From positions 1,116,001 to 1,180,000 of the forward strand of contig JBFLJU010000001.1 of the NCBI GenBank assembly GCA_040743155.1: a stretch of 64,000 nucleotides of DNA, given 5' to 3'. The position numbers and the translations under genes were made by a program. Below, piece by piece: positions 1-64,000 of this stretch. This DNA comes from Cycloclasticus sp. (GTDB lineage Bacteria; Pseudomonadota; Gammaproteobacteria; Methylococcales; Cycloclasticaceae). The notes below the pieces were generated by a model. It was not told where the DNA came from. It searched no databases and saw only the letters and a program-made list of their open reading frames with translations. Position 1 is the first letter of the stretch; each line of letters begins with the position of its first letter.

Positions 1-1291
1 GCGGCCCAGTAATCGTAAACATATTTGGAAAACCATGCACCGATAAGCCCAAATAAGTCCGCGGCCCATCTGCCCAGTATTTTTGCAAACTCAGTCCGTT
101 ACGCCCTGTAATCCCCATTTTAAATAAGGAGCCTGTAAACGCGTCAAAGCCAGTTGCGTAAATTAAAATATCAAACTCATAACTGTTTTTTGAGGTTCTT
201 AACCCTTGAGCGGTTATTTCTTGTATTGGCGCACTTTTAATATCCACTAAAGTCACGTTATCACGATTAAATGCTTCGTAATAATGGGTCTCACAAGGCT
301 GACGCTTAATACCAAACAGTTGATCTTCTTCAGGGCAAAGTAATTCGGCTACGTTTGGGTTATTCACCCGTTCACGAATTTTAGAACGCAAGAAGTCAGC
401 TACCGTTTTATTGGCACCTTTGTCAGTGAGGATGTCTTGATAGCTGCCAAGCCAAATATTGAACCCTCCTTTTTCCCAACGCTTTTGATAGTGGTCTTCA
501 CGCTCTTCAGCTGAATCGGTCAAGGCTGATTCACGCTGTTGCATATACGGCATACCACCAAAAGAGTTCTGCTCGTCTTCCCTTAATTGCCGATAATTTG
601 CCTTAATTTCCTGTTCATTTTCTGTTGTCATTGGCCCGTTACATAACGGGCTTGTATAGTTTGCTGTACGTTGAAAAACTATTAACTGCTCACACTCTTC
701 AGCAATAACAGGAATGGCTTGAATAGCCGTTGCACCAGTCCCTATAATGCCAACTCTTTTACCTTTAAAATCAACACCCTTCGCCGGCCAACGGCTGGTG
801 ATATAGACATCACCCTTAAAGTCTTTTTGCCCTTGTATGACGGGAATGTTTGCAGAAGACAACGTGCCAACAGCCGGAATAAAGTACTGCGCACTATAGT
901 CGGTACCTGCCTCTGTTTTAATTAACCAACGTTTTGATTTTTCGTCGAAAATAGCCGACTGCACTTTAGTGTTAAAGCTGATATCTGCTTTTAAATTAAA
1001 ACGTGTTGCTACATACTCGAGGTATTCAAGTATTTCTGCTTGGCCCGCGTACTTTTCAGACCAGCTCCATTCTTGTTGTAACTCTTCTGAGAATGAAAAA
1101 GAATACTCATGACTAGCGATATCACAGCGCGCTCCTGGGTACCTATTCCAATACCATGTGCCGCCAACACCACTGGCATGTTCAATAGCGATTGCGTTTA
1201 GCCCAAGTTGATCACGTAACAAGTGCAACATATACAAACCTGCAAAACCAGCACCAACGATTAAAGCATCCACTTCTTTCACATTGCCCAC
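1..1291 (-). CDS. Baeyer-Villiger monooxygenase, 3' end outside the window
   Basis: FAD- and NADPH-dependent flavoprotein monooxygenase expected to insert oxygen next to a ketone. About 430 residues are visible; the C-terminus lies beyond the left edge. The N-terminus has the FAD-binding GAGFAG motif, then GGTWYWNRYPGARCD, and a second Rossmann motif GTGATA. The BVMO fingerprint region reads FKGDVYITSRWP, so the usual His (FxGxxxHxxxWP) is Ile. It is closely similar along its whole length to the gene just upstream, so the pair is a tandem duplication. I place the start at a GTG at 1291, six bases after GGAG; a second in-frame GTG at 1282 is possible. It is the last visible gene of the atu-type operon. 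Ketone substrate unknown. Confidence 0.85.
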   Translation of the reverse strand, partial: MGNVKEVDALIVGAGFAGLYMLHLLRDQLGLNAIAIEHASGVGGTWYWNRYPGARCDIASHEYSFSFSEELQQEWSWSEKYAGQAEILEYLEYVATRFNLKADISFNTKVQSAIFDEKSKRWLIKTEAGTDYSAQYFIPAVGTLSSANIPVIQGQKDFKGDVYITSRWPAKGVDFKGKRVGIIGTGATAIQAIPVIAEECEQLIVFQRTANYTSPLCNGPMTTENEQEIKANYRQLREDEQNSFGGMPYMQQRESALTDSAEEREDHYQKRWEKGGFNIWLGSYQDILTDKGANKTVADFLRSKIRERVNNPNVAELLCPEEDQLFGIKRQPCETHYYEAFNRDNVTLVDIKSAPIQEITAQGLRTSKNSYEFDILIYATGFDAFTGSLFKMGITGRNGLSLQKYWADGPRTYLGLSVHGFPNMFTITGP

Positions 1292-1360
1292 TAACTTCTC
1301 CTGTTTATTTAAACTTTTCAGCCATGTTATTCGCCTTTCATAAACATACAAGTTTATCAA

Positions 1361-2965
1361 TTAAGCTAACTTAAAGCCCTCATAACCATTTGCGGCCTTT
1401 TCAAAAATAATATCTCTATAAGCCCCGCAACCGCCAACATACACCATAAACACCTTAGGCTTACCTGGGATATTTGCTCCCATATACCAAGAATCTGCTT
1501 GGGGAAAAAGTGTCGTATCGGCCAATTCCACGGTATGTTTGACCCAGTCATTTTCATGCACTAAATCTGCTTCAATTTCACTGATTTTTTGCTGGTTCAT
1601 TTGTTCAATACAAGCCGCTATCCACTCACAATGACATTCGATAGAAACAGGCATGTTTGATAAGACAGACGGGCTTTGCGGTCCTGTCACCGTAAACATA
1701 TTAGGAAACCCGTGCACCGTCAAACCTAGGTATGTACGTGGCCCATCTGACCAACAGTCTTTTAAATCTTGCCCATTTCGCCCCTTAATACCCATCTTGA
1801 ACAAAGAGCCCGTAAACGCATCGAAACCTGTCGCGTAAATTAAAACATCAAACTCAAAACTCTGTTCTCCCGTGTCCAAGCCGGATTCTGTTAACGTTTG
1901 AATCGGCGCACGCTTGATATCAACCAAGGTGACATTGTCGCGATTAAACGCTTCGAAATAATTAGTTTCACATGGTTGGCGTTTTATTCCATACAGCTGG
2001 TCTTCTTGTGGGCAAAGTAACTCCGCAATTTGTGGGTCATTCACGCGTTCGCGAATTTTTTTACGAAAAAAATCAGCCGCCGTTTTGTTAGCCGCTTTGT
2101 CAAACAATATATCTTCATAACTAGCCATCCAAATACCAAACCCTTTGGTATCCCAAAGCTGTTGATAATGAGCGTCCCTGTCTTCTGCGGAGTCGGCCAA
2201 TGCAGAAGGTCTTACCCCTTCGAATGACATCCCTGCATAGGAACTTCTTTCTACCTCACGACGCGCATCATAATTTGCCTTTATTTCACGCTCTTCATCG
2301 GCTGTCATTGGGCCATTATGCAAGGGGCAGGTGTAATTTGCCGTTCGTTGAAATACCGTTAAGCTGTCACATTGTTCTGCAACCACTGGTATAACTTGAA
2401 TAGCTGTTGCGCCGGTTCCTATGATGCCAACTTTCTTTCCTTTAAAGTCAACGCCTTCAGCCGGCCATTTCCCTGTTATGTAAACATCACCTTTAAAAGC
2501 ATCTTGTCCCTCTATGAAGGGGATATTAGCCGACGATAAGGTACCAGATGCTGGGATGAAATACTGCGCATTGAATTGCTGACCGTCCTTTGTTGCTATA
2601 TTCCAGCGTTTTGTTTGCTCATCATAAACCGCCGATTCCACAGTTGTATTAAGCTGGATATCTTTGTTTAAATCAAAACGCTCTGCTACATGTTCTAGAT
2701 ACTGCAGTATTTCAGGCTGCGAAGCGAACTTTTCAGACCACTGCCATTCCTGCTGTAATTCCTTAGAAAAAGAAAATGAATATTCATGACTTGCAACATC
2801 GCAACGTGCACCGGGATATCTATTCCAATACCAAGTGCCACCAACACCACCAGCCAAATCCACTACAGCAACGTTTAACCCTTGCTTATCACGTAATAAA
2901 TGCAATAAATACATGCCGGCAAAGCCAGCCCCAACGATTAAAACATCAACTTTTTTTATGGTCAT
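1361..2965 (-). CDS. Baeyer-Villiger monooxygenase (tandem paralog)
   Basis: A 534-residue flavoprotein monooxygenase, normal length for cyclohexanone-monooxygenase-type BVMOs (about 540). FAD motif GAGFAG is near residues 12-17, and the second nucleotide-binding motif GTGATA lies near residue 185. The fingerprint reads FKGDVYITGKWP, with Ile where the family has His, as in its tandem copy downstream. Other family blocks (GGTWYWNRYPG, YATGFDAFTGS) are intact, so this is a full-length enzyme and not a decayed one. It lies 77 bases after an acyl-CoA dehydrogenase and 69 bases before the second copy, at the end of the atu-like operon. Likely role is oxygenation of a ketone intermediate of terpenoid breakdown; loss of the fingerprint His could change rate or NADPH handling. 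Confidence 0.88.
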   Translation of the reverse strand: MTIKKVDVLIVGAGFAGMYLLHLLRDKQGLNVAVVDLAGGVGGTWYWNRYPGARCDVASHEYSFSFSKELQQEWQWSEKFASQPEILQYLEHVAERFDLNKDIQLNTTVESAVYDEQTKRWNIATKDGQQFNAQYFIPASGTLSSANIPFIEGQDAFKGDVYITGKWPAEGVDFKGKKVGIIGTGATAIQVIPVVAEQCDSLTVFQRTANYTCPLHNGPMTADEEREIKANYDARREVERSSYAGMSFEGVRPSALADSAEDRDAHYQQLWDTKGFGIWMASYEDILFDKAANKTAADFFRKKIRERVNDPQIAELLCPQEDQLYGIKRQPCETNYFEAFNRDNVTLVDIKRAPIQTLTESGLDTGEQSFEFDVLIYATGFDAFTGSLFKMGIKGRNGQDLKDCWSDGPRTYLGLTVHGFPNMFTVTGPQSPSVLSNMPVSIECHCEWIAACIEQMNQQKISEIEADLVHENDWVKHTVELADTTLFPQADSWYMGANIPGKPKVFMVYVGGCGAYRDIIFEKAANGYEGFKLA

Positions 2966-3042
2966 TAACGCTCCCTATTATTGTTTGCCTGGTTTTCTGT
3001 TGTTTTAGGCACAGACTCTGCCAAACAGAAAAAAATGTAATT

Positions 3043-4209
3043 TTATTTATATTGCAGTGCTATCTTGCCTACTTTCTCACGAGAAATTACAGTTTTCATA
3101 ATTTGCGCAGTACCGTCACCAATTTGTAAGCCCATCACATCTAACATCCTTTGTTGGTGCGGTAAATCGGTGGTATAGCCGTAGTGTCCACTAAGTAGCA
3201 AGCAGTTTTGTAAAATCTCTGTCGCGTACTTTGGCCCCATCCATTTCAATATAGCGGCTTCTTTAGTATGTTTATGTCCACCATCGCGTAGCCTGAGTGT
3301 TTGATACGCCAGCGCACGTAATACTTCCAACATGCTTTCATGCTCAGCCAACGGAAAGGAAACGCCTTGGAATTTCACCAATGGTGTGCCAAAGGCTTCA
3401 CGTTGTTGAACATATTCCCAAGTTTCATCAACCGATACTTGCGCCGTGCCTACACACTGCAAAGCAATTAAGATTCGACTCAGGTCAAAACCCACCATTA
3501 TTTTGGTGAAGCCCTCATTTTCATTACCGATTAAAGCCGATGCAGGTATTTCAACGTTATCAAAAAACACCGAACCACGGCCAACTGGTTTGGTGCCAAT
3601 ATCGTCAAACTCGGTTCGCGTAATACCCGGCAAGTCTAAATCAACTAAGAATGCAGAGACGCCATAAGGGCCAGATTCCACTGTGCCCGTTCGAGCAAAC
3701 ATCAACACATTATCAGCCTGCGTCGCATAGCTCATAGAGGTTTTTTCGCCATTTAAAATATAACCGGTATCGGTACGCTCGGCTTTTAAGATTAAATTAC
3801 CGGCGTCGGATCCGCCTCGCGGTTCGGTTAAGGCTAAACCGGTAATAATTTCACCCGACGCGATCTTTGGTAACACATCTTGCTTCATTTCTTCTGAAGC
3901 AAAGCGCATCAGTACATCACTCATCAGAGGGCAGGTCATGTTCATATAGCTCAAGTTAAAGTCACCATACGCGATAGCTTCACCAATCAAACCATTCACA
4001 AAACTTGATGCCCCGATACCGCCGTACTCCTCTGGTATATTCGGTGCTAATAACCCCAGCTCACCCATTTCACTAATAAGCCCACGATCTAGTGTGGAGT
4101 TACTATCGATGGCACGTTCACGATACCCTTCGTATAGCCTTTCTTTTGCGAAACGCTGAGCCATCTCTTGGATCATTTTCTCATCTTCATTTAGTAGTGC
4201 TGGGTTCAT
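3043..4209 (-). CDS. acyl-CoA dehydrogenase, cyclohexanecarboxyl-CoA/citronellyl-CoA dehydrogenase-like
   Basis: FAD-dependent acyl-CoA dehydrogenase of 388 residues, the usual size. The middle domain has the LTEPRGGSDA block, and the C-terminal helical domain carries QQREAFGTPL and a GDGTAQIMK end motif. It would introduce an alpha-beta double bond in an acyl-CoA and pass electrons to ETF. The sequence reminds me of the AliB type that acts on cyclohexanecarboxyl-CoA, and it directly follows an AliA-like CoA ligase (28-base gap). This is a recollection, not a search. A strong AGGAG-type ribosome site precedes the ATG at 4209. It is the second acyl-CoA dehydrogenase of the operon besides AtuD, so the pathway probably has two distinct dehydrogenation steps. 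Confidence 0.85.
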   Translation of the reverse strand: MNPALLNEDEKMIQEMAQRFAKERLYEGYRERAIDSNSTLDRGLISEMGELGLLAPNIPEEYGGIGASSFVNGLIGEAIAYGDFNLSYMNMTCPLMSDVLMRFASEEMKQDVLPKIASGEIITGLALTEPRGGSDAGNLILKAERTDTGYILNGEKTSMSYATQADNVLMFARTGTVESGPYGVSAFLVDLDLPGITRTEFDDIGTKPVGRGSVFFDNVEIPASALIGNENEGFTKIMVGFDLSRILIALQCVGTAQVSVDETWEYVQQREAFGTPLVKFQGVSFPLAEHESMLEVLRALAYQTLRLRDGGHKHTKEAAILKWMGPKYATEILQNCLLLSGHYGYTTDLPHQQRMLDVMGLQIGDGTAQIMKTVISREKVGKIALQYK

Positions 4210-4237
4210 TCTTCTCTCCTTCTGTATCAGCTAAAAA

Positions 4238-5860
4238 CTATAGTTCTTTAGCCATTTCTCTTAATTTAAATTTTTGTATCTTACCGCTCGCTGTTCTTGG
4301 CATCGCGTCAAGTATTTGCAAAGACTCAGGCCAATAACTCTTACTAATACCCTCACCGGCCAGGTAATTTTTTATCGCCTCTAATTCAAATAATTCGCCA
4401 TCGCGTAAGGTAATAAAACAGCAAGCCCGTTCGCCTAAACGCTCATCTGGTTTCGCCACAACGGCTGTGTCTTGCACACTTGGGTGACGATAAAGTGCAT
4501 TTTCCACCACCGCGACGGGGATATTTTCGCCACCACGGATGATGATATCTTTCGATCGCCCAGTAATTCGTATGTATTTTTGATGGATAATAATCGCCAA
4601 ATCACCGGTTTCAAACCAGCCATCGGGATCAGTATCATAGGCTTCTGGGCATTTCAAATACCCTACAAAGTTACCCGCGCCACGTGTTTGTAAACGCCCT
4701 TCTTGACCATCTGCTAGAGGATCGCCATCCATATTGACTACACGAACTTCAGTTCCGTCATATGGACAACCGTCTGTTTCAAATACTTTTTCTTCTGAGT
4801 CACTAAGCAAAGTTGTCGTTACGGCTGACATTTCTGTCATACCCCACACCGTCATTAAGTTTAGGTTTAAACGCTTTGAAGCACTGCGTCCAATCGCAGG
4901 TGGCACTGGCGCGCCACCACAAACAAACAACCTAAAAGCATCGTGATTACAGTCAGCTAAATCCTTTGATTCACTTAAGTCCGACAGAAAGGGTGTCGCT
5001 CCCATGGTAAAAGCCACCTTTTCATCCCGGATAATTTTCCAAGCGGCAGATGCGTCCCATTGATCTAACAAAACGGTCGTTGTGCCCAACATAATCGGCA
5101 GACTAACGCCGAACATTAAACCGGTCATATGTGCCGTTGGTGAGCCCATAAAAATCGTTTCATTATGATCCAACTGAGTCCTGCCAATAAATTGCCGTGC
5201 GGCATATTCATGGGTATTTGACGTATGCATCACGCCTTTCGGTGAACCGGTGGTACCCGAGGTGTACATCAATAAAAAGACGTCATTCGCTGCTAGTTTA
5301 CGTGCATCAAATTGCGCCCGGTCAGCGTCATTCACTGTGTCGACCATAAACGGTTCAAAACCATCTTCAGCCAAAATACAAACGTGCTCTAAGCAAGGCA
5401 GAGAGTCACTGATACCGTCCAACATCTCCGCGTGATCAAACCCTCTAAATTTGCTTGGCGCAAAAACAAGCTTCGATTCTGCAAAACCCAGCATATAGGA
5501 CAGTTCGCTTTCCCTAAAAATAGGCATCAGCGGGTTACTGACCGCACCAATTCGCATACAAGCCAAATAAACCACAACAAATTCCCACCAATTAGGCAGT
5601 TGAAATGAAACGATATCGCCCTTACTGATGCCTTTGCGCAATAGTCCTGCCGCGAGACGGTCGGATAGGATCAGTAGTTCCGCGTATGTTTTTACTTGCT
5701 TATCATTTGTTTCTTTACGGTACCCAACAACAGCAGGTTTATTGGCATTTTTAGCGGTGGCTAAATCGAAGAAATCTAACAGTGTTTTATCTCGCCAGTT
5801 TTTTGATTCCCGCATTGATTTAATGCGTTCATCCGACAAAATAGGATCAACGATAGACAT
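4238..5860 (-). CDS. AMP-forming acyl-CoA synthetase (terpenoid or alicyclic acid-CoA ligase)
   Basis: ANL-superfamily ligase of 540 residues that activates a carboxylic acid to its CoA thioester with ATP. Motifs seen in order: the P-loop-like [11 protein letters not shown] (around residue 200), the VWGMTEM motif, the GWFETGDL block, the hinge GRSKDIIIRGGENI, and the C-terminal catalytic Lys in RTASGKIQKF. It sits 14 bases after atuA with AAAGGAG ahead of its ATG. In Pseudomonas the atu cluster carries a ligase (atuH), so this is the natural candidate for activating the acid intermediate. The N-terminal style recalls cyclohexanecarboxylate-CoA ligase (AliA). The substrate is not determined. 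Confidence 0.87.
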   Translation of the reverse strand: MSIVDPILSDERIKSMRESKNWRDKTLLDFFDLATAKNANKPAVVGYRKETNDKQVKTYAELLILSDRLAAGLLRKGISKGDIVSFQLPNWWEFVVVYLACMRIGAVSNPLMPIFRESELSYMLGFAESKLVFAPSKFRGFDHAEMLDGISDSLPCLEHVCILAEDGFEPFMVDTVNDADRAQFDARKLAANDVFLLMYTSGTTGSPKGVMHTSNTHEYAARQFIGRTQLDHNETIFMGSPTAHMTGLMFGVSLPIMLGTTTVLLDQWDASAAWKIIRDEKVAFTMGATPFLSDLSESKDLADCNHDAFRLFVCGGAPVPPAIGRSASKRLNLNLMTVWGMTEMSAVTTTLLSDSEEKVFETDGCPYDGTEVRVVNMDGDPLADGQEGRLQTRGAGNFVGYLKCPEAYDTDPDGWFETGDLAIIIHQKYIRITGRSKDIIIRGGENIPVAVVENALYRHPSVQDTAVVAKPDERLGERACCFITLRDGELFELEAIKNYLAGEGISKSYWPESLQILDAMPRTASGKIQKFKLREMAKEL

Positions 5861-5874
5861 ATTTAGCTCCTTTA

Positions 5875-7665
5875 TTATTTCTGCAACAGCCCTTTAGGTA
5901 CTCTTACGGGCATGGTTAAAATTTGTTGCGCATAGGTTTTACCTTGTACATCTATATTCATAGAGCTGACACCGCCGCCGCCTAACGCATCGTATAGGAA
6001 GAAATTAAAGGCTTGAATACCCGGCAAATAAAACCGTTCAACATGGCCATTTAATATGTGTGAAAACCACTCAGCTACTGCATCTGAGCTCAAAGACTGA
6101 CTGATATATGCCATATATTCTGGCTTCCGCGCGATCACACCAATATTGGCAAAACGCCCCTTATCGCCACTGCGTGCAACGGCTAATTCTAGCAGTGGCA
6201 CTTCTTCCATTTCGTCACCGATTGTTGCCTCTAATGGGTCAGAAACACGGTCAATTTGCTGCGCGTCAAATGCTATTCCCTTTGCTTTTGGATAGCTTAT
6301 TTCATTACCATCGACCTCAACGATCGCGCTCGTCTCATCTTTGCCCAATAAAAAAGAATAGAGGCTGATCACAGGCGAAACTTTTGGCCTACCCGCTTCG
6401 CCAGCAGCACAGCGACCACCCGTCATATTCAAAATTACGCCCATCACCTCTCTAGAAAAAAGTGCAACCGCTTCCTTTTTATCGTGATGAACGGCCATTC
6501 GCAAAACAACTTCACGCAAAGCCTCGGGCGCATCAAAATGCGACTGATTCCATAATGCGTTAGCGCCTAACAAATTAACCGAGTGCTGTTTGAAGTCCCC
6601 GTAGCCTATTTCATCGAATAGAGCTTTACAGCGTTGCAAAATGGCATCCGCCGTTAACTGACCTTTTTTTAATATATCGAAACCCGTTAAAAGTTGCGTA
6701 TAAATAGCTCGGTAACCGTCTAAATAGGTCGCCGATACTTTGTATTGATCCGTTGCTGGGTAACCGATACCCCCTGTTACTAACACGCGATTAGCTGCCT
6801 GCTCAGTCAGTTCTACCTGAGAAAAGTCGCACACAACATCCGGTAAAAAGTATGCTTGTGGGTCGCCAATTTCATAAATTAATTGCTCGGCAACGGTTAG
6901 CTTCGAAACCAAGCCACCTGTTCCAGCGGCTTTAGTAATAACAAATTCACCACTTTCATCGCATTCAACGATGGGGTAACCCATGTCTGCCCAGCCATCA
7001 CAACTATCCTGCCAATCGGTGAAATTCCCACCCGTTACCTGACAGCCACACTCAATCAAATGGCCGGCTAAAGAACCCATCGATAATTTATCCAAATCAT
7101 CAACAGACCATTTGTATTCGTGAATTAAAACACCCAAGGTCGTTGCTGAATCGACAACTCGACCCGTGATGACGATATCCGCACCAGCATCTAACGCAGC
7201 GGCGAGCGGAAACGCGCCTAAATAGGCATTGATACTGGCTAATTTGTCTGGGAAAGGTGCGCCTGTTTCCATTTCGGTAACGCCCATTGCACGCAATTCT
7301 GCCTCTCGTGGTAACAAATTATCACCACTGACAACGCCAACTTTTAGCTTAATGCCTTGCTCGTCTAATATTGTTTGAATGGCCTCTTTACAAGCCGGTA
7401 AATTCACACCGCCTGCATTAGCCACCACTTTCACGCCACCTTCAGCGATGGCTTTTAGATTCGGCTTTAGAATTTGCTGAACAAAATCTGTGGCGTAACC
7501 CAGTTGCTCGGATTTAGATTTAGCATTAGCAAGCAACGACATGGTCACCTCTGCCAAATAGTCATACACCAAATAATCTACGTTACCTTTTTCCAATAAT
7601 TGCCTTGTCGCGTATGCACTATCGCCCCAATAACCAGATGCACCACCAATTTTAACTGTCTTCAT
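5875..7665 (-). CDS. atuA: acyclic terpene utilisation protein AtuA
   Basis: A 596-residue protein of the AtuA (DUF1446) family. The N-terminal part begins KIGGASGYWGDS, followed by VVANAGGVNLPACKEAI and VSGDNLLPRE; a smaller C-terminal domain starts around residue 490 with LELAVARSGDKG. AtuA is required for growth on citronellol/geraniol in Pseudomonas, but its reaction is not firmly assigned there. The gene lies 12 bases after the biotin carboxylase gene with an AGGA site before the ATG. Gene content (A, C, D, E, F together) makes the atu assignment strong even though the order differs from Pseudomonas. Confidence 0.85.
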   Translation of the reverse strand: MKTVKIGGASGYWGDSAYATRQLLEKGNVDYLVYDYLAEVTMSLLANAKSKSEQLGYATDFVQQILKPNLKAIAEGGVKVVANAGGVNLPACKEAIQTILDEQGIKLKVGVVSGDNLLPREAELRAMGVTEMETGAPFPDKLASINAYLGAFPLAAALDAGADIVITGRVVDSATTLGVLIHEYKWSVDDLDKLSMGSLAGHLIECGCQVTGGNFTDWQDSCDGWADMGYPIVECDESGEFVITKAAGTGGLVSKLTVAEQLIYEIGDPQAYFLPDVVCDFSQVELTEQAANRVLVTGGIGYPATDQYKVSATYLDGYRAIYTQLLTGFDILKKGQLTADAILQRCKALFDEIGYGDFKQHSVNLLGANALWNQSHFDAPEALREVVLRMAVHHDKKEAVALFSREVMGVILNMTGGRCAAGEAGRPKVSPVISLYSFLLGKDETSAIVEVDGNEISYPKAKGIAFDAQQIDRVSDPLEATIGDEMEEVPLLELAVARSGDKGRFANIGVIARKPEYMAYISQSLSSDAVAEWFSHILNGHVERFYLPGIQAFNFFLYDALGGGGVSSMNIDVQGKTYAQQILTMPVRVPKGLLQK

Positions 7666-7677
7666 TGTTATTTAATC

Positions 7678-9633
7678 CTATTCAGAAATTGCTACATCGA
7701 TCAGAGGAATACCTACCTCAACCTGCTGATCTACCATTACATAAACGTCACTCACGACGCCTGTTTGCTGCGCCGTCAACTCTTGAAACATCTTCATTGA
7801 CTCAAGCACAACCATCAGGTCGCCCTTACTCACCTTATCCCCTGTTTTAACTTTTACACCGGCAATGCGCCCACTCATCGGAGCCGTCAGGTTCGCGCCC
7901 AACTCTTCATCATCACGTTTTTCAGAAAACGATAATTTTTCAAATAACGCCACTTCTGAGCGGTTATCAATATAGACGTGTTGACGTTCATCAAGTGCTA
8001 CACACGCAGTTGAGAGAATGCCATTTATTTGGAGCGACAATTGCCCTTCTGTTTCAGCCAATATTTGAATGGTTTTTGTCTCAATATGCTCACTCTCAAC
8101 GGTGTATTTATCGGCCTCTTGTGAGACAGTAAAATCGACTAACACGTCTTGGAACCTCAACCTAACGGGCCAACTTAGAACGCCAGTGCTACGCCAACCG
8201 GTTGCACCGCTCGTGCGTGATAATACGATGGCTGCTATTGCCCACAACGAGTCCCTCGGTAAATAATTGCCCGCCTGTTCTTTAGCGGGCAAATGCTGCT
8301 CCTCAATATGGCGCGTGGTCGCGTTACCTTTAATAAACACAGGGTCATCCAATAACCCCAGTAGAAACTGTTTATTACTCGACAAACCAAGCAAGACGGT
8401 ATCTTTAAGCGCTCTTTTTAGGCGTCTGATGGCCTCTTCACGTGTACCACCGTAGGCAATCAACTTGGCGAGCATCGAGTCGTAATACGGGCTGATAATT
8501 TGGCCTTTAACCAAGCCATTATCGACACGGATACCTTTGCCAGTTGCTATTTTCCAATCTAAAACTTGCCCTGTTTGTGGAACAAACCCGGCGTCGCAAT
8601 CTTCAGCATACAGTCGAACTTCAATGGCGTGCCCTTGCAGTTGAATATCGTCTTGGCTCAGCGGTAAACGCTCGCCTGCAGCAACACGCAATTGCCACTC
8701 CACAAGATCTAAGCCCGTAATCAGCTCGGTGACTGGGTGCTCAACCTGTAAACGCGTATTCATTTCCAAAAAGTAAAACTCTTGGTCTTGGGTCAGCAAG
8801 AATTCAACGGTTCCAGCACCGGTATAATTCACCGCCTTAGCTGCCTGCACAGCCGCTTCACCCATTTTCTTACGTAACGCAGGAGAGACATCTGGCGCAG
8901 GTGCTTCTTCAATAACTTTTTGATTGCGACGTTGCATTGAGCAGTCCCGTTCACCAAGATAAACCGTATTGCCTGCTTGATCAGCAAACACTTGGATTTC
9001 GATATGCCGTGCCTGCTCAACACACTTTTCAAGCAATAGTTCAGAGGAACCAAAACTACTCAGTGCTTCTGCCCTTGCGGATTCAACTTCTGCTTTTAAT
9101 TTTTGAGCTTCTCTAACGATACGAATACCGCGGCCACCACCACCCGCTGCCGCCTTTACCATCACTGGATAACCGATCCTGTCTGCTTCTTGTTGCAGCA
9201 CTTGCTCATCATCAGATGGGCCATCATAACCAGGCACTAAAGGCACATCGGCATCCAACATTTTATGCCTTGCAACGGTCTTATTGCCCATCACTGCGAT
9301 CGCATGAGAGCTGGGGCCAATAAAAACCAATCCTGCTTCTTCACACCGACGTGCAAACTCTGTCGATTCTGATAAAAAGCCATAGCCCGGATGAATCGCC
9401 TCTGCGTTGGTTTTTTTGGCCGCATCGATGATGTTGTTAATATTAAGGTATGACTTATCAACCGACGACTCACCAATGCAAACCGCTGTATCCGCTAAGG
9501 ACACATGAAGTGCCGCACGATCAGCTTCACTGAAAACAGCAACCGTTTCGTAACCCATCTCTTTAGCCGTTTTAATTACCCGAACGGCAATTTCACCGCG
9601 GTTAGCAATCAATATGGTATTAAATTTATTCAT
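7678..9633 (-). CDS. atuF: geranyl-CoA carboxylase biotin-containing alpha subunit (AtuF-like)
   Basis: A 651-residue biotin carboxylase fused to a biotin carrier domain. Visible are the N-terminal ILIANRGEIAVRV, the ATP-grasp loop with a Gly-rich AAAGGGGRGIR, the MNTRLQVEHPVTE catalytic block, and the biotinylation motif ESMKM with Lys near residue 614. It carboxylates biotin with ATP and bicarbonate and hands it to the AtuC-type carboxyltransferase. A stop codon directly abuts its ATG (zero spacing to atuE), indicating translational coupling. The window has a second, separate alpha subunit in the liu operon, so this one is expected to serve the longer 3-methyl-enoyl-CoA (cis-geranyl-CoA type). 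Confidence 0.85.
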   Translation of the reverse strand: MNKFNTILIANRGEIAVRVIKTAKEMGYETVAVFSEADRAALHVSLADTAVCIGESSVDKSYLNINNIIDAAKKTNAEAIHPGYGFLSESTEFARRCEEAGLVFIGPSSHAIAVMGNKTVARHKMLDADVPLVPGYDGPSDDEQVLQQEADRIGYPVMVKAAAGGGGRGIRIVREAQKLKAEVESARAEALSSFGSSELLLEKCVEQARHIEIQVFADQAGNTVYLGERDCSMQRRNQKVIEEAPAPDVSPALRKKMGEAAVQAAKAVNYTGAGTVEFLLTQDQEFYFLEMNTRLQVEHPVTELITGLDLVEWQLRVAAGERLPLSQDDIQLQGHAIEVRLYAEDCDAGFVPQTGQVLDWKIATGKGIRVDNGLVKGQIISPYYDSMLAKLIAYGGTREEAIRRLKRALKDTVLLGLSSNKQFLLGLLDDPVFIKGNATTRHIEEQHLPAKEQAGNYLPRDSLWAIAAIVLSRTSGATGWRSTGVLSWPVRLRFQDVLVDFTVSQEADKYTVESEHIETKTIQILAETEGQLSLQINGILSTACVALDERQHVYIDNRSEVALFEKLSFSEKRDDEELGANLTAPMSGRIAGVKVKTGDKVSKGDLMVVLESMKMFQELTAQQTGVVSDVYVMVDQQVEVGIPLIDVAISE

Positions 9634-10443
9634 CTACTCAGTTATCCATATTGGTTTTCTTTTCTCGACAAAGGCACTGTGACCCTCACGACCTTCTTCT
9701 TGTTTATTCAATTCAGAAAAAATATTAGCTGAAAACTCAATCATTTCCTCGTCATCTCTACCGCCAACTTCTTGCATAATCATTTTTGTCGCTGCGCAGG
9801 CTTTAGGCCCACAGCGTTCAACTTGTTGGATAACAGACTCCAACAATTCGAGTAGTGATTCACTGGACGGCGCAAGGTATTGCGCGATACCTAATCGATA
9901 CGCTGTTTCACCGTCAACTCTTTCACCTGTTAACGCCATTTGCTTAGCACGTGTTAGGCCTATACGTTTAACCACGTATGGCGCAATCTGTGCGGGTGCA
10001 ATGCCCAGTGTAGTTTCAGGCATGCCAAGCTTTGCATCTTTATGTACGAGGGTCAGATCGGCTAAACAAGCCAAACCAAAACCGCCACCCATAGCAGACC
10101 CTTCAACAACAACAATTAAAGTTTGCGGCAGCGACCAAAACTTCTTAAATAAATGCCCAGAGCGAATGTTTCTTTCTCGTGCAGGGTCACTAGTATTTGT
10201 ACTACTATCTGTTTGTTGCTTGCGTTCCTTAATATCACCACCGGCACAAAAGTGCCCACCTGCTCCGAGTAAAATAACCACGCGAATTGAACGCTCTGCT
10301 GCTAAAAAGTCAGCTAGCTCATGAAGCTCTTGGTTCATCTGATTGTTCATCGCATTACGGCGCTCTGGCCGATTTAGGGTGATGTATAGGCGACCGTTTG
10401 ACTGCTTCAACAAAATGGTTTCTGTGCTTGGCAAACTCATCAT
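9634..10443 (-). CDS. atuE: isohexenylglutaconyl-CoA hydratase-like crotonase (AtuE)
   Basis: Enoyl-CoA hydratase/isomerase family protein of about 269 residues. Oxyanion-hole regions are CAGGDIKER and EGSAMGGGFGLA; the downstream block GMPETTLGIAPAQIAPYVV is typical of methylglutaconyl-type hydratases. It would hydrate the carboxylated enoyl-CoA made by AtuC/AtuF. I place the start at the first ATG of an ATG-ATG pair, one base after the atuC stop (10445-10447). A longer reading from a TTG at 10464 would overlap atuC and has no better ribosome site. Its neighbours on both sides are the two carboxylase subunits, which fixes its role in the atu pathway. Confidence 0.82.
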   Translation of the reverse strand: MMSLPSTETILLKQSNGRLYITLNRPERRNAMNNQMNQELHELADFLAAERSIRVVILLGAGGHFCAGGDIKERKQQTDSSTNTSDPARERNIRSGHLFKKFWSLPQTLIVVVEGSAMGGGFGLACLADLTLVHKDAKLGMPETTLGIAPAQIAPYVVKRIGLTRAKQMALTGERVDGETAYRLGIAQYLAPSSESLLELLESVIQQVERCGPKACAATKMIMQEVGGRDDEEMIEFSANIFSELNKQEEGREGHSAFVEKRKPIWITE

Positions 10444-10444
10444 C

Positions 10445-12064
10445 TTAAAATCTCGCCACACCAAAGGTATTCGGGTCTAATTTCGTCTCCCGCCCACGCA
10501 CGACAATATCAAGTAATTCAGACAACAAACGACGACTTTTGCGTGGGTCAATAATGCCTTCATCCCACACATGAGAGGTGCAATATAGGGCTGAAGAAAC
10601 ACTAGAATAGTAGTTAATAATATCTTCAGTTTGTTTGGCTAAAAAGGGTTCATCAACCGGCTTATTGTTTGCCTTTTGCTTGTTTTCATAAACGATTGAC
10701 ATCACGGTTGCGGCTTGCTCACCACCCATCACCGCCAAGGTATTGGTTGGCCATGCAAATAAAAATTCTGGCTCAAATGATCGGCCCGACATCGCATAAT
10801 TACCGGCTCCAAACGCACCGCCAATATTGAGCGTTATTTTTGGTACCGTTGCATTAGCAACCGCTTGAATAAGCTTTGCGCCATTTTTAATCATGCCACG
10901 TTGCTCATGCTCAATCCCAACGATAAAGCCGGTGGTGTTTTGTAAAAAGATAAGCGGTTTATTAGCCTGACAACACAGTTGGATGAATTGCGTTGCCTTA
11001 CCAGCACCTTTATTCGTAATCGGGCCATTATTCGCAATCATGCCGCAATGTTGGCCTTCAATTTGAGCAAATCCGCAGATGGTGAAAGGGTCATAATTGG
11101 CCTTAAATTCAACAAAATCCGAATCATCAACTAAACGCGCTATCACTTCACGGCTGTCATAAGGCTTGTGATAATCGGCTGGAACAATCCCGCACAACTC
11201 GTCAATATCATAACGGGGCTGTTTGTACGGTGCTCTTTTCGTGGCCGGTAAACGGTCGTTCCAATGTAAGCTTTTGACCACTTCACGTGTCATCTCAATC
11301 GCGTGCGCATCATCTTCTGCTAAGTATTCTGCAAGGCCAGATTCACGTGCGTGCATTTCCGCACCACCTAACTCCTCTTCCTCTGCGATTTCACCCGTGG
11401 CCGCTTTTAGTAAGGGTGGCCCAGCAAGGTAGGCTCGCGCCTTGTCTTTTACCATCACTACATAATCCGACATACCGGGGATATAAGCCCCTCCGGCAGT
11501 TGAAGCACCGTGTACCACGGTGATTTGTGGAATACCCGCGGCTGATGCGTGTGCTTGCGACATAAAGCGGTGACCCGCTAAATTAAAGCCCAAGTGTTGT
11601 AGAAATAAGTTGCCGCCCCCACTTTGCACTAGGCAAATAAACGGCAACTTAGACGCACTTGCAATCTCTTGCGCCCGACGTAGTTTTTCATAAGCGTGCG
11701 GCATATTAGTGCCCGCCTTGATCGCCGCGTCGTTCACATAAACTAGACACCGAGTATTTTCTACAAAACCAATACCGACGATAATTCCTGCGCCATACAC
11801 GTCTTCCTCGCCATCATCATCGTGTTGGCCTAAGCCTGCTAATGTACTCAGCTCAATAAAACTTGCGCCTGGGTCTAACAGCATTTCTAAGCGAACCCTC
11901 GGTAGTAATTGTTCCCTTTTTTTAAATAAGGCTTGCTTTCTTTTTGACGCTAAATGAACTTTATTTTCGAGCTCATTGACTTGTGCAATTAAGCCCAACA
12001 AGTCTTTTCTGTTTTTATGAAATGAGTCGCTTTGTGTATTAACTTTGCTTTGAATAACCGCCAT
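10445..12064 (-). CDS. atuC: geranyl-CoA carboxylase carboxyltransferase beta subunit (AtuC-like)
   Basis: A 539-residue acyl-CoA carboxylase beta subunit that transfers CO2 from biotin to the gamma-methyl of a 3-methyl-2-enoyl-CoA. Family blocks include [38 protein letters not shown], the second-half FLQNTTGFIVG and GGAFGAGNYAM, and the end GVARF. It is clearly diverged from the MCC-type beta subunit at 41.4 kb: where that protein reads HFGRFF before NQ, this one reads LAGHRF, so the acyl pockets differ. It starts five bases after the atuD stop with no strong Shine-Dalgarno, suggesting coupling. Assignment as GCC rests on this divergence plus the atu context. Confidence 0.84.
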   Translation of the reverse strand: MAVIQSKVNTQSDSFHKNRKDLLGLIAQVNELENKVHLASKRKQALFKKREQLLPRVRLEMLLDPGASFIELSTLAGLGQHDDDGEEDVYGAGIIVGIGFVENTRCLVYVNDAAIKAGTNMPHAYEKLRRAQEIASASKLPFICLVQSGGGNLFLQHLGFNLAGHRFMSQAHASAAGIPQITVVHGASTAGGAYIPGMSDYVVMVKDKARAYLAGPPLLKAATGEIAEEEELGGAEMHARESGLAEYLAEDDAHAIEMTREVVKSLHWNDRLPATKRAPYKQPRYDIDELCGIVPADYHKPYDSREVIARLVDDSDFVEFKANYDPFTICGFAQIEGQHCGMIANNGPITNKGAGKATQFIQLCCQANKPLIFLQNTTGFIVGIEHEQRGMIKNGAKLIQAVANATVPKITLNIGGAFGAGNYAMSGRSFEPEFLFAWPTNTLAVMGGEQAATVMSIVYENKQKANNKPVDEPFLAKQTEDIINYYSSVSSALYCTSHVWDEGIIDPRKSRRLLSELLDIVVRGRETKLDPNTFGVARF

Positions 12065-12069
12065 AAAAT

Positions 12070-13233
12070 TTAACTAACCCGATTTGACGGGTGAATACCC
12101 ATCTTTTTTGAAATAATTTCCAGCATCACTTCGTTCGCACCACCACCAATAGAACATAAACGTGTATCACGGAAAATTCGACTGATTAAGTTATCCCACA
12201 TAAAACCTTGGCCACCCCAGTACTGCAGGCAGGTTGTAGGAATCGTTTGCCCTAAAGCACCGACTTTAAACTTCGCCATGGATGTCAGCATATCCACATC
12301 TTCACCCGCAACATAACGCTCACATGCTTGATGAATTAAGGCTCTAACGGCCTGAATATCTGTCTGCATTTCAGCCAATTTAAAGTAAATCTCTTGATTC
12401 TCAATCAGCGGTTTACCAAACGCTTTGCGCTGTTTTGTATATTCAATCGTAATATCCACCGCATCTTGAATTTGGCTCAAATATTTTGACATGGCAAAGA
12501 AGCGTTCTTCTTGGAATTGCTTCATTTGATAAATAAAGCCACGACCTTCTTCACCAATTAAATTACCTACTGGCACTCGCACATCATCAAAGTAAAGCGG
12601 CGCAGTGTCAGAACTGTGCGCACCTAATTTTTTTAGCCGTTTACCTCGCGTCACCCCTTTAGTGTCCAGCGGCACGATAATCAGTGATTTATTTTTATGC
12701 GGGCCATTCTCCTCGCCGGTGTTACACAACAAGCAAACCCAATCCGCCTGTGTGGACGTGGTAATCCACATTTTGCCGCCGTTTATAACGTACTCATCAC
12801 CGACACGACGTGCTTCTGTTTTAATCGATGCCACATCTGAACCAGCGCCTTCTTCACTCACACCAATACAGCCGACCGAATCCCCCGCAATAGCAGGCAC
12901 TAAGTAGTTACGCCTTAGCTCATCACTGCCAAAGTTCGCCAACGCCGGTGTACACATATCCGTTTGCACACCAATGGCCGTCGAAACGCCTGAACACTTT
13001 ATGCGTCCCACTTCTTCGGCAAACGCCAGCATATAAGAATAATCCAATGCCAAGCCGCCCCATTTTTCTGCACGGTTAATTCCTAAAAAACCTGCATCAC
13101 CCATTTTTTTGAATAACTCGTGGGCAGGGAAAATCCCCTCCTCTTCCCATTCATCTACATATGGGTTTATTTCGCGCTCAACAAACTTTGCAACTGATTC
13201 GCGCAGCATGTCGTGCTCATGGCTAAACAGCAT
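12070..13233 (-). CDS. atuD: citronellyl-CoA dehydrogenase (AtuD-like acyl-CoA dehydrogenase)
   Basis: Acyl-CoA dehydrogenase of about 387 residues and first gene of the minus-strand operon. Blocks such as GVQTDMCTPALANFGSD, CIGVSEEGAGSDVA, QFQEERFF and CLQYWGGQGFMWDN match my memory of Pseudomonas AtuD. It oxidises citronellyl-CoA-type 3-methyl acyl-CoAs to the 2-enoyl-CoA with electrons to ETF. The start is the ATG at 13233, nine bases after AGGAG; an upstream in-frame ATG at 13242 directly abuts that AGGAG and is unlikely. The promoter region is shared with the divergent SDR and contains a palindrome at 13294-13307. Confidence 0.86.
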   Translation of the reverse strand: MLFSHEHDMLRESVAKFVEREINPYVDEWEEEGIFPAHELFKKMGDAGFLGINRAEKWGGLALDYSYMLAFAEEVGRIKCSGVSTAIGVQTDMCTPALANFGSDELRRNYLVPAIAGDSVGCIGVSEEGAGSDVASIKTEARRVGDEYVINGGKMWITTSTQADWVCLLCNTGEENGPHKNKSLIIVPLDTKGVTRGKRLKKLGAHSSDTAPLYFDDVRVPVGNLIGEEGRGFIYQMKQFQEERFFAMSKYLSQIQDAVDITIEYTKQRKAFGKPLIENQEIYFKLAEMQTDIQAVRALIHQACERYVAGEDVDMLTSMAKFKVGALGQTIPTTCLQYWGGQGFMWDNLISRIFRDTRLCSIGGGANEVMLEIISKKMGIHPSNRVS

Positions 13234-13293
13234 GATTAACATCTCCTAACGTGGATTTATTCTTCACATGAGTATAAACTTATTCCTTTAAAA

Positions 13294-13307
13294 CTAACAA
13301 CTGTTAG
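13294..13307. promoter_or_regulatory. candidate TetR-type operator between atuD and SDR
   Basis: CTAACA-AC-TGTTAG, a perfect inverted repeat with six-base arms in the 123-base divergent intergenic region. The same CTAAY-N4-RTTAG layout occurs at 38974 and 51021, and a longer variant at 54390, all before catabolic genes. No regulator gene is adjacent here, although Pseudomonas controls atu with the TetR protein AtuR. The site is seen; its binding protein is inferred. Confidence 0.5.
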
Positions 13308-13356
13308 ATTGATTAATTTAAAAACAACCTAGCAATAAAATTTATGAGGTGCTTTT

Positions 13357-14208
13357 TTGTATCAATCTATATATAAAAACGACCTATTTCAGGACAAAGT
13401 GATCATTGTGACTGGAGGCGGTAGCGGTATTGGTCGATGTACGACGCATGAATTAGCATCACTCGGCGCAAGCGTCATTATTATTGGCCGCTCAATTGAA
13501 AAGCTTGAGTCCGTTGCTAATGAACTAGCCAATGATGGCTACCGCTGTGATTTTTATAGCCTAGATATCAGAAACTCTGAGGCGATTAAAACCACCTTAA
13601 ATACTATCCTTAATAAACACGGTCAAATTGATGGCCTAGTCAATAACGCAGGTGGCCAATTCCCGTCCAAGCTCGAAGATATCAGCGACAATGGCTGGGA
13701 AGCTGTTATAAAAAACAACCTGAACGGCGGCTTTTTTATGATGCGTGAGACCTATAATTTGTGGATGAAAGAACACGGCGGCAGTATCGTCAATATCGTC
13801 GCCACGGTTGCCCACGGTATGCCGCATATGGGCCACACTGGCGCAGCACGCGCCGGCATGATTAACCTAACACAAACGGCAGCACTCGAATGGGTACACT
13901 CCGGCGTGCGCGTTAACGCAGTCGCTCCGGGATCAGTAGCTTCTAGCGGAATGGAAACTTATCCTGAAGAGTTTAAGAAAAAACTACGCCAACGTCGTCA
14001 CCAAGTACCCATGAAACGTCAAGCAACAGAAGCGGAAATATCATCAGCGATTGTTTATTTATTATCAGACGGCGCAGCTTATATTACCGGCGAAACAATG
14101 GCTGTTGATGGTGGTTTACCACTGTCCAAAGAAAATTGGTCCGTACCCGAGCACGACAAAAGCAAACCGTATGATGGCTTCCATCTATATAAAGCACCGT
14201 CCATATAG
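13357..14208 (+). CDS. short-chain dehydrogenase/reductase of the enoyl-CoA reductase (PECR/DECR-like) type
   Basis: NAD(P)-binding Rossmann protein of 283 residues with TGGGSGIG near residue 20 and NNAG near residue 96. The usual catalytic YxxxK is not present: the region reads HTGAARAGM, with His for Tyr and Arg for Lys. That pattern recalls peroxisomal trans-2-enoyl-CoA and 2,4-dienoyl-CoA reductases, so a double-bond reductase is more likely than an alcohol dehydrogenase. The start is a TTG preceded by GAGGTG at five bases. It is divergent from the atu operon and four bases from the following dioxygenase gene, so the two are co-transcribed. It may correspond to AtuB or AtuG of Pseudomonas, which I cannot confirm. 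Confidence 0.8.
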   Translation: MYQSIYKNDLFQDKVIIVTGGGSGIGRCTTHELASLGASVIIIGRSIEKLESVANELANDGYRCDFYSLDIRNSEAIKTTLNTILNKHGQIDGLVNNAGGQFPSKLEDISDNGWEAVIKNNLNGGFFMMRETYNLWMKEHGGSIVNIVATVAHGMPHMGHTGAARAGMINLTQTAALEWVHSGVRVNAVAPGSVASSGMETYPEEFKKKLRQRRHQVPMKRQATEAEISSAIVYLLSDGAAYITGETMAVDGGLPLSKENWSVPEHDKSKPYDGFHLYKAPSI

Positions 14209-14211
14209 CTC

Positions 14212-15054
14212 ATGAGCTCCAAAGCTAACGAAGGCTTTCTTGTTAAACCGATTAGCCCATCTATTGGCTCTATTGTTTATGGGCTTGATTTATCCCAAGC
14301 AATCTCTGAAGAAATACTCAAAAAATTACGCACTATTTGGTTAGATAGAAAACTCTTAGTATTCCCCGAGCAAACACTAAGCCCGCAACAACAAACCGAC
14401 TTTACCCAACAATTTGGCGAACTCGATCAATACCCCTTTTTAGAGGGCGTAGAAGGTTACCCCTATGTTGCAGAGGTGCTCAAACTACCTGAAGAAAGCA
14501 TTAACTTTGGCGGTGTTTGGCATACCGACACCACTTATCTAGAAACGCCTGCTGCTGGCGCAAGCCTGTATGCGTTGGAGTTACCCCCTACCGGAGGCGA
14601 CACCATATTTTGCAATATGGCTGCCGCCTACCAAGCGTTACCACAAAGCCTAAAACAAACAATTAATCCATTACAAGCAATCAATACCTCAGACAAGGCA
14701 GACGTATCACAAACACGATTGCACCGAATAAGCAGCAATTCTTTAGCTAAACAAATATTCTCCAATACCCACCCAGTGGTACGTACACACCCAGAAACTG
14801 GAGAAAAAAGCCTCTTCGTAAATGAAGCCCATACTACTCACTTCAAAGGGCAAAACGAGCAACAAAGCAACGCATTACTAAACCGCCTATATCAACATGC
14901 GCGCAAACCTGAATTTCAATGTCGTATAAGATGGCATATCGGCATGGTCGCGCTATGGGATAACCGCTCAACACATCATTACCCGATCAACGATTACAAT
15001 GGCTACAGACGGTTATTGCACCGTATTTCTCTTAAAGGTGATAAACCTTTTTAG
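14212..15054 (+). CDS. TauD/TfdA-family Fe(II)/2-oxoglutarate dioxygenase
   Basis: A 280-residue non-heme iron dioxygenase, the usual length for TauD/TfdA. The iron-binding HTD is at residues 104-106, the distal His is in HHYPIND near 256, and the 2-oxoglutarate-binding Arg lies in LLHRISLKGDKPF near 271, so all key residues are present. It would hydroxylate an organic substrate using 2-oxoglutarate and O2. It follows the SDR by four bases and is divergent from the atu genes. I infer a hydroxylation step in terpenoid use, but a sulfonate or other substrate is not excluded. Confidence 0.82.
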   Translation: MSSKANEGFLVKPISPSIGSIVYGLDLSQAISEEILKKLRTIWLDRKLLVFPEQTLSPQQQTDFTQQFGELDQYPFLEGVEGYPYVAEVLKLPEESINFGGVWHTDTTYLETPAAGASLYALELPPTGGDTIFCNMAAAYQALPQSLKQTINPLQAINTSDKADVSQTRLHRISSNSLAKQIFSNTHPVVRTHPETGEKSLFVNEAHTTHFKGQNEQQSNALLNRLYQHARKPEFQCRIRWHIGMVALWDNRSTHHYPINDYNGYRRLLHRISLKGDKPF

Positions 15055-15286
15055 TTGTTCTTATCCATGTTTATTTATAGAGATATCATTCCCTTTTCAT
15101 GCTTAAATATTAACTTAAATGGAATTCATATCCGCCTATAGACAAACAATACGTGAATAATCGTTTCCGCTTATTAATACTGTTATGCATCTGCATTTAT
15201 AGGTATGGCTTGATCAATTTTACCTTTAAGCGTAGGTTTACCTTGTGGCTAATTCCGGCCTCAATTTTAAACTAAGGAGAAATTAC
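15055..15286. other. intergenic region upstream of a small peptide gene
   Basis: AT-rich sequence without a supported gene. It contains one GTTATGC heptamer at 15182-15188, the reverse complement of the GCATAAC that starts the attC site at 15491. This could mark a left cassette boundary, but a heptamer can occur by chance and no paired attC arm is visible here. Confidence 0.3.
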
Positions 15287-15445
15287 ATGGCAGTTAAGCA
15301 CACACCTACAGGAGTAGTAGATCAAGGAGCCAAAGGAGGAAATACCGGTTGCGGTGTAGACACGAGAAAACATTCTGATCACTGGGTGTCGTCGTCACAA
15401 AGAATTACCGTGATAAAAATGGATGTAAAAACTAAAGCTATTTAG
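15287..15445 (+). CDS. small 52-residue peptide of unknown function
   Basis: A short open frame starting MAVKHTPTGVVDQG and ending KTKAI, with AAGGAG seven bases before its ATG and a terminator hairpin immediately downstream; together these make it a credible gene. It has a Gly-rich centre, AKGGNTGCGVDTRKH, with a single Cys, and a basic end. There is no signal peptide or membrane segment. A longer frame opens at 15245 but lacks a ribosome site. The small size, the GG pair and the placement directly before an attC site would suit a cassette-borne peptide or a modified-peptide precursor, but no modifying enzyme is nearby. Function unknown. Confidence 0.55.
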   Translation: MAVKHTPTGVVDQGAKGGNTGCGVDTRKHSDHWVSSSQRITVIKMDVKTKAI

Positions 15446-15450
15446 TTTTT

Positions 15451-15473
15451 CTAGCCTCATTTTTTGAGGCTAG
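15451..15473 (+). terminator. hairpin terminator after the small peptide gene
   Basis: Inverted repeat CTAGCCTCA / TGAGGCTAG with a five-T loop, starting six bases after the stop codon and followed by TTTCATT. A nine-base stem with a T-rich tail fits a factor-independent terminator. Confidence 0.7.
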
Positions 15474-15490
15474 TTTCATTCTCAATCTAT

Positions 15491-15589
15491 GCATAACAAG
15501 TCAATTAACTACGCGCACAAAAGACGTGCGCCCGACAGCCTACACTTGACTCTGCTACGTTTCGGCTGCGGGTTATTGAGGCGTTATGT
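15491..15589 (+). repeat. integron attC recombination site
   Basis: Starts with GCATAAC and ends with GTTATGT, the R'' and R' core sites. Adjacent to them AAGTCAATTAA (15498-15508) pairs with TTATTGAGGC (15573-15582) imperfectly, with an extra base on one side, as attC arms do. The middle holds a GCGCAC / GTGCGC hairpin. Length is about 99 bases. This layout is specific for integron cassettes and would place the preceding small gene and the following gene in successive cassettes. No integrase lies adjacent; a fossil integrase end is at 50.5 kb. Confidence 0.72.
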
Positions 15590-15613
15590 TCCATCAAGGA
15601 TCGGAGGATTACC

Positions 15614-16468
15614 CTGAACAAATATAGATACGACCCAGTTATAACAGGAATATTCGCTGGAATAAGCGCATTAATTCTATGGTATTTTTCTGCATTGGCT
15701 ATTGATGAAAATACGCTGCCAGCTCATTACGACTATATAGCTCAATTCTTCTCTGTTCTTTTAGGTGCCTTCGTCGCTTTTCGCTTCAATGCTTATCTAG
15801 AATCGAGAAAGTCTGAAAATGAAAAGTCAAAGTTTTATCTTGAGTTCTGCTCGGATAACTATGATACGTTTTACTCTACTCTAGATGGCCTAAATAATAG
15901 TCGTGTTGACTGGATATACGCAGCTAGGCTTCTCATGGAAACAAAGTCTCTAGAAGATGAGATTACTACCGCAGAGCATCAAACAGTTCTTGGCATCAAA
16001 AAAATGAAAGTTAGGCACTCACTGCTTAATCAGTTCCAGGTGATTGATGAAGAGAAAAATACAGAAAGCCCACTCCCTGTATCATTCTTTTATGGTATTC
16101 CTAATTGGCGGGAATACTTCGATGCGCCAAATGATGCAGCTTGCGAATCAATGAAGTTTGATCGGCCTACAACGTTTGGGGAGTATGAAGTTCCTAAGAT
16201 GGAGCGGCTGCCTATGTTGCAGGAACAAAGTGTTTATGCGGTATTTGAATTTCTATCTTACCCAGAAAATTTTGAAGATCACCTAGATAAGTTAAATTAC
16301 AACGCAGAGTGGCCTCAACGAGTAAAAAGCTTTGAGGGTGAAGGTGCCTATAAATATGTGAAGCATCGAAGAGACTATGTGCACCCTGAATGGGGCATAT
16401 CTAAGAAAAAGCAGGCAAAGCTCGCAAAAATTATCAAAGATGGTGGTATTACCAGTAGTGGACAATAA
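15614..16468 (+). CDS. integron cassette protein with two N-terminal membrane segments, unknown function
   Basis: The open frame runs through both hydrophobic stretches. An ATG-type start is absent; GGAGG at 15603-15607 lies six bases before an in-frame CTG at 15614, giving about 284 residues. A TTG at 15695 would cut off the first membrane segment. Segment one is around residues 8-30 (ITGIFAGISALILWYF) and segment two around 40-58 (FSVLLGAFVAFRF), followed by a charged soluble domain of about 220 residues. The gene begins 25 bases after the attC core and ends just before a second attC half, the classic cassette layout. I do not recognise the family. Confidence 0.62.
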   Translation: MNKYRYDPVITGIFAGISALILWYFSALAIDENTLPAHYDYIAQFFSVLLGAFVAFRFNAYLESRKSENEKSKFYLEFCSDNYDTFYSTLDGLNNSRVDWIYAARLLMETKSLEDEITTAEHQTVLGIKKMKVRHSLLNQFQVIDEEKNTESPLPVSFFYGIPNWREYFDAPNDAACESMKFDRPTTFGEYEVPKMERLPMLQEQSVYAVFEFLSYPENFEDHLDKLNYNAEWPQRVKSFEGEGAYKYVKHRRDYVHPEWGISKKKQAKLAKIIKDGGITSSGQ

Positions 16469-16470
16469 GA

Positions 16471-16500
16471 ACATAACAAAACGCTCAAGCGGGACAAAGT
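16471..16500 (+). repeat. truncated attC site (left half only)
   Basis: CATAACAAAACGCTCAAGC follows the cassette stop by a few bases and resembles the left arm of Vibrio-type attC repeats. The matching right arm ending in GTTRRRC is not found in the next 200 bases. The sequence instead runs into a small hairpin (AAATCAAG 16535-16542 / CTTGATTT 16554-16561) and then into the RRM-gene duplication. The cassette array is therefore broken here. Confidence 0.55.
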
Positions 16501-16568
16501 GTTGCACACTTCATCCCCTAGCTGAGGCTTATGAAAATCAAGGGGGCAGCCAACTTGATTTCTATAAG

Positions 16569-16976
16569 CGTGCCTTGTAGGGATATTCGTTTTATTGATA
16601 ATAATTGAACTCTGAATTAGAAAGTTTTACTGTATAAGCCATAAAAGCGACTAGCTAATATAAACAAAGCTAGGCATCCTCATTATCCCTCTTAACTCAA
16701 TATCACTTAACCCTACTCAAAATATATATGAAATTATTAATACGTAATTTAGATCGATTAACGACAGAAGAAGAGCTGAAAGATTTGTTTCAAAAAATTG
16801 GTACCGTTCAATCTTGTAGTTTGGTGATGGATCAAGAAAGTGGTGAATCTAAAGGATTTTGATTTATTGAAATGCCAAAGTCCGGTGAGGCAAAAATCGC
16901 CATCAAAAAGCTGAACAACAAAACAATTGGTAGCAATAAAATACGCGTTAAAAAGGCTGAAGATAAGAATTTATAA
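16569..16976 (+). repeat. diverged direct duplicate of the RRM-gene region at 22513-22924
   Basis: From about 16569 the sequence matches the segment before and including the RRM gene at 22.7 kb, in the same orientation. The non-coding leader is diverged but recognisable (GCCTTGT, TTGATAA, CTGAAT, AATATATATGAAATT), while the coding part differs at only a few positions. The two copies are about 5.9 kb apart and enclose the hydrolase, zur-znuD and rhlE genes. Confidence 0.75.
16728..16976 (+). pseudogene. RRM RNA-binding protein, interrupted by a nonsense codon
   Basis: Reads MKLLIRNLDRLTTEEELKD and onward like the intact gene at 22676, with the same length (83 codons including stop). In the RNP1 motif the intact copy has KGFGFIEM, but here GGT has become TGA, giving KGF-stop-FIEM. 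The reading frame is otherwise preserved to the same end (KAEDKNL). It is probably a recent inactivation, since few other changes have accumulated. Confidence 0.8.
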
Positions 16977-17057
16977 CTGGACATGTAAAGTTAAGTGTAC
17001 TGCCCCCAATCTAGAAATAATTAAACTAACCACAAAATAAGTATCAGGAGAAAAACA

Positions 17058-17933
17058 ATGAAAGAAGGACATATTACCGCGAACGGCCTTGACTTTACTT
17101 ATTTCGAAGCGGGTTCAGGACCATTGGCTCTTTGCTTACATGGGTTTCCCGATTCCCCTCATAGCTATCGCCACTTAATGCCGGTACTTGCAGACGCTGG
17201 CTACCGAGTCGTTGTGCCATTTATTCGTGGCTATGCACCAACGGCAATTCCTGAGAATGGTGATTACTCGACCGAAACACGAGCCGCCGATTTTAACGCC
17301 CTGCATGAAGCCCTTGGTGGTGGGGATGACGCTGTGCTTATATCTCACGACTGGGGTTCTGTTGCTGCCTACGCTGCTCTAGCCGCGCAACCCGAGCGTT
17401 GGAGCCGCGCTGTGATCATGAACATTCCGCCACTCACCGTATTTGGTAATTATATTTTTCAATACGAGCAAATTAAGCGCTCCTTCTATTTTTGGTTCTT
17501 TCAAATGGATATTTCTGATGCCATTGTTCCAATGAATGACATGGCGTTCCTTGATGGCCTATGGGCAGATTGGTCGCCCGGTTACAACGCAAGCACCGAT
17601 CTAAAACATGTGAAAGATTGCCTCCGCAACCCAGCCAATCTGGCTGCAGCTATGGGTTATTATCGTCAATTATTTAACCCTGCCCTCTTCGGTATGCCTG
17701 ATGAGATGAAAAAACAAGGCGCTGTTTGGGGACAGCCCATCTCTCAACCTACGCTTTATCTACATGGAACAAATGACGGGTGCGTGACAATTGATGATGA
17801 CGGCTTAAAAGACGCCCTAAACTACCTAGGAAAGGGCTCAGAAGCACAATGGGTGCAAGACGTTGGACATTTCATGCTCCTTGAAAAGCCGGATGAAGTA
17901 AGCAAAAGAATATTACAATTTCTCAAAGCTTGA
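17058..17933 (+). CDS. alpha/beta hydrolase, epoxide hydrolase-like
   Basis: A 291-residue alpha/beta-fold hydrolase. The oxyanion motif HGFPDSPHSYR lies near residues 29-39, and the nucleophile elbow SHDWGS near residue 97 uses Asp, as in epoxide hydrolases and haloalkane dehalogenases. The terminal catalytic His lies in VGHFMLLEKP. It would hydrolyse an epoxide, halide or related substrate through an aspartyl ester. TCAGGAG precedes the ATG. It stands alone on the plus strand between the RRM pseudogene and the zur gene, so context gives no substrate; terpene epoxides are a guess given the rest of the window. Confidence 0.8.
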   Translation: MKEGHITANGLDFTYFEAGSGPLALCLHGFPDSPHSYRHLMPVLADAGYRVVVPFIRGYAPTAIPENGDYSTETRAADFNALHEALGGGDDAVLISHDWGSVAAYAALAAQPERWSRAVIMNIPPLTVFGNYIFQYEQIKRSFYFWFFQMDISDAIVPMNDMAFLDGLWADWSPGYNASTDLKHVKDCLRNPANLAAAMGYYRQLFNPALFGMPDEMKKQGAVWGQPISQPTLYLHGTNDGCVTIDDDGLKDALNYLGKGSEAQWVQDVGHFMLLEKPDEVSKRILQFLKA

Positions 17934-17964
17934 TAAGGCTGTTTTATCAAATAATTAGCTTATC

Positions 17965-18002
17965 CTCTGACCCTAATTATTAAATCAATTTACTCTGACC
18001 CC
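17965..18002. repeat. CTCTGACCC direct repeats in an intergenic region
   Basis: Two copies of CTCTGACCC, 28 bases apart, in a gene-free stretch (17934-18202). The segment AAATCAATTTACTCTGACCC is a sequence I associate with REP-like intergenic elements and their transposases in gammaproteobacteria. No transposase frame is present. Confidence 0.35.
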
Positions 18003-18202
18003 ATCGATTCCCTGATCCTTGGTTTTTCGGGGTAACGTCATTTGGTTGAGGTGATTGCCATCATCGCATTGCTAGCTTGTGGTGTAGCTGATGCCTTCGA
18101 TTTATAAAAAGGCTGCAAATGGTATCAAGTCATGAATAATCGTTAAAATAGTAAATGGTTAAACTCTTTATGCTCACTGAAAATATGAGTACTAAAAGGT
18201 TA

Positions 18203-18685
18203 TTAAGAACATGAAATACACAAACCCTTTAGCTCTATAGTCAAAGAGGCTGGGGCAAATTGAACCTTTTTACTCATTGCAAATATTGTTTTGTAGACGG
18301 AGGTTGCGCCAAGCTCAAAAGCATTCTTACAGTTATTACAAATTAAAATAATGGTTTGATGATTCGTGTCAGCTTGAAGACAACCAATAAAGGCGTTAAG
18401 GGATTCAATTTTATGCACCAGTCCAACTTCCATCAGAAAGTCTAAAGCTCTATAAATAGTGATCGGTTTTGCCTTTTGGTCTTCTTCACGGAATAAATCC
18501 AACAACTCATAAGCCCCTATTGCCTTATGGCTGGAGCAAATCAATTCTAGAACTCGTCGGCGAATAACGGTTAAACGCACCTTTTTTTTGATACAGATGT
18601 CCTCTGCAGCAGACAATGTATCATCTATGCATTGCTGATGATTATGGGGCTCTTGTAATGCTTTTTCGTCAACGAGTTCATTCAT
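18203..18685 (-). CDS. zur: Fur-family zinc uptake regulator Zur
   Basis: A 160-residue Fur-family repressor: an N-terminal winged helix (residues about 30-100, with RLTVIRRRVLELICSSHKAIGAYELLD and PITIYRALDFLMEVGLVHKI) followed by a dimerisation domain with two CxxC pairs (CNNC and CISC) for structural zinc. The Zur rather than Fur assignment comes from context: it starts one base after the stop of a ZnuD-like zinc receptor, and a Zur-box-like palindrome lies upstream of that receptor. The pair is therefore one autoregulated operon. No clear ribosome site precedes the ATG, so translational coupling is likely. Confidence 0.82.
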   Translation of the reverse strand: MNELVDEKALQEPHNHQQCIDDTLSAAEDICIKKKVRLTVIRRRVLELICSSHKAIGAYELLDLFREEDQKAKPITIYRALDFLMEVGLVHKIESLNAFIGCLQADTNHQTIILICNNCKNAFELGATSVYKTIFAMSKKVQFAPASLTIELKGLCISCS

Positions 18686-18686
18686 A

Positions 18687-20666
18687 TTAAAATGTTATTT
18701 TTATGCCAACTTCAGCGCCACGCCCGGGCTCTGGTACATGGTTTTTTAGAAATGATGTTGAATTCCGGATAGTTTCATTCAACAAGTTATTACCTTTTAC
18801 AAAAAGTAGCACATTACTATTCTTTGTAAGCTTACGGTTATAACGAATATTTGCATCTAATAATAAATAACCTTTTGTAGCGCTTTCATTATCGCTCACA
18901 TCCGTTTGTTTCTCAGCACGTGTCAACCTCAATCCAGCAGCAAAGTCATTATAGCCCGTATAATTTAATTGTATACCGTAGCGAAGGGGTGCTAAGCGTG
19001 GCACATTACCTCCTGTCTTTAGTCGTCCTCGAACATAATCTGCAAAAATTTGCCCACCTACTTGATTGTCTTTGGAACTCCAAAGAGGAAAACCCAGTTG
19101 AGATTCAAAGCCGTAAAACCTAACATCTTGTTGTACTGCTTGGTAAACAGGCAAGCAATTAGCAATACACCCCGCATTAATGGCCTCTGAATCTGTATCA
19201 AACAATGCCTCTGTTCTTTGTTGAAGAATATAGTCGTTACTCCAGTTATGAAATATGTTTAATTCAGTTGATAGCCCCTTATAACCTGCTTCAAAACTTA
19301 AATCTAAATTGTATGAAGTTTCTAGTTTTAAATTTTTATCGCCTAACTCATAACTTTGTGTTGCGAAATGGACTCCGTTAGAAAAGAGCTCCTGTATGTC
19401 AGGGGCTCTTTGTGCGCGTGTAAATGACAGGCTAAGGAGCATATCATCCGTTGCAGGCCATAAAACAGAAAAGGATGCGTTAACGGGAGTATGTATTTTC
19501 TTATGATGGCCTTGTGCATCAATTCTTTGCTGTTCTACACGTAAACCCAGCTCGTAAGTTATATCACCAACGTAAATATCTTCCACTGCAAAAATGGCGT
19601 ATGTTTCTAAACTAGATGGCGGAATAAAAGCTTCTTCACCTGTTGCAGTAAAGTCTTTATATTGCGATTGAAAACCAATAGCCCCACGATCAAAAATGCC
19701 TAACGTCCTATGTACTAATTCAACTCGCCCTTCTAGCCCTTTATTATCCAACTTTGTTCCAACAGTAACGCCATCTTCCAGTTCTGTATGTTGATAATCA
19801 TTATAGGCAAGTCGAATTTTCAAACTATCCACTCCTGCAAACGGCTCATTAAACTCAGCTTTGAAGTCATAGCGAGTTTGTTGCAAATCAATTCTGACTA
19901 ATTCATCTATCGGTGGCACACCATAGTTATTATCCAAATGATTAATAGAAAAACCTACCATACCCCAATCATCGACCCACGAGGATCCAAAGGTACCACT
20001 CCAACTTTCCGCATCAGTATTAGCAATAACTCCTGAACTATTCCCGCCACTTGGTACAGAGTAGTTTCCAAGCTGACGAAAAAAACCATTAATGTGCCAA
20101 GCTACATTCTTTACTCCACCTTCATGTTTTAATGCGCTGCTCCAACCATCAGAAACTGAGTTATAGCGTTGCTCAAAAGAAAAACCCGAAGATTCAGGCA
20201 CATAAAGTGGTATGCGGTTATCAACAATATTGACGATACCGCCAATGGCCCCACTACCATACAATAAACTCGCAGGACCGCGTAATACTTCAATTTGCTC
20301 GGCAAATAAGCCTTCAGTACTGTTTGCATGATCTGGGCTAACACCTGTCACATCGAGGCTACCTATACCATTTTGTAAAACCTGAACCCTTGCTCCAAAC
20401 TGCCCTCGGATAACCGGTTGTCCAACACTCGAACCAAATGAACTACTATGGACACCAAGTTCTTGCTTTAATGTCTCGCCAATAGTCGTTGCCAACTTTA
20501 ATGTTAATTTTTCTCCCGACAAAATATTAACTGGCTGAATTGTTTGCGCTGCTTTTTTATGTATAGGAGTAGAAACAATAAGAGTATCCAATGTGATATC
20601 TCCTTCGGCGATTACTAGAGGGGAGATAACCATTAAGGCAAGAGGTATAAAGAGTTTAGTTAGCAT
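18687..20666 (-). CDS. znuD: TonB-dependent outer-membrane zinc receptor (ZnuD-like)
   Basis: A 659-residue TonB-dependent receptor. A signal peptide of about 20 residues ends VIA before EGD. The plug domain spans roughly residues 35-150 (LDTLIVSTP, VIRGQFGARVQVLQNG, EQIEVLRGPASLLYGSGAIGG), followed by a beta-barrel ending in Phe (VGIKITF). SPDHA after the plug motif and His-containing loops recall ZnuD of Neisseria and Haemophilus. It would import zinc across the outer membrane using TonB energy. The downstream zur gene and a Zur-box-like site at 20692-20714 support zinc-repressed control. Confidence 0.82.
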   Translation of the reverse strand: MLTKLFIPLALMVISPLVIAEGDITLDTLIVSTPIHKKAAQTIQPVNILSGEKLTLKLATTIGETLKQELGVHSSSFGSSVGQPVIRGQFGARVQVLQNGIGSLDVTGVSPDHANSTEGLFAEQIEVLRGPASLLYGSGAIGGIVNIVDNRIPLYVPESSGFSFEQRYNSVSDGWSSALKHEGGVKNVAWHINGFFRQLGNYSVPSGGNSSGVIANTDAESWSGTFGSSWVDDWGMVGFSINHLDNNYGVPPIDELVRIDLQQTRYDFKAEFNEPFAGVDSLKIRLAYNDYQHTELEDGVTVGTKLDNKGLEGRVELVHRTLGIFDRGAIGFQSQYKDFTATGEEAFIPPSSLETYAIFAVEDIYVGDITYELGLRVEQQRIDAQGHHKKIHTPVNASFSVLWPATDDMLLSLSFTRAQRAPDIQELFSNGVHFATQSYELGDKNLKLETSYNLDLSFEAGYKGLSTELNIFHNWSNDYILQQRTEALFDTDSEAINAGCIANCLPVYQAVQQDVRFYGFESQLGFPLWSSKDNQVGGQIFADYVRGRLKTGGNVPRLAPLRYGIQLNYTGYNDFAAGLRLTRAEKQTDVSDNESATKGYLLLDANIRYNRKLTKNSNVLLFVKGNNLLNETIRNSTSFLKNHVPEPGRGAEVGIKITF

Positions 20667-20691
20667 AGAGGAGTCTTTTGGATGTGAGTTA

Positions 20692-20714
20692 TAATTGTTA
20701 TGTTATTACATTTC
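20692..20714. promoter_or_regulatory. candidate Zur box upstream of znuD
   Basis: On the minus strand this begins GAAATGTAATAACAT and continues AACAATT. It is an imperfect palindrome around TGTTATGTTATTACA (20696-20710) and, by eye, agrees at most positions with the gammaproteobacterial Zur-box consensus as I remember it. It lies 26 bases upstream of the znuD ATG, overlapping the likely promoter. Confidence 0.6.
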
Positions 20715-20897
20715 ATTTATTCTGTAAACGAACTTAACAATTTATTTCAGACGCCGAATAAAGGTTAAAAAAAAGGCTGGGTGCAGGCCGTAATCAGTCT
20801 CTTTCTCATACGATAAGATATAGCAAGCCGGGTATTGTTCTTATGCTGTCAAAAGATAAGATTATAATTGTGCCGACTAACTGGATAAAACTAAATA

Positions 20898-22166
20898 ATG
20901 ACCTCTACCGAAACACAAACCAACTTTAAAGAACTTGGCCTTATTGCGCCCTTGTTAACTCGATTAACTGAGTTGGAATATCAGCAACCAACACCGATTC
21001 AGGCACAAGCGATTCCAAGTGTCTTGGCCGGACGTGACTTAATCGCAGGGGCCAATACCGGTTCGGGTAAAACAGCCGCTTTTGCACTGCCTATGTTGCA
21101 ACGTTTATACGCTGAAAAACCATTGAGTAACGAAAGCCGTAACGGTAACTATGTTACTGGACTAATTTTGGTACCTACCCGTGAACTAGCCAAGCAAATT
21201 GCTGACAGCATTAGGTCTCATGCACTGCATTTTAACGGCGTGATTAAAACGGTTGCTGTTTTTGGTGGTGTGTCAGCGAATACTCAAATGCTTGCATTAC
21301 GCGGCGGCACGGATATTTTAGTTGCAACGCCTGGTCGATTACTCGATTTGATTTCAAGTAATGCCATTAAACTTGATCAGGTTAAAACCTTAGTACTTGA
21401 TGAGGCTGATCGGATGTTAAGCCTAGGTTTTACAGACGAGCTAGCCGCGCTGTTAGCATTACTGCCAAAGAAAAGGCAAACGTTATTATTCTCAGCAACC
21501 TTTCCTAAAAAAGTAGAAGCTTTAGCCGAAGAGCTGCTCAACGACCCGGTTGAGATGCAATTGCAAAGTAACGACGCCAGCACGTTAGTGCAGCGCGTTT
21601 TTACCGTTAATAAAGGGGGAAAAACAGTCTTATTAGCACATCTAATCAAGCAACATAAATGGCGACAAGTGCTTGTTTTCGTTAATGCAAAAAACAGTTG
21701 TCATCACTTAGCTAAAAAACTAGCTAAACGTGGTATTGCTGCAGAAGTGTTTCATGGCGACAAAACCCAGGGTGCTCGTAACCGTGTACTTGAGGCGTTT
21801 AAAACGGGGAAAGTCGACGTGCTAATTGCAACTGACCTTGCTGCTCGTGGGTTAGATATTGACAAACTGCCCGTCGTGATCAATTTTGATTTACCAAGAA
21901 GCCCGCAAGACTACATGCACCGTATTGGTCGAAGTGGCCGTGCCGGTGAAGTAGGCTTAGCCTTATCACTGATTGACTATGAGGATTACCATCATTTCAA
22001 GGTCATCGAAAAGAAGAACAAGATTCGACTGGAACGTGAGCAAGTTGAGGGTTTTGAAGCCGATGAAGTCATCAGTGAGGCGCTTTTAGCCGCCAATAAA
22101 CCGATGGCAAAACCCGAAGGTAGCGGCAAGAAAAAACGCAAAAATAAAGCGCCATTTGAAAATTAA
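20898..22166 (+). CDS. rhlE: DEAD-box ATP-dependent RNA helicase, RhlE-like
   Basis: A 422-residue DEAD-box helicase. In order: Q motif (QQPTPIQAQAIP), Walker A ANTGSGKT, PTRELAKQ, TPGRLLD, DEAD box VLDEADRM, SATFP, then the second RecA domain with VFVNAKNSC, TDLAARGLDID and HRIGRSGRAG, and a basic tail ending KKKRKNKAPFEN. It unwinds RNA in ribosome assembly or mRNA turnover. It is monocistronic, divergent from znuD. Length and tail fit the RhlE group. Confidence 0.9.
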   Translation: MTSTETQTNFKELGLIAPLLTRLTELEYQQPTPIQAQAIPSVLAGRDLIAGANTGSGKTAAFALPMLQRLYAEKPLSNESRNGNYVTGLILVPTRELAKQIADSIRSHALHFNGVIKTVAVFGGVSANTQMLALRGGTDILVATPGRLLDLISSNAIKLDQVKTLVLDEADRMLSLGFTDELAALLALLPKKRQTLLFSATFPKKVEALAEELLNDPVEMQLQSNDASTLVQRVFTVNKGGKTVLLAHLIKQHKWRQVLVFVNAKNSCHHLAKKLAKRGIAAEVFHGDKTQGARNRVLEAFKTGKVDVLIATDLAARGLDIDKLPVVINFDLPRSPQDYMHRIGRSGRAGEVGLALSLIDYEDYHHFKVIEKKNKIRLEREQVEGFEADEVISEALLAANKPMAKPEGSGKKKRKNKAPFEN

Positions 22167-22675
22167 AGGCGTCCCTTTTATGACAAGCGTCCGCAATATG
22201 CTAGTTGAATAAACCGGACACATTAGTAAGAAACAACTCCCATTAGTTATTGGAGAGTTAATATGGGACAGAAACGTAGTTACAAACAGTAACCAAAGAA
22301 TATAAAGAAGCCGCTGCCTTGGTTCGTGATCAGAGCTACTCCGTAGCTGAGGCTGCTAAGTCACCGGGTAAAGAAGCCACTCCCTTTAGCTAAAAACCAA
22401 AAGACTCGGTTCACCCTAAGTAGGACATAGCTGGGTTAAGCTAGGGCTTTCCAACTAAACTGGGCTCAGTTTTTTAACACGAAAAAATTATTGAATGGGA
22501 TCTGGAGAATGGCTTGCCTTGTGGTACTGATTGTTTTGTTGATAAAATTGAGTTCTGAATCAGAAAATTCTACTGTGAGAATCATAAGGGCAGCTTGTTA
22601 ATGAAAATAAAAGCTCGGCGTCCCCATTACCCCCCCTCTTCCACTCAACCCAACTTAACCCCACCCGGAATATAT
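22167..22675. other. intergenic region with insertion-sequence debris and RRM leader
   Basis: About 500 bases with no intact gene. It contains an IS3-type OrfA remnant (22263-22390) and, from about 22513, the leader of the RRM gene, which is duplicated at 16.6 kb. The stretch between these holds nothing I can identify. Confidence 0.5.
22263..22390 (+). pseudogene. IS3-family transposase OrfA remnant
   Basis: An ATG opens MGQKRSYKQ and then hits a stop. Shifting frame by one base restores TKEYKEAAALVRDQ followed by SYSVAEAAKS, the helix-turn-helix start of IS3-type OrfA proteins. The similarity ends after about 40 residues, with no OrfB. A one-base deletion near 22292 and loss of the rest make it a dead fragment. 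Confidence 0.6.
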
Positions 22676-22924
22676 ATGAAATTATTAATACGTAACCTAG
22701 ATCGATTAACGACAGAAGAAGAGCTGAAAGATTTGTTTCAAAAAATTGGCACAGTTCAGTCTTGTAGCTTGGTGATGGATCAAGATACTGGCAAGTCTAA
22801 AGGTTTTGGTTTTATTGAAATGCCAAAGTCCGGAGAGGCAAAAATCGCCATCAAAAAACTGAACAACAAAACAATTGGTGGCAATAAAATACGCGTTAAA
22901 AAGGCTGAAGATAAAGGCTTATAA
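22676..22924 (+). CDS. RRM-domain RNA-binding protein
   Basis: An 82-residue single RNA-recognition-motif protein. RNP2 is LLIRNL near residues 3-8 and RNP1 is KGFGFIEM near residues 43-50, with the beta-alpha-beta-beta-alpha-beta layout filling the whole length. Such small RRM proteins bind RNA and are often cold-linked, which is family knowledge only. I choose the ATG at 22676 because the duplicate copy is conserved from the same codon; a frame opening at 22595 runs through the leader. An inactivated copy is at 16728. Confidence 0.85.
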   Translation: MKLLIRNLDRLTTEEELKDLFQKIGTVQSCSLVMDQDTGKSKGFGFIEMPKSGEAKIAIKKLNNKTIGGNKIRVKKAEDKGL

Positions 22925-23038
22925 TCAAGCAGCGTCCACTGAATAGTTGCTGGGCGAATCAAGGAAGAGACTCGGTTGATTTGCTAATCTTGGAAGCAAA
23001 ATCAAAAAGGGTCAGATCATCAAAAAAGAGAAAAAAAC

Positions 23039-24427
23039 ATGAATGAAATCATCTGCCCGCACTGCGATAAAGCATTTAAAATCGACGAAGCCGGGTATGC
23101 AGATATTCTAAAGCAGGTGCGCGACAATGAGTTTGATGAACAGTTGCACCAGCGGCTTGAGCTTGCAGATAAGGACAAGCTGAATGCGGTAGAGCTTGCT
23201 AAGAGTGAAGCCAGTAGAGAAATGCAAAAGGAGGCGGCTGCCAAGGATACCGAGATTCAAGCCTTAAAAGCCAAATTGGACGCCGGTGACGTCACGAAGA
23301 AACTGGCGGTGACCGAGGCGCTCAGTGAAGTTGAAAAAGAGAGAGATGCTCTGGCTAGTCAGATTGAACAGACTAAGCGCGATAAGCAAGCAGCTTCTGA
23401 ACTTGCCGATGCGAAGCTTGCTAAAGAGGTACAGGAAACCGCCACTACAAAAGATAAAGAAATTCAGAGTTTAAAAGCCAAGCTTGACGCCACTAGGATT
23501 GAGCAGAAGATCGCCATCACCGGCGCTGTCAGTGCGGTTGAGAAGGAACGCGACGAATTGAAGAACGGCCTGAAGCAAGCTGAGCTTGAAAAACAACTCT
23601 CCGAGACGTCGCTCAAGGACAAGTACGAGACACAGATCAAGGATCGCGACGATGCTATAGAACGCCTCCGGGATATGAAAGCCCGCCTATCGACCAAAAT
23701 GGTTGGCGAAACCCTCGAACAGCACTGCGATACTGAGTTCAATCGCATTCGAGCAACAGCGTTTCCGAGGGCATATTTCGAGAAAGATAATGACGCACGG
23801 AGCGGCAGTAAGGGTGACTATATTTTTCGCGATTCAGACGAGGCTGGCACTGAGATTGTTTCGATCATGTTTGAAATGAAGAACGAAAGCGATACCACCG
23901 CCACTAAGAAAAAGAACGAAGACTTTCTTAAGGAACTCGACAAGGACCGCACAGAAAAAGGGTGCGAGTACGCGGTGCTGGTGTCCCTGCTCGAACCCGA
24001 CAGCGAACTGTACAACTCTGGGATTGTCGACGTGTTTCACCGCTACCCGAAAATGTATATCGTTCGGCCGCAGTTCTTTCTTCCAATCATTACACTGCTT
24101 CGTAACGCCGCGATGAAGTCGCTTGAATACAAAACAGAGCTTGCACTTGTTAAAGCACAGAACGTCGATATAACAAACTTCGAAAACGACCTCGATACAT
24201 TCAAGACCGCATTCGCGAAGAACTATGACCTCGCCTCCAGGAAATTTCAAACAGCAATTGATGAGATTGATAAGTCAATCGACCATCTACAGAAAACGAA
24301 GGACGCCTTGCTTAGTACGGACCGAAATCTTCGCCTTGCAAATAACAAAGCACAGGATGTAACGATCAAGAAACTCACTCGGCGCAACCCCACTATGGCA
24401 GCCAATTTCGATGAACTAAATAATTAA
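23039..24427 (+). CDS. DUF2130 domain protein with coiled coil
   Basis: A 462-residue protein. It begins with a short zinc-ribbon-like CPHCDKAF, followed by a long charged coiled coil (about residues 25-215, with many KDKEIQ/LKAKLD heptads). The C-terminal DUF2130 domain (about 215-400) contains [16 protein letters not shown] and NEDFLKELD, a layout that looks nuclease-like. Its function is not established. Base and codon use look richer in G and C (GTCGAC, CGCACGG) than the neighbours, and it is flanked by IS debris, so lateral acquisition is plausible. A defence role is possible but unproven. Confidence 0.75.
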
Positions 24428-24532
24428 AACTCTTCGGGTACTGGGTGATAAATATTAGCCTTATGATGGCTTTCATTTATATTAAACGCCTTCTTTTTGA
24501 GCAACATAACCCGTTTAATTTATGCACTAACA

Positions 24533-24562
24533 AAAAGGCCGAACATAATTGTTCGGCCTTTT
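24533..24562. terminator. bidirectional terminator
   Basis: AAAAGGCCGAAC / GTTCGGCCTTTT with a six-base loop; it has an A run on one side and a T run on the other. It lies between the convergent DUF2130 and alcohol dehydrogenase genes and can serve both. Confidence 0.9.
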
Positions 24563-24584
24563 AAATCTCGCTACCTACTTTACG

Positions 24585-25640
24585 TTACGGCGTGAGCACC
24601 GCTCTTCCAACCACTTTGCCATCTTCTAATTCGTTAAGAATATCGTTGGCTGAATCCAGCGGGTATGTTTTTGTCGGCAAGGCCGGCACTAGGCCTTTAT
24701 GAGCCAACGCCATCAGTTCGGAAAACTCAGCCAAACTACCGACATAACTGCCCATAATCGTGACGGCTTTTACTGGAATAAGCGGTAATGCCCAAGGTGC
24801 TGAACCCCCAAATAAGCCAACAATCACCATTTTCCCACCTTTAGCAACGGCATTAAAGGCCAAAGATGCCGTACTTTCAGCGCCAACTAAGTCAACCGTA
24901 GCGAGCACGCCTTTTCCACCAACCGCCGCCTGAACTTGAGCCACTGCATCTTCGGCAGCGCCGTCAATGGCAACACTGGCACCCGCTTTAAGCGCAGCTT
25001 CACGTTTAACAGGGTCTAAATCAACCACTACTGGCGGTAAGCCCCCCATCGCTTTAACTAAACCAACCGCCATTAAACCCAAGCCACCAACGCCAATAAT
25101 AACCACCGGCGCTTTAGCCAATGTGCTTTCTACTTTTTTAAGCGCTGAATACGTCGTTAAACCTGAACAGGCTAATGGCGCGGCTATTTCTGGTGCCATG
25201 CTACCTATATCGAACAAATAACGAGGGTGAGGAATTTTCATTTGATCGGCATAGCCACCATCAATATGCATACCAACATATCGCGGCGCTGAACAATAGT
25301 TTTCACGCGCATCTTCGCATTGATGACATTCACCACAACCTTGCCACGGGTATACCACATAATTTTTTGTGCGATCAAGTTCACCCGCGTCAGCCCCAGC
25401 ATCAACAACCATTCCAACCGGCTCATGCCCCATCACCAACGGTAACTTCATGCCACGTTCAGCAAAACTAAGTGTTTGACCACCGCCTAAGTTATAGCAA
25501 CCTTCACGAATATGTAAGTCACTATGACATACTCCATTCGCGGTAATTCGAAGCAACACTTCGGTACCTGAGACAGCTAAGTTTTCGCGTTCTTCTCCGA
25601 CAACTGCACTACCAAATTCATTTAAAGACTGACATTTCAT
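24585..25640 (-). CDS. zinc-dependent medium-chain alcohol dehydrogenase
   Basis: A 351-residue MDR-family dehydrogenase. Catalytic zinc ligands are seen in GVCHSD (Cys38) and GHEPVG; the structural zinc site is CGECHQCEDARENYC; the cofactor fold has GVGGLG. It oxidises an alcohol to an aldehyde or ketone with NAD(P). I start it at the ATG at 25640, preceded by GAGAGGAAATACAA, rather than at a longer frame from 25679. It is the last gene of the esterase-BVMO-synthetase-ALDH operon. By analogy with the cyclohexanone (Chn) route it would oxidise the hydroxy acid released from the lactone. Confidence 0.87.
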   Translation of the reverse strand: MKCQSLNEFGSAVVGEERENLAVSGTEVLLRITANGVCHSDLHIREGCYNLGGGQTLSFAERGMKLPLVMGHEPVGMVVDAGADAGELDRTKNYVVYPWQGCGECHQCEDARENYCSAPRYVGMHIDGGYADQMKIPHPRYLFDIGSMAPEIAAPLACSGLTTYSALKKVESTLAKAPVVIIGVGGLGLMAVGLVKAMGGLPPVVVDLDPVKREAALKAGASVAIDGAAEDAVAQVQAAVGGKGVLATVDLVGAESTASLAFNAVAKGGKMVIVGLFGGSAPWALPLIPVKAVTIMGSYVGSLAEFSELMALAHKGLVPALPTKTYPLDSANDILNELEDGKVVGRAVLTP

Positions 25641-25656
25641 TTGTATTTCCTCTCTT

Positions 25657-27099
25657 TTAAATGGCGCTTTGACTAACAAATTTTACGATCCGATAAGCAT
25701 CAAGCCCTTCGTACCCACCTTCGCTGCCATACCCTGATTGGCGACGCCCTCCGAGTGGAGAATCTAGAAAAACAACTGGGAAACCATTGATTCCAACTTT
25801 ACCCGAATCTAAATCCCTGCCTAAGTTATCAATCGTTTCCTGAGAACCACTAAACGCATATGAAGCCAGTGCAAAATCGGTATTGTTTGCCGTCTCAATA
25901 GCTTCTTCATAGGTATCAAATTTATTGATGATCGCGATAGGACCAAAGGGCTCTTCCTGCATTATTCTTGCAGTTGATGGCACGTCGGCCAACACGGTTG
26001 CTTCATAAAAATTCCCTGCACGATCGATGCGTTTACCGCCGCTCATCAAACGCGCTCCTTTGTCGACAGCATCTTTTACTAGTGCATCTAATTCACCAAT
26101 TCGGCGTGGGTTTGCTAATGGCCCCATTTGAGTATCCGCATCCAAACCATTGCCGATACGAAGCCCGGCAAATTTTTCTGTAAAGCCCTGTAAGAACTGA
26201 TCATAAACAGCTGCTTGCACAAAGAATCGAGTAGGTGAAATGCACACTTGCCCTGAATTACGACTTTTTGTCATCACCGATAAATCAGTGGCTTTTGCTA
26301 TATCTGCATCATTAAAAATCAACACCGGCGCATGGCCGCCCAACTCCATGACACATGGTTTAGCTTGATCACCGGCCAATGATGCTAGTTGTTGGCCCAC
26401 AGGCGTTGAACCAGTGAAGGATATTTTTTTAATCACTGGTGACTCAATTAATGTCTTGCTGATAAGCGCTGAGTCACCCATCAATATATTCACAACGCCC
26501 TTAGGTAAACCCGCTTTATCAAGCGCATCCACCATCGCCATAAATGAAACCGGCGTTTCCTTTGCAGGTTTAATAATGACCGAGCAGCCAACAGCCATCG
26601 CCGAGGCCATTTTACGTGTCGCTAATGAGGCCGGGAAATTCCATGCAGGAAACGCGGCAACGGGGCCAATCGGCTCCTTCTTAACTGTTCTATCAACGAA
26701 ACCATTCATTTCTGGCAAGGTGCGGTCGTTATGCTCGGCGGCGGCCGTTGAACACCACTCCAATAAACACGCGCAATTTTCAACTTCTCCTTTCGAGTCA
26801 GCCAGAGGTTTACCATGCTCCATCGTCATACAGCGTGCCGTGTGCTCAGCATTCTCACGAATGATGGCCGCTGCGCGGTGCATAATATCAATACGTTCGT
26901 CGTAGCTGGTTTCACGCCATATTTTAAAACCTGCCTCTGAAGACGCTAATGCACGAGCTATTTGTTCCTCGTCTGCAAAAGGAAATTTGGCTAATACTTC
27001 ATCCGTTGCTGGGTTTAATACCTCACCATAACGGCTAGCTTGCGTAATCCATTCGCCATCAATATATAAGGCGGGTGTCGTGTAATCAGTGTTTTCCAT
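25657..27099 (-). CDS. NAD(P)-dependent aldehyde dehydrogenase (semialdehyde dehydrogenase-like)
   Basis: A 480-residue ALDH. The NAD-binding block is FTGSTPVGQQL, the general base Glu is in MELGGHAP, and the catalytic Cys is in SGQVCISPTRF; the C-terminal EEPFGPIAII block is also present. The style is that of succinate- and other omega-semialdehyde dehydrogenases. The start is the ATG at 27099, eight bases after AGGAG; a longer frame to 27147 would overlap the previous gene. It is co-directional with the alcohol dehydrogenase (16-base gap), so the two together turn an omega-hydroxy acid into a dicarboxylic acid. Confidence 0.87.
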   Translation of the reverse strand: MENTDYTTPALYIDGEWITQASRYGEVLNPATDEVLAKFPFADEEQIARALASSEAGFKIWRETSYDERIDIMHRAAAIIRENAEHTARCMTMEHGKPLADSKGEVENCACLLEWCSTAAAEHNDRTLPEMNGFVDRTVKKEPIGPVAAFPAWNFPASLATRKMASAMAVGCSVIIKPAKETPVSFMAMVDALDKAGLPKGVVNILMGDSALISKTLIESPVIKKISFTGSTPVGQQLASLAGDQAKPCVMELGGHAPVLIFNDADIAKATDLSVMTKSRNSGQVCISPTRFFVQAAVYDQFLQGFTEKFAGLRIGNGLDADTQMGPLANPRRIGELDALVKDAVDKGARLMSGGKRIDRAGNFYEATVLADVPSTARIMQEEPFGPIAIINKFDTYEEAIETANNTDFALASYAFSGSQETIDNLGRDLDSGKVGINGFPVVFLDSPLGGRRQSGYGSEGGYEGLDAYRIVKFVSQSAI

Positions 27100-27139
27100 T
27101 CTTTGTTCTCCTAAAATAATACGTTTAATGAGTGTTTGT

Positions 27140-29221
27140 TTATTCATTACTTATGATTAAGGCATCGAGAGCAATCACGTTGTTGTTGGTTGCTCGTAAT
27201 GGGTTTACTTCGATGCTGCTAATGTGACTGACGTTATTTACGGCTAATACCGACAGGCGGCTAATCGCATCTGCTGCTGCATTCAAGTTGATTGATTGTT
27301 GCCCACGCGCACCTTGAAAAATGGCTGCACCACGTAATGATTGCAGCATTGATAATGCCCTCTCAGTACTAACCGGTGCCAACGACAGGCGGACATCTTT
27401 CAAAATTTCCGTATAAACACCACCAAGACCCACCATGATAATGGGCCCCATTACGGGGTCACGCTGTGTGCCAATAATAAAATCAACCCCGTCGCCAATC
27501 ATTGGGCTGATCAGTAGGCCTTCTATTTTTGCATTGGGTTCTTTTTCACGAATCGTTTTAAGCATCAATTCTGCTGCTTCACGAACCGCCTTTCCACTCA
27601 TCAAGTTCAGTGCCACGCCGCCTACTTCTGATTTATGAGCAATATCCGGCGAAACGATTTTCATCACGACAGGAAAGCCGATCTTAATGGCGCTGTCGCA
27701 TGCCTCTTGCGCACCAGTGACCAGCTCTTCTTTTGGAATAGGAATGCCCGCTCGTTCTATTAGAGACTTTGCTTCAGCCTCACCTATTTTTTCAACCGGT
27801 AATACGATATCGCCAATATCGGGGATCTCACCGTCTTCTCGATCCGACTGGTTGAATGTCGTATTGAACTTTGCCAACGCCGATAAAGCCACCACCGCTC
27901 GCGATGGGTCTTCAAACACCATGATGCCAACGGATTCATATTTTTCTTTTACCTCCTCCGTTGTTTGACCGATGACTGCAAACGGTTTATTGCGCCCTTT
28001 TATGCCATCACTTAAGGCATTAAATAGTTTTTCGCCATGCGCTGGCGAGCTTAGCCACGAGGTAAAAAAAGCAACTAATAAGTCATAGTGTCCTTCATCA
28101 ATCATGGCCATTAAATTCTCACTGACCAGTGAAAAATCATTTAATGCATTGCCTGTTATATCAACTGGGTTACGTGGCGAACAAAGAGGGTTACGTTCAA
28201 TCAGCCGGTCTTGTGTGACTTGCGGCATTGCTGGCACGGGAATACCCTGCTCTTCGGCCGCATCAGCCATCAAAACACCCGCACCACCGGATACCGTTAG
28301 AATCCCTAACTGATCACCCTTGGCGCGTGGTGACACACTAAAAGCATAAAGAATATCGAACATTTGCTCAGTCGTTCGGGCGCGTTGGGCACCGTATTGA
28401 TCAAGGAGTGCTTGGAAGCTGGCGTCAGATCCGGTCAATGAAGCGGTGTGCGACTGCACTGCTTCAGAGCCCACTTCGGAAACGCCTACTTTCATAATAA
28501 CAACCGCCTTGCCGGCAGTTCGAGCCTTTTTCAGCGCTCGAATTAATATGTCCGGTTTTTTAACGCCTTCCATATAACAGCCGACCACATCAACCGTATC
28601 AGAATCGATCAAATACTCGAGACATTCTGCGACCGTTAAATCCGACTCATTACCCGTGGATATCCACTTTGAAACACCTAAGTGACGAGATTTAGCCATC
28701 GTCAACAAATGCGTGCCGTACGCACCTGACTGAGTAATCAAGCCAACTCTACCCGCTTTTGGAAAGCCGCCTTCGAGACCCGAGGTAAACGTAGGACAGT
28801 TGCCGATGTCGCCATTGTATAGGCCTAGGCAATTAGGCCCTAAAATACGCATACCATAGCGTTTAGCAATGTCATCCACTTGCTGCTGAAGTGCATCACC
28901 ACTATGGCCAATCTCAGAAAAACCAGCTGAAAAAAGCGCGATCGCCTTCACGCCCTTTTCTCCACACGCCGTTAGCGCATCCGCCACCATCTTGGCTGAA
29001 ATCGCCAAGATGGCTAAATCGACAGTCCCTGGAATAGATGCAATATCTGAATACGCTTTTAAACCCTGAACTTCATCTCTATTCGGGTTTACAGGGTAAA
29101 TACGTCCTTTAAAACCAGCCTTTAGATAATAATCTATTGGACGGCCACCGATGCGTGCAGGGTTTGACGATGCACCAATAACGGCAACCGAGGCTGGTTC
29201 AAATAATGCCTTCAAACTCAT
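27140..29221 (-). CDS. ADP-forming acyl-CoA synthetase (fused alpha-beta)
   Basis: A 693-residue acetate-CoA ligase (ADP-forming) family protein. N-terminal CoA-binding domain (SVAVIGASSNPARIGGRPI), succinyl-CoA-ligase-like middle with the phospho-His region (VQSHTASLTGSDASF), and a C-terminal ATP-grasp domain from about residue 470 (FPVVMKIVSPDIAHKSEVGGV). It forms an acyl-CoA with ATP giving ADP and phosphate. Placed between the BVMO and the aldehyde dehydrogenase, it probably activates an acid made in this operon. A shorter relative without the ATP-grasp half is at 52.2 kb. Confidence 0.85.
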   Translation of the reverse strand: MSLKALFEPASVAVIGASSNPARIGGRPIDYYLKAGFKGRIYPVNPNRDEVQGLKAYSDIASIPGTVDLAILAISAKMVADALTACGEKGVKAIALFSAGFSEIGHSGDALQQQVDDIAKRYGMRILGPNCLGLYNGDIGNCPTFTSGLEGGFPKAGRVGLITQSGAYGTHLLTMAKSRHLGVSKWISTGNESDLTVAECLEYLIDSDTVDVVGCYMEGVKKPDILIRALKKARTAGKAVVIMKVGVSEVGSEAVQSHTASLTGSDASFQALLDQYGAQRARTTEQMFDILYAFSVSPRAKGDQLGILTVSGGAGVLMADAAEEQGIPVPAMPQVTQDRLIERNPLCSPRNPVDITGNALNDFSLVSENLMAMIDEGHYDLLVAFFTSWLSSPAHGEKLFNALSDGIKGRNKPFAVIGQTTEEVKEKYESVGIMVFEDPSRAVVALSALAKFNTTFNQSDREDGEIPDIGDIVLPVEKIGEAEAKSLIERAGIPIPKEELVTGAQEACDSAIKIGFPVVMKIVSPDIAHKSEVGGVALNLMSGKAVREAAELMLKTIREKEPNAKIEGLLISPMIGDGVDFIIGTQRDPVMGPIIMVGLGGVYTEILKDVRLSLAPVSTERALSMLQSLRGAAIFQGARGQQSINLNAAADAISRLSVLAVNNVSHISSIEVNPLRATNNNVIALDALIISNE

Positions 29222-29263
29222 AGCGCTACCGGTTACTTTGCAGCGCTTTCTTAAGCACTGACT

Positions 29264-30901
29264 TTATAGCTCACTTGAATGCTTAAACTTAAAGTTTTGA
29301 TAACCGCTTGCGGCTTCTTCATTCAAGACGTTTGTATAGTTCCCAAGGCCCGCTAAATAAAACTGAACTGAACTCTCTCTGCCCGGAATATTAGTACCAA
29401 AAATCCATGACTCAGCCTTTGAAAATAAAGTCGCATCGGCAATTTCTTTACATGTATTTGTCCAATCATTTTCGGCATCATGAGTCGGCTCTGCCGTTAC
29501 TTGGCCTTTATCTCGCATCTCTTTAATAAAATCTGAAATCCACTCAACTTGCACTTCAATACTTGGCGGGAGATTGGTGAACGGTCCGTTTGGCCCTAAA
29601 ATCATGTGCATATTTGGGAAACCAGCACTCGACACACCTATGTAACTCGTTGGCGCATGCTCCCACTTGTCTTTCATCTGTACGCCGTCACGACCGCGAA
29701 TATCAATCTTGGTATAGTTACCATCAACGGAATCAAAACCTGTTGCATACACAAGAACATCTAATTCATGCTCGCCATCTTCAGTCAACACACCGTTCGG
29801 TGTAATCTCAATAATAGGGTGAGCCTTTACATCCACTAGCGAAACGTTATCGCGGTTGTAGGTTGCGTAGTAACCAGAGTCACACAATGGACGTTTTGCG
29901 TACAGGTCGTAAGGCTTTAATTTCTCTGCCGTCTCGGGGTCGTCAACAATTTCATCAATTTTCTTACGAATAAACGTACACGCAGCTTCATTTGACCCTG
30001 CGTCAACGGCGATATCACTAAAGGTTTCAAACATAAAGCGGAATCCACCCCCACTGTTCCATGCCGCTTCAAAGACTTTGTCTGTTTCTGCTACTGGCAA
30101 GCCAGCAGCAGGCACAATACTTTCTTCAAAACCAAACGCGACCATTGAGCCTTTAATTTGTTTCCAACTAGCGTCGTAATTCGCTTTAATATCTTTAGAA
30201 AAATCTTCCGATATTGGTCCATTACCAATAGGCACCGTATATTGCGGAGACCGTTGGAACACCGTCAAATGACCCGCCGTTTTAGCCGTTTGAGTAATGA
30301 ACTGAGTACCGGTTGAACCTGTTCCAATTACGCCCACACGCTTTCCTGAGAAGTTTACGCCTTCGTGTGGCCAGTTAGCGGTATGGAACTGTTGACCCTT
30401 GAACGTTTCTCGACCTTTAAAGTTGGGGACGTTTGTAGCCGATAACAGCCCTAAACCAGTGACAAGGTGTTGCGCAGTTACCTTATCCCCTTTATCCGTG
30501 CTTATCTCCCAAAGGTTTGTGCTTTCATTAAAAACAGCAGACGTTACTTTTGTATCAAATTGGTAACTTTTACGAATTTCGTAGCGGTCAGCAAAATGAT
30601 TAAGGTATTCTAAAATTTCAGTCTGATTCACATAGCGGTTCTTCCAAGTCCATTCTTGAAGAAGCTCTTTATCAAACGAGTAACAATAGTAAAAACTTTC
30701 CGTGTCTGACAAAATTCCCGGGTAGCGGTTTGAATACCACGTACCACCAACATCGCCATCCTTGTCATAACACTGCACGCTCATGCCTAACTCATTACGC
30801 AGTTTATGCGTCATGTACATTCCACCAAACCCTGCACCAATGACAACGGCATCAAAATCCGCAGATGAATTTTTTGTACCGCCATTTACTTTATTACTCA
30901 T
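29264..30901 (-). CDS. Baeyer-Villiger monooxygenase, canonical fingerprint
   Basis: A 545-residue cyclohexanone-monooxygenase-type flavoprotein. FAD motif GAGFGG near residue 23, GGTWYSNRYPG, the complete fingerprint FKGQQFHTANWP, and NADPH motif GTGSTG are all intact, so it should convert a ketone to an ester or lactone. GGAGAG lies just before the ATG. It is preceded by an HSL-type hydrolase, which would open the lactone. It differs clearly from the two BVMOs at the left edge, whose fingerprint His is Ile. Confidence 0.9.
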   Translation of the reverse strand: MSNKVNGGTKNSSADFDAVVIGAGFGGMYMTHKLRNELGMSVQCYDKDGDVGGTWYSNRYPGILSDTESFYYCYSFDKELLQEWTWKNRYVNQTEILEYLNHFADRYEIRKSYQFDTKVTSAVFNESTNLWEISTDKGDKVTAQHLVTGLGLLSATNVPNFKGRETFKGQQFHTANWPHEGVNFSGKRVGVIGTGSTGTQFITQTAKTAGHLTVFQRSPQYTVPIGNGPISEDFSKDIKANYDASWKQIKGSMVAFGFEESIVPAAGLPVAETDKVFEAAWNSGGGFRFMFETFSDIAVDAGSNEAACTFIRKKIDEIVDDPETAEKLKPYDLYAKRPLCDSGYYATYNRDNVSLVDVKAHPIIEITPNGVLTEDGEHELDVLVYATGFDSVDGNYTKIDIRGRDGVQMKDKWEHAPTSYIGVSSAGFPNMHMILGPNGPFTNLPPSIEVQVEWISDFIKEMRDKGQVTAEPTHDAENDWTNTCKEIADATLFSKAESWIFGTNIPGRESSVQFYLAGLGNYTNVLNEEAASGYQNFKFKHSSEL

Positions 30902-30938
30902 ATGTTCTCTCCAAAAAAGCTGTTTCTATTATTAGTAT

Positions 30939-31838
30939 TTATAAATTTGCGTACCATTCAGAGATTCTCTGAATTTCAGCATCCGCTTCTGGTGCTCTTC
31001 CAGCTAAAAACGGAAATACGTGTTGCATATCATCAACCACCGATAAGGTTGAATCTACCCCAGCATCGCTTGCCATTGAATGTAATCGACGCGAATCATC
31101 CACCAACGTTTCTACACTCCCAGCACATATATAGAGCGACGGATAACCGGTGAAATCAGCATACAGTGGGTTCGCTAATGAATCGTTGGCCTTACCTCCT
31201 TCGCCTAAAAACATACCAACCATTGCTTCAAGTACAGGGCGTTTAACCAGTGCATCTGTTGCTTCATTATGGTCTAGGCTTGCGCCACTCAATTCCATAT
31301 CTAACCAAGGCGAAAAGGCGATGACACTTTTCGGTAAAGGTAAGCCCAGTTCACGGAATTTCATGACCGAAGAGATTGCTAAGTTGCCACCGGCTGAATC
31401 ACCAATAGTCGTTATATTTTCCGGCTCAAAACCTCGACTTAGTAGCTCTTTATAAACGGCCGTCGCATCGTCAATTTGTGCTGGAAATGGATATTCTGGA
31501 GCAAGCCGGTAATCTAATACCAAAGCTATTGCTCCTAATGCTTTAGCCACATGACCCGCAAGTTTACGGTGGCTATCGGCGGAGCCAACCGCAAATCCCC
31601 CGCCGTGTGTATAAATGAGAATTTTAGAACTATCGCTGTCAACTGGTAACGCCCAAATTGCATTAATCCCAGCTATATTTTCATTTTTATAGCTGACGTT
31701 TTCTGGCTCCATCGTGGGCTTTCCCCACTCATCAAATAATGCGCGCATGTCGTCAAGCCCCATTTCTGGGTTTGCCGTCATACGATCCATCCAATTTTGA
31801 TAAAGAGCCCGTAAATAATCTGATTCTTTTGACGCCAT
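30939..31838 (-). CDS. HSL-family alpha/beta hydrolase, monoterpene epsilon-lactone hydrolase-like
   Basis: A 299-residue hormone-sensitive-lipase-type esterase. The oxyanion motif HGGG is near residue 78, nucleophile Ser lies in GDSAGG near residue 150, acidic residue in ETLVDDS and catalytic His in MQHVFPF. The overall length and N-terminus recall the Rhodococcus monoterpene lactone hydrolase MlhB and ChnC-type caprolactone hydrolases. First gene of the operon, directly before the BVMO (37 bases), with AGAGAGGA before its ATG. Reaction inferred: hydrolysis of the lactone formed by the BVMO to a hydroxy acid. Confidence 0.85.
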   Translation of the reverse strand: MASKESDYLRALYQNWMDRMTANPEMGLDDMRALFDEWGKPTMEPENVSYKNENIAGINAIWALPVDSDSSKILIYTHGGGFAVGSADSHRKLAGHVAKALGAIALVLDYRLAPEYPFPAQIDDATAVYKELLSRGFEPENITTIGDSAGGNLAISSVMKFRELGLPLPKSVIAFSPWLDMELSGASLDHNEATDALVKRPVLEAMVGMFLGEGGKANDSLANPLYADFTGYPSLYICAGSVETLVDDSRRLHSMASDAGVDSTLSVVDDMQHVFPFLAGRAPEADAEIQRISEWYANL

Positions 31839-31894
31839 TCCTCTCTTCCTCTTTTATATAATGATTAAGTCATCACCGTTTAAGACTTACCCAG

Positions 31895-31917
31895 CCATGC
31901 TATTTCATACCGCATGG
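31895..31917. repeat. inverted repeat in the hydrolase promoter region
   Basis: CCATGC / GCATGG with an 11-base spacer, in the 256-base gap between the AraC gene and the hydrolase operon. It could be a regulator site or a weak hairpin ending the AraC transcript. Nothing else is evident in this gap. Confidence 0.3.
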
Positions 31918-32094
31918 TCACCCGCCAAAGGTGATTGTGTTGTCTTTTTCCATAGCCAAAAAGCTCTGACACGCTCAACAAACAACGATAAACACCCAAT
32001 TATAATGACAGTAATTTTCATTCCTCTAGAACTATAAGAAGGGAGTTTAGAACAATCTTGCTGTATTTTTATCCTCGCTTAGTAAGCCACCTTT

Positions 32095-32889
32095 CTAATT
32101 TTTTAGCCGGCGCAAAGCAGCGGGCGTTGTTCCAACAAAGCGACGAATAACTCGCGTTAAATGACTTTGATCGGCAAAGCCACATTCTGATGCAATGGCC
32201 TTAATCGGCAACGGCGTTGTTGAAAGGAGTGTTAGGGCTAGATCAACCCGTTTTTTTATCACGTACGCGTGAGGTGAACAGCCGAACTCTTTAGAAAATT
32301 TACGACTAAAATGAAAAACACTCAAGTGCACCAATTCTGCTAATTCAGCCATTGAAATATTAAGGCCAATAGACTCTTCAATGAAATCACTAATCAGACG
32401 CTTTTGAGCGCCAGTAAAGCCGCCGTGTGATGCTTCATTAAACACGACATTCGAGTAACGTCGTAAGATGTGAACACAGGCTTGATTTTTTAACGCGTCG
32501 ACATACAGTTGAGTGCCAAACCCTCCCATCGCCAACTCTTTTTCGAGCTGCGATACCAGCATCGGCAAAACCTCATCTTCAGACCTAACGCAATCGGTCA
32601 ATGCTATGTCAGCAATGTCACGATTAAAAACGTCGCCAGCAACAGACGCAAGCGAGGCATGAGATAAATAAAGGTGTGAAACATCTATCGGGCTATCCCA
32701 TCTCCATTGTGACTCTTGCGCTCGTGTTAGCACAGAAACAACGCCCGGTTCAACTTGATGTTTTTCCCATACCTTACCGCTGCGTCGGCTCATACCAGAG
32801 CGCCGCCCCTTATACACGACAAACATATAATCACGCATAGTGGGAATAGCAACATCCAATTGAGGGTAGTGGTAACCACGCAGGGTCAT
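32095..32889 (-). CDS. AraC-family transcriptional regulator
   Basis: A 264-residue protein from the first ATG. The C-terminal double helix-turn-helix is clear (MAELAELVHLSVFHFSRKFSKEFG and IKAIASECGFADQSHLTRVIRRFVG). The open frame continues about 29 codons upstream to 32979 with sensible protein sequence (WIPGKVTFDSSVRAWDG), but without ATG, GTG or TTG; the likely start region has ATC/ATT after AGAGGGG. So either a rare ATT start (32976) is used or the original start codon has mutated. It sits just upstream of the hydrolase-BVMO operon on the same strand and is the probable activator. Confidence 0.82.
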   Translation of the reverse strand: MTLRGYHYPQLDVAIPTMRDYMFVVYKGRRSGMSRRSGKVWEKHQVEPGVVSVLTRAQESQWRWDSPIDVSHLYLSHASLASVAGDVFNRDIADIALTDCVRSEDEVLPMLVSQLEKELAMGGFGTQLYVDALKNQACVHILRRYSNVVFNEASHGGFTGAQKRLISDFIEESIGLNISMAELAELVHLSVFHFSRKFSKEFGCSPHAYVIKKRVDLALTLLSTTPLPIKAIASECGFADQSHLTRVIRRFVGTTPAALRRLKN

Positions 32890-33038
32890 GCCATCCCAAG
32901 CACGTACACTGCTATCAAAGGTTACCTTACCGGGAATCCAATGCTGGATTTTATCCGGCTCTACGAGTGTTTTAATGATTCACACCCCTCTTTATTTAAT
33001 GTTTTGTCGGCTGCCATCACCCATGCTATAAAAGCTAA

Positions 33039-33464
33039 TTATTTTCCTGCTATCTTTAAAAATGGCTCTGGCACTGGCGCTAATTTTCTAGTCTCGTAGT
33101 CCATAAAAACTATTCCAGTTTTCGCAACCGCCACGGTGTCCCCAGTTTGTTTATTGGTCATCTTATAAAAGAAGTCGCAACCTTTTGATGAAAAGTCACC
33201 CAGCGCTATTTCAACGACTAACACATCACCAAAATATGCTTCAGATCGATAATTAACAGCAATATCAGCCATGATAATGCCCTTCCCATCAACATCTAAC
33301 TCAGACATTCCATTCGCTTTAAAAAATTGTGCTCTAGCCTCATGGAGTAGAGAAATAATACTATCGTGCGCTAAATGATCCGCAAAATTAAGGTCAGTTA
33401 CACGAACAGAAAGCTCATGTTTGAATAATGTGTTGTCGGGGTACTGTATAGATATTCGCGCCAT
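33039..33464 (-). CDS. 4-hydroxybenzoyl-CoA-type acyl-CoA thioesterase
   Basis: A 141-residue hot-dog-fold thioesterase. The N-terminal VRVTDLNFADHLAHDSIISLLHEAR matches the active-site helix region of the YbgC/4HBT group (D in the DLN..DH stretch), and the central YRSEAYFGDVL is typical. It hydrolyses acyl-CoA esters, perhaps freeing CoA when an intermediate builds up. It sits between the terminator region at 33.6 kb and the AraC gene. Confidence 0.8.
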   Translation of the reverse strand: MARISIQYPDNTLFKHELSVRVTDLNFADHLAHDSIISLLHEARAQFFKANGMSELDVDGKGIIMADIAVNYRSEAYFGDVLVVEIALGDFSSKGCDFFYKMTNKQTGDTVAVAKTGIVFMDYETRKLAPVPEPFLKIAGK

Positions 33465-33602
33465 TTTAAATTTTTACCGAGTGTTAGTTAGATTATTAAA
33501 GTATATCACTGCAAAATACCAGTGTAACTCCCCAAATTTCAAAACGAAGGGTTGAAGTGTCGACCCTTACGGTTGATATTCAACAGCCTTTTAAATCATT
33601 TA

Positions 33603-33634
33603 AATGAACCTCTTTCTTGTCAAAGAGGTTCATT
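33603..33634. terminator. hairpin with 13-base arms
   Basis: AATGAACCTCTTT / AAAGAGGTTCATT with loop CTTGTC. It lies in the gap between the crotonase stop (33691) and the thioesterase start. Together with the second hairpin just beside it, it separates the two minus-strand units. Confidence 0.6.
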
Positions 33635-33660
33635 ATCGTTAATCAATTATTTTTTTAAAA

Positions 33661-33684
33661 CAGCTGCCTTATCAGTGGCAGCTG
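33661..33684 (-). terminator. terminator of the TetR-headed operon
   Basis: CAGCTGCC / GGCAGCTG with an eight-base loop, seven bases after the crotonase stop on the minus strand, followed on that strand by TTTT. Confidence 0.65.
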
Positions 33685-33690
33685 GTTCAA

Positions 33691-34506
33691 TTACGTCTTA
33701 TCAAAAAATCGTTCGAGTGCTTGTTGGTGCTCTGGTGCATGATGAAACATTGCTTGGTTGGCTGAACAAAGGTTAAGGTGATCTTCATACCCTAGAGAAT
33801 CTGTTGACCTTAATAAACGCTTAGTCACTACCAATGTTTCGCGTGATTTTTCAGCAATACTCGCTGCAAGCTCCAACGCAGAACTCATAAGTTCATCATG
33901 CTCAACGAGCTTTAACAAAAGCCCCATTTCTAACGCTTCTTCCGCGCGTACCGTTCTACCCGTCAACACCAACTCTGCAGCTCTTTGTGCACCGACAGTT
34001 TTTCGTAACAACCAACACGCCCCATCGCCTGGAATAACGGCTAAATTTAAAAAGGACGAACAGAACGTTGATTTTTTAGAGCCGATTCTTAAGTCGCATA
34101 ACAGCGCAAGATCAAACCCCGCACCTGCCGCCGCACCATTGACCGCAGCAATAACCGGTATTTCAATCGAATAAAGGAGTTTAGATAAACTGTGAATACC
34201 GTTGCGGTAATTATTCTGTAACTCCAAATGATTACCGGCAAACATCTTTTCTCTATTCAACATGTCTTTAACATTGCCGCCCGATGAAAAGCCTTTACCT
34301 TCGCCAGTGAGAATACACACAGAGACATCTGGGTTCTGTTGAATCGCAGTAAAAACTGCCTTTACCTCTTCCAGCAATAGCGGGTCTGTAATAGCATTCC
34401 GTGTCGCCGGATCGCTCAATGTGACCGTAGCGATATTATTTTTGACGTCTAGCTTAACTGTTTTGTATGTCAATTTTCTATCCAATGAGTTATTTAAGGT
34501 TACCAA
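33691..34506 (-). CDS. enoyl-CoA hydratase/isomerase family protein
   Basis: Crotonase of up to 271 residues. Oxyanion regions are FSSGGNVKDM and NGAAAGAGFDLA; Asp in IPGDGACWLL sits where many family members carry a second catalytic acid. It hydrates or isomerises an enoyl-CoA. The frame opens at a TTG that overlaps the stop of the CoA-transferase gene (TATTGGTAA); a later TTG is possible, so the first residues are unsure. It resembles the crotonase at 62.9 kb, which shares the GNVK and IPGDGG patterns. Last gene of the TetR-headed operon. Confidence 0.82.
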   Translation of the reverse strand: MVTLNNSLDRKLTYKTVKLDVKNNIATVTLSDPATRNAITDPLLLEEVKAVFTAIQQNPDVSVCILTGEGKGFSSGGNVKDMLNREKMFAGNHLELQNNYRNGIHSLSKLLYSIEIPVIAAVNGAAAGAGFDLALLCDLRIGSKKSTFCSSFLNLAVIPGDGACWLLRKTVGAQRAAELVLTGRTVRAEEALEMGLLLKLVEHDELMSSALELAASIAEKSRETLVVTKRLLRSTDSLGYEDHLNLCSANQAMFHHAPEHQQALERFFDKT

Positions 34507-35831
34507 TAACGGCGTGAAATAATACGGTTTTCTCTAGCCTGCTGAAGCAGCCCTTCACGGTCATCGGGGTGTGCAATACTGATCAATGCCAACGCCCTCT
34601 CGGTAATACTTTTGCCTTTTAAATTAACAATACCGAACTCGGTCACGACATACATCGTATCTGACCTAGGTGTTGTTACCACCGTGCCCTCTTCTAAACC
34701 TGGCACGATACGTGAGTGCGCCTTGCCTTCTTTATCAATAAACCTAGAGGAAAGACACATAAAGGATTTACCGCCTTTAGACGCGACCGCGCCACGCACA
34801 AACTGTAACTGCCCTCCGGTGCCTGAAATATGTCTATAGCCACTGCTTTCTGAAGCAACCTGCCCACTTAAATCTATCTGCAAACAGTTGTTGATGGAAA
34901 TAACATTGTCATTAGCTGAAATTTTATCCGGTAAGTTTGTTTCATCCACAGGGATACTGACGCATATCTCATTCTTATTAATGAAGTCGTACATTCTCTT
35001 TGAACCCAGCGCAAAGGTATAAACGATTTCACCGCGGTAAGTTTGCTTATACTCACCCGTCACTTTGCCTTTCTCAACCAAATCGACCATTCCATCAACA
35101 AACATCTCCGTATGAATACCAAGGTCTTTAATGTCAGAGTTCGCCAAGGCAGAACACACCGCATTGGGCATACCACCAATACCAATTTGCAAGCAACTTC
35201 TGTCTTCGATCAATGGCACAATATAAGCGGCAACCTGACGGTCAACATCACTGATAGGCGCACTCGGTAATTCAAACAACGGCGCGTTATCGCCTTCAAT
35301 GACCGCATCTACTTCGCTGATATGAACACTATTCTGATTGCCGTAACAAACAGGCATCGCTTCAGAAACTTCTATAACGATCTTTTTTGCAATATCGCAA
35401 CACGCCCTTCCAAAGGTATTCGATATACCAAAATTAAAATAACCGTGCTCATCCATGGGTGATGTTCTAAGAACTAAGACATCAATATGTAAAAACTGCC
35501 TATAAATTCCAGGCCCTTCACCAAAGTTGAACGGTATATAACTCATCCCGCCCTGTTCTGATTTTTTTCGGTCATAACCCGAGAAATGCCAGTTTTGATA
35601 TTCAAAGTGATTTTGCTCGGGGTCATTTTCTATCACCATCCTAGCGGCGGTAGACAAAGTCCCCCTTACAATAACGTCACTAAGACGATCTTTTTGAGCC
35701 GCTAATTCAGTATCAAACAAATTTGATTGTGTTAGCCCAAAACCATAATCAACCGTGTCCCCACTTTTTACAAATGAAACCGCATCAGATACGCTTAATC
35801 GCTTTTCTTTAAGCATTTTTTGTACAGGCAT
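34500..35831 (-). CDS. acyl-CoA:acetate/4-hydroxybutyrate CoA-transferase family protein
   Basis: A 443-residue member of the acetyl-CoA hydrolase/transferase family. N-terminal half with DAVSFVKSGDTVDYG, C-terminal half with IGIGGMPNAVC, the catalytic-Glu segment GIHTEMFVDG, and SGTGGQLQFVRGA. It moves CoA between carboxylic acids, sparing ATP. It lies in the TetR-headed operon after the MaoC hydratase, and its stop overlaps the following crotonase start. The acid pair is unknown. Confidence 0.83.
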   Translation of the reverse strand: MPVQKMLKEKRLSVSDAVSFVKSGDTVDYGFGLTQSNLFDTELAAQKDRLSDVIVRGTLSTAARMVIENDPEQNHFEYQNWHFSGYDRKKSEQGGMSYIPFNFGEGPGIYRQFLHIDVLVLRTSPMDEHGYFNFGISNTFGRACCDIAKKIVIEVSEAMPVCYGNQNSVHISEVDAVIEGDNAPLFELPSAPISDVDRQVAAYIVPLIEDRSCLQIGIGGMPNAVCSALANSDIKDLGIHTEMFVDGMVDLVEKGKVTGEYKQTYRGEIVYTFALGSKRMYDFINKNEICVSIPVDETNLPDKISANDNVISINNCLQIDLSGQVASESSGYRHISGTGGQLQFVRGAVASKGGKSFMCLSSRFIDKEGKAHSRIVPGLEEGTVVTTPRSDTMYVVTEFGIVNLKGKSITERALALISIAHPDDREGLLQQARENRIISRRYW

Positions 35832-35845
35832 ACTTCTCCTCCAAT

Positions 35846-35864
35846 CTCATCATTGAATGATGAG
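35846..35864. repeat. perfect 19-base palindrome between maoC and the CoA-transferase gene
   Basis: CTCATCATT-G-AATGATGAG, with a second smaller inverted repeat ATGATT-GAA-AATCAT at 35888-35902. Both sit in the 84-base gap just before the CoA-transferase ribosome site. They could form RNA hairpins that alter downstream expression or be protein-binding sites. Confidence 0.5.
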
Positions 35865-35915
35865 TCTTTATTTTTATTGGCTTATTAATGATTGAAAATC
35901 ATCACTCGACATACG

Positions 35916-36329
35916 TTATGGTTTCATCATCGTGCAATCACCCACCACAACATTCGTCTCACCAACGCTGCAAACAGTATTTAGCTTAACAATTTTTTTA
36001 TCGACATTAATTTCGGTAATAGTCACCGTTGTTTTGACGGTATCACCAATTTTAACCGGTGCTTTAAACTTCATGTTTTGACCTAAATAAATAGTTCCTG
36101 GCCCAGGCAATTTCATCGCTAACGTCGCACTAATAAATCCCGCTGATAACATACCGTGTGCAATTCGCCCCTTGAACATGCTTTTTTTGGCGTACTCTTC
36201 ATCGATATGTGCTGGATTAAAATCACCGGTAATGCCAGCAAATAAAATAATATCCGCTTCCGTTACCGTTTTACTCATGGAGGCAGATTGACCTACTTCC
36301 ATCTCATTAATACTAAAACCTTCTGACAT
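35916..36329 (-). CDS. MaoC-like (R)-specific enoyl-CoA hydratase
   Basis: A 137-residue hot-dog hydratase of the PhaJ/MaoC type. The catalytic Asp and His are in GDFNPAHIDEEYA, followed by GRIAHGMLSAGF, the hallmark of the family. It adds water to trans-2-enoyl-CoA to give the (R)-3-hydroxyacyl-CoA. It is preceded by an acyl-CoA dehydrogenase (17-base gap), so dehydrogenation and hydration are paired in this operon. Confidence 0.87.
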   Translation of the reverse strand: MSEGFSINEMEVGQSASMSKTVTEADIILFAGITGDFNPAHIDEEYAKKSMFKGRIAHGMLSAGFISATLAMKLPGPGTIYLGQNMKFKAPVKIGDTVKTTVTITEINVDKKIVKLNTVCSVGETNVVVGDCTMMKP

Positions 36330-36346
36330 TCTTGCTTCCTCTGTTT

Positions 36347-37495
36347 TTATGGGATCATTCTTTTTGACACTTCTTCAAGCATCACTTCCGTCGCGCCACC
36401 ACCAATTGATTGGATGCGAGCATCGCGATACATACGTTCAATGGCACTTTCACGAATATAACCAAAACCGCCGTGAAACTGAAGGCAATCATACATGACT
36501 TCATTAACAAGCTCTCCACAGTACGCTTTGACCATAGAAACTTCTTTTATGCAATCCAAGCCTTGTGCATCAAGCCACGCAGAATGATAAATAAGCTGTT
36601 TGCCAGCTTCAACCCGTGATGCTAATGCTGCTAAACGTTGACGGATAACTTGCTTATCAAATAATACTCCGCCAAAGGCTTTGCGTGTCGTTACATAGTC
36701 CATCGTTAATTCAAGCGCCTTAGTCGCTTCGCCCATCGATTGCGCGCCTAGAACTAAGCGTTCATTTTGAAAATTACGCATGATGGAGTAAAAACCTTTA
36801 TTAACTTCACCTAAAATATTTTCTGCAGGCACTCGACAATCATCAAAAACCAATTCGGCGGTATCAGATGATAACCAACCCATTTTTTTAAGACTTTTAC
36901 CTACAGTGAAACCAGGCGTCCCTTTTTCAACAGCAAAGATGGTGATGCCACGTGAAGGCTTTACATCGGTATCTGTTTTTGCAGCAACAAAAAATAAATC
37001 GCCATGGACACCGTTTGTGATAAACATTTTAGAGCCATTCAATACGTAATCATCACCGTCTTTTACTGCCCGAGTTTTCATCGCCGCAACGTCTGAGCCT
37101 ACATCTGGTTCCGTCACCGCAACACCGACAATTTTTTTACCTGAAATAATATCCGGCATAAATTTAGATAATTGCTCTTTATTACCGAAGTTATCTAAAT
37201 GAGGCGAGGCCATATCGGTATGCACCAATACTGTAACGGCAAAACCGCCGAAAGTTGAACGGCCTAATTCTTCAGCCAAAATAACAGACCCCAACGTGTC
37301 CATTTCACTACCACCATATTCACCTGAGTAGCGGATACCTAAGAAGCCTAACTCACCCATTTCTTGTAGAATTTCGCGCGGAATTTTGCCAGTTTCTTCC
37401 CAATCTTCAGCGATTGGCATGACCTTTTGTTCGACAAAACGTCGAATCTGGTCTCGTAGCATATTGTGTTCTTCACTAAAATAAATTGAATTCAT
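36347..37495 (-). CDS. acyl-CoA dehydrogenase
   Basis: A 382-residue FAD-dependent acyl-CoA dehydrogenase, complete. VTEPDVGSDVAAM lies in the middle domain, and the C-terminal part has YVTTRKAFGG, CLQFHGGFGYI and SIGGGATEVM. It is most like AtuD among the dehydrogenases here (HTDMASPHLDNFG parallels QTDMCTPALANFG), so it may act on branched or long acyl-CoAs. Middle of the operon between the liuC-like crotonase and the MaoC hydratase. Substrate unknown. Confidence 0.86.
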   Translation of the reverse strand: MNSIYFSEEHNMLRDQIRRFVEQKVMPIAEDWEETGKIPREILQEMGELGFLGIRYSGEYGGSEMDTLGSVILAEELGRSTFGGFAVTVLVHTDMASPHLDNFGNKEQLSKFMPDIISGKKIVGVAVTEPDVGSDVAAMKTRAVKDGDDYVLNGSKMFITNGVHGDLFFVAAKTDTDVKPSRGITIFAVEKGTPGFTVGKSLKKMGWLSSDTAELVFDDCRVPAENILGEVNKGFYSIMRNFQNERLVLGAQSMGEATKALELTMDYVTTRKAFGGVLFDKQVIRQRLAALASRVEAGKQLIYHSAWLDAQGLDCIKEVSMVKAYCGELVNEVMYDCLQFHGGFGYIRESAIERMYRDARIQSIGGGATEVMLEEVSKRMIP

Positions 37496-37522
37496 TTGTT
37501 AACTCCCAATTGATAGATAAAA

Positions 37523-38305
37523 TTAAGTCCAGCTTGCTTTACGTTTATTTAAGAACGCATCAATACCTTCTTTGCCTTCTTCTGTTTCCCATGCATCGGC
37601 CAAATTTGCCGCTGTGTAAATTCGGTTATCTGCTGCGGTGTGCGTATCAACATAATCGATCAGTTTTTTTGTGGACGCAATCGCACCCGGTGCACACTTC
37701 AAGATCATCTTTACTTCTTTTTCTATCGCATCGTCTAACTCATCCATGCTAACAACCTCCGATAACAGGCCGATACTCTTAGCTTCTGCCGCACCAAATA
37801 TTCTTGAATTAAAGAAGTTTCTACGTGCATTGGCTGAACCCATTCGTTTAACAACATAGGGAGAAATCGTGGCGGGCGTTAAGCCCAACTTAACTTCAGT
37901 TAAACCAAACTTTGCCGTGTCAACACCGATGCTAATATCACAGACTGAAATCATGCCAACACCGCCGCCATAGGCAGGGCCTTGAATACGACCTATTAAA
38001 GGTTTACTCAAGCCATTTAGGGCCGCTAACATTTTCGCTAGCTCGCCCGTCTCTTCAACACGCTCAGCCCGTGTTTTAGTGATGTTGCTCTCCATCCACT
38101 TTAAGTCCCCACCAGCACAGAAGCTATCCCCTGCGCCCGTTAACACCACAACACGAATATTATTATCAGATTCAATTCGAGCACAAATATGCTGTACCTC
38201 CTGAATAAATTCCGCACTCATCGCATTGTGTACACTGGGTCGATTGAATGTCACGTACGCAACACCTCTACTATCGACGTCCAAAATATTAGTTTTATAG
38301 TCCAC
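37523..38305 (-). CDS. liuC: methylglutaconyl-CoA hydratase (LiuC-like crotonase)
   Basis: Crotonase of 260 residues from a GTG at 38305, one base after the TetR stop and with GGGAG ahead of it. A longer frame would overlap the TetR gene. CAGGDLKWM, QGPAYGGGVGM and FGLTEVKLGLTPATISPYVV are typical of 3-methylglutaconyl-CoA hydratases. The divergent liu operon lacks a hydratase between its carboxylase subunits, where liuC normally sits, so this gene fills that gap in leucine and isovalerate breakdown. The symbol is an inference from both facts. Confidence 0.78.
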   Translation of the reverse strand: MDYKTNILDVDSRGVAYVTFNRPSVHNAMSAEFIQEVQHICARIESDNNIRVVVLTGAGDSFCAGGDLKWMESNITKTRAERVEETGELAKMLAALNGLSKPLIGRIQGPAYGGGVGMISVCDISIGVDTAKFGLTEVKLGLTPATISPYVVKRMGSANARRNFFNSRIFGAAEAKSIGLLSEVVSMDELDDAIEKEVKMILKCAPGAIASTKKLIDYVDTHTAADNRIYTAANLADAWETEEGKEGIDAFLNKRKASWT

Positions 38306-38306
38306 T

Positions 38307-38924
38307 CTACTCTCCCTTAAGATAACAACCATGTAAAAACAAATCCGCTTGAGATTCCGCTATTTCTTCCACACTCGAGCCACTTTCTGCATACCAAATA
38401 GTCGCCCAGTTCATGCTACCAAAGATAGCCAACCGCAAAAGGTGCATATCGACATTTGGACGAATAACACCCTCTTCTTCGGCTTGTTCAAATAAATTTC
38501 GCCAGAAGTTCTCATAAGCATCCCGATCCGGCTGGGCGGCATTATGAACCGCTTCCGGAATCTGCCCATAGTTCCTAATACTGGCCAACGTATAATCTGA
38601 ATGCCGCAAAACAGCAATCAAATGACCACGGATAGCCGCTTTTAATAAGTCATAAAAATTGGGGCTTTCACCTAATTTCTCAATTTCATAATCAACAATG
38701 TCGTGAATCAACTGGATACTTTTATTTAGCACTTCCTGCATCAACGCTTCCTTTGAACTGAAGTGGTAATACAGACTGCCTGCTTGCATATTGATTGATT
38801 CAGCAATGTCCTTTAAGTAAGTCCCATGATAGCCATTCCTACTCAACGTTTTAGCCGCTGCATCTAAAATGAGTTGGCGGGTGACTGAGCTCTTTTTTGT
38901 ACTATTTGTAATTTTAATAGTCAT
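38307..38924 (-). CDS. TetR-family repressor, divergent from the liu operon
   Basis: About 205 residues from the ATG at 38924 (a TTG at 38945 would add seven residues). The N-terminal helix-turn-helix has RQLILDAAAKTLSRNGYHGTYLKDIAESINMQAGSLYYHFSSKEAL, and the C-terminal ligand domain is helical. Leucine pathways are usually governed by MerR-type LiuR in gammaproteobacteria; a TetR regulator occurs in other groups (LiuQ). It probably represses both its own operon and liuA, through the palindromes between them. Confidence 0.85.
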   Translation of the reverse strand: MTIKITNSTKKSSVTRQLILDAAAKTLSRNGYHGTYLKDIAESINMQAGSLYYHFSSKEALMQEVLNKSIQLIHDIVDYEIEKLGESPNFYDLLKAAIRGHLIAVLRHSDYTLASIRNYGQIPEAVHNAAQPDRDAYENFWRNLFEQAEEEGVIRPNVDMHLLRLAIFGSMNWATIWYAESGSSVEEIAESQADLFLHGCYLKGE

Positions 38925-38952
38925 TTTTTTACTGTTTTTTTGCAAAAAATAA

Positions 38953-38969
38953 TAATCTACGGTAGATTA
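38953..38969. promoter_or_regulatory. perfect palindrome, TetR operator candidate
   Basis: TAATCTAC-G-GTAGATTA, eight-base arms around one base, in the 127-base region between the TetR gene and liuA. It lies just before the repressor start, where autoregulation would be expected. Confidence 0.6.
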
Positions 38970-38973
38970 GATT

Positions 38974-38987
38974 CTAATTGGTATTAG
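38974..38987. promoter_or_regulatory. second operator candidate, CTAAY-N4-RTTAG type
   Basis: CTAAT-TGGT-ATTAG, five bases after the first palindrome. Spacing and outer bases equal those of the sites at 13294 and 51021, so the same protein or a paralog may bind them. Confidence 0.5.
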
Positions 38988-39051
38988 ATTGAGTATAGTG
39001 ATATGATCGATTGAAATCAATACAGAATAACTAAAACTAGAGGGGAAATAC

Positions 39052-40212
39052 ATGCCATTTAATATACGCATTAATGATGAAGTAGATGAACTGCGAGATG
39101 CTGTTCGTAAATTTGCAGAGGGCGAAATTGCGCCACTAGCAGAATCCACCGATCAGAAAAACGAATTCCCGAATGAGCTTTGGCCCCTCTTCGGCGAAAT
39201 GGGCCTCCTTGGCATGACTATTCCAGAAGAATACGGCGGTACTGGTCTAAACTATTTATCACACCTCGTTGTGATGGAAGAAATCTCAAGAGCTTCTGCC
39301 TCAATCGGTTTATCGTACGGCGCTAATTCAAACCTATGTTTAAACAATTTATATTTAAACGGTTCTGAAGAACAACGACACAAATACTTACCAAAACTAT
39401 GTACCGGCGAACACATCGGTGCATTGGCTATGTCAGAACCCGGTGCAGGTTCAGATGTTGTCGGCTCAATGAGTTGCAAGGCTGAGAAAAAAGGCGACAA
39501 ATGGATCGCTAATGGCAATAAAATGTGGATTACCAATGGCCCTGATGCTGATGTACTGGTCGTTTACATGCGTACCGCGGGGCCAGAAGCAGGCTCACGA
39601 TGCATGACCGCCTTTATTGTTGAAAAAGACATGCCGGGGTTCTCAACAGCACAAAAATTAGACAAGTTAGGTATGCGTGGTTCAAACACATGCGAACTCG
39701 TGTTTGAGGACTGCGAAATTCCACATGAAAATGTTCTTGGCGAAGTCAACGAAGGCGTTAAAGTTTTAATGAGCGGTCTTAACACCGAGCGCATGGTGTT
39801 AACAGGCGGCCCTATCGGTATTATGCAAGCCACGATGGATATCTGTTTACCCTATATCCATGAACGCAAACAGTTCGGCAAACCTATTGGCATGTTTGAA
39901 CTGATGCAAGGCAAAATGGCTGATATGTATGTTGCTCTACAATCGACACGTGCCTTCGCCTATCGCGTTGCAGAACAATACGACAAAGGCAATGACTCGC
40001 GCAAAGACGCAGCCGGCCTGTTGCTGTTTGCTTCTGAAAATGCCGTTAAAGTTGCACTAGAAGGCATTCAAACGCTGGGTGGCAACGGCTATATTAATGA
40101 ATTCCCAACGGGGCGTTTATTACGTGATGCAAAACTCTATGATATTGGTGCTGGTACAAACGAAATTCGCCGCATGTTAATTGGCCGCGAATTATTTGAA
40201 GACACAAAGTAA
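39052..40212 (+). CDS. liuA: isovaleryl-CoA dehydrogenase
   Basis: A 386-residue acyl-CoA dehydrogenase. Blocks [53 protein letters not shown] and [16 protein letters not shown] (with the family's catalytic Glu region) are those of isovaleryl-CoA dehydrogenases. It converts isovaleryl-CoA to 3-methylcrotonyl-CoA, giving electrons to ETF. First gene of the liu operon with AGGGGAAA before its ATG, divergent from the TetR repressor. The following genes supply every later step except the hydratase. Confidence 0.92.
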
Positions 40213-40214
40213 CA

Positions 40215-41396
40215 ATGACGACCAAAAGCGTTGTTATTGTTGCTGCTAAGCGAACCGCTTTAGGCGGTTTTCAAGGCCAGTTTTCCACACTCACCGCTTC
40301 TGACCTTGGCAGTTATGCTATTAGAGCAGCTGTTGAAGCCAGTCAAGTTAATCCAGAGCAAATCGACTCGGTACACTTTGGCTGCGTGTTACCTGCTGGG
40401 CAAGGCCAAGCGCCTGCACGGCAAGCGTCGGTTAAAGGCGGTATTCCCTTATCCACGCCATGTAACACCGTCAACAAAATGTGTGGCTCGGGTATGCAAG
40501 CGGTAATGTACGGGTATAACCAAATTTTAGCTGATGATGCCACTTGCGTGGTTGCCGGCGGCATGGAGTCGATGACGAATGCTCCCTACCTTACTTCCAA
40601 GGTTCGAGCCGGTCTAAAGATGGGCCATGGCGAAATTCTTGATCACATGTTTCATGACGGTTTGCAAGACGTCAAACACGGTCAGCTAATGGGCTCATTC
40701 GCCGAAATCTGCGCTGAAAAATACGACTTCAGCCGTGAACAGCAAGATGACTTTGCCATCACATCTCTCGAGCGAGCAAATAACGCCATCCAAACAGGTG
40801 CTTTCGTTAATGAAATCACACCCGTTGTGGTAAAAACTCGCAAAGGCGAAACCTCTATTGCTGAAGACGAGCAACCCGCCAAAGCTGTCGTTGAGAAAAT
40901 CAGAACACTACGTCCTGCTTTTAAAAAAAATGGCACCGTTACCGCGGCTAACGCATCATCTATTTCCGACGGGGCTGCTGCTCTTGTTCTAATGGATGCC
41001 GCAGAAGCTGAAAAACAAGGCTTACAAGCTCTGGCTAAAATTACCGCGCAGGCAGTACACGCACAAGACCCAGATTGGTTCAGTACTGCACCAATTTTCG
41101 CCATCCAGAAAGTCTTGAAAAAATGTAATTGGCAAACCAGTGATGTTGATTTATTTGAAATAAACGAAGCCTTTGCTGTGGTCACCATGGCCGCGATTAA
41201 CGACCTTGGCCTCGATGCAAAAAAAGTCAACGTTAATGGTGGCGCATGCGCATTGGGCCATCCGATTGGTGCATCAGGCGCACGCGTTCTGGTGACCTTA
41301 ATTCATGCTCTCAAAGCCCGTCAGCTTTCAAAAGGTATAGCCAGTTTGTGCATTGGTGGCGGTGAAGCCACTGCCATGGCTATTGAAATAATTTAA
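40215..41396 (+). CDS. acetyl-CoA acetyltransferase (thiolase)
   Basis: A 393-residue type II thiolase. Nucleophile Cys90 is in KMCGSGMQ, His349 in GHPIGASGAR and Cys379 in CIGGGEA, so the catalytic triad is complete. It cleaves acetoacetyl-CoA to two acetyl-CoA, and perhaps other 3-oxoacyl-CoAs. It starts two bases after liuA and precedes the MCC beta gene, so acetoacetate made at the end of the pathway is finished by the CoA-transferase and this enzyme. Confidence 0.92.
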   Translation: MTTKSVVIVAAKRTALGGFQGQFSTLTASDLGSYAIRAAVEASQVNPEQIDSVHFGCVLPAGQGQAPARQASVKGGIPLSTPCNTVNKMCGSGMQAVMYGYNQILADDATCVVAGGMESMTNAPYLTSKVRAGLKMGHGEILDHMFHDGLQDVKHGQLMGSFAEICAEKYDFSREQQDDFAITSLERANNAIQTGAFVNEITPVVVKTRKGETSIAEDEQPAKAVVEKIRTLRPAFKKNGTVTAANASSISDGAAALVLMDAAEAEKQGLQALAKITAQAVHAQDPDWFSTAPIFAIQKVLKKCNWQTSDVDLFEINEAFAVVTMAAINDLGLDAKKVNVNGGACALGHPIGASGARVLVTLIHALKARQLSKGIASLCIGGGEATAMAIEII

Positions 41397-41428
41397 TCAT
41401 TACGTCTTAACTAGAATAAGGTAAAAAC

Positions 41429-43036
41429 ATGCCCGTAATTAAATCGAAAATTGAAACTGCATCCGCAGATTTCAAAGAAAATAAGATTCAAATGGAATCG
41501 CTGGTTGGAGAACTTAACGAGCGAATTACAACCGCTGCTCAAGGTGGCGGTGAACGCGCTCGTAAAAAACATTTAGACCGCGACAAAATGCTCCCAAGGG
41601 ACCGGATTAAAGCCCTACTCGACCCAGGTAGCGCATTCCTTGAGCTATCCCAACTGGCTGCTTACGGCATATATGATGATGTTGCACCAGCAGCCGGTAT
41701 CATTACCGGTATTGGTCGTGTACATGGTGGTGAAGTGATGATTATCGCCAACGATGCAACCGTTAAAGGTGGCACGTATTACCCATTAACCGTGACCAAA
41801 CACCTTAGAGCGCAAGAAATTGCTTCTGAAAATAGACTACCTTGTATCTATTTGGTTGATTCAGGCGGCGCTTTCTTGCCGCTACAACACGAAGTATTTC
41901 CGGGTAAAGAGCATTTTGGTCGTTTCTTTTACAATCAAACACGCATGTCTGCTGCGGGTATTCCACAAATTGCTGTAGTTATGGGCTCTTGTACTGCCGG
42001 TGGTGCTTATATTCCTTCACTGTGTGATGAGTCCATTATCGTTAGAGAGCAAGGCACTATCTTCCTAGGTGGCCCACCGTTAGTTAAAGCGGCTACTGGT
42101 GAAGAAGTATCATCAGAAGAACTCGGTGGTGCGGAGCTGCATTGTAAGTTATCGGGCGTCACCGATCATATCGCTGAAGATGATTCACATGCCTTATCTA
42201 TTGCACGAAACATTATCGAGCACCTAAACGACACCAAAGAAGTTCACGTAAAAGTTCGCGAGTCACGTGAGCCACTGTATCCAACCGATGATATTCTTGG
42301 GGTAATTCCTAAGGACCCTAAGCAGCCTTATGACGTACGTGAAATTATTGCACGTTTAGTCGATGCATCAGAATTCCAAGAATTCAAACCCCTTTATGGG
42401 CCTACATTAATCTGTGGCTTTGCCCATATTCACGGCTACCCCGTGGGTATTATCGCTAATAACGGCATTCTATTTTCGCCGTCTGCCTTAAAAGGCACAC
42501 ACTTTATCGAATTGTGTAACCAGCGTGGTATTCCTCTGCTGTTCTTGCAAAATATTACCGGCTTTATGGTCGGTAAAAAGTACGAAGAAGAAGGCATTGC
42601 TAAAAATGGTGCCAAAATGGTGACCGCCGTTTCTTGTTCTAGCGTGCCTAAATTTACCGTGCTTATTGGCGGTTCATATGGTGCAGGTAACTATGGCATG
42701 TGTGGTCGTGCATTTGGCTCACGCATGTTATGGAGCTGGCCTAACTCACGAATTTCAACGATGGGTGGTGAGCAAGCCGCATCCGTACTCGCAACCGTTA
42801 AACGCGACTCAATTGAAGGCGCTGGTGGTAGTTGGTCTGCAGAGGAAGAAGAAGCCTTTAGGGCACCCATTCTTGCTCAGTATGAAGAACAAGGAAATCC
42901 ATACTTTGCCACCGCCCGCCTTTGGGACGATGGTCTAATCGATCCACGTGACACACGACGCCTACTTGGCTTATCTCTTGCTGTAGCGGCCAAAACGCCG
43001 ATAGAAGATGCCAATTTCGGCGTGTTTAGAATGTAA
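41429..43036 (+). CDS. liuB: methylcrotonyl-CoA carboxylase carboxyltransferase beta subunit
   Basis: A 535-residue acyl-CoA carboxylase beta subunit. [63 protein letters not shown] and the end FGVFRM match MCC beta. It transfers CO2 to 3-methylcrotonyl-CoA, forming 3-methylglutaconyl-CoA. It is followed directly by the alpha subunit; the usual liuC gene between them is absent and found in the divergent operon. It is a distinct relative of the AtuC protein at 10.4 kb. Confidence 0.9.
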
Positions 43037-43051
43037 TTGAGGGCAGATCAA

Positions 43052-45055
43052 ATGTTTAAAAAAGTACTAATTGCAAACCGTGGTGAAATCGCCTGTCGCG
43101 TTATTTCCACCTTAAAAAAAATGGGCATCACCAGTGTTGCCGTTTATTCAGATGCTGACCGTGATTCACGCCACGTAAAGCTAGCCGATGAGGCTTACCA
43201 CATTGGTGGCTCACGTCCCGATGAATCTTATCTTAAAGCTGATGTATTATTGGCTTTAGCTAAAAAAGTCGGTGTTGATGCTATTCACCCAGCGTATGGT
43301 TTCTTATCTGAAAACAGTTCATTCGCACGCGCTTGCCCTGAAGCCGGCATCACCTTTATTGGCCCATCAGCTGAGTCCATTGAAAAAATGGGCGCTAAAG
43401 ATGCCGCGAAGGCGTTAATGGAAGAAGCCAACGTGCCTGTTGTCCCGGGTTATCACGGTAAAAACCAAGACCCAGACTACTTACAACAGCAAGCTAAAAA
43501 AGTTGGCTTCCCGCTATTAATTAAAGCGGTATCAGGCGGTGGTGGTAAAGGCATGCGTGTGGTTAATTCAGCCGATGAATTTGCTGAATTATTAGATTCT
43601 GTAAAACGTGAAGCACTGAACGCCTTTGCCGACGAACGTGTCTTGCTAGAACGTTACATCAGTAAGCCTCGTCATATTGAATTCCAAGTATTTGGTGACT
43701 CACACGAAAACTATGTTCATTTGCACGAGCGTGAATGTTCATTACAACGTCGCCACCAAAAAATCATCGAAGAAACACCATCACCATTTTTAGACGAAGA
43801 AACTCGCCAAGCGATGGGTATTGCTGCGGTTAATGCCGCTCGCGCCATTAGCTATTTAGGTGCGGGTACGATCGAATTTATCGTCGGCGAAGATCGCTCA
43901 TTCTACTTCATGGAAATGAACACACGTCTTCAAGTAGAACACCCTGTTACCGAAATGGTTACTGGGCAAGATCTCGTTGAATGGCAAGTACGCGTTGCAG
44001 CGGGTCAAGAATTACCCTTAAAGCAAGAACAAATTACCAGCACGGGGCATTCGTTCGAAACACGTTTGTATGCCGAAAACCCTAATAATTTATTCTTACC
44101 GTCAACCGGTAAATTGCACCACCTACGCTTCCCTACTACCAGTGAAAACCTGCGTGTTGAAACCGGTGTAGAGCAAGGCGATACCATCAGTGTATTTTAT
44201 GACCCAATGATCGCTAAATTAGTCGTTTGGGGCGAAGACCGTGAAGTAGCTCGTGAACGGTTGTTAAATGCTCTTGGTGAAAGTGGCATTATTGGGGTAG
44301 AAAACAATATTGCTTTCTTAGAAACCTTAGCCACACACCCTGATTTTATTGGTAACAAAATTGATACTCAATATATCGATAAGAAGTTAGACACCCTACT
44401 GGCCGATAGCCAAGTTGAATTACCTGATAATGTCTTACTGGCCGCGACTGTTAGTATTTTACTCGATGGCAAGCAAACTGTTGAAGACATGGCAAAAGTA
44501 TCCGCCGATGGTAATTCACCATGGTTTGATACCACTGGCTGGCGTCCAAATGGTCAAAGTCAACGTAGCTTATTTTTTAGCTATGAAGAAGCTGATGAAG
44601 TTGAAATCAAGGTCACAGAAAATGATAACCACTTTATCTTCCACCTAGAAAATGACTTAGATGTTATTGCCGAAAAAGTAGCTGACAACGTTATCCGCCT
44701 ACAAATTGATGGCAGTTGGGAGCGTTTTATTACCCTTAGACAAGATGACCTCGTGCTTGTTTCATGGCGCAACCGTTGGTATCCATTAACTGAAGTTAAC
44801 CCATTCGAACCTGATTTAACTGGCGCTGGTGGTGCTTCAAACATTATCGCCCCCATGCCTGGTAAGTTATTAAAAGTACTGGTTTCTAATGGCGATTCAG
44901 TTACCGAAGGACAACCACTGGCTATTATTGAAGCAATGAAAATGGAGCACACCTTAAGTGCGCCATTTGACGGTGAAGTAGACCAAGTATTCTACGTAAC
45001 TGAAGACTTTGTAGAAGCCGATGCTACCTTAATTACCTTTAAGGAAAAGGAGTAA
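43052..45055 (+). CDS. liuD: methylcrotonyl-CoA carboxylase biotin-containing alpha subunit
   Basis: About 667 residues. Biotin carboxylase part with VLIANRGEIACRV, Gly-rich SGGGGKGMR and MNTRLQVEHPVTEMVTG; a C-terminal biotin carrier with EAMKMEHTL, biotinyl Lys near residue 630. The start is the ATG at 43052, eight bases after GAGGG; a TTG at 43037 abutting the liuB stop is less likely. It works with LiuB in the carboxylation step of leucine and isovalerate degradation, and of the C5 tail left by terpene breakdown. Confidence 0.91.
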   Translation: MFKKVLIANRGEIACRVISTLKKMGITSVAVYSDADRDSRHVKLADEAYHIGGSRPDESYLKADVLLALAKKVGVDAIHPAYGFLSENSSFARACPEAGITFIGPSAESIEKMGAKDAAKALMEEANVPVVPGYHGKNQDPDYLQQQAKKVGFPLLIKAVSGGGGKGMRVVNSADEFAELLDSVKREALNAFADERVLLERYISKPRHIEFQVFGDSHENYVHLHERECSLQRRHQKIIEETPSPFLDEETRQAMGIAAVNAARAISYLGAGTIEFIVGEDRSFYFMEMNTRLQVEHPVTEMVTGQDLVEWQVRVAAGQELPLKQEQITSTGHSFETRLYAENPNNLFLPSTGKLHHLRFPTTSENLRVETGVEQGDTISVFYDPMIAKLVVWGEDREVARERLLNALGESGIIGVENNIAFLETLATHPDFIGNKIDTQYIDKKLDTLLADSQVELPDNVLLAATVSILLDGKQTVEDMAKVSADGNSPWFDTTGWRPNGQSQRSLFFSYEEADEVEIKVTENDNHFIFHLENDLDVIAEKVADNVIRLQIDGSWERFITLRQDDLVLVSWRNRWYPLTEVNPFEPDLTGAGGASNIIAPMPGKLLKVLVSNGDSVTEGQPLAIIEAMKMEHTLSAPFDGEVDQVFYVTEDFVEADATLITFKEKE

Positions 45056-45061
45056 AGGCAT

Positions 45062-45955
45062 ATGTCGTACCCTGATCAAGTGAGGATTGTTGAAGTTTCG
45101 CCTAGAGATGGTCTGCAGAACATTAAGACTGAAGTCTCAAGCAAGGTTAAATTAGAGCTCATTAATAAGCTTTGCAACGCCGGTGTTAAAGACCTTGAGG
45201 TCACCAGTTTTGTTAGTCCAAAATGGGTGCCGCAAATGGCGGATGCCGCCGATATAATGGCGGGCCTTCAAGCACGAGATCAAACACAATATATTGTGCT
45301 AACACCTAACCTTCAGGGCTTAGAACGTGCGATTGAGTCTGGCGCAAAAGAAGTCGCTATTTTTGCCGCCGCGTCTGAAACCTTCAGCAAAAAAAATACC
45401 AATTGCAGCATCGAAGAGTCTTTACAACGGTTCGCGCCTTTAATGGTTAAAGCAAAAGAGTTAGGGATTCGCGTTCGCGGTTACACATCCTGCGTGTTAG
45501 GTTGCCCTTATGAAGGTGACGTTGCAGTCTCTGAAGTGGTTCGGGTTACCGAGGCACTTATTAACATGGGCTGCTACGAGGTATCACTCGGTGATACGAT
45601 CGGCATTGGCACACCGGTTAAAGCACGCAAAATGATCGAGGCTGTATTGGAAAAAGTGCCCGCTGAGAAATTAGCTTTACACTTTCATGACACACGAGGC
45701 CAAGCCCTTGCGAACATCCTAGCGTGCCTCGAATACGGCATTTCAAATATCGACGCCTCCGTGGCTGGGCTTGGCGGCTGTCCCTATGCAAAAGGTGCAT
45801 CAGGCAATGTATCAACTGAAGATGTCGTTTATATGCTGCATGGCATGGGCATTGAAACGGGTGTTAACTTAGAAAAATTAGTCGCCGCAGGCCACTACAT
45901 TACTGAGCAAATTGGTTGCAGTAATAATAGTAAAGTTGGCGCAGTCTATCAATAA
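45062..45955 (+). CDS. liuE: hydroxymethylglutaryl-CoA lyase
   Basis: A 297-residue DRE-TIM metallolyase. The SPRDGLQN start motif carries the catalytic Arg-Asp; ASETFSKKNTNCSIEESL, SCVLGCPYEG, HFHDTRGQALAN with metal-binding His residues, and the Cys loop GLGGCPYAKGASGN are all present. It splits HMG-CoA into acetoacetate and acetyl-CoA. It lies six bases after liuD and ahead of the CoA-transferase pair that activates the acetoacetate. Confidence 0.93.
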   Translation: MSYPDQVRIVEVSPRDGLQNIKTEVSSKVKLELINKLCNAGVKDLEVTSFVSPKWVPQMADAADIMAGLQARDQTQYIVLTPNLQGLERAIESGAKEVAIFAAASETFSKKNTNCSIEESLQRFAPLMVKAKELGIRVRGYTSCVLGCPYEGDVAVSEVVRVTEALINMGCYEVSLGDTIGIGTPVKARKMIEAVLEKVPAEKLALHFHDTRGQALANILACLEYGISNIDASVAGLGGCPYAKGASGNVSTEDVVYMLHGMGIETGVNLEKLVAAGHYITEQIGCSNNSKVGAVYQ

Positions 45956-45991
45956 CCCTTTAATTTATAAAAATAATATAGGAGGAAGACC

Positions 45992-46693
45992 ATGAGTGGT
46001 TTTAACAAAGTTGTATCTAGCTACCAAGAAGCAATGGCTGGACTAACAGATGACATGACTATCATTGCGGGTGGCTTTGGGCTTTGCGGTATCCCTGAAG
46101 GGCTTACCCAAGAGATTAAAGATATGGGCGTAAAAGGGCTTACCATCGTCTCAAATAACTGTGGTATCGACGATTTTGGTTTGGGTATTTTATTAAAAGA
46201 CAAACAGATCAAAAAAATGGTCTCCTCTTATGTTGGCGAAAATGCCGAGTTTGAGCGCCAATACCTATCAGGTGAACTTGAAGTTGACCTCACTCCACAA
46301 GGTACATTAGCAGAAAAAATGCGCGCTGGCGGCGCAGGCATCCCTGCTTTTTACACAGCTACCGGCGTTGGAACCCCTGTCGCAGAAGGCAAAGAAGTTA
46401 AGCAGTTCAATGGCCGTGATTATATTTTAGAAGAGAGCATTACTGGTGACTTTGCCATCGTTAAAGCTTGGAAAGCCGACAAAATAGGCAACCTTGTTTA
46501 CCGAGACACCGCCATGAACTTCAACCCAATGGCCGCAACAGCCGGCAAAATAACCGTGGTTGAAGTTGAAGAAATTGTTGAAGTGGGCGAACTTGATCCG
46601 AATCAAATTCACACCCCTGGCATTTACGTTAACCGCATTATCAAGGGCTCTTTCGAAAAGCGTATCGAAAAAGTTACCCTTGCAAAAAATTAA
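45992..46693 (+). CDS. scoA: 3-oxoacid CoA-transferase subunit A
   Basis: A 233-residue family I CoA-transferase alpha subunit. [11 protein letters not shown] near residue 28, [14 protein letters not shown], and [16 protein letters not shown] are diagnostic. With subunit B it moves CoA from succinyl-CoA to acetoacetate. AGGAGGA precedes the ATG. Part of the liu operon, closing the route to acetoacetyl-CoA. Confidence 0.9.
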
Positions 46694-46703
46694 GGAGTCT
46701 CAG

Positions 46704-47360
46704 ATGTCATTAAATCGTGATCAAATTGCCATACGAGTGGCTCAAGAACTTCAAGATGGATATTACGTCAACCTTGGAATTGGCATACCCACCCTAGTCG
46801 CCAACTATGTACCAGACGATATCGAAGTAATGTTACAGTCTGAAAATGGCCTGCTGGGTATAGGCCCCTACCCGACCGAAGATCAAGTCGATGCCGACAT
46901 GATTAATGCTGGCAAAGAGACCGTTACAGCGGCTCTCGGCGCGTCTATTTTTTCATCTGCGGAAAGCTTCGCCATGATCCGTGGTGGCCACGTTGACTTA
47001 ACCGTACTGGGTGCGTTTGAAGTTGATCAAAACGGCAACATTGCTTCATACATGATCCCTGGAAAATTGGTTAAAGGCATGGGCGGCGCAATGGATTTAG
47101 TGGCTGGTGCTGAAAACATCATCGTCACGATGACCCATGCGGATAAACGCGATAACTCCAAATTACTCGAAACTTGCAGCCTGCCATTAACAGGTGTTGG
47201 CTGCGTAAAGCGTGTAGTGACCAATTTAGCCGTGCTGGAAATTAAAGACGGAGCTTTTCACTTACTTGAACGCGCGCCAGGCGTCTCTGTTGAAGAAATT
47301 CAGCAAAAAACTGCCGGTAAATTAGTCGTTCCAGCTAACGTACCAGAAATGACTATCTAA
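46704..47360 (+). CDS. scoB: 3-oxoacid CoA-transferase subunit B
   Basis: A 218-residue beta subunit. The catalytic Glu47 lies in QSENGLLGIGP; VNLGIGIPTLVANY and GGHVDLTVLGAFEVD are family blocks. The start at 46704 is set by AAGGAG nine bases upstream and lies ten bases after scoA; a longer frame from 46560 would overlap scoA. Last gene before the terminator. Confidence 0.91.
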   Translation: MSLNRDQIAIRVAQELQDGYYVNLGIGIPTLVANYVPDDIEVMLQSENGLLGIGPYPTEDQVDADMINAGKETVTAALGASIFSSAESFAMIRGGHVDLTVLGAFEVDQNGNIASYMIPGKLVKGMGGAMDLVAGAENIIVTMTHADKRDNSKLLETCSLPLTGVGCVKRVVTNLAVLEIKDGAFHLLERAPGVSVEEIQQKTAGKLVVPANVPEMTI

Positions 47361-47374
47361 CAGATTGTAACTTC

Positions 47375-47417
47375 TAGAACTAGGCTCTATCAGGTAAACA
47401 CCGAGAGCCTAGTTCTA
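47375..47417 (+). terminator. terminator of the liu operon
   Basis: TAGAACTAGGCTCT / AGAGCCTAGTTCTA, a 14-base perfect stem with a 15-base loop, beginning 14 bases after the scoB stop and followed by TTGTTAATTAAT. Confidence 0.75.
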
Positions 47418-47445
47418 TTGTTAATTAATCTAACTTCATACAGTT

Positions 47446-47829
47446 ATGCCAACAAATAATAGTAAAAAACCCTCTGGTGAAAGTGTTCGTCGTCAAGTGA
47501 TGGGTGATGATTTTGTGGACAAAGCACTCGATAGTGCCGATTGGCTAACTCAGCCCGTACAAGAGTATATTAACGAACACGGCTGGGGCGCAACTTGGAA
47601 TAGGCCCGGTTTAGAGCTTAAAACACGCAGCCTTATTACCATTGCTATGTTGGCCGCAATTAAAGCGCCTGCAGAACTCAAAGGTCACGTTCGAGGCGCT
47701 TTACGTAATGGCTGCACTAAAGAAGAAATACGTGAAACACTGCTACATTCAGCCGTATATTGTGGGGCGCCTGCCGCACAAGAAGCCTTTCGAGCCGCTC
47801 GAGAAATATTGGATGCTTGGGAAGAATGA
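47446..47829 (+). CDS. carboxymuconolactone decarboxylase family protein (PcaC-like)
   Basis: A 127-residue all-helical protein. TRSLITIAMLAAIKAPAELKGHVRGALRNGCTKEEIRETLLHSAVYCGAPAA is the full CMD signature, with the conserved Cys and His in the helical core (see also GWG at residues 46-48). PcaC decarboxylates 4-carboxymuconolactone in the protocatechuate route, but no other protocatechuate genes lie here, so the actual reaction is open. It is outside the liu operon, after its terminator. Confidence 0.82.
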   Translation: MPTNNSKKPSGESVRRQVMGDDFVDKALDSADWLTQPVQEYINEHGWGATWNRPGLELKTRSLITIAMLAAIKAPAELKGHVRGALRNGCTKEEIRETLLHSAVYCGAPAAQEAFRAAREILDAWEE

Positions 47830-47967
47830 ACGCACTTTGCCAATCCACTTAAAGGGAATCAAGAGCCTTTATTTCTTTTGCTTTTCTACTAACAATATCA
47901 AGCTGGCTGACCCTTGATTTTCCTTGATTCCATGTAGATTCAGCACCCTTTCATTAGGGACTTACAA

Positions 47968-48072
47968 TTATGTTTTATTGGCCTTTTTTTCTTTTTTTGC
48001 CATACGTTTTTCCTTCATCGTTTTTTCAGGTTTCTTTTTCGCTGCCTTTTTTGAGTCTTGACCTTTAGCCAT
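47968..48072 (-). CDS. small Lys-rich basic protein (34 residues)
   Basis: Reads MAKGQDSKKAAKKKPEKT and ends KKANKT; almost half the residues are Lys. AAAGGAG stands eight bases before the ATG, which strongly supports translation. Short proteins of this MAKGQ-type are, as far as I recall, widespread in gammaproteobacteria and uncharacterised. Nucleic-acid or ribosome binding is suggested only by the charge. Confidence 0.7.
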   Translation of the reverse strand: MAKGQDSKKAAKKKPEKTMKEKRMAKKEKKANKT

Positions 48073-48399
48073 AAATTTCTCCTTTAATTTTGTTGATAAT
48101 ATATTAGACGTTTATTAAGCAGCTTGTATTTAGACACAAATCAAAGAGGAATTCTTTTAAAACTACTCGATCTCTATCCATACAAATTACCGCTTTTATT
48201 TGAAACTTAGTTTATAGCTAAAGTGACTGAGTGAACACTAATTATTGCGTATCCATTGGGCAACCAACAGCTATGCGCTGACGGCGTCGTTACAAACAAT
48301 GGGTACCTTCCCCTTTAGCTCGATCCTTTTAAACGTTCTTTACCGTCCATGTCCACGCGTTATACCGTCCAAGCTGGACATAAAAAAATCATCACAAAA
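48073..48399. other. intergenic region without a recognised feature
   Basis: About 330 bases between the small basic protein and the exonuclease gene. It starts with the ribosome site and promoter of the former. The rest, including a GC-richer part near 48270-48370, shows no frame, hairpin or repeat that I can support. Confidence 0.4.
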
Positions 48400-49014
48400 C
48401 TAAAGCCCCCAACGGCGCAATAATTTATCCACGGATTTCTTAGGGGTTTTGCTCAGTTTTTGAACCTGCTCAAACGACAAATCAAATACTCCGTAACGCT
48501 CGCCCACATCTTCTAACATGGCCATCCATACTTTGGCAGTCATTTGCGCATCGTATAACGCACGGTGATAACCCCCCTCACTATGAATGCGAGCATGTTT
48601 CACTAATTCGCCTAATTTATGACTATGGGCATCTTGAAAAATACGTCTAGACAGCAATAACGAGCAAGAAGGCAAACCGGAATAATTCCGTTTTATACGT
48701 TTAAGCTCTCCGTCTAAAAAGCGTTTATCAAACGCCGTATTATGGGCCACCCAATTATCACCGGCTAAAAAATCCGCAAAGCGCCCCATGACGTTTTCAC
48801 AAGAATCTGCATTTTTTAACATGCTATTACTGATGCCGGTATAGTTTTCGATGAAGCCCGATACTTTAAAACCAGGGTTCATTAACTCTTGAAACTCTTC
48901 AATTACCTCGCCGTTTTGTAAACGCACCGCGCCAATTTCAATGGCGCGATCCCCCATCTCAGGGGATAAACCTGTGGTCTCGAAATCCAAAATTACCAAT
49001 GTATCTGCGCGCAT
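48400..49014 (-). CDS. DEDDh 3'-5' exonuclease
   Basis: A 204-residue exonuclease of the DnaQ/RNase T superfamily. Exo I is ILDFETTGL (residues about 8-16), Exo II is NWVAHNTAFDKRFLDGEL, and Exo III is HRALYDAQMTAKVW, giving the full D-E-D-H-D set. It removes nucleotides from DNA or RNA 3' ends. I choose the ATG at 49014 (TAGGG before it); a longer frame to 49128 would overlap the start of the divergent DUF2956 gene. Confidence 0.85.
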   Translation of the reverse strand: MRADTLVILDFETTGLSPEMGDRAIEIGAVRLQNGEVIEEFQELMNPGFKVSGFIENYTGISNSMLKNADSCENVMGRFADFLAGDNWVAHNTAFDKRFLDGELKRIKRNYSGLPSCSLLLSRRIFQDAHSHKLGELVKHARIHSEGGYHRALYDAQMTAKVWMAMLEDVGERYGVFDLSFEQVQKLSKTPKKSVDKLLRRWGL

Positions 49015-49121
49015 AGTTTTCCCTACTTTAAACTCACCGCTATTTTCACACCCCCTAACCCTTAATGGCAGCTTTATGTTATGTTCGCTGCTATTAATCA
49101 CCTTAAAAACTGAGCACATTA

Positions 49122-49466
49122 ATGGCACGCTACTCTAAAAAAGACACCGCTTCAGAACACAGTAAAACCGAAGCCATGACCATTGCAAAAGGTATCCAAA
49201 AGCCAGCGCAAACAAAAGAACAAACCAAGTTAGTGGCACAAGGCATTCAAAAAGGCATTGAACTGTATAAAAAGCAGCAAAAACCCAAAGCCCGTGAGTT
49301 AGATAAATTACTCAAAAAAGCCAAACAACCTCAAATTGAAACAAGCATCATTGAAGAAGAAAAAGAACCCCATACAAGCCCTAAACTGCCTTGGGTTTTA
49401 TTACTGGTTTCATGGCTAGGGTTTGCGCTTTATGAGCTTACTTTCGGCAATAAATTGGGGCTATAA
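49122..49466 (+). CDS. DUF2956 family membrane-anchored protein
   Basis: A 114-residue protein: a basic N-terminal half (MARYSKKDT, AMTIAKGIQKPAQTKEQTKLVAQGIQKGIE) and a C-terminal membrane segment around residues 90-108 (LPWVLLLVSWLGFALYEL). This layout matches DUF2956, known from marine gammaproteobacteria, without assigned function. It would sit as a C-tail-anchored inner-membrane protein. Confidence 0.78.
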   Translation: MARYSKKDTASEHSKTEAMTIAKGIQKPAQTKEQTKLVAQGIQKGIELYKKQQKPKARELDKLLKKAKQPQIETSIIEEEKEPHTSPKLPWVLLLVSWLGFALYELTFGNKLGL

Positions 49467-49567
49467 ACTGGACTATAAATTAGGGCAATCACTGCATTAG
49501 CCCTATCAAGCCAGTTTATATATAATACGATCAATTATTCTTACTGTTTAATATTCAAGGTGGTTAT

Positions 49568-49942
49568 ATGTTAAGAGTTATTCGCTGGGCACTGGGTGCG
49601 TTAATTTTGTTCTTTAACTGGGTATTTACCCCAAAAGGCGTAAAGCGTGAAACGGAAATTCAAGTACAGGTTGATGCGCAAACCACAAACCTTGCCCTTT
49701 ACCAATATAAAGCTTGCCCATTTTGCGTAAAAGTACGTCGCACCATGAAACGCAATACCTTAGACATTGAAACTCGTGATGCTAAACGCTGCGATAATGC
49801 CCGTGACGAGCTTGTAGAGGGAGGCGGCAAATTAAAGGTGCCTTGCTTACGCATTGAAGAAGAAGGCAAGGTTTCTTGGATGTACGAGTCTTCTGACATT
49901 ATTAACTATTTAGAAGATCGCTTTGCAGTGAAAACGGCTTAA
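49568..49942 (+). CDS. membrane-anchored glutaredoxin-like protein
   Basis: A 124-residue protein. An N-terminal hydrophobic segment (residues 6-22, WALGALILFFNWVF) is followed by a glutaredoxin fold with the active-site CPFC around residue 56, the cis-Pro region KVPCLRIE and the C-terminal SSDIINYLEDRF. It would reduce disulfides or glutathionylated targets at the inner membrane. Single gene with AAGGTGG before its ATG and a terminator after it. Confidence 0.85.
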   Translation: MLRVIRWALGALILFFNWVFTPKGVKRETEIQVQVDAQTTNLALYQYKACPFCVKVRRTMKRNTLDIETRDAKRCDNARDELVEGGGKLKVPCLRIEEEGKVSWMYESSDIINYLEDRFAVKTA

Positions 49943-49964
49943 GTTAGACGCTGGACAAAAAATC

Positions 49965-49998
49965 AATAAACCGCTTACATCACTTCAAGCGATTTATT
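49965..49998 (+). terminator. terminator after the glutaredoxin gene
   Basis: AATAAACCGCTT / AAGCGATTTATT, 12-base arms with one mismatch and a ten-base loop, followed by ATTATTT. Confidence 0.65.
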
Positions 49999-50078
49999 AT
50001 TATTTACGTTTTACTTAAAAGGAATAAAAACTCGGGCCTGTTTTTTTAACCTGACCGCTAACAAGACACCCCAGCCAA

Positions 50079-50456
50079 CTACACGGCATACCACTTTTCT
50101 ACGGATATAAAATAGGTTGTAAAATTTCGACCAAAAAGTTCTGTTTTTTGAACTTTAGTGGCTTTTCTTTTTAGGAATTTGTATTCAGGGCGAGTTTCTA
50201 ACAGGTGAAGTACTATTTCTTTATGCCCCATTTCTTTGGCCCATAACATCATCTCTTGGAATATTGATATACCAAACCCCCAAAAGTCTTTGGCTATACC
50301 AATCGCTATTTCAAAACCATTGTCGTCCGGCTGTATCCCACACCAACCAGCCAAGACACCACCAATGAACACAGCTCGGACACGGCAACCAGATATGGAT
50401 TCTATTTGTTTTTTCCCATCAACCCATTCACGAATGCTGGTTGAATCAAAAATGGA
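50079..50456 (-). pseudogene. GNAT acetyltransferase, 5' truncated (integron-cassette type)
   Basis: The open frame runs from 50456 without an ATG and includes SIREWVDGKKQIESISGCRV, then GGVLAGWCGIQPDDNGFEIAIGIAKDFWGFG (acetyl-CoA-binding region), LLETRPEYKFLKRKATKV and ends EKWYAV. A short version could start at a GTG at 50372 (97 residues) but would lack the first strands of the fold. The missing 5' end abuts the integrase fragment at 50464. GNATs with this sequence style are common integron cassette genes. Confidence 0.6.
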
Positions 50457-50463
50457 TTAATCG

Positions 50464-50691
50464 ATGATTAAACAAGCAGGCAAGGCAGCTGGAATAACAA
50501 AAACTATTAGTTCCCACACGCTTCGTCATTCGTTCGCCATTCATTTGTTACAAAATGGCGTGGACATTCGCACGGTACAATCTCAATTAGGCCATGCAGA
50601 TGTGAAAACAACGGAGATTTACACCCATGTATTAAAACAAGATGCTGATGGTGTAAAAAGCCCGTTGAGTCAAATTCTACAAACGAAGTGA
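50464..50691 (+). pseudogene. integron integrase IntI, C-terminal fragment
   Basis: About 75 residues of a tyrosine recombinase: [41 protein letters not shown] contains the HxxR box, the GH and the nucleophile Tyr, and the tail [14 protein letters not shown] matches the integron-integrase end (YTHVL..GGxGVxSPL) rather than XerC/D. The N-terminal domains and the first catalytic Arg are gone, so it is dead. Its orientation, pointing away from the GNAT fragment on its left, is that of intI relative to its cassettes. Confidence 0.7.
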
Positions 50692-51081
50692 ATGTTAAAA
50701 CAGCAATAAAAATCAAGACTGTTGAATAATGCACTATAGATCTGACTGAGTTACTTTCACCGTACAACCAGTTTGAAAATGACTGGAGCAAGTGTTTCTT
50801 ATCCCTATCAACCTAATGGCTTTGCGTTAAGCCTATGCTATCGGCGTATTCTTTATAGCTTGAGCTAGGCTATATGTACGATCTTTTGCCCAGAAAATGA
50901 TGCGTCGCCGGCCTGCCCCTTTTTACTTAATTTAACTTGGCTTAATCCCCGTTAAGTCCCGCTTAATTATTATGTACTGAATTATTTCTTTGCCTAGCGC
51001 CGCCTCTTTTGATATTATTTCTAACATTCGTTAGGTGCTTGTTTGCATTGCCATTCAGCACTACTTACTTAAGGACATCTC
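50692..51081. other. intergenic region after the integrase fragment
   Basis: Roughly 390 bases without a gene. It holds AT-rich sequence with several TTAA-containing repeats around 50930-50965 and the palindrome at 51021-51034 close to the start of the next gene. No attC could be recognised. Confidence 0.45.
51021..51034. promoter_or_regulatory. operator candidate, CTAAY-N4-RTTAG type
   Basis: CTAAC-ATTC-GTTAG, 47 bases before the ATG of the acyl-CoA dehydrogenase. Same arms and spacing as at 13294. Confidence 0.5.
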
Positions 51082-52218
51082 ATGGATTTTAGTTTTTCAG
51101 AAGAACACCTCTTACTTCGTGAAACCGTTAGGCGGTTCTCAGAAACGGAACTGGCACCACTGGTAAGAGAGGCCGACGATAACGAAGTTTTCCCTAAGGA
51201 ACTGTTCCCAAAATGGGGCGAAATGGGGCTAATAGCAGCACGTTACCCAATAGCCGATGGCGGCGGCGGTTTCGATAAAATTGCAGATTGCATTATTCGC
51301 GAAGAAACAAGTCGCGTATGCCAAGCTTTCGCATCGTCCTTATCCGCACATAGTCACTTAGGTATCTGGCCTATTTGGCGAATTGGAAGCGATGCTCAAA
51401 AAGAACAGTACTTTAAACCTGCATTAGCTGGCGAGAAGGTTTCCTGTTTCGGGCTGAGCGAACCCGATGGTGGCTCAAATATTCGCGCATTAAAAACGCA
51501 CGCAAAAAAAGTAGATGGCGGCTACATAATTAATGGCAGCAAGCTCTATATTACTAACGCACCCATGGCCGACTTCATGTTATTGGCTGCACGTACATCA
51601 CCTGAACTCAGCGCTAAAAGCATCAGTTTATTTATAGTTGACCTCCCTTCTAAAAACATCGAGATACAAAAGTTAGCCAAAGAAAGTATTCGCGCTTCGG
51701 AGACCGGTTTAATCTTCATTGAAGATTTATTTTTACCGGATGATGCGTTATTAGGTGGTCAAGAAGGTACTTATCCCATTATTCTCGAATCACTTACAGA
51801 AAATCGTGTGGGTGTTTCTGCCAATTGCTTGGGCATGGCAACAGCAGCGTTTGAAGAAGCCGAACGCTATGCTCATCAGCGCATTATTTCTGGCCAACCG
51901 ATTGGAAAATTTCAGTCTATTGGGCATAAGTTAGCCAATATGTCGGCTGAGATTGAAGCTGCAAAATGGATGGTCTATCACGGTGCTTGGCTAACCGATA
52001 ACGGTACACTAGATAATGCAATGGCTGCCAAAATCAAACTTATCGCCAGTGAGATGGCCGTTAAAGTCAGCGAAGATGCTATTCGTATTTTAGGTGGTGC
52101 GGGTATTATGCGAGACTATCCCGTAGGCCGTATCCATCGAGACACCCTCCTCTATATTATCGGTGAGGGCACCAGTGAAATTCAGCGCAACATTATTGCG
52201 CGCTCTTTAGGTTTTTAA
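51082..52218 (+). CDS. acyl-CoA dehydrogenase
   Basis: A 378-residue FAD-dependent acyl-CoA dehydrogenase. [16 protein letters not shown] replaces the more usual SEPx[39 protein letters not shown] and [15 protein letters not shown] form the C-terminal domain. AAGGACA precedes the ATG. Five bases separate its stop from the next gene, an ADP-forming acyl-CoA synthetase alpha part, so activation and oxidation are coupled. Substrate unknown. Confidence 0.86.
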
Positions 52219-52223
52219 TCTTA

Positions 52224-53579
52224 ATGTCTACTCTTAAATCGCTTTTTGAAGCAACTGCTGTCGCCATCGTTGGCGCGTCCAATAACCCACATAAAATTGG
52301 TGGTCGCCCAGTCGCTTATATGAAACGACTTAACTACCAAGGTAAATTAATACCGATCAACCCAAAAGCCGATAGCATTCAAGGTCTGCCTGCTAAACGC
52401 TCGTTATTGGAATTGGATGAAGTTGTTGACCTCGCTATTGTTGCCGTCCCCGACGCATTTGTAGAGCAAGTCATTAAGGATGGCCTTGCCGTTGGCATTA
52501 AAAACTTTGTTGTCTTTGCCTCAGGGTATGCCGAAACTGACCAGCAAGGCATTGAAAAACAACGCGCGCTACAGGCCTTGTTTGATACAACAACAGCCCG
52601 TCTGCTTGGGCCAAATTGTTTGGGGTTCATTAATACTGAAACTCAACTCGTCGCCTCCTTTACAACTGCAATGGAACAACACCCGCTTAAGGTAGGCGGT
52701 TTAAGTTTTGCCGGACACAGTGGCGCACTTGGCGCTTATTGGTTAGACAAAACTATTCGCGCAGACATTGGCGTTAGCAAATGGATTTCTAGCGGAAACG
52801 AGGCCAACTTGCCGTTAGACGAAATTGTTGAATATTTGGCGACTGACCCGCAGACATCCATTATTTCGCTCTATATTGAAGAAATTCGGCATCCCGATAA
52901 GTTTGAAAAAGCTCTCTTATTAGCAAAAAACAATAACAAACCGGTGATTGCTTTAAAGGGTGGAAAAACGGCCGCAGGCGCACGTGCAACAGCCGCCCAC
53001 ACCGCATCTTACCCTCTAAAAGGTGTTGATTATCAAGCCATCTTCGAACGTAGCGGAGTCACCGAAGTCAGTTCTCTCAGCGATATGATCCAATGCAGTC
53101 AATTTCTTTTAAATGGCCACAAATTGCTGGGTAATAAAGTGGGTATTGTTTCTATATCCGGTGGTGCAGGCGTTATGTTATGCGACCAATTAGAAGCCGC
53201 GGGATTATCAATCGCGCCGTTTAGTGAACCATTATGCTCTTCTGTAAAACCACTATTATCATCCTTTAGCGCCGTACAAAACCCGGTCGATTTGACCGCC
53301 GCGCTTGTTGCACAGCCCGACATGCTACGTGATGTAACCAAGCAACTCGTTGACTCGGGTGAATTTGACGCCGTCGTTATTTTTATGGGCTTAATGGAAA
53401 GCGTTGCTAAACAACTAACGGACGGTTTACTTCAACTTAAAAATAACCCGTCTTGCCCGGTCTTGCTTATTTGGATGGGTGGTCAAGCAACGCTGCTGTC
53501 GAGTCTTGTAGAGCACGGCATCTTGGTTTTTGAAGAAATCCCCGACTTAGTCAGCCTGTTATCTAACGTTAAAGCTTAG
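52224..53579 (+). CDS. ADP-forming acyl-CoA synthetase, alpha part only
   Basis: A 451-residue protein covering the CoA-binding domain (VAIVGASNNPHKIGGRPVAY) and the succinyl-CoA-ligase-like domains with the phospho-His region ATAAHTASYPLKGVDYQAI. It is collinear with the N-terminal two thirds of the 693-residue synthetase at 27.1 kb, but the ATP-grasp beta half is absent and no separate beta gene follows. It may need a beta subunit from elsewhere, or be a non-catalytic relative. Its stop overlaps the end of the convergent NUDIX gene by 11 bases. Confidence 0.82.
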   Translation: MSTLKSLFEATAVAIVGASNNPHKIGGRPVAYMKRLNYQGKLIPINPKADSIQGLPAKRSLLELDEVVDLAIVAVPDAFVEQVIKDGLAVGIKNFVVFASGYAETDQQGIEKQRALQALFDTTTARLLGPNCLGFINTETQLVASFTTAMEQHPLKVGGLSFAGHSGALGAYWLDKTIRADIGVSKWISSGNEANLPLDEIVEYLATDPQTSIISLYIEEIRHPDKFEKALLLAKNNNKPVIALKGGKTAAGARATAAHTASYPLKGVDYQAIFERSGVTEVSSLSDMIQCSQFLLNGHKLLGNKVGIVSISGGAGVMLCDQLEAAGLSIAPFSEPLCSSVKPLLSSFSAVQNPVDLTAALVAQPDMLRDVTKQLVDSGEFDAVVIFMGLMESVAKQLTDGLLQLKNNPSCPVLLIWMGGQATLLSSLVEHGILVFEEIPDLVSLLSNVKA

Positions 53580-54330
53580 ACCTTTTTTGGAAAACCGGGT
53601 ACTCAACGGTGCCTTCTGTAAGATGAATAGTTACCGACTCCGGCTTGCCGTTCTCTCCAAAGTTCATTATTGGCTCGGTGACGGGGATACTGTTGCGTGT
53701 TGTTGCCAATGATAAAACATCAGTGACGCTATCAAACCTCGACAAGCGTTTAAGCTGAACATGCGTAACCGGCATCAGTTTCACATCGCCTTGCTCGTAG
53801 AGAGCTAAAATAGCTTTAGGCAAGGTCCAGCAAGATGAATCCGTTTCTTTATTATCATGCATGATGCGATGCTCTGATGAGGCAGTGGATATAAAGAAAC
53901 GAGTATCGAATCGTTTCGGTGCTCCCTCAGGGGTTATCCAATGATCATAAAAAACAACCTCATCCAAGTTTATTTTTGCATCGTTGTCCCTTAATAAGGT
54001 TTCAAAACTGACATCCCCTCGGTGCAATTTATGCCGTGATGCATCGCTAATTTGTTCTCCAGCTTTCATCGATGCCGCCAAAATGCCCGCCTCTTCTAAT
54101 GTTTCTCTTACCGCAGCAACTTTATAAACGTGCATACTCTTATCGCTGTTTTCGGCATGGAAACAAACGTCTTTATCAGCCAAAAATTTATCTAGCTCAT
54201 CCACCGCCCCGCCTGGAAAAACATAGGCACCGGCTGCAAAACCAGATGTTTCAACACGCCGTAACATGCAAACCTCAAGCCCTTTACCAGAATCTCTTAC
54301 CAATATTAATGCCGCCGCTTGTTTAATCAT
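53569..54330 (-). CDS. NUDIX hydrolase family protein
   Basis: A 253-residue protein with N-terminal AAALILVRDSGKGLEVCMLRR and GAYVFPGGAVDE, then the NUDIX helix AAVRETLEEAGILAA. Length and layout match the coenzyme-A/NUDT19-like group rather than small MutT proteins. It could hydrolyse CoA or acyl-CoA, which would suit a region full of CoA enzymes; that is inference. It is flanked by acyl-CoA genes on the opposite strand. Confidence 0.8.
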   Translation of the reverse strand: MIKQAAALILVRDSGKGLEVCMLRRVETSGFAAGAYVFPGGAVDELDKFLADKDVCFHAENSDKSMHVYKVAAVRETLEEAGILAASMKAGEQISDASRHKLHRGDVSFETLLRDNDAKINLDEVVFYDHWITPEGAPKRFDTRFFISTASSEHRIMHDNKETDSSCWTLPKAILALYEQGDVKLMPVTHVQLKRLSRFDSVTDVLSLATTRNSIPVTEPIMNFGENGKPESVTIHLTEGTVEYPVFQKRSKL

Positions 54331-54389
54331 TTCATATCCTATTTTTAGAGGTAAAAACCTCGCATTGTCTACCTGTTAAAGCCATAATA

Positions 54390-54405
54390 TAACAACTGTT
54401 TGTTA
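54390..54405. promoter_or_regulatory. operator candidate, variant of the CTAAC palindrome
   Basis: TAACAA-CTGT-TTGTTA, 18 bases before the ATG. The flanks AACAACTGTT and AGATTG are shared with the atuD promoter region (13297-13312), which lacks a TGTT found here. Confidence 0.45.
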
Positions 54406-54423
54406 GATTGTAGGGTTTTAGAT

Positions 54424-55572
54424 ATGCATTATGAAAACGAAAATGAACAATTGATATTAGATGCCATTGATAAATTTCTAATTAAAATAAAACCGTCTGT
54501 ACATCAACTAGAAGCGGATGATGAATACCCTGAAGAAATCGTCCAAGAGATGAAAGAGATGGGCTTGTTCGGTGCTGTCATTGACCCACAATATGGTGGC
54601 CTTGGCTTACCCGTTTCGACTTATGCCAAAATTGTAGAACGCATCGCCTGCGTCTGGATGTCATTAACAGGGGTGTTTAACTCGCATCTAATAATGGCTA
54701 TGTCTGTACAACGTTTTGGAACAGAACAACAAAAAGCAAAGTGGTTACCATTATTTGCATCAGGTGAAATGCGTGGCGCACTCGCACTCACCGAACCGAA
54801 TTGCGGCACAGACCTACAAGCGATTAAAACGGTTGCTAAACGTGATGGTGACGACTATTTAATTAATGGCTCTAAGGCTTGGATCACCAATAGTTTACAC
54901 GGTAGCTGTTTTGCTATGCTCGTCAAAACTGATGTTTCAGCAAAACCAGCCCATAAAGGCATGAGTCTTTTCATTGCCCCGAAAGGCGAAGGTTTTGTAA
55001 TGGGTAGCAAACACAAAAAACTCGGCTACAAAGGCATTGATACGGCTGAGTTTTTTTTAGACGACTACCGCTTACCCGCTGAGAATTTAATTGGCCTTGA
55101 AGAAGGTCATGGTTTGCAACACGCGCTAGGCGCTTTGGCATTGGGTAGAATCAATGTAGCCTCTCGCGGCATTGGTGTTGCCTCGGCGGCGTTAAAAGAC
55201 TCTATCGAATATTCTCAACAACGTAAGACCTTTGGCAAACCAATTTGCCAACACCAATCGATACAAATTTATTTAGCCGATATGGCGACCCGCGTTGAAG
55301 CAGCTCGGTTGCTCGTTCAGTCAGCGGCAAAGGCGTTTGATCGTGGCGACCGCTGTGATATGGAAGCCGGCATGGCAAAATTATTTGCCACCGAAGCAGC
55401 CATGACAAATTCAGCAGAAGCACTACGGATACATGGTGCATACGGTTATTCAACCGATTTTAATGTAGAACGCTATTACCGCGATGCCCCATTATTAGCG
55501 ATTGGCGAAGGCACAAATGAGCTTCAACGCATCATTATTGCGAAACAACTGATCGAGCAAAATCCCCTTTAA
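54424..55572 (+). CDS. acyl-CoA dehydrogenase
   Basis: A 382-residue acyl-CoA dehydrogenase from the ATG at 54424 (TAGGG before it); a frame opening at 54400 has no ribosome site. ALTEPNCGTDLQAIKT, YSQQRKTFGKPICQHQS, RIHGAYGYSTDFNVERYYRD and IGEGTNELQRIIIAK identify it. It is the first gene of a plus-strand group with MoxR and a VWA protein, and is divergent from the NUDIX gene. Substrate unknown. Confidence 0.86.
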   Translation: MHYENENEQLILDAIDKFLIKIKPSVHQLEADDEYPEEIVQEMKEMGLFGAVIDPQYGGLGLPVSTYAKIVERIACVWMSLTGVFNSHLIMAMSVQRFGTEQQKAKWLPLFASGEMRGALALTEPNCGTDLQAIKTVAKRDGDDYLINGSKAWITNSLHGSCFAMLVKTDVSAKPAHKGMSLFIAPKGEGFVMGSKHKKLGYKGIDTAEFFLDDYRLPAENLIGLEEGHGLQHALGALALGRINVASRGIGVASAALKDSIEYSQQRKTFGKPICQHQSIQIYLADMATRVEAARLLVQSAAKAFDRGDRCDMEAGMAKLFATEAAMTNSAEALRIHGAYGYSTDFNVERYYRDAPLLAIGEGTNELQRIIIAKQLIEQNPL

Positions 55573-55627
55573 TTTCGGCTACAACTCTCTACAATAACCA
55601 TTTTTCACCGACATAATTTCCCCATCT

Positions 55628-56482
55628 ATGAATAAGCAATTTGAAGGAACCAATCAGTACATCGCCACCGAAGAACTCAGCATGGCAGTCAACGCCGCCA
55701 TAACGCTTGAGCGCCCACTGTTGATAAAGGGTGAGCCTGGTACTGGCAAAACTCAACTCGCTCTTGAAGTTGCTAAGTCGTTGGGCGCGCCTCTTATTGA
55801 ATGGCATATTAAATCTACCACCAAGGCTCACCAAGGCTTGTATGAATACGATGCAGTTTCACGCCTACGTGACTCGCAATTAGGCGACGACCGCGTTCAC
55901 GACATTGCTAATTACATAGTTAAAGGAAAAGTTTGGGATGCGTTTGCTTCAGAAAAACGTGCCGTTTTACTCATTGATGAAATCGACAAAGCCGATATCG
56001 AGTTTCCCAATGACCTTTTACAAGAATTGGATCGCATGGAATTTTTTGTTTACGAAACCAAGGAACTAGTTAAGGCAAAGAATAGACCTCTGATTATCAT
56101 CACCAGTAATAATGAAAAAGAGCTGCCTGACGCCTTCCTCAGACGCTGCTTCTTCCACTATATTCGCTTCCCTGAATTGGAAACCATGCAGCAAATTGTG
56201 AACCTTCATTTTCCATCGTTAAAAAAAGACTTGCTGGCCGAAGCACTGAGTATCTTTTTCGACGTTCGAGAAATCAGCGGCCTAAAAAAGAAGCCGTCAA
56301 CATCCGAACTTCTCGACTGGATTAAATTATTATTATCCGAAGAACTCAGCGCAGACACCCTACGCGAACAAAACAGCAATAATATTTTACCGAAATTACA
56401 TGGCGCCCTATTAAAAAACGAGCAAGACGTACACCTGTTTGAACGCATTGCGTTTATTAACAGACGCAAACAGAGCCAGTAG
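55628..56482 (+). CDS. MoxR-type AAA+ ATPase
   Basis: A 284-residue AAA+ protein. Walker A GEPGTGKT at residues 35-42, Walker B AVLLIDEIDKAD, sensor ITSNNEKELPDAFLRRCFFHY with the arginine-finger stretch. MoxR ATPases act as chaperones that, with a VWA partner, mature or insert cofactors into oxidoreductases. The partner VWA gene follows nine bases later. Confidence 0.87.
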   Translation: MNKQFEGTNQYIATEELSMAVNAAITLERPLLIKGEPGTGKTQLALEVAKSLGAPLIEWHIKSTTKAHQGLYEYDAVSRLRDSQLGDDRVHDIANYIVKGKVWDAFASEKRAVLLIDEIDKADIEFPNDLLQELDRMEFFVYETKELVKAKNRPLIIITSNNEKELPDAFLRRCFFHYIRFPELETMQQIVNLHFPSLKKDLLAEALSIFFDVREISGLKKKPSTSELLDWIKLLLSEELSADTLREQNSNNILPKLHGALLKNEQDVHLFERIAFINRRKQSQ

Positions 56483-56491
56483 CCGAAAGCC

Positions 56492-57697
56492 ATGTTCATT
56501 GGTTTCTTTTTAGACCTGCGAAAAGCAGGCCTACCCGTCTCCATTACTGAGCTACTTTCTTTATTAAGCGCGCTTGAAAAAAGATTAGCCAGTTTTGATA
56601 TTCAATCGTTTTATTACTTGTCTCGTACCGCGTTAGTTAAAGACGAACGGTACTACGACCGTTTCGACCAAGTATTTGCCGAAACATTTAATGGGCTTGA
56701 AAATAACCATCAGCTAGAAGACGTTTTTAGTGAGATTCCCGAAGAATGGTTACGCAAACAAGCGGAAAAACTACTCAGCGAGGAAGAGAAACAAAAAATC
56801 CAATCACTCGGTGGTTGGGAAAAGTTGATGGAAACGCTCAAAAAACGTTTAGAAGAGCAAAAAGAAGAACATCACGGTGGCAACAAATGGATCGGCACTG
56901 GCGGCACCTCGCCCTTCGGTGCCTACGGCTACAACCCTGAAGGCATTAGAATCGGTCAACATGAATCACGCCATAGACGAGCCACTAAAGTATGGGATAA
57001 ACGAGAATTTAAAAACCTAGACGATAGTGTTGAACTCAATACGCGTAATATAAAAGTCGCGCTACGTAAATTACGAAAATTTGCCCGACAGGGTTCGGAA
57101 GAAGAATTAGACCTAGACGATACCATCCGTTCAACGGCATCAAATGCTGGCTACCTAGACATTAAAATGGTCCCAGAACGGCATAATTCAATTAAGGTGT
57201 TGTTGCTATTGGATATTGGTGGCTCTATGGATGACCATATTCGTATTTGTGAGGAGCTGTTCTCCGCATCCAAAACAGAATTTAAACACTTGGAGTATTA
57301 CTACTTCCACAATTTTACCTACGAATACCTTTGGAAAGACAATAAGCGCCGCTTCGATGAAGCAACGCCCACTATGGACATCATTAATCGATACCCCAGT
57401 GACTATAAGTTGATTTTTGTCGGCGATGCTAGCATGAGCCCATACGAAATAACCTACCCCGGCGGTAGCGTAGAACACTGGAACGAAGAAACGGGGGCGG
57501 TCTGGATGCAGCGATTATTAACCGCCTTTCCTAGTAGTGTATGGTTAAACCCTGACCACCAACGTAACTGGGACCGTAAGCCATCAAACAAAATCACTCG
57601 CCAATTAATCAATGAACGCATGTTTTCATTGACCATCAGTGGGCTTGAGTCGGCCATCCAATCTTTATTACGCAAACCCAGCGTATTGGTTAATTGA
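56492..57697 (+). CDS. VWA-domain protein (CoxE-like), MoxR partner
   Basis: A 401-residue protein. The N-terminus (FIGFFLDLRKAGLPVSITELLSLLSALEK) is the usual start of CoxE/YehP-like VWA proteins. A charged middle with a GTGGTSPFGAYGYNPEGIRIGQ stretch follows, then a VWA domain with LLLDIGGSMDDHI. The metal site reads DIGGSMD, so the first Ser of the DxSxS motif is Gly. With MoxR it probably activates an oxidoreductase; one encoded nearby is a guess. Confidence 0.84.
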   Translation: MFIGFFLDLRKAGLPVSITELLSLLSALEKRLASFDIQSFYYLSRTALVKDERYYDRFDQVFAETFNGLENNHQLEDVFSEIPEEWLRKQAEKLLSEEEKQKIQSLGGWEKLMETLKKRLEEQKEEHHGGNKWIGTGGTSPFGAYGYNPEGIRIGQHESRHRRATKVWDKREFKNLDDSVELNTRNIKVALRKLRKFARQGSEEELDLDDTIRSTASNAGYLDIKMVPERHNSIKVLLLLDIGGSMDDHIRICEELFSASKTEFKHLEYYYFHNFTYEYLWKDNKRRFDEATPTMDIINRYPSDYKLIFVGDASMSPYEITYPGGSVEHWNEETGAVWMQRLLTAFPSSVWLNPDHQRNWDRKPSNKITRQLINERMFSLTISGLESAIQSLLRKPSVLVN

Positions 57698-57763
57698 AAA
57701 CGTGAATAAAGCTTTTTAAAACTGTACTTCATTACAAATTTATATAAAAAATTGGAGAAAACT

Positions 57764-58534
57764 TTGAGCAAATTTAACAATAAAACAGTCATTATTACTG
57801 GTGGTGCTAGAGGGATTGGTCTTGCGGCCGGGACTTTGTTTTCACAACAAGGCGCTAACGTGCTGCTCGTTGATTTACAAGAAAGTGAGTTAGAGAAAGC
57901 CGTGAAAAGCATTGATGCTGGTTCAAAGGTTTCTTATTACGTCGCTGATGTTACTCAGCCTGATCAGGTTCAAGCTTACGTTAATACAGCTATTGAACGT
58001 TATGGTTCAATAGATTTTTTTATAAACAATGCGGGCGTCGAAGGCATCGTTTCCCCCATTATAGATTCCCCCGTTGAAGCCTTCGACCAAGTTATTGCCG
58101 TTAATGTTAAAGGTGTTTGGTTGGGGCTAAAGTACGTCATTCCAGCGATGCTTCAAAACGGTGGCGGTAATATTGTTATTACATCTTCATTAGCCGGGGT
58201 TAAGGGTACTGCCAATATTTCTCCCTACGTAACCAGCAAACACGCCGTGGTGGGTATGATGCGTAGTGTCTCGCAAGAATATGCTGCTCAAGGCATCCGT
58301 ATAAATACCGTTAACCCGGCACCTATTGAAACCAGAATGATGCGATCTCTTGAAACTGGATTTGCACCGGGACATGAGGCTGAAGCCAAAGAACAACTTA
58401 ATAAAATGATGCCGATGCAGCGCTATGGAGAACCAGAAGAAGTGGCCTCATTAATGGCATTTCTATGCAGTGATGAGGCCTCTTATTGTACCGGCGGGGT
58501 TTACTCTGTTGATGGTGGCGCGTCGGCTCTTTAA
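57764..58534 (+). CDS. short-chain dehydrogenase/reductase
   Basis: A 256-residue classical SDR. TGGARGIG near residue 13, NNAG near 90, catalytic Ser in ITSSLAG and Tyr-Lys in YVTSK, so the full triad is present, unlike the SDR at 13.4 kb. It would oxidise a hydroxyl or reduce a ketone with NAD(P). I take the TTG at 57764 as start, six bases after GGAG; the TTG at 57752 overlaps that GGAG. Confidence 0.85.
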   Translation: MSKFNNKTVIITGGARGIGLAAGTLFSQQGANVLLVDLQESELEKAVKSIDAGSKVSYYVADVTQPDQVQAYVNTAIERYGSIDFFINNAGVEGIVSPIIDSPVEAFDQVIAVNVKGVWLGLKYVIPAMLQNGGGNIVITSSLAGVKGTANISPYVTSKHAVVGMMRSVSQEYAAQGIRINTVNPAPIETRMMRSLETGFAPGHEAEAKEQLNKMMPMQRYGEPEEVASLMAFLCSDEASYCTGGVYSVDGGASAL

Positions 58535-58547
58535 GGAGCCGCCTTAT

Positions 58548-59165
58548 TTATTTGTCCGCTTTATAAACCGGTAACTTCATATCAAATAGGTTATCTACGT
58601 GGCAGTAGCTGTGGCCGCCCAAACGGCCAATAACATCTAAGCCGGCCATGTCCACATAACGGCCATCATAAAGCTCATCATTAATATGGCAATAAACCAC
58701 TTCAGCAATCACTAGGCCACATTCTTTGCGTGTGCCTTCATTAACGGGTACGACCTGAATTAATCGGCATTCAAGGCTAACTGGGGATTCGGCAACGCAA
58801 GGTGGGGTTATCAGTTCTGACGGCGACATCGTTAAACCAGAGACTTCAAATTCATTGACCTCAGTTGGATACTCCGCAGCTGTCTTATTCATCGCTTCTG
58901 CAATGTCTCTATTAACCAGATTAACCACAAACTCCCCCGTTTCTTCAATATTAACAAGGCTGTCTTTTGATTTAGCACCGGCGAAACGCGCAATCGATAC
59001 ACTGATCGTGGGCGGATCGTAACAAACACCATTAAAGAATGAAAACGGCGCTAAGTTCAAAGCACTTTCTTTTGATTGGGACGATATGAAAGCAATCGGT
59101 CTAGGAATAACGACAGCTTTTAAAATATTAAAAAACCTATCGTGCGTCTTAGGATCAATTTTCAT
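58548..59165 (-). CDS. flavin reductase-like FMN-binding protein
   Basis: A 205-residue split-barrel flavoprotein. PRPIAFISSQSKESALNLAPFSFFNGVCYDPPTISVSI is the FMN-binding signature of the flavin-reductase/DIM6 group. It may supply reduced flavin to a two-component oxygenase, or act on a small substrate. The BVMOs here carry their own FAD and would not need it. Convergent with the SDR on its right and separated from the operon upstream by a terminator. Confidence 0.8.
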   Translation of the reverse strand: MKIDPKTHDRFFNILKAVVIPRPIAFISSQSKESALNLAPFSFFNGVCYDPPTISVSIARFAGAKSKDSLVNIEETGEFVVNLVNRDIAEAMNKTAAEYPTEVNEFEVSGLTMSPSELITPPCVAESPVSLECRLIQVVPVNEGTRKECGLVIAEVVYCHINDELYDGRYVDMAGLDVIGRLGGHSYCHVDNLFDMKLPVYKADK

Positions 59166-59230
59166 AATTACAACTCTCTGCTTAGTGTTAAATTCAAATT
59201 TATTCTAACACCCAATTTTAGCGAGCCTAT

Positions 59231-59253
59231 AAAAAAGGGCTCAGATGAGCCCC
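59231..59253 (-). terminator. terminator of the right-hand minus-strand operon
   Basis: On the minus strand GGGCTC-ATCT-GAGCCC is followed by TTTTTT. It lies between the crotonase stop (59351) and the flavin reductase start (59165), ending the operon that enters from the right edge. Confidence 0.85.
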
Positions 59254-59350
59254 TTCTTTTTATAGCAAGCTAACTGGCTGCTTTACACCCATTAAGGCAA
59301 ACGTATGCGATGGCTCACAAGTAGCCAGTTGCTATACATTAGCGCCTTGC

Positions 59351-60154
59351 TTATTGCGCTGATGGGAAGTTAGGCGCTCTTTTCTCGCGCACTGCAGCTA
59401 CGCCTTCTTTAGCATCATCACTTAAGAAATTAAGCATTTCCTCACGTAACGACGCTTCAAAAATAGGTGACGCCATTTTCATCCAGCCATTTAGTGTATT
59501 CTTGGTGCCATTGATAGCAGACTGACTACCTTTCGCTAATTGATTAGCCACTCTAAAGGCTTCATCCATTAACTCATCATGTGGCACACATAAACTCACC
59601 ATCCCCATACTTTCGGCTTGTTCGCCATTAATAAATTCCGCTGTCATTAAATAGTATTTCGCTTTCGCCATGCCACATAATAGAGGCCAAATAATAGCCG
59701 CGTGGTCACCCGCTGCAACACCTAACTTTACGTGACCATCTGTAAACTTTCCTTTTTCTTTAGAGATAATACTAATATCTGCCAACATAGCGACCACTAG
59801 ACCAGCACCAACGGCAACACCGTTAATTGCTGAAATAATAGGTTTTTCAAAACTCAAAATATTATAGACAAGGTCTGCGGCCTCTTGGCGCACGCCTTCG
59901 ATTGCTTTTGGGTTTCCTACCATTCCTGACACCCAATCTAAGTCGCCACCTGCTGAGAATGCACGATCACCAGCACCGGTTACCACAACGTTTTTAACTG
60001 AATCGTCGTCCTGAATGACGGCCCAAATTTTGGTTAACTCCCAATGTAAACGCGCGTTAGTCGCATTCATTACTTCGGGCCTATTGAGTGTCATCAAGAG
60101 AACTCCGTTTTCTTTACGGTCAAACAATAAATGTTGAAAATCTTCATATTTCAT
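59351..60154 (-). CDS. enoyl-CoA hydratase/isomerase family protein
   Basis: A 267-residue crotonase. Oxyanion regions are FSAGGDLDWVSGM and NGVAVGAGLVVAML; KLGVAAGDHAAIIWPLL lies where one catalytic acid would be expected. The NAxNARLHWELTKIW opening is unlike the other crotonases here, so it is a separate subfamily. Last gene of the operon, 49 bases after the ligase. Exact reaction unknown. Confidence 0.83.
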   Translation of the reverse strand: MKYEDFQHLLFDRKENGVLLMTLNRPEVMNATNARLHWELTKIWAVIQDDDSVKNVVVTGAGDRAFSAGGDLDWVSGMVGNPKAIEGVRQEAADLVYNILSFEKPIISAINGVAVGAGLVVAMLADISIISKEKGKFTDGHVKLGVAAGDHAAIIWPLLCGMAKAKYYLMTAEFINGEQAESMGMVSLCVPHDELMDEAFRVANQLAKGSQSAINGTKNTLNGWMKMASPIFEASLREEMLNFLSDDAKEGVAAVREKRAPNFPSAQ

Positions 60155-60203
60155 AGCGTTATATCCCTTAGTTAATGTTATTTATTATATTTTAATACCA
60201 CTT

Positions 60204-61880
60204 TTATAAGCCTAGTTCTTTTTTCATCACATCTCGCATCACAAATTTTTGAATTTTCCCCGTAATCGTCATCGGAAATTCATCAACAAATTTAATGTAT
60301 CTGGGCACTTTGTAATGAGCCATTTCTTCTTTGCAATAAGCCCTAAGCTCACTTTCATCTAACTGACAGCCAGCAGCAACTTTCACCCATGCACAAATTT
60401 CTTCACCAAATTTCTCATCCGGCACACCGATAACTTGGATATCGGCAATTTTTTCATGTCGATATAACAGGTCTTCTATTTCTTTCGGGTAAATGTTTTC
60501 GCCTCCGCGTATCACCATATCTTTAGATCGCCCTACAACGGTGACATAACCATTTTCATCCATTGTCGCAAGGTCACCTGTATGCATCCAACCGCCCGCA
60601 TCAATCGATTCTGCTGTCTTCTCAGTATCATCCCAATAACCAATCATCACGCTGTATCCACGAGCGCAATATTCACCAATTTCACCTCTGGCTACGATGC
60701 GATTGTTTTCATCGACTATTTTTCCTTCGACATGTGGGTGTGACACACCGACTGTCGATACTCGTATGTCAAACGAATCATCCATCAAGGACTGATTTGA
60801 AACAGGACTTAACTCGGTCATGCCATACGCAACCGTAATTTTATCCATATGCATTTCTTTAATGACTTGCTTCATTACTTCCACAGGGCACGGTGATCCC
60901 GCCATAACGCCTGTGCGTAGTGAACTCACATCGTATGACTTGAAATTATCTAGACCCAACATTGCAATGAACATCGTTGGCACACCGTATAAAACGGTAC
61001 ACGCCTCACTCTGAATAGTTTCCATCACACTGCTAGGCTCAAAATACTCACCTGGAAGCACAGCCGTACAGCCTCTGACCACCGACATTAAGGTACCAAT
61101 TACCATCCCAAAGCAGTGATACATCGGCACCGAAATACAGACAGTGTCGGACACCGTAACGCCCATCGTCACACCGGTTAAATTCGCGTTATTTACAATG
61201 CCGTGATGACTGAGTGTTGCACCTTTAGGGGAGCCCGTTGTACCACTGGTGAACTGTATGTTAATGGCATCATCAAACTGTAGGGTATGCGAAAGTCGCT
61301 CAAGCTCTGCCGCACTATTGTCTGAAGCCAATTCCATTACATCACTGTAGTTGTGCATCCCTGCTGTTTTTTCTTCGCCTAAACGAATAAGCGTTTTAAG
61401 AGCAGGCAGTCTTTTCGATTCCAGTTGACCGGGCTGACAGTTGGCTATTTCAGGGGCCAACTTGTGTAAGATCTCGATATAGTTGCTGCTTTTAAATTCA
61501 GGCGATGTTATCAAGGCAACACAACCTGATTTCGTTAACGCATACTCAAGTTCGGCGCTTCGATAAGCTGGGTTAATATTGACCATTATCAGCCCAGCTT
61601 TCGCAGTTGCAAACTGTATGACCGCCCATTCAGCATTATTTTGGGACCAAATACCAATTCGATCACCCGGCTTAAGACCTAGTTCTACAAGACCATTGGC
61701 AAGGGCATCTACTTTTTCTTTATATTCCTGGTAGCTCCAGCGTATCCCTTGATGACAGCTAACAATTGCCAACTTATCAGACCAACGCGCAACTGCTTCG
61801 TCAAATACGACGCCTATCGTTTTACCCATTAAGGGAACATCACTTACGCCAAAGTCATAACTCAACTCATTTGCTGCCAT
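60204..61880 (-). CDS. AMP-forming acyl-CoA synthetase
   Basis: A 558-residue ANL ligase. [18 protein letters not shown] near residue 210, [23 protein letters not shown], the hinge [20 protein letters not shown] and catalytic Lys in TGKIQKFVM. It activates a medium- or long-chain or branched acid with ATP. The following crotonase and the upstream SDR, crotonase and acyl-CoA dehydrogenase make a full beta-oxidation set. Confidence 0.88.
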
Positions 61881-61920
61881 TCAAGATCCCCCTTTTATCC
61901 TTAGCTTATAGTTTTAATCG

Positions 61921-62829
61921 TTAAACTGGATCCCATGAAAAGACATCCGCGGAGCGGTCTAACGGATAGAAGCTGCTTTTCAACGCTGGAATCGCGTGTT
62001 CTGAAATAGTTTGTGGTGTCCACCCTTCTGAACGGTGCGTTGAACGCAACGGTCTAGATTGCCCCATCAAGAAGACTTCATTATTTCGTACAGCAAAAAT
62101 TTGACCGGATACATCAGCCGCCGAATCACTGGCTAAATAAACAGCCATCGGCGCAATCTTATCGGGTGTCATTTCTTTTAATTTATCGACTCTCGCTTTT
62201 TCTTCTGGTGTGTTTACTGGGATAGCACCAATCATTCGGCTCCATGCAAAAGGTGATATACAGTTAGAACGCACGTTGTAACGCTGCATATCTAGCGCAA
62301 TACTTTTAGACAGTGATGCTATACCTGCTTTTGCAGCTGAATAGTTTGCTTGACCAAAGTTACCAATTAAACCAGACGTTGAGGTCATAAAAACAAAGCT
62401 ACCACTTTCTTGTTTCTTAAAATGTTTAGCTGCAAAGTGGGCCGTATTAAAGCTTCCGTTTAAATGCACGTTGATCACAGAACTCCACTCTTCAGGTGAC
62501 ATTTTATGGAAAATTCTATCGCGTAAAATACCGGCATTATTGACGACCGTATCAATTCGACCAAAATTATCAATGGCCGCTTCAATCATCGCTTCTGCGC
62601 CCTCAAGGTTAGCGACATTATCACCATTGATAACCGCCTCACCACCTGCCGCACGAATGGTTGCCACCACTTCTTCAGCTGGACTTTCACCCGTCTCTTC
62701 ACCACCAACACCCGCGCCAAGGTCATTAACAACCACTTTCGCCCCTTCTTTAGCCATCATAATGGCCATTGCACGACCGATACCACGACCTGCTCCCGTA
62801 ACGAGCACTACTTTATCTTTCATCATCAT
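61921..62829 (-). CDS. short-chain dehydrogenase, 3-hydroxyacyl-CoA dehydrogenase-like
   Basis: A 302-residue SDR, longer than classical by about 50 residues. TGAGRGIG near residue 12, NNAGILRDR near 90, catalytic Ser in STSGLIGNFG and Tyr-Lys in YSAAK. The insert after the second strand (NDLGAGVGGEETGESPAEEV) is typical of the HSD17B4/multifunctional-enzyme type that oxidises (R)-3-hydroxyacyl-CoA. GGAG lies eight bases before the first of three ATGs. Middle of the operon between crotonase and ligase. Confidence 0.85.
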   Translation of the reverse strand: MMMKDKVVLVTGAGRGIGRAMAIMMAKEGAKVVVNDLGAGVGGEETGESPAEEVVATIRAAGGEAVINGDNVANLEGAEAMIEAAIDNFGRIDTVVNNAGILRDRIFHKMSPEEWSSVINVHLNGSFNTAHFAAKHFKKQESGSFVFMTSTSGLIGNFGQANYSAAKAGIASLSKSIALDMQRYNVRSNCISPFAWSRMIGAIPVNTPEEKARVDKLKEMTPDKIAPMAVYLASDSAADVSGQIFAVRNNEVFLMGQSRPLRSTHRSEGWTPQTISEHAIPALKSSFYPLDRSADVFSWDPV

Positions 62830-62873
62830 TCTATTTTCTCCAACTCTTTAATTAAATTTTCACAATCAATAAC

Positions 62874-63674
62874 TTACCGACCTTTAAATTCACCTTGGCG
62901 TTTTTCAAAAATGGCGTCCATCGCTTCCCGATGATCATCTGTCCGATGCGAGACTGCTTGCATCACTGCGGCCATTTGTAAGTGTGTATTTAAGTCAGTT
63001 CGCTGTCCTTCACGGATTAACTGTTTTGTCATCCGTACTGAAACAGGTGGGTTGACAGCAATACGTTGAGCTAATGCAATCGCTTCATCCATCAATTGCT
63101 CATCCGGAACTACTTTTGAAACAAGCCCAAATTTTAAGGCTTCCTCTGAGCTAATCGGCTCGCCGGTAAAGGCCATTTCAGAAGCTTTTGCCAAACCAAT
63201 CGCACGCGGCAATAACCACGAACCGCCATCACCTGGGATGATGCCCAACTTAACGAAACTTTCAGCAAAGCGTGCGCTTTGTCCAGCAATGCGAATATCA
63301 CACATACATGTAAGGTCACACCCCGCGCCAATCGCAGGGCCATTAACCGCGGCAATAATCGGCACATCCAATGCTTGGAACGCTAATGGGATGCGTTGAA
63401 TGCCTTCGCGATACCAGGTTGCCAACTCATGTGGTGTTTTATCCGATTCAGTCATTTCTTCACGAATCTTTTTAACATTACCGCCCGAAGAAAACGCGGG
63501 GCCGTTGCCTGTTAAAATAACGACTCTAATTTGACTATCCTTTTGCGCCTGTTCGGCTAAGGACACTAAATCATTGATCATATTGCCATCAGATATGGCA
63601 TTTCGCGTATCAACGCGATTCATCCGCCAAATAGCAATGCCATCTTTTACTTCACTTATTACGTCTGTTGTCAC
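62874..63674 (-). CDS. enoyl-CoA hydratase/isomerase family protein
   Basis: About 266 residues from a GTG at 63674, seven bases after GAGGA. A longer frame up to 63722 would overlap the end of the upstream acyl-CoA dehydrogenase. SSGGNVKKIRE and NGPAIGAGCDLTCM form the oxyanion hole; IIPGDGGSWLLPR recalls the crotonase at 33.7 kb. It hydrates an enoyl-CoA in this beta-oxidation operon. Confidence 0.85.
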   Translation of the reverse strand: MTTDVISEVKDGIAIWRMNRVDTRNAISDGNMINDLVSLAEQAQKDSQIRVVILTGNGPAFSSGGNVKKIREEMTESDKTPHELATWYREGIQRIPLAFQALDVPIIAAVNGPAIGAGCDLTCMCDIRIAGQSARFAESFVKLGIIPGDGGSWLLPRAIGLAKASEMAFTGEPISSEEALKFGLVSKVVPDEQLMDEAIALAQRIAVNPPVSVRMTKQLIREGQRTDLNTHLQMAAVMQAVSHRTDDHREAMDAIFEKRQGEFKGR

Positions 63675-63691
63675 TGATTTATCCTCTTCTA

Positions 63692-64000
63692 TTAACTCGT
63701 CTGTGTTGTCAACCAACTCCACAAGTTATCAGTTTCTAATTGAAAACAATGCTTACCTAATTTTGCCGACCATTGTGCTTCGTTACCGTACTCATCACGC
63801 CATGACCATAATCGGCGTGTGTTTAGCTGTAGTGGGTACTCTTGAGTAAAGCCGATAGCTGCATGAACAGCGTGGGCCGTTTTAGCCGCATAACCTGCAG
63901 ACTCTCCTGTAGTAATTTTCGCACAGGCAATTAATTCCCATTCTTGCTCGCTAGCTAAATGATCTATAGCAGCATCTACCGCGCAAATGGACGCGCTCGT
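63692..64000 (-). CDS. acyl-CoA dehydrogenase, C-terminal part (5' end outside the window)
   Basis: 102 codons of open frame with no start inside the window. The sequence AAKTAHAVHAAIGFTQEYP, followed by RRLWSWRDEYGNEAQW and ending LWSWLTTQTS, is the C-terminal helical domain of an acyl-CoA dehydrogenase of the short partner type that often works as one half of a heteromer. The stop lies 18 bases before the GTG of the crotonase, so the two are co-transcribed. Confidence 0.75.
   Translation of the reverse strand, partial: TSASICAVDAAIDHLASEQEWELIACAKITTGESAGYAAKTAHAVHAAIGFTQEYPLQLNTRRLWSWRDEYGNEAQWSAKLGKHCFQLETDNLWSWLTTQTS

Follow-up and report, generated by a model that had tools for sequence, protein, structure and literature searches.

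The locus at positions 24585 to 33464 of the window, by which we mean the whole 64-kb stretch of Cycloclasticus sp. DNA that was analysed, is fairly likely to be an AraC-controlled catabolic operon working like the cyclohexanone (Chn) pathway, which would take a cyclic ketone to an alpha,omega-dicarboxylate and then to its CoA ester, with an ADP-forming acyl-CoA synthetase (ACD) as an add-on. The five-gene minus-strand unit described in the original prediction was borne out, as the open reading frames of a lactone hydrolase, a Baeyer-Villiger monooxygenase (BVMO), the ACD, an aldehyde dehydrogenase (ALDH) and an alcohol dehydrogenase (ADH) follow one another in this order, all intact and co-directional, with Pfam domains in agreement for all five genes and with intact motifs. 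The unit reaches further upstream than had been described, to an AraC gene, an operator-like site and a thioesterase gene (32027-33464), which are new here. The features, from upstream to downstream, are the following:

33039..33464, minus strand: hotdog acyl-CoA thioesterase-like gene (4HBT_2 by Pfam), which co-travels with the unit.
32095..32889, minus strand: AraC-family regulator in a ChnR-like position (HTH_18/HTH_AraC by Pfam).
32027..32062, minus strand: operator-like site AGCAAGATTGTTCTA-N16-TTCTA, in which TTCTA occurs twice at a distance of 21 nt; it is conserved between the AraC and hydrolase genes.
30939..31838, minus strand: HSL-family esterase/lactone hydrolase, ChnC-like by context, 299 aa (ORF, Pfam, motifs).
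29264..30901, minus strand: type I BVMO of the cyclohexanone-monooxygenase type, 545 aa (ORF, Pfam, motifs, comparison with solved BVMOs).
27140..29221, minus strand: ADP-forming acyl-CoA synthetase with fused alpha and beta parts, the unit's variable gene, 693 aa (ORF, Pfam, motifs).
25657..27147, minus strand: aldehyde dehydrogenase, SSADH-like, in a ChnE-like position, 496 aa, with a likely start at ATG 27099.
24585..25679, minus strand: zinc alcohol dehydrogenase in a ChnD-like position, 364 aa from the listed TTG, with ATG 25640 as the likelier start.
24533..24562, minus strand: terminator-like hairpin just 3' of the ADH gene, with a 12-bp stem, a loop of 6 nt and a T run, read from the sequence.

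The gaps between the five genes are short (37 nt between hydrolase and BVMO, 42 nt between BVMO and ACD and, if ALDH and ADH begin at their likelier starts, 40 nt before ALDH and 16 nt before ADH), which fits one transcript. Since the order and the neighbours recur in relatives, a chance grouping of the five genes is excluded. Sequence scans gave no excess of promoter-like sites (9 vs 15.6 expected) or of terminator-like sites (10 vs 8.6 expected), and the terminator scan did not list the hairpin behind the ADH gene. Motifs ELGG and GQVC of the ALDH and the zinc cysteines of the ADH are intact.

A motif search found GxGxxG twice and FKGQQFHTANWP intact in the BVMO, that is, the two GxGxxG and the FxGxxxHxxxW(P/D) of type I enzymes. 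Its bit scores against solved structures were 734 for TmCHMO, 488 for wild-type phenylacetone monooxygenase (PAMO), 466-467 for steroid monooxygenase (STMO) and 424 for OTEMO. By these scores the enzyme is classed as a cyclohexanone monooxygenase (CHMO), nearer to CHMOs than to PAMO, STMO or OTEMO, which were left out of the BVMO tree (77 rows), where the sole outgroup was formed by the two further BVMOs of the window. It is also 66.8% identical to the sole BVMO place on plasmid 2 of Polaromonas JS666, which we take to be the gene of the CHMO assayed from that strain. CHMO-type enzymes accept a wide range of ketones, so the class alone cannot fix the substrate. Cloning and assay of a CHMO from Polaromonas JS666 are described in PMC3915288.

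The hydrolase carries the HGGG and GDSAG motifs and an Abhydrolase_3 domain, as do members of the HSL/GDXG family, and its relatives of solved structure are esterases. In 32 of 67 named loci (29 of the 64 outside the Cycloclasticus group) the BVMO gene is directly preceded by that of a hydrolase 52-79% identical to this one, while the other 35 loci, some of them truncated, have none in that position. These loci were found via exact 8-residue peptides of this BVMO and therefore represent its closer relatives, several of them on short contigs; the counts come from tblastn, as longest-ORF gene maps fail on G+C-rich loci. Genes at least 40% identical to the ALDH and the ADH, counted anywhere in the locus and not only adjoining the BVMO, occur in 23 and 16 of the 64 outside loci, respectively. 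An ACD at this threshold was found in none of the 64, so nothing outside the Cycloclasticus group ties the ACD to ketones. Clusters of Roseibium and Sulfitobacter with the hydrolase-BVMO pair also contain a 3-oxoadipyl-CoA thiolase (pcaF) and an acyl-CoA dehydrogenase, to which the Roseibium cluster adds a CoA transferase, and this gene content points to an adipate route. Outside the group, the closest ALDH (64%) and ADH (73%) are encoded on a plasmid of Pseudosulfitobacter, where they are grouped with hydrolase and BVMO genes, suggesting that the ALDH is of ketone-pathway origin.

The ACD combines CoA-binding, Succ_CoA_lig and ATP-grasp_5 domains with two catalytic histidines, in the motifs HTASLTG at 258 and HKSEVGGV at 529, which places it in the ADP-forming synthetase family. 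It is colinear over residues 6-676 with the solved Nitrosopumilus 4-hydroxybutyryl-CoA synthetase (8wzu; 358.7 bits), and both phosphohistidine positions are kept, H258 and H529 corresponding to H256 and H535 as given in PMC11494057. The protein nevertheless scores under the NCBIfam cut-off of each named ADP-forming synthetase (420.7 bits vs 1300 for the 4-hydroxybutyrate ligase). Attempts to derive its function from relatives about 40-45% identical (G216, G326, G555, G601, G687, and G785) were dropped, as their neighbourhoods have no common theme. Pimeloyl-CoA synthetase PauA is an ADP-forming precedent. Adipate activation by an ADP-forming succinyl-CoA synthetase (reverse-adipate route) was dropped as another, because the published text consulted does not describe it and in one place calls the Tfu genes concerned a thioesterase.

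Within the Cycloclasticus group, the ACD dissociates from the remaining genes. G005, G008, G029 and the window have it within the ketone operon, with only short gaps to its neighbours, whereas in G004 and G007 the operon has the hydrolase, BVMO, ALDH and ADH genes but no ACD. Conversely, G014 (one contig, 99% complete) and G017 possess ACD-ALDH beside atu genes, and neither a CHMO nor a hydrolase orthologue was found in these two genomes. Purifying selection acts on the pair in these genomes (dN/dS between G014 and G017 of 0.10 for ACD and 0.04 for ALDH; dS against the window sequences is near saturation). The ACD thus appears to be a lineage-specific add-on that goes with the ALDH and not with the genes for ketone opening, and in the CHMO-less relatives the pair probably has a second role next to the atu pathway, turning an aldehyde into an acyl-CoA. 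The original prediction of a self-contained ketone-to-acyl-CoA operon therefore holds for the gene set and for the Chn-like logic with an ADP-forming synthetase, and fails for the word self-contained; the operon is one of several assemblies.

An alternative, which we regard as rather unlikely, is that ACD-ALDH serves mainly the atu pathway, converting a terpenoid aldehyde via the acid to acyl-CoA (replacing or alongside the AMP-forming AtuH), and is only located in the ketone operon. In its favor, ALDH-ACD lies directly upstream of atu in G014, no AtuH-like AMP ligase was found at E 1e-80 in either G014 or G029, the ketone operon is kept without ACD in two genomes, and ALDH and AtuC co-occur across 19 genomes (both in 9, ALDH only in 1, neither in 9; Fisher p 1.2e-4 with kinship ignored). 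However, the ACD sits with short gaps inside the ketone operon of four genomes, G017 and the window genome carry both the ACD and the AtuH-like ligase, and the ALDH looks derived from a ketone pathway. In addition, retention in G014, G017, and G001 (in the last of which ALDH alone adjoins atu genes) may be one event, as these three genomes group together. In G029 the operon continues into an SDR gene and AtuD. The link to the atu genes that had been proposed has partial support, from the location of ALDH-ACD and not from the BVMO.

The menthone-like substrate suggested at the outset is disfavoured, and we consider it highly improbable. In such a route, the BVMO would form menthide, the hydrolase would open it to 6-hydroxy-3,7-dimethyloctanoate and the ACD would hand this 3-methyl acid to AtuD/C/F/E, in keeping with the atu and liu clusters in the same window, the ALDH-ACD pair adjoining atu in G014 and G017, and MlhB of Rhodococcus, which opens menthone-derived lactones according to PMC7794910. 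Menthone was rejected on an argument from chemistry, as ring-opened menthide is a secondary alcohol that is oxidised to a ketone, leaving the ALDH without an aldehyde; the CHMO-type scores of the BVMO and the persistence of ACD-ALDH without a BVMO in G014 and G017 also speak against it. The monoterpene lactone route of Rhodococcus erythropolis DCL14 (MMKMO, MlhB), likened here by pathway and not by sequence, has the BVMO and lactone hydrolase logic in common, but its opened product bears a secondary or tertiary hydroxyl and no ALDH step would be expected. Acyclic ketones from subterminal alkane oxidation would fit the gene set equally well on paper: the hydrolase would split alkyl esters formed by the BVMO into acetate and a primary alcohol, the ADH and ALDH would turn the alcohol into a fatty acid, and the ACD would activate this acid or acetate. 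The solved hydrolase relatives, which are esterases, and the acetate-CoA ligases within the ACD family agree with it, but the cyclohexanone-type BVMO and the pcaF and CoA transferase genes accompanying related clusters make it distinctly unlikely.

Regarding control of the Chn-like operon, an AraC gene at least 40% identical occurs in 13 of the 64 related-BVMO loci outside the Cycloclasticus group, and none lies beside the operon in G006 and G007. The operator-like site is kept in all six group genomes possessing the AraC-hydrolase gap, and its pattern has a single match across the 2.56 Mb genome, compared with 0 for a reversed-pattern control. No match was obtained in the scanned outside chn-like loci, and an operator common to them was rejected. 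The thioesterase gene lies directly upstream in all eight group genomes with a hydrolase orthologue (G000, G004, G005, G006, G007, G008, G013, and G029), 32 nt from the hydrolase gene in G007, and is absent from every other group locus that was mapped.

In the pathway that we infer, including all substrates, the AraC effector and the ACD acid, the BVMO would convert cyclohexanone, or another small cyclic ketone closely resembling it, into a lactone, and ring opening by the HSL hydrolase would give an omega-hydroxy acid bearing a primary alcohol. The ADH and ALDH steps would oxidise this acid to an alpha,omega-dicarboxylate, for instance adipate, and the ACD would form its CoA ester with release of ADP via the two phosphohistidines, followed by beta-oxidation. 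The earlier notion of cyclohexanone logic with an ADP-forming synthetase is thus supported by ORFs, Pfam domains, BVMO class, hydrolase-BVMO recurrence, and motifs. The operon shares a CHMO-type BVMO, HSL hydrolase, zinc ADH, SSADH-like ALDH and AraC regulator with the Chn systems (chnB, chnC, chnD, chnE, and chnR) of the Acinetobacter, Rhodococcus, and Polaromonas type, and differs in the added ACD, the co-travelling thioesterase and its own operator-like site. A ChnA-like SDR (cyclohexanol dehydrogenase) is absent within 24585-33464, so the unit would work like Chn from the ketone on and is not a complete chnA-to-E cluster; the genome has no P450 either, which also counts against a self-contained operon.

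A more speculative extension, to which we give little probability, joins the operon and the neighbouring carboxylase clusters into one methyl-branched cycloalkanone route. For example, 4-methylcyclohexanone would yield 4-methylcaprolactone and 3-methyladipate, to be activated by the ACD; the 3-methyl group would block beta-oxidation, and the Atu/Liu carboxylase route would remove it. In contrast to menthone, such a substrate would supply ADH and ALDH with a primary alcohol. The distribution of the CHMO (6 of 9 AtuC-carrying genomes vs 1 of 10 AtuC-less) fits this route, as do the biotin-carboxylase, carboxyltransferase and HMG-CoA-lyase genes adjoining the ALDH/ADH set on the Pseudosulfitobacter plasmid. 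Against it, a carboxyltransferase match lies nearby in only 1 of the 64 outside loci (LiuB-like, in L063), or 7 of 64 if weak enoyl-CoA-hydratase matches count, and a broader association of CHMO clusters with carboxylases was rejected.

Cycloclasticus is a genus known for aromatic hydrocarbons, and CHMO genes from it have already been published as gene annotation (PMC11409719). The layout described here leads us to predict a regulated pathway for cyclic ketones with ADP-forming activation; it also names the regulator and a single candidate operator, and shows an activation step that is exchangeable and shares its location with the atu pathway. If the methyl-branched route were true, it would explain how the alkylated cycloalkanes of oil pass beyond the beta-methyl block.

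The window occupies positions 1116001-1180000 of a one-contig genome (2,563,313 bases, 99.94% complete), and the predicted five-gene unit was recovered with all genes intact and in the same direction, with intergenic gaps of 37, 42, 40, and 16 nt. Its extent requires revision, since AraC-family and thioesterase-like genes extend the unit upstream. The features are as follows:

24533-24562, terminator-like hairpin, read from the sequence and absent from the list of the terminator scan
24585-31838, minus strand, five-gene unit: hydrolase, Baeyer-Villiger monooxygenase (BVMO), ADP-forming acyl-CoA synthetase (ACD), aldehyde dehydrogenase (ALDH), and alcohol dehydrogenase (ADH)
32027-32062, AGCAAGATTGTTCTA-N16-TTCTA, site in the AraC-hydrolase gap
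32095-32889, AraC-family gene, 256 nt upstream of the five-gene unit
33039-33464, hotdog thioesterase-like gene, upstream of the AraC-family gene

Among genomes of the Cycloclasticus group (G numbers), the thioesterase-like gene is present in all eight that possess the hydrolase orthologue, whereas the remaining mapped group loci lack this gene; in G007, 32 nt separate it from the hydrolase. The AGCAAGATTGTTCTA-N16-TTCTA site is common to the six group genomes having the AraC-hydrolase gap (G000, G004, G005, G008, G013, and G029). Its pattern matched once genome-wide (reversed-pattern control, 0) and was again the sole match in the window with up to 3 mismatches, a scan in which 15 of 100 shuffles gave at least one match.

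The BVMO scored highest against solved cyclohexanone monooxygenases (CHMOs) of Thermocrispum (734 bits) and Rhodococcus type (703-715), compared with wild-type phenylacetone monooxygenase (488), steroid monooxygenase (467), and OTEMO (424). By BVMO identity, the closest named relative was a gammaproteobacterial MAG at 88%, followed by Cycloclasticus sp. NAT157 at 83% and Cycloclasticus sp. 46_120_T64 at 79%. In the BVMO tree (77 rows), the window clusters with G029, G004, and 46_120_T64 (5 rows including duplicates, support 100), joined next by G005, G007, and locus L007 (8 rows, support 99). Plasmid 2 of Polaromonas JS666 has a single BVMO place, which shares 66.8% identity with the window BVMO, and the adjacent hydrolase shares 64.3% with the window hydrolase; this place probably corresponds to the cloned CHMO gene of the strain. 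A JS666 CHMO has been cloned and evaluated (PMC3915288). The hydrolase belongs to the HSL family, with a GDSAG motif, and is closest, among solved structures, to esterases E40 (211 bits) and EstD11 (207 bits). The ACD aligns colinearly with 4-hydroxybutyryl-CoA synthetase 8wzu (358.7 bits), its H258 and H529 corresponding to H256 and H535, reported as phosphohistidine sites (PMC11494057). A separate ACD alpha-subunit-like gene (52224-53579, plus strand) carries CoA-binding and Succ_CoA_lig domains without ATP-grasp.

The original prediction proposed a menthone-like substrate. This does not fit, as the ADH and ALDH require a primary alcohol, which opened menthide (structure of the lactone in PMC4097962) does not give. 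Cyclohexanone-type lactones do, so the best reading, and a fairly probable one, is a Chn-like route in which ring opening would yield the primary alcohol needed by ADH and ALDH, the putative ketone would be converted to a dicarboxylate, and the ACD would then activate it. The genome contains no P450 and the operon no ChnA-like SDR. PMC11409719 mentions Cycloclasticus CHMO genes; no published description of this operon was recognised in a literature search in which subscription journals were mostly beyond reach.

Related BVMOs were found through exact 8-residue BVMO peptides at 67 named loci, 64 of them outside the Cycloclasticus group. A same-strand hydrolase lies directly upstream in 32 of the 67 and 29 of the 64 (58 of which extend more than 1.2 kb upstream of the BVMO). 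At 40% identity or more, these 64 loci contain the ALDH in 23, the ADH in 16, the AraC in 13, and the ACD in none. An Acinetobacter lwoffii bin (L042) carries BVMO, ALDH, and AraC together (58, 43, and 47% identity), with ADH (46%) and hydrolase (60%) further along. Among eight plasmid regions read, none with an ACD match, those of Roseibium and Sulfitobacter alexandrii combine pcaF (3-oxoadipyl-CoA thiolase), the hydrolase-BVMO pair, and an acyl-CoA dehydrogenase, with an additional CoA transferase in Roseibium, a gene content that points to adipate.

Within the group, the ACD is a module separable from the ketone operon. Seven of 61 genomes (G000, G004-G008, and G029) carry a CHMO of at least 68% identity, and ACD orthologues (67-81%) are present in G005, G008, G013, G014, G017, and G029, besides the window. 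The operon of G004 and G007 comprises hydrolase-BVMO-ALDH-ADH and lacks the ACD, their only ACD homologues being distant (31-33%), while G014 and G017 have ACD-ALDH without CHMO, a hydrolase paralogue of only 41-42% elsewhere in the genome, and neither AraC nor thioesterase gene in the loci read. Between these two genomes, dN/dS was 0.10 for ACD (dS 1.1) and 0.04 for ALDH (dS 1.3), indicating that the pair is used without CHMO. G014, G017, and G001 cluster in the CoA-transferase tree (support 91/95), so a single loss may explain the pattern. In G013, the sole BVMO match is 44% and the contig stops just past the hydrolase; its CHMO may be missing through an assembly gap. The CHMO-like gene of G005 (L083, 9472-11100) is broken by an in-frame stop, with its neighbours open. 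Beside the ketone operon of G007, on the opposite strand (L084, 1835-7428), lies a cluster of thiolase, ChsH2-like, CoA-transferase III, HMG-CoA-lyase-like, and AMP-ligase genes; G006 also has an HMG-CoA-lyase-like gene there.

The proposed tie to the acyclic-terpenoid (atu) genes holds in part. The G014 locus runs from CoA-transferase and ECH through ACD and ALDH to AtuD-C-E-F-A; in G017, SDR and TauD genes intervene between ALDH and AtuD; in G001, ALDH adjoins atu at a contig edge, which may have cut off the ACD. The distance from unit to atu varies: it is about 11 kb in the window, 20 kb in G008, and 31 kb in G007 but about 155 kb in G005, and in G004 the two are on different contigs. Of 19 genomes, 9 carry AtuC and 10 carry ALDH (both in 9; ALDH without AtuC in 1, G013, 87% complete; neither in 9; Fisher p 1.2e-4, kinship ignored), and CHMO and AtuC co-occur in 6 (CHMO without AtuC in 1, G006, 58% complete; AtuC without CHMO in 3; neither in 9; p 0.02, kinship ignored). 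Genomes of the genus that carry AtuC are closely related to one another, and both p values are uncorrected for descent. At the end of the window's atu cluster are two tandem minus-strand BVMO-type genes (2-1360 and 1361-2965), 41-44% identical to the CHMO-like BVMO, the second closest to steroid (584 bits) and phenylacetone (567 bits) monooxygenases; isoprenoid methyl ketones may be their substrates. A 257-aa ORF without Pfam match (15695-16468, plus strand) lies between TauD and alpha/beta hydrolase genes. The ALDH, for its part, seems to derive from a ketone pathway, since its sister belongs to a Pseudosulfitobacter plasmid cluster with ADH (73%), hydrolase (68%), and BVMO (65%). No AtuH-like AMP ligase was found in G014 or G029 at E 1e-80, which leaves the ACD as a candidate acid-activating enzyme for the atu pathway in these genomes.
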